From assembly GCA_027002755.1 (NCBI GenBank), contig JALWZI010000106.1, positions 1 through 6,672 on the forward strand: DNA of 6,672 nucleotides, read 5' to 3'. Positions 1-6,672 of the stretch are shown piece after piece. A program made the position numbers and the translations under genes. Numbering within the stretch: the first letter of the stretch is position 1; each line of letters begins with the position of its first letter. Source of the DNA: Campylobacteraceae bacterium (GTDB lineage: Bacteria > Campylobacterota > Campylobacteria > Campylobacterales > Sulfurovaceae). A model generated the notes under the pieces. That model had not been told where the DNA came from and made no database searches. It saw only the letters and a program-made list of their open reading frames with translations.

Positions 1-331
1 CGTTTTGGTATCTCCCGAATTATATTCTTTTCCGGATAAAGTATCCTCTCATAATCTCCACTCTTTCAATTTATAACGTCACTGAACTCTCCTGAAACTA
101 TTGTCAGGTTGGACTATTGCCCAACTGAAAATAGCCTCCGTCATTCCGGGCTTGACCTGGAATCCAGGGCTCGGAATGCCCCCTTCAGCCCCTAGATCCT
201 GAATCAAGTTCAGGATGACGAAATAGAATCGTTTCTGCTCTTCAGAGAACTTCATCCGGAATCAGTAACGTCGGTATTGCACAAATTTTTCCCCTATGCA
301 ACCTATGTCGCACTCTGTTTCCCCTCCTCCC
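1..331. other. Non-coding upstream region
   Basis: I see no convincing gene here: the frames are broken by frequent stops and no ribosome binding site precedes a usable start. The first 138 bases are AT-richer than the genes and hold only short features, such as a repeated ACTATTG 7-mer near 108 and 113. The one clear structure is the palindromic repeat at 139-220. No CIRCE (HrcA) or HAIR (HspR) heat-shock operator is visible ahead of the hsp20 pair; only a lone GCACTC half-site occurs at 309-314. Confidence 0.6.
139..220. repeat. Palindromic double-hairpin repeat (REP/MITE-like)
   Basis: Two 31-base arms (139-169 and 190-220) form an imperfect inverted repeat, matching at 21 of 31 positions, around a 20-base centre. 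Each arm is also a hairpin: 143-150 pairs with 156-163 around loop CTTGA (one mismatch), and 196-203 pairs perfectly with 209-216 around loop TCAAG. The two loops are complementary. The outer ends read CGTCAT and ATGACG. Elements beginning CGTCATTCC or CGTCATCCTGA are common dispersed repeats in Proteobacteria; membership of such a family is inferred. No transposase is present, so any mobility would depend on other proteins. Confidence 0.7.
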
Positions 332-340
332 TGTTAAAAT
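332..340 (+). promoter_or_regulatory. Probable extended -10 promoter for the hsp20 pair
   Basis: TG-T-TAAAAT matches an extended -10 element (TGn plus 5 of 6 to TATAAT). No convincing -35 lies 16-18 bases upstream, which is usual for sigma-70 promoters in Campylobacterota. Transcription would begin near 347, giving a leader of about 45 bases. A perfect 10-base palindrome, TTTCATGAAA, lies at 341-350 over the predicted start site. The rhodanese and SYLF genes have boxes of the same form, which strengthens the call. Confidence 0.45.
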
Positions 341-391
341 TTTCATGAAATGGGCCAAAGCCCGCAAGATGCAACAAAAAAGGAGTGAACC

Positions 392-838
392 ATGATGATC
401 AGTCGATTCGATCCCTATAAAGAGTTTCAGAACGTACGGCAGAGTATGGAGCTGTTCAATCGTCTCTTCAACGCGGTGGAAAAAGGAACCGCGGAAGCGC
501 CCAATGTGGATTTCGTCCCCGCGGTCAACACCCGGGAAGCCGACGATGCCTACTACATCGAAGTCGACCTTCCGGGCGTCAAGAAGGAGGATATCTCCAT
601 CGACGTGGATGACAATGTCCTGACCATCTCCGGTGAACGCAAAGTCGAAGAGGAGCGCAAAGAGGATGAATTCTACCGGGTCGAAAGCTTCTATGGCAAG
701 TTCGAGCGCAGCTTCACTCTGCCCGAGGATGTGGATGCCGACAAGATCGAGGCGGAAGCCAAAGACGGCGTTCTGACGATCCGGATCCCCAAAGCCCAGG
801 TGGTGGAAAAAGCACCCAAAAAGATCGAGATCAAATAA
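392..838 (+). CDS. hsp20: Small heat-shock protein, Hsp20/alpha-crystallin family (first of two)
   Basis: An ATP-independent holdase chaperone of 148 residues that would bind unfolding proteins in the cytoplasm and pass them to ATP-driven chaperones such as DnaK and ClpB. The N-terminal arm (about 1-45, rich in Phe) precedes the alpha-crystallin domain (about 48-138), with the family hallmarks DLPGVKKEDI (59-68), the region after VLTISGER, and AEAKDGVLTI (121-130). The C-terminal tail ends in the I-x-I anchor (IEI, 145-147) used for oligomer assembly. Two adjacent ATGs (392, 395) are possible starts; AGGAG at 381-385 is 6 bases from the first and 9 from the second. The stop codon overlaps the Shine-Dalgarno of the next hsp20 gene, so the two are probably an operon. 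Family assignment is firm; the client proteins are unknown. Confidence 0.96.
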   Translation: MMISRFDPYKEFQNVRQSMELFNRLFNAVEKGTAEAPNVDFVPAVNTREADDAYYIEVDLPGVKKEDISIDVDDNVLTISGERKVEEERKEDEFYRVESFYGKFERSFTLPEDVDADKIEAEAKDGVLTIRIPKAQVVEKAPKKIEIK

Positions 839-844
839 GGAGGT
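838..844 (+). promoter_or_regulatory. Strong ribosome binding site of second hsp20, overlapping the upstream stop
   Basis: AGGAGGT begins on the last base of the TAA stop of the first hsp20 gene and lies 5 bases before the ATG at 850. Ribosomes ending on the first gene are therefore placed directly on the initiation site of the second, which suggests translational coupling and balanced production of the two chaperones. Confidence 0.75.
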
Positions 845-849
845 CCGCT

Positions 850-1281
850 ATGAGTGATGTCAAAAAAGAACTCCAGAATGTCGAAAAAAAAGTGGAAGAA
901 GGGGTCGTAGAAGTGGGCAAAAAATTCAAGGAAGCCCTCTCCAACGTCGCCCGGCATCTGCCGCTGGCCAACCTCTCCCGAAACCGGCAAAAGGACAGTT
1001 TCACCATCGAGATCGACCTGCCTGGTGTGAAAAAGGAGGATATCAACGTCAGTATCGAAGGGGACTACCTCATCGTCACTGCCGAGCGCAAGATGAAAGA
1101 GGAGGTCAAAAAAGAGGACTACTACCTGATGGAGAGCGCCTTCGGCAAGTATGCACGGAGCTTCTATCTCCCCGAGGATATCGACCGGGACAGCATCGAT
1201 GCCCGGTATGAGAACGGGCGGCTCATCATCACCTTCGAGAAAGTCGCCGCCAAGAAACGCCGGGATATCGCCGTCAAGTAA
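850..1281 (+). CDS. hsp20: Small heat-shock protein, Hsp20/alpha-crystallin family (second of two)
   Basis: A second 143-residue holdase, clearly paralogous to its upstream neighbour: DLPGVKKEDI is identical in both (56-65 here). The alpha-crystallin domain spans about 48-133 and ends with the A-x-x-x-N-G-x-L signature (ARYENGRL, 118-125). The C-terminal I-x-V anchor is IAV (140-142). The N-terminal arm differs from the first protein: residues 1-35 are rich in Lys and Glu with a heptad-like pattern, probably a charged amphipathic helix. Since the N-terminal arm usually governs oligomer size and client choice, the two proteins probably differ in role or form mixed oligomers (inference). The ATG start is fixed by the strong upstream Shine-Dalgarno; the gap from the first gene is 11 bases. 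Confidence 0.96.
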   Translation: MSDVKKELQNVEKKVEEGVVEVGKKFKEALSNVARHLPLANLSRNRQKDSFTIEIDLPGVKKEDINVSIEGDYLIVTAERKMKEEVKKEDYYLMESAFGKYARSFYLPEDIDRDSIDARYENGRLIITFEKVAAKKRRDIAVK

Positions 1282-1289
1282 CCCCGGTG

Positions 1290-1298
1290 TGATAGAAT
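1290..1298 (+). promoter_or_regulatory. Probable extended -10 promoter for the rhodanese gene
   Basis: TG-A-TAGAAT matches an extended -10 element (5 of 6 to TATAAT) and sits in the 43-base gap between the second hsp20 and the rhodanese gene. No -35 is evident; the matching region would be inside hsp20 coding sequence. Transcription would start near 1305, leaving a leader of about 20 bases with AGGAG at 1315-1319, a reasonable arrangement for an independent promoter. Confidence 0.45.
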
Positions 1299-1324
1299 AG
1301 ACCCAAACCCAAAAAGGAGAGATC

Positions 1325-1717
1325 ATGAAAGAATCCGTCGCCGAAAAACTCAAAGAGGTCATCGAACCGAATAAAGAGAAAGAGAACCTGGGGCATGTCA
1401 CCCTCCATCAGGCTCGTGAACTACTGATGGATGCGGGGGCCGTTCTGCTGGATGTCCGCCCGCCCGCCAAGGTCAACGGTGACAATGCGCAGGAGGCGGA
1501 TATCCCCAACGCCTACTATATGCCCTATCCCGAATTCTACGACTATGCGGACGAGCTTCCGGTCAACAAAGCCGACCCTATCGTCGTCGCCTGCCTCAAA
1601 GGCTGGTTCGCCAACCGGGTCATGGGCTATCTGGAGATGCTAGGCTACAGCAACGTCTATGTCCTCGATACCAACATCGAAGACCTGATCGAAGTCCACA
1701 AAGCTCATCAGAAGTAA
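1325..1717 (+). CDS. Rhodanese-like domain protein
   Basis: A single-domain, 130-residue rhodanese-fold protein with no signal peptide, so probably cytoplasmic. Family features in order are an N-terminal charged helix (1-22), the strand and loop LLDVRP (41-46), the IPNA segment (60-63, in place of the usual IPGA), VVACLKG with the putative catalytic Cys90, and the closing GYSNVYVL (107-114). A catalytic rhodanese loop normally reads C-x-x-G-x-R-S/T; here, with no gap in the alignment, the position of the loop Arg is Phe95 and the next is Ala96. Cys90 could still carry a persulfide, but thiosulfate sulfurtransferase activity is doubtful, and a sulfur-carrier or binding role is possible. ATG at 1325 follows AGGAG by 5 bases. 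A separate promoter-like box and a downstream hairpin suggest it is transcribed alone or by read-through from hsp20. Confidence 0.88.
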   Translation: MKESVAEKLKEVIEPNKEKENLGHVTLHQARELLMDAGAVLLDVRPPAKVNGDNAQEADIPNAYYMPYPEFYDYADELPVNKADPIVVACLKGWFANRVMGYLEMLGYSNVYVLDTNIEDLIEVHKAHQK

Positions 1718-1733
1718 ACTCTATCTTTCCCAT

Positions 1734-1752
1734 TCCCCGGCAAAACCGGGGA
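1734..1752 (+). terminator. Possible terminator hairpin after the rhodanese gene
   Basis: A perfect GC-rich stem, CCCCGG (1735-1740) with CCGGGG (1746-1751), plus a closing T-A pair, surrounds the loop CAAAA. It lies 16 bases after the rhodanese stop. The following bases hold only a short T-run, CTTTT, about 15 bases downstream, so it is not a textbook rho-independent terminator. Part of the unit, CCCGGCAAAA, recurs at 1783-1792 without the second arm. Confidence 0.4.
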
Positions 1753-1800
1753 GATGCTTCCGTTACTTTTCCGAACATTACTCCCGGCAAAAGCGGCTTG

Positions 1801-1809
1801 TGGTATGAT
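1801..1809 (+). promoter_or_regulatory. Probable extended -10 promoter for the SYLF gene
   Basis: TG-G-TATGAT matches an extended -10 element (5 of 6 to TATAAT), with no clear -35. The end of the box lies 30 bases before the ATG at 1840, which would leave a leader of about 24 bases containing the Shine-Dalgarno. This is the third box of the form TGnTANNAT placed just ahead of a + strand gene in this window. Confidence 0.5.
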
Positions 1810-1826
1810 GAAGAGAGAATTCAGCG

Positions 1827-1832
1827 AGGAGG
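1827..1832 (+). promoter_or_regulatory. Ribosome binding site that sets the SYLF start
   Basis: AGGAGG inside GAGGAGGAG (1826-1834) lies 7 bases before ATG 1840. The frame is also open back to a TTG at 1798, but that start would add 14 residues ahead of the signal peptide and would lie within the promoter box. ATG 1840 is therefore preferred. Confidence 0.8.
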
Positions 1833-1839
1833 AGCAATC

Positions 1840-2406
1840 ATGAAAAAATGGATAGGTCTGATCTTTGCCCTGATTATTGGATGGGTACAGCCGGCATCGG
1901 CCGAGTCGAAGCAGGTCCTGGATATGCAGATCCATGAGACCGTCAACCAATTCGTCCGTATGGTACCCGGAGCCCGGGACTTTCTCAACAAAACCGAAGG
2001 CTATCTCGTCATCCCCAATCTCTATAAAGCCGGCTTCGTTGTCGGTGGAGAGTACGGCGAAGGGGGACTCCTGGTCAAGCAGCCCTCTCAACCCGGGCAA
2101 CCTCCCCGGTTCAGAATCACCGACTACTACTCCATCCTCTCCGCCTCCATCGGTTTCCAGGCGGGAGCCCAGCGGCGTTCCCTCATCATCGCTTTCCTCA
2201 CACCCAGTTCTCTGCAGAGCTTTCGCCAGAGCAACAAATGGAAGGTCGGCGTCGACGGTTCCGTCGCCTTTGTCGACGTGGGCGCCAATATGGATCTGAG
2301 TACCATGGATTTCAAAAAGACCATCGTCGCCTTCGCCTTCGGCAACCAGGGGCTCATGGCCGGCATCTCTCTGGACGGCTCGGTCTTCACCAAGATCAAG
2401 AAATAA
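1840..2406 (+). CDS. Secreted SYLF-domain (DUF500/Ysc84-type) lipid-binding protein
   Basis: A 188-residue protein with a Sec signal peptide: MKKW, a hydrophobic core (about 4-16) and a likely cleavage site after ASA (19-21). Maturation would leave about 167 residues in the periplasm. There is no lipobox Cys. The mature part is nearly all SYLF domain: GYLVIPNLYKAGFVVGGEYG (54-73), SASIGFQAGAQ (101-111), WKVGVDGSVAFVDVGAN (134-150) and FGNQGLMAGISLDGSVFTKI (167-186). In eukaryotes the SYLF domain binds phosphoinositides and other anionic lipids; the bacterial role is poorly known and an envelope function is inferred. It converges on comEC with only 6 bases between the stop codons, so the two transcripts must overlap, and I see no strong terminator for either. 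Family is firm, function is not. Confidence 0.92.
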   Translation: MKKWIGLIFALIIGWVQPASAESKQVLDMQIHETVNQFVRMVPGARDFLNKTEGYLVIPNLYKAGFVVGGEYGEGGLLVKQPSQPGQPPRFRITDYYSILSASIGFQAGAQRRSLIIAFLTPSSLQSFRQSNKWKVGVDGSVAFVDVGANMDLSTMDFKKTIVAFAFGNQGLMAGISLDGSVFTKIKK

Positions 2407-2412
2407 CCCGCA

Positions 2413-3687
2413 TCATCCCCGGTAGAGCCAGAGGAGCTCAGCTCCGCTGAGGAGAAAAAGTGTGTAAAAAAGCAAACGATACCGGATCGCCGCCAGGGCC
2501 AAAAGGGCATAGAACTCCAATGTCCATACCGGCAGTATCTTCTCACCCATACCCTCCGCCGGTAGAGACCAGAGCCACATCAAGACTCCGTCCAGTACTC
2601 CTCCCATTCCCAAAAGATGCAGAAGTAGTGCCAGAGGATAGAATGGGATAAAGAGCAGGGAAAGAAACGGCGAAACAAACTGCCAAAGGCTCAGCTGGGG
2701 GAAGAGGGCATGGGTCACCGGCTGCATCAGCCAGAAGATCCCTACAGGTATCACCCCACCCGCCACGAGCCACTTCGGCAACTCTCCGGAATACTTCAAA
2801 AGCAGAAAGATAAAGAAGACCCCTGTCATCGAGAGCCAAAACCCCATAGAAAGAAGCAGTGCAGGCTGGATCACCGCCAGAACTGCCCCGGCAAACGCCA
2901 GAAACGGGAAACTCACCAGTTCGATCCCCAGCAGTACCGCCCCCCAGCCCAGCAACAGCATCACATAGGAGCGCAGCAGTGAGGGCGGCATCCCCGTCAG
3001 CCAGAGGTATCCCGCCAGAAGCAGCAGACTCAGCGTCCCCAGATCGATCAGATCGTAGCGCCAGGGAAAGAGACGCACCTGAAAAAAGCGATAGATCGGC
3101 AGCAAAACCAGAAAGACCCCGCCCCAGAGGATCCCCAGGTGAAAGCCGCTCAGCGCCACCAGGTGGCTGATCCCCAGCTCCGCCACCTTCTGCCGAAGAG
3201 TGGGCGGGAGAGGCTCGGCCAGAAAGATCGCACGGTAGAAGGCCGCCGCCTCCGGATCACTGTGCTGCCGGGTAATGGCGGCGGAGAGGCGTTGCTTCAG
3301 CGTATCGGCATCCTCCCGGACTGCCTTGATCCGGGAAGGAATGTAGGGGCCTTTGAGGTAGTCGACAAAACCGATCCGTTCAGAGGGAAAAAGCTGCAAC
3401 CGGACCCGCTTCCCCTGCAGCGACGCTTTTCGATAGCTGCGGGTATAGAGGAGCAGCCCCTCGTCGCTGCGGACCTTCAGAATCCGATACTCACCGCGGG
3501 CCGAGGATTTGGAGATCGATTTGACCACGTCGCCCCAGGTGTAGAAAAAGGGTTTCGCGACGAACTCCCGGTAACTGCGATACCCCCAGGCCAGATGCAG
3601 CGAAAAAAGCAGCAACACAATCCCCCAGAAGAGCCCCCATTCCCGACGCCCCTCCAGCAACGAAACCTTTTCGATCGCCCGGGACAC
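2413..3687 (-). CDS. comEC: ComEC/Rec2-family competence protein, short form without nuclease domain
   Basis: A polytopic inner-membrane protein of 424 residues that would form the channel taking single-stranded DNA into the cytoplasm during natural transformation. A first membrane segment (about 17-36) is followed by a soluble, beta-rich region (about 45-118) and the competence domain. The diagnostic motif GISHLVALSGFHLG is at 172-185, and PSLLRSYVML (235-244) is another conserved segment. Further hydrophobic segments lie near 186-201, 214-231, 241-257, 260-297, 306-326, 337-359 and 386-420. ComEC of Bacillus or Neisseria type is about 650-800 residues and ends in a metallo-beta-lactamase-like nuclease domain; none is present here, and the frame ends normally in TGA, so this appears to be the natural short form seen in Campylobacterota. 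The start is GTG. It lies 32 bases after dnaB and is probably co-transcribed with it. Confidence 0.92.
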   Translation of the reverse strand: MSRAIEKVSLLEGRREWGLFWGIVLLLFSLHLAWGYRSYREFVAKPFFYTWGDVVKSISKSSARGEYRILKVRSDEGLLLYTRSYRKASLQGKRVRLQLFPSERIGFVDYLKGPYIPSRIKAVREDADTLKQRLSAAITRQHSDPEAAAFYRAIFLAEPLPPTLRQKVAELGISHLVALSGFHLGILWGGVFLVLLPIYRFFQVRLFPWRYDLIDLGTLSLLLLAGYLWLTGMPPSLLRSYVMLLLGWGAVLLGIELVSFPFLAFAGAVLAVIQPALLLSMGFWLSMTGVFFIFLLLKYSGELPKWLVAGGVIPVGIFWLMQPVTHALFPQLSLWQFVSPFLSLLFIPFYPLALLLHLLGMGGVLDGVLMWLWSLPAEGMGEKILPVWTLEFYALLALAAIRYRLLFYTLFLLSGAELLWLYRG

Positions 3688-3694
3688 CCTTTTT

Positions 3695-3700
3695 TCCTTT
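3695..3700 (-). promoter_or_regulatory. Ribosome binding site supporting the GTG start of comEC
   Basis: Read on the - strand, AAAGGA lies 7 bases before the GTG start at 3687, in the 32-base gap after the dnaB stop. An ATG overlaps the dnaB stop (3718-3720) but meets a stop after four codons, so GTG is the only good start here. Confidence 0.6.
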
Positions 3701-3719
3701 CTGTTTTACCGACGATCCA

Positions 3720-6182
3720 TCAGATCGGGGGCAGCTCGATGTTCCCTTCCCGCATATCGATATTGCCCTCTTCGAAGACCACCTCGAAGCCGCTGCTGCC
3801 TTTATCGGCGTCGACGAAACGGGTGAATCGCTTCTGAAAGATCAGATCCACCGTCCCGGTGGGACCGTTCCGCTGTTTGCCGATGATCAGCTCCGTCTCC
3901 TCCTCCAGCTTGGCCCGGAAGGTGCTCTTGTACTCCTTCCCCTCGGCCTTGGCCTTCATCTCTTTCTCTTTCTCCTTGGCCTCCCGGTAGACATCGTCCC
4001 GGTAGACGAAGAGAATGATATCCGCATCCTGCTCGATAGCCCCCGACTCCCGCAGGTCGCTGAGCATGGGACGTTTGTTCTCCCGTGCTTCCAGCGAACG
4101 GTTGAGCTGGCTCAGGGCCAGGATCGGCATCTGCAGCTCCCGTGCCAGCTGTTTGAGCCCCCGGCTGATCTCACTGATCTCCTGCTGGCGTCCCTCCCGG
4201 CTCCCCTCGCCGCTCATCAGCTGCAGGTAATCGATGATCGCCATGGAGATCTCCGGGTGCTGCATCTTGAGCTTGCGGAGTTTGCTGCGCACATGGTGGA
4301 TCGTGGCGTACCCTCCGTCGTCCACGAAGAGCTTGCGCCGGGAGATATCCTCCACTGCCGCCGAGAGCTGGCTCCACTGTTCATCGGTCAGGTCCCCTAC
4401 CCGCAGGGCCTGGAGCGGGATGGAGGTCTTGGCCGAAAGCATCCGCAGCATCAACTGCTCCGCCGGCATCTCCAGAGAGAAAAAGGCCACCCCTTCTCCC
4501 CGTTCAATGGCTTTAAGGGCCATATTGAGCACCAGGGCAGTGTTGTGGGTCACCGTTCCGTCTTCCAGAAGAAAAAGGTGGTTGCCGTCGAGCACGAATC
4601 CATAGTAATCGTCCACTCTGTCCGGTTCGATTCGGATCCCTGTATGCCGCACATCTCTGGCCGCTTTTCTGGGTCGCGGCTTTTTCCTGGGAATTTTTAC
4701 GGGAATTTCGTCCAAATCGCCGACGATTCTCACCCGATAAACCTCACTCTCATATCCGTGATCGCGGATCGATGCTTTTTTGGCTACCAGCGAAGTACGA
4801 AAGCCCAAGGTATCGGCCAGCAGCTTAATATCCTCGGCCAGTTGCCGGTTCTTTTGTGTGATTTCGATCACAAGGTATTTATCGTCATAATAACCGTCAC
4901 TATCCACCAGACCCGCCAACAGTTCAAGCCGTACCCGACGATCGTTGGAGAGATATAGTTGTGGAATGCGCTTGCATTCCAGCAAGCCCATCTCCCTGAG
5001 CAGTTTTTGGAGTGAAAAACTTTGACGCACGTCGATGTGTTTTCCGTTGGTAACGGCATACATCGGGCATTTGTTTTCATAAGCATAAACCTGAAGACTC
5101 AGACCGATCTTGGCGGCATAGGCTTCGAGAAATTCGACGATCTCTTTGTCTTCCGTGGCGATTCTCACATTGTCGCATCGTCCGTCCCCCAACCAGATAC
5201 CCAGGAAGTAGGGATCAATCGGAACCTCTCTGGCCGGAAAATCAACGGCGACTTTGTAACCTTTGTAGTTGCTTTTGAATTTGTCACTTTTTTGCAGAAA
5301 CTCTTTGACAGAGATATTGAGCACTTCGCCGTGAGTGTGCCCTCCTTCATTGCGGCTTCGTTTCAGTGACAAGATATGGCTTTCGTTCACGCGATAGTCG
5401 ATTCCCTTGTTCTGACGGATCCAATACATCATCTCTCGGCCCCGTGCCAGCGACAGCACCTTTCTGGGGGTCGAATCGTCCCCCATCAAAAGATCGCCGA
5501 CTTTCACCTCCTCGACCTTTTTGAGGGTGCCGTCATACATCATCACCCGGGTCCCTTTGCCCAGGCATTTCCCCATCGCCGGCCGCGCCGCCACGATCAC
5601 CAGATCCCCTTTGCCGAAGCCGCTGGTCTTTTCGTTGAGGTTGCGAAATCCCGTATCGACCCCGATGAGCTTGGAGTTGCCCATGGCTTTGAGCCGTTCA
5701 ATCTCCTGGATCATCGAGACGGTGATCTCCTGGGAGGCCCTGAAATCCTCGCTGACGCTCTCCTGGGTGATCTCGTAGAGCTTCTGCTCCACCCGGTCCA
5801 TCACCTCCATCGCCTCCAGGCTCTCTTCGATGGTGAGCTTCTTGATCTCCGTCGCCAGGGTCACCAGGGAGCGTTTGGCCGCCAGAGCCTTGATCTCCTC
5901 GATGTAGGCCTTGGTATCGGTAATGGGGTTGGCGGAGAGCACCTCCACCATCGCCACCTCGTCGAATTTCCCCACCTTTTCCAGTTCTTTACGCAGAAAC
6001 TCCTCGTCGATAGGCCGATCGGCCATGGAGAGCCGCTCCATCGCCGCGAAAAGGTGCTGGTGAAAAGGGTGGTAGAAATCCTCCGGCTTGAGCCGGGCCG
6101 CCACCTCCTCGAAGATCGCCGGATCGAAGATGATCGCCGAAAGTACGGCACGTTCGATGTTGAGATTGTAGAGATTTTCCAT
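3720..6182 (-). CDS. dnaB: Replicative DNA helicase DnaB, precursor with in-frame intein
   Basis: The hexameric helicase that unwinds DNA at the replication fork. The precursor is 820 residues; removing the intein (206-547) leaves 478, normal for DnaB. The N-terminal domain is about 1-105, followed by a linker and the RecA-like C-terminal domain. Walker A is ARPAMGK (199-205) continued by Thr548 after splicing. Other landmarks are the catalytic Glu in SLEMP (569-573), Walker B IIDYLQL (649-655), SQLNRSLE (691-698), RESGAIEQDADI (711-722), and the arginine-finger hairpin KQRNGPTG (769-776). A highly charged insert at about 732-762 (Lys/Glu-rich) resembles what I recall in Helicobacter DnaB. 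ATG 6182 is preceded by AAGGAG at 8 bases. comEC follows directly; ispG lies upstream but is separated by a terminator. The cell should depend on splicing for replication, because the ATP-binding loop is broken in the precursor. Confidence 0.97.
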   Translation of the reverse strand: MENLYNLNIERAVLSAIIFDPAIFEEVAARLKPEDFYHPFHQHLFAAMERLSMADRPIDEEFLRKELEKVGKFDEVAMVEVLSANPITDTKAYIEEIKALAAKRSLVTLATEIKKLTIEESLEAMEVMDRVEQKLYEITQESVSEDFRASQEITVSMIQEIERLKAMGNSKLIGVDTGFRNLNEKTSGFGKGDLVIVAARPAMGKCLGKGTRVMMYDGTLKKVEEVKVGDLLMGDDSTPRKVLSLARGREMMYWIRQNKGIDYRVNESHILSLKRSRNEGGHTHGEVLNISVKEFLQKSDKFKSNYKGYKVAVDFPAREVPIDPYFLGIWLGDGRCDNVRIATEDKEIVEFLEAYAAKIGLSLQVYAYENKCPMYAVTNGKHIDVRQSFSLQKLLREMGLLECKRIPQLYLSNDRRVRLELLAGLVDSDGYYDDKYLVIEITQKNRQLAEDIKLLADTLGFRTSLVAKKASIRDHGYESEVYRVRIVGDLDEIPVKIPRKKPRPRKAARDVRHTGIRIEPDRVDDYYGFVLDGNHLFLLEDGTVTHNTALVLNMALKAIERGEGVAFFSLEMPAEQLMLRMLSAKTSIPLQALRVGDLTDEQWSQLSAAVEDISRRKLFVDDGGYATIHHVRSKLRKLKMQHPEISMAIIDYLQLMSGEGSREGRQQEISEISRGLKQLARELQMPILALSQLNRSLEARENKRPMLSDLRESGAIEQDADIILFVYRDDVYREAKEKEKEMKAKAEGKEYKSTFRAKLEEETELIIGKQRNGPTGTVDLIFQKRFTRFVDADKGSSGFEVVFEEGNIDMREGNIELPPI
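4542..5567 (-). mobile_element. DnaB P-loop intein with LAGLIDADG homing endonuclease
   Basis: A 342-residue intein (precursor residues 206-547) lying between Lys205 and Thr548 of Walker A. Block A starts at the nucleophile Cys206 and contains GTRVMMYDG. Block B is VNESHIL, with the conserved His269 but Asn266 where Thr is usual. The endonuclease core has LAGLIDADG motif 1 (FLGIWLGDG, 326-334, acidic Asp333), block D (KRIPQLYL, 404-411), motif 2 (LAGLVDSDG, 422-430, acidic Asp429) and block H (about 439-460). Block F has YYGFVLDG (526-533). The end is VTHN (544-547) with penultimate His and terminal Asn, and +1 Thr. All splicing residues and both catalytic Asp are present, so splicing and homing both look possible. 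Sampled 60-base rows of the endonuclease core are 42-43% GC against 62-67% in flanking helicase, suggesting acquisition from elsewhere. Confidence 0.96.
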
Positions 6183-6187
6183 CAGCG

Positions 6188-6204
6188 AAGCTCCTTCGGA
6201 GTTT
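6188..6204 (-). promoter_or_regulatory. dnaB ribosome binding site within a small hairpin
   Basis: On the - strand AAGGAG (6196-6191) lies 8 bases before the dnaB ATG. Its GGAG can pair with the CTCC just upstream (6201-6198), giving a 4-bp GC-rich stem with loop GAA, and two A-T pairs can extend it past one mismatch. The Shine-Dalgarno could thus be partly masked. The binding site is clear; a regulatory role for the hairpin is speculative. Confidence 0.55.
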
Positions 6205-6205
6205 C

Positions 6206-6240
6206 GAATGAGGAATGAGGAATGAGGAATGAGGAATTAA
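6206..6240. repeat. Heptamer tandem array GAATGAG x4 plus variant
   Basis: Four exact tandem copies of GAATGAG (6206-6233) are followed by a fifth variant unit, GAATTAA (6234-6240). The array lies about 25 bases upstream of the dnaB start, in the untranslated leader. The copies are identical, which suggests recent expansion by slippage. No coding role is evident except for the weak small ORF described in the findings. Confidence 0.9.
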
Positions 6241-6245
6241 TGTAT

Positions 6246-6262
6246 GTTTTGCTTTGCAAAAC
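6246..6262. other. Small perfect hairpin in the ispG-dnaB spacer
   Basis: GTTTTGC (6246-6252) and GCAAAAC (6256-6262) form a perfect 7-bp stem around loop TTT. It is AT-rich and has no T-run after it on the - strand, so I do not call it a terminator. It lies between the two heptamer arrays. Confidence 0.5.
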
Positions 6263-6280
6263 TCTCCTTTTCAGATAAAC

Positions 6281-6306
6281 AAATAAAAGCTTTTCAATAG
6301 AAAAGC
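6281..6306 (-). terminator. Rho-independent terminator after ispG
   Basis: Read on the - strand, GCTTTTC (6306-6300) and GAAAAGC (6295-6289) form a perfect 7-bp stem with loop TATT, immediately followed by TTTTATTT (6288-6281). It lies 30 bases after the ispG stop. The stem has only three GC pairs, so it may be leaky, but the shape and the T-tract fit. It implies that dnaB has its own promoter, for which I see no clear candidate. Confidence 0.6.
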
Positions 6307-6315
6307 ATACCTCAA

Positions 6316-6341
6316 TTATTAACTATTAATTATTAATTATT
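6316..6341. repeat. Heptamer tandem array TTATTAA crossing the ispG stop
   Basis: Units TTATTAA, CTATTAA, TTATTAA and a partial TTATT run in tandem (6316-6341). The array supplies the ispG stop codon (TAA on the - strand, 6339-6337). Its period is the same 7 bases as the array at 6206-6240, and the variant unit GAATTAA there shares ATTAA with these units. Confidence 0.8.
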
Positions 6342-6672
6342 CACTTTGAAGTTGAGCCAACCGCTCAACTTCTTCGACGAACCGGTCGACCAGCTCGGCT
6401 TCGGGCAGTCGGGCGACCACCTCTCCTTTGACCATCACCAGGCCGGCTCCCTTGCCGTAGGCGATGGCCACATCGGCGTGCTTGGCTTCGCCGATGGCGT
6501 TGACCACACAGCCCATGACCGAGACATTGAGCGGGGTCTTGATATGGGCGGTGCGCCGCTCCACCTCCGCCACAGCGCTGACCAGATCCGCTTCGATCCG
6601 GCCGCAGGTGGGGCAGGAGATGATATTGAGCCCCTCATGGGCCCGTCCCGCATCCTTAATGATGGCCCGGCC
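6337..6672 (-). CDS. ispG: IspG (GcpE), 4-hydroxy-3-methylbut-2-enyl diphosphate synthase, C-terminal part
   Basis: Only the last 111 residues lie in the window; the gene continues past the right edge (the full protein is usually about 350-400 residues). IspG is the cytoplasmic [4Fe-4S] enzyme that reduces methylerythritol cyclodiphosphate to HMBPP in the MEP route to isoprenoids. The visible part is the C-terminal cluster domain: SCPTCGR (visible residues 19-25) gives the first two cluster Cys, and [11 protein letters not shown] (53-63) gives the third Cys (55) and the Glu (62) that is the fourth ligand in this family. All four ligands are present, so the enzyme should be active. The C-terminus (about 88-111) is a Glu/Leu-rich helix ending at a TAA inside a heptamer array. 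A terminator follows. Identification is firm. Confidence 0.95.

Follow-up and report, generated by a model that had tools for sequence, protein, structure and literature searches.

A PI-SceI-type intein in the Walker A loop of a Campylobacterota DnaB helicase, with predicted class 1 splicing and likely spread by homing

The dnaB gene of a Campylobacteraceae bacterium (contig JALWZI010000106.1, of which we analysed a stretch of 6,672 nucleotides, hereafter the window) is interrupted at 4542-5567 by what is very probably a PI-SceI-type intein that sits in the Walker A loop, carries the residues for a predicted class 1 splicing route (Cys1, His341-Asn342, Thr+1) and has likely been spread by its LAGLIDADG homing endonuclease (Table 1). 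The dnaB frame is open throughout with no inner stop, NCBIfam assigns it to the replicative DNA helicases (PRK08506; 667 bits, with the cut-off at 596), and the Pfam domains DnaB, DnaB_C, Hom_end_hint, Hom_end and LAGLIDADG_3 all lie within this single ORF. The intein occupies residues 206-547 of the 820 and is flanked by AARPAMGK and TALVLN; in Walker A it separates Lys205 from the Thr that follows (GK/T), and the joints read exactly GK/C...HN/T. These boundaries are not guesswork, because in 42 naturally empty alleles of this family AARP(A/S)MGK runs straight into T with nothing in between. On the ORF translation and the empty alleles, the first-pass annotation had placed both the intein and the Lys/Thr split of the P-loop exactly to the base, and its description of a Cys1 intein whose precursor carries a broken Walker A loop until splicing is supported as well. 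The P-loop site of DnaB inteins is named site b in the accessible part of PMC6195587.

Table 1. Features of the window, with coordinates in the numbering of the 6,672-nucleotide stretch
Feature	Position	Strand	Remarks
dnaB, replicative helicase, intein in frame	3720..6182	minus	820 aa precursor; 478 aa minus intein
DnaB N-extein	5568..6182	minus	residues 1-205, C-terminus ...AARPAMGK of Walker A
Intein (predicted)	4542..5567	minus	342 aa, Cys1 ... His341-Asn342
DnaB C-extein	3720..4541	minus	first residue Thr+1 (Walker A Thr); stop codon included
N-terminal splicing (Hint) part	5232..5567	minus	intein residues 1-112; block B NESH (Asn61, His64)
LAGLIDADG homing endonuclease part	4656..5231	minus	intein residues 113-304; FLGIWLGDG (Asp128) and LAGLVDSDG (Asp224)
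C-terminal splicing part	4542..4655	minus	intein residues 305-342; terminal VTHN
comEC-like competence/DNA-uptake gene	2413..3687	minus	32 bases downstream of dnaB, same strand
Two adjacent Hsp20 small heat shock genes	392-838 and 850-1281		
Rhodanese-like gene	1325-1717		after the Hsp20 pair
SYLF-domain gene	ends 2406		after the rhodanese-like gene

In its architecture the intein is of class 1 type and resembles PI-SceI, and its LAGLIDADG endonuclease seems intact. Hom_end_hint scores 74.0 bits (curated cut-off 32.1) and Hom_end 49.8 bits (cut-off 21.1), and the predicted fold combines a Hint fold with a two-motif LAGLIDADG endonuclease whose Asp128 and Asp224 align with Asp218 and Asp326 of PI-SceI; the end of the N-terminal Hint part at residue 112 was placed from mini-intein deletions. 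PI-SceI, the yeast VMA1 intein, shares both of these Pfam domains with the window intein and differs in its length (454 versus 342 residues) and in its setting, the window intein having Thr at +1 and lying in the DnaB P-loop. PI-SceI interrupts VMA1 at a different place. The class 1 residues present are Cys1, the block B His, the penultimate His with the terminal Asn, and Thr at +1. Among the 89 intact copies counted (inteins of at least 285 residues, excluding L057, L059, L185 and L069), Cys1 is conserved in all 89 and His64 of the block B NESH in 88. The Asn of this block occupies the position of the Thr in TxxH, the block B motif of class 1 inteins in the part of PMC6195587 available to us. 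L185, the copy in a Flavobacterium MAG, carries Pro-Arg in place of Cys1-Leu2, which is either an error or a dead intein.

Because the Lys and Thr of Walker A are split, the precursor would be unable to use ATP before GKT is restored by splicing; in RadA, ATPase function is disrupted by a P-loop intein, as cited in the accessible part of PMC6195587. When five single-contig genomes (G065, G569, G396, G408 and G374) were queried with an empty DnaB, the search returned nothing but the two halves of the split gene. DnaB is essential in bacteria and the interrupted dnaB is the only copy found, so the intein must be excised in living cells of those five; the argument does not extend to the near-complete genomes G401, G465 and G603, because a second DnaB-like gene is present there. 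By analogy, we infer that the window intein is excised in cells as well. The endonuclease would cut empty dnaB alleles, repair would then copy the intein in, and the intein would persist chiefly through its mobility, in a position where any imprecise loss would kill the cell. A regulatory role would be unnecessary to account for the data.

Inteins had been believed at first to be rare in Campylobacterota. For this intein family the belief fails: matches occur in 44 of the 175 own-family genomes, and in 50 of 398 and 23 of 397 genomes of even samples at order and phylum level, respectively, counts that include a few matches in other genes. Within the own family, 40 of the 175 genomes carry the intein in dnaB at the P-loop bond, 36 with the full type (some clipped by contig ends, and with G153 included, which has full and mini types on two contigs) and four with a mini-intein only, and the four remaining matches (G010, G016, G046 and G165) lie in genes other than dnaB. 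Family f11 has seven occupied genomes out of 18, eight with an insert-free dnaB (one of them split across two contigs) and three unjudged, and its inteins group with Hydrogenimonas inteins. A scan of genome contigs yielded 67 loci from Campylobacterota, Bacteroidota, Methylococcales, a Spirulina, a Trueperaceae and a Clostridiales MAG, among others, and a protein search scored 4243 relatives among 7997 candidates kept, the best 120 of the 4243 being listed. The site-b inteins of Hydrogenimonas, Sulfurimonas, Sulfurovum, Bacteroidota, Methylococcales, Spirulina and Trueperaceae occupy the same GK/T bond, with HisAsn and Thr+1 in those read and with Cys1 except in L185; full-length matches are 51-95% identical, and the differences from the window intein are mainly sequence divergence, some relatives having an extra site-a intein and some being endonuclease-less or shortened. 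P-loop DnaB inteins are thus already known, and the window intein is a further member at a known site. In the accessible parts of open-licence papers we found no description of a Campylobacterota intein, Sulfurovum, Sulfurimonas and epsilonproteobacteria included; further literature cited, again in part, comprises PMC7360933, PMC5784728, PMC6390638 and PMC4853749.

Empty sites are found in close kin. Of the 13 genomes of the own genus, G000, G042 and G043 carry the intein and nine are empty, G040 standing outside this tally. The empty L081 and the occupied L002 are equally close to the window helicase: over the two exteins, L081 shows 0.21 and 0.29 silent differences per site and L002 shows 0.25 and 0.29. 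Most genomes sampled are MAGs, and the genome from which the closest empty allele comes (G038) is 7% contaminated and contains a further fragment of dnaB. On the helicase tree, presence and absence among 77 family rows require 19 changes, a number that holds for the chosen sample because the 42 empty alleles were hand-picked for nearness and spread. This tree was built without the partial genes L064, L067, L072, L073 and L074, without L057, L059, L156 and L185, and without viral rows and rows from outside Campylobacterota; the intein tree excludes L057 and L059 (shorter cuts of loci L029 and L030), L156, L185 and inteins below 285 residues. These, like the other trees used here, are quick trees with many weak forks.

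The intein tree conflicts with that of the helicase. It places the window intein, L002 and L020 with Hydrogenimonas inteins (support 99) and 28 other own-family inteins away from this group, next to family f7; the window intein is accordingly nearer to Hydrogenimonas inteins than to own-family inteins from outside its genus, and a constraint holding all 31 own-family inteins together was rejected (p-AU 0.000128). Across phyla, Bacteroidota inteins are 56-64% identical to that of the window and the exteins 27-46%. Horizontal movement of the intein, in one direction or the other between Hydrogenimonas and the window's genus, is well supported by the patchy presence, the empty sites in close kin, the conflict between intein and helicase trees and the likeness across phyla, and homing is its likely route. 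Within the genus, vertical descent with loss fits the sequences equally well as recent homing, since intein dS is similar to extein dS among the window, L002 and L020, so that a recent loss in L081 reads as well as a recent gain. For the pair L009 and L010, silent-site divergence is larger in the intein than in the exteins. Occupied alleles showed no clear gain in identity in the sequence flanking the site such as would mark a co-conversion tract. A low GC3 (0.59 for the intein versus 0.82) was considered as a sign of recent arrival and rejected, because the intein is lower in all 16 occupied genes compared and the value is uninformative on this point.

Reduced and paired forms of the intein also occur. 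P-loop mini-inteins of 160-163 residues with a common linker KLDFSKL occur in L061, L062, L063, L065 and L066, all of the own family. On a splicing-domain tree (excluding L174, L179, L189, L191, L192, L200 and L202) these five form one clade (support 97), and the four hosts that could be placed stand at separate positions on the helicase tree; the intein arms and exteins of L062 are closest at the DNA level to those of L018, which has a full intein. Possibly the endonuclease was deleted once and the deleted form then passed from lineage to lineage. L199 (214 residues) stands apart from the five, and a clade of all six was not rejected (p-AU 0.195). L131 and L132 of family f7 are full-type inteins shortened in frame to 311 and 291 residues with partial loss of the endonuclease. 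Between L009 and L012, silent divergence is 0.27 in the endonuclease part and 1.86 in the N-terminal splicing part, as if the endonuclease part had recently been exchanged. Two inteins are found in the DnaB of L027, L028, L029, L030, L064, L066 and L067 in the own family and of L166 and L179; the second is located at RESG/C...HN/SIEQDAD (site a) and is a mini-intein of 139-152 residues in L027, L028 and L066 and a long one of 356-436 residues in L029, L030, L064, L166 and L179. L180 has its second intein near site a at a different joint.

Could the window intein be a degenerate relic, with splicing intact, a dead endonuclease and only vertical inheritance with occasional loss? The similar silent divergence of intein and exteins in the window, L002 and L020 would suit such a history, as would the degenerating copies elsewhere (L131, L132, L199 and the minis). 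Yet both catalytic aspartates are present in the window intein, the dN/dS of its endonuclease part is 0.09-0.11 in the window's own two pairs, which is not expected of a long-dead domain, and the affinity to Hydrogenimonas rather than to own-family inteins beyond the genus also speaks against inheritance by descent only; we regard a relic as unlikely. The source assembly is incomplete (1.57 Mb in 300 contigs, 75.6% complete), which leaves a little room for an intein stitched in from another organism or for a pseudogene. Against such an artefact stand the open frame with its exact joints, the same gene at 97% identity in an independent MAG (G043, JALVUD010000043) and the same arrangement of dnaB and intein in single-contig genomes, and we consider its probability negligible.

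In the redox link proposed in the first-pass annotation, oxidation or metals such as zinc acting at Cys1 would delay splicing, and the release of DnaB would depend on the state of the cell; the rival reading built on it adds that this use retains the intein. The invariance of Cys1 among the intact copies is in its favour, as is the inhibition by zinc and oxidants of Mycobacterium smegmatis DnaBi1, which shares the DnaB P-loop site; moreover, the five own-family mini-inteins keep their splicing residues, so some copies persist without an endonuclease of their own. The analogy nevertheless stops at the site. According to the accessible part of PMC6195587, DnaBi1 is a class 3 intein with Ser at +1, no homing endonuclease and Cys118 as nucleophile and is switched through a Cys48-Cys118 disulphide, whereas its class 1 neighbour DnaBi2 shows no such redox response. 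Zinc is bound by DnaBi1 at Cys118. The window intein is class-1-type, with Cys1, an endonuclease, Thr at +1 and cysteines at 1, 131, 167 and 198, hence only Cys1 before residue 131 and none after 198. Since Cys131 is found in 4 of 89 copies, Cys198 in 2 and Cys167 in 63, and all three lie in the endonuclease part, the splicing domain has no second conserved cysteine to pair with the catalytic one and a DnaBi1-type switch is unavailable. Furthermore, the presence of the intein is patchy and most family genomes are without it, which speaks against a needed function. On the cysteine pattern, the class difference and this patchiness we rejected the switch as leading reading and hold it to be highly improbable; direct modification of Cys1 by oxidants or zinc may occur, as in any Cys1 intein. 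The absence of DnaBi1 among 13 PDB sequence matches (E up to 10) says nothing by itself on descent. Class 1 splicing combined with homing is the reading we retain.

The chances seem to us evenly balanced that this intein belongs to one PI-SceI-like lineage specialised on the Walker A loop, which would move between unrelated ATPase genes (DnaB, SF2 and SF1 helicases, AAA proteins and terminases) of bacteria and phages and insert at the P-loop Lys/Ser or Lys/Thr bond, with the peptide held constant and not the DNA word. Viral contigs were scanned with the intein alignment, using motifs inside the endonuclease only, and gave at least 600 stretches, at least 558 of them encoding a relative. Among the best 80 of these 558, HisAsn is terminal in every case and Cys is the first residue in 78, with 48 having Thr and 32 Ser at +1. 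The insertion bond is Lys/Ser or Lys/Thr in 72 of the best 80, 51 of which fit [AG]x4GK[ST] or [AG]x5K[ST] and 21 of which are GK/S or GK/T outside these patterns (e.g. PTGAGK/T); six more lie elsewhere in the Walker A loop (e.g. GIG/SGKS) and two are misfits, L314 (one residue further on) and L305. In 20 of the 80 viral host proteins analysed with Pfam, five kinds of ATPase account for 15: DnaB_C, AAA, ResIII/Helicase_C or SNF2 (SF2), RecD2-type AAA_19 (SF1) and Terminase_3. The other host proteins among these 20 (L250, L263, L274, L285 and L305) gave no Pfam match naming an ATPase. When the host proteins of 90 rows were compared by blastp, 16 groups formed at one threshold and 13 when it was relaxed, the L305 group having no P-loop and some groups being distant kin (DnaB_C is matched by L287 and, below the cut-off, by L253; L244 and L246 match AAA).

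Seven full-length relatives hand-picked from 258 phage records (at least 80% coverage) all lie in P-loops, five at K/T and two at G/(S/C)GK(T/S). The helicase intein of Klebsiella phage JD001 and the intein of Salmonella phage Ent3, both at K/T, are 45% and 42% identical to the window intein, respectively; the host proteins of phage P-loop inteins, such as TerL1-a of mycobacteriophages (PMC5050341, seen in part) and the Salmonella and Klebsiella phage helicases, differ from that of the window. On an intein tree of this wider lineage, host groups mostly cluster, with 19 changes against a minimum of 15 and weak basal support, and the DnaB-type inteins form a group of their own (20 of 21 rows, support 86). 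No fixed DNA target across hosts was evident, the codons for GK and T/S having mixed wobble bases in 60 distinct viral contexts; fixed codon bases are meaningless here because the contexts were chosen for K/S or K/T. As a control, relatives of the site-a DnaB intein (alignment A2) were sought in viral contigs and gave eight loci only, too few to weigh: two alike read HN/CGKT, a P-loop, three alike read EHK/TASR, not GK, and the remaining loci have no P-loop at the joint. Two distant mycobacteriophage relatives are L323, in a terminase, and L322, at LKS/T outside a P-loop; because of the latter, the specialism is not common to every distant relative. P-loop insertion as such is known from the accessible parts of PMC5050341 and PMC5874633, the former terming Lys/Thr insertion 'classic', and the parts of open-licence papers available to us hold no statement of a P-loop specialism of one lineage. 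If true, a single lineage would help to explain why many inteins sit in ATP-binding loops.

With regard to the neighbourhood (Table 1), DNA uptake of the comEC type would ease the spread of an intein. The gap that separates dnaB from the next gene contains, at 6206-6237 and immediately before the dnaB start, a perfect tandem repeat of the 7-base unit GAATGAG (4.6 copies); similar tandem repeats are found at the same place in L133 and L134, and a more degenerate one in L079. A repeat at 125-235, palindromic by eye, has 19 matching places in its own genome, itself included, and overlaps a small, likely spurious ORF at 79-255 on the minus strand. No Rfam match was obtained over the whole window at the gathering threshold.

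With the window, the P-loop site of the replicative helicase gains one more class 1 intein, well bounded and apparently intact, and two beliefs are corrected: parts of Campylobacterota commonly carry such inteins, and the redox precedent is not transferable. A single bacterial family holds full, endonuclease-less, double and empty alleles of one dnaB site at many distances, and because these allele types coexist in one family, the homing cycle of gain, endonuclease loss and precise loss is directly testable there.
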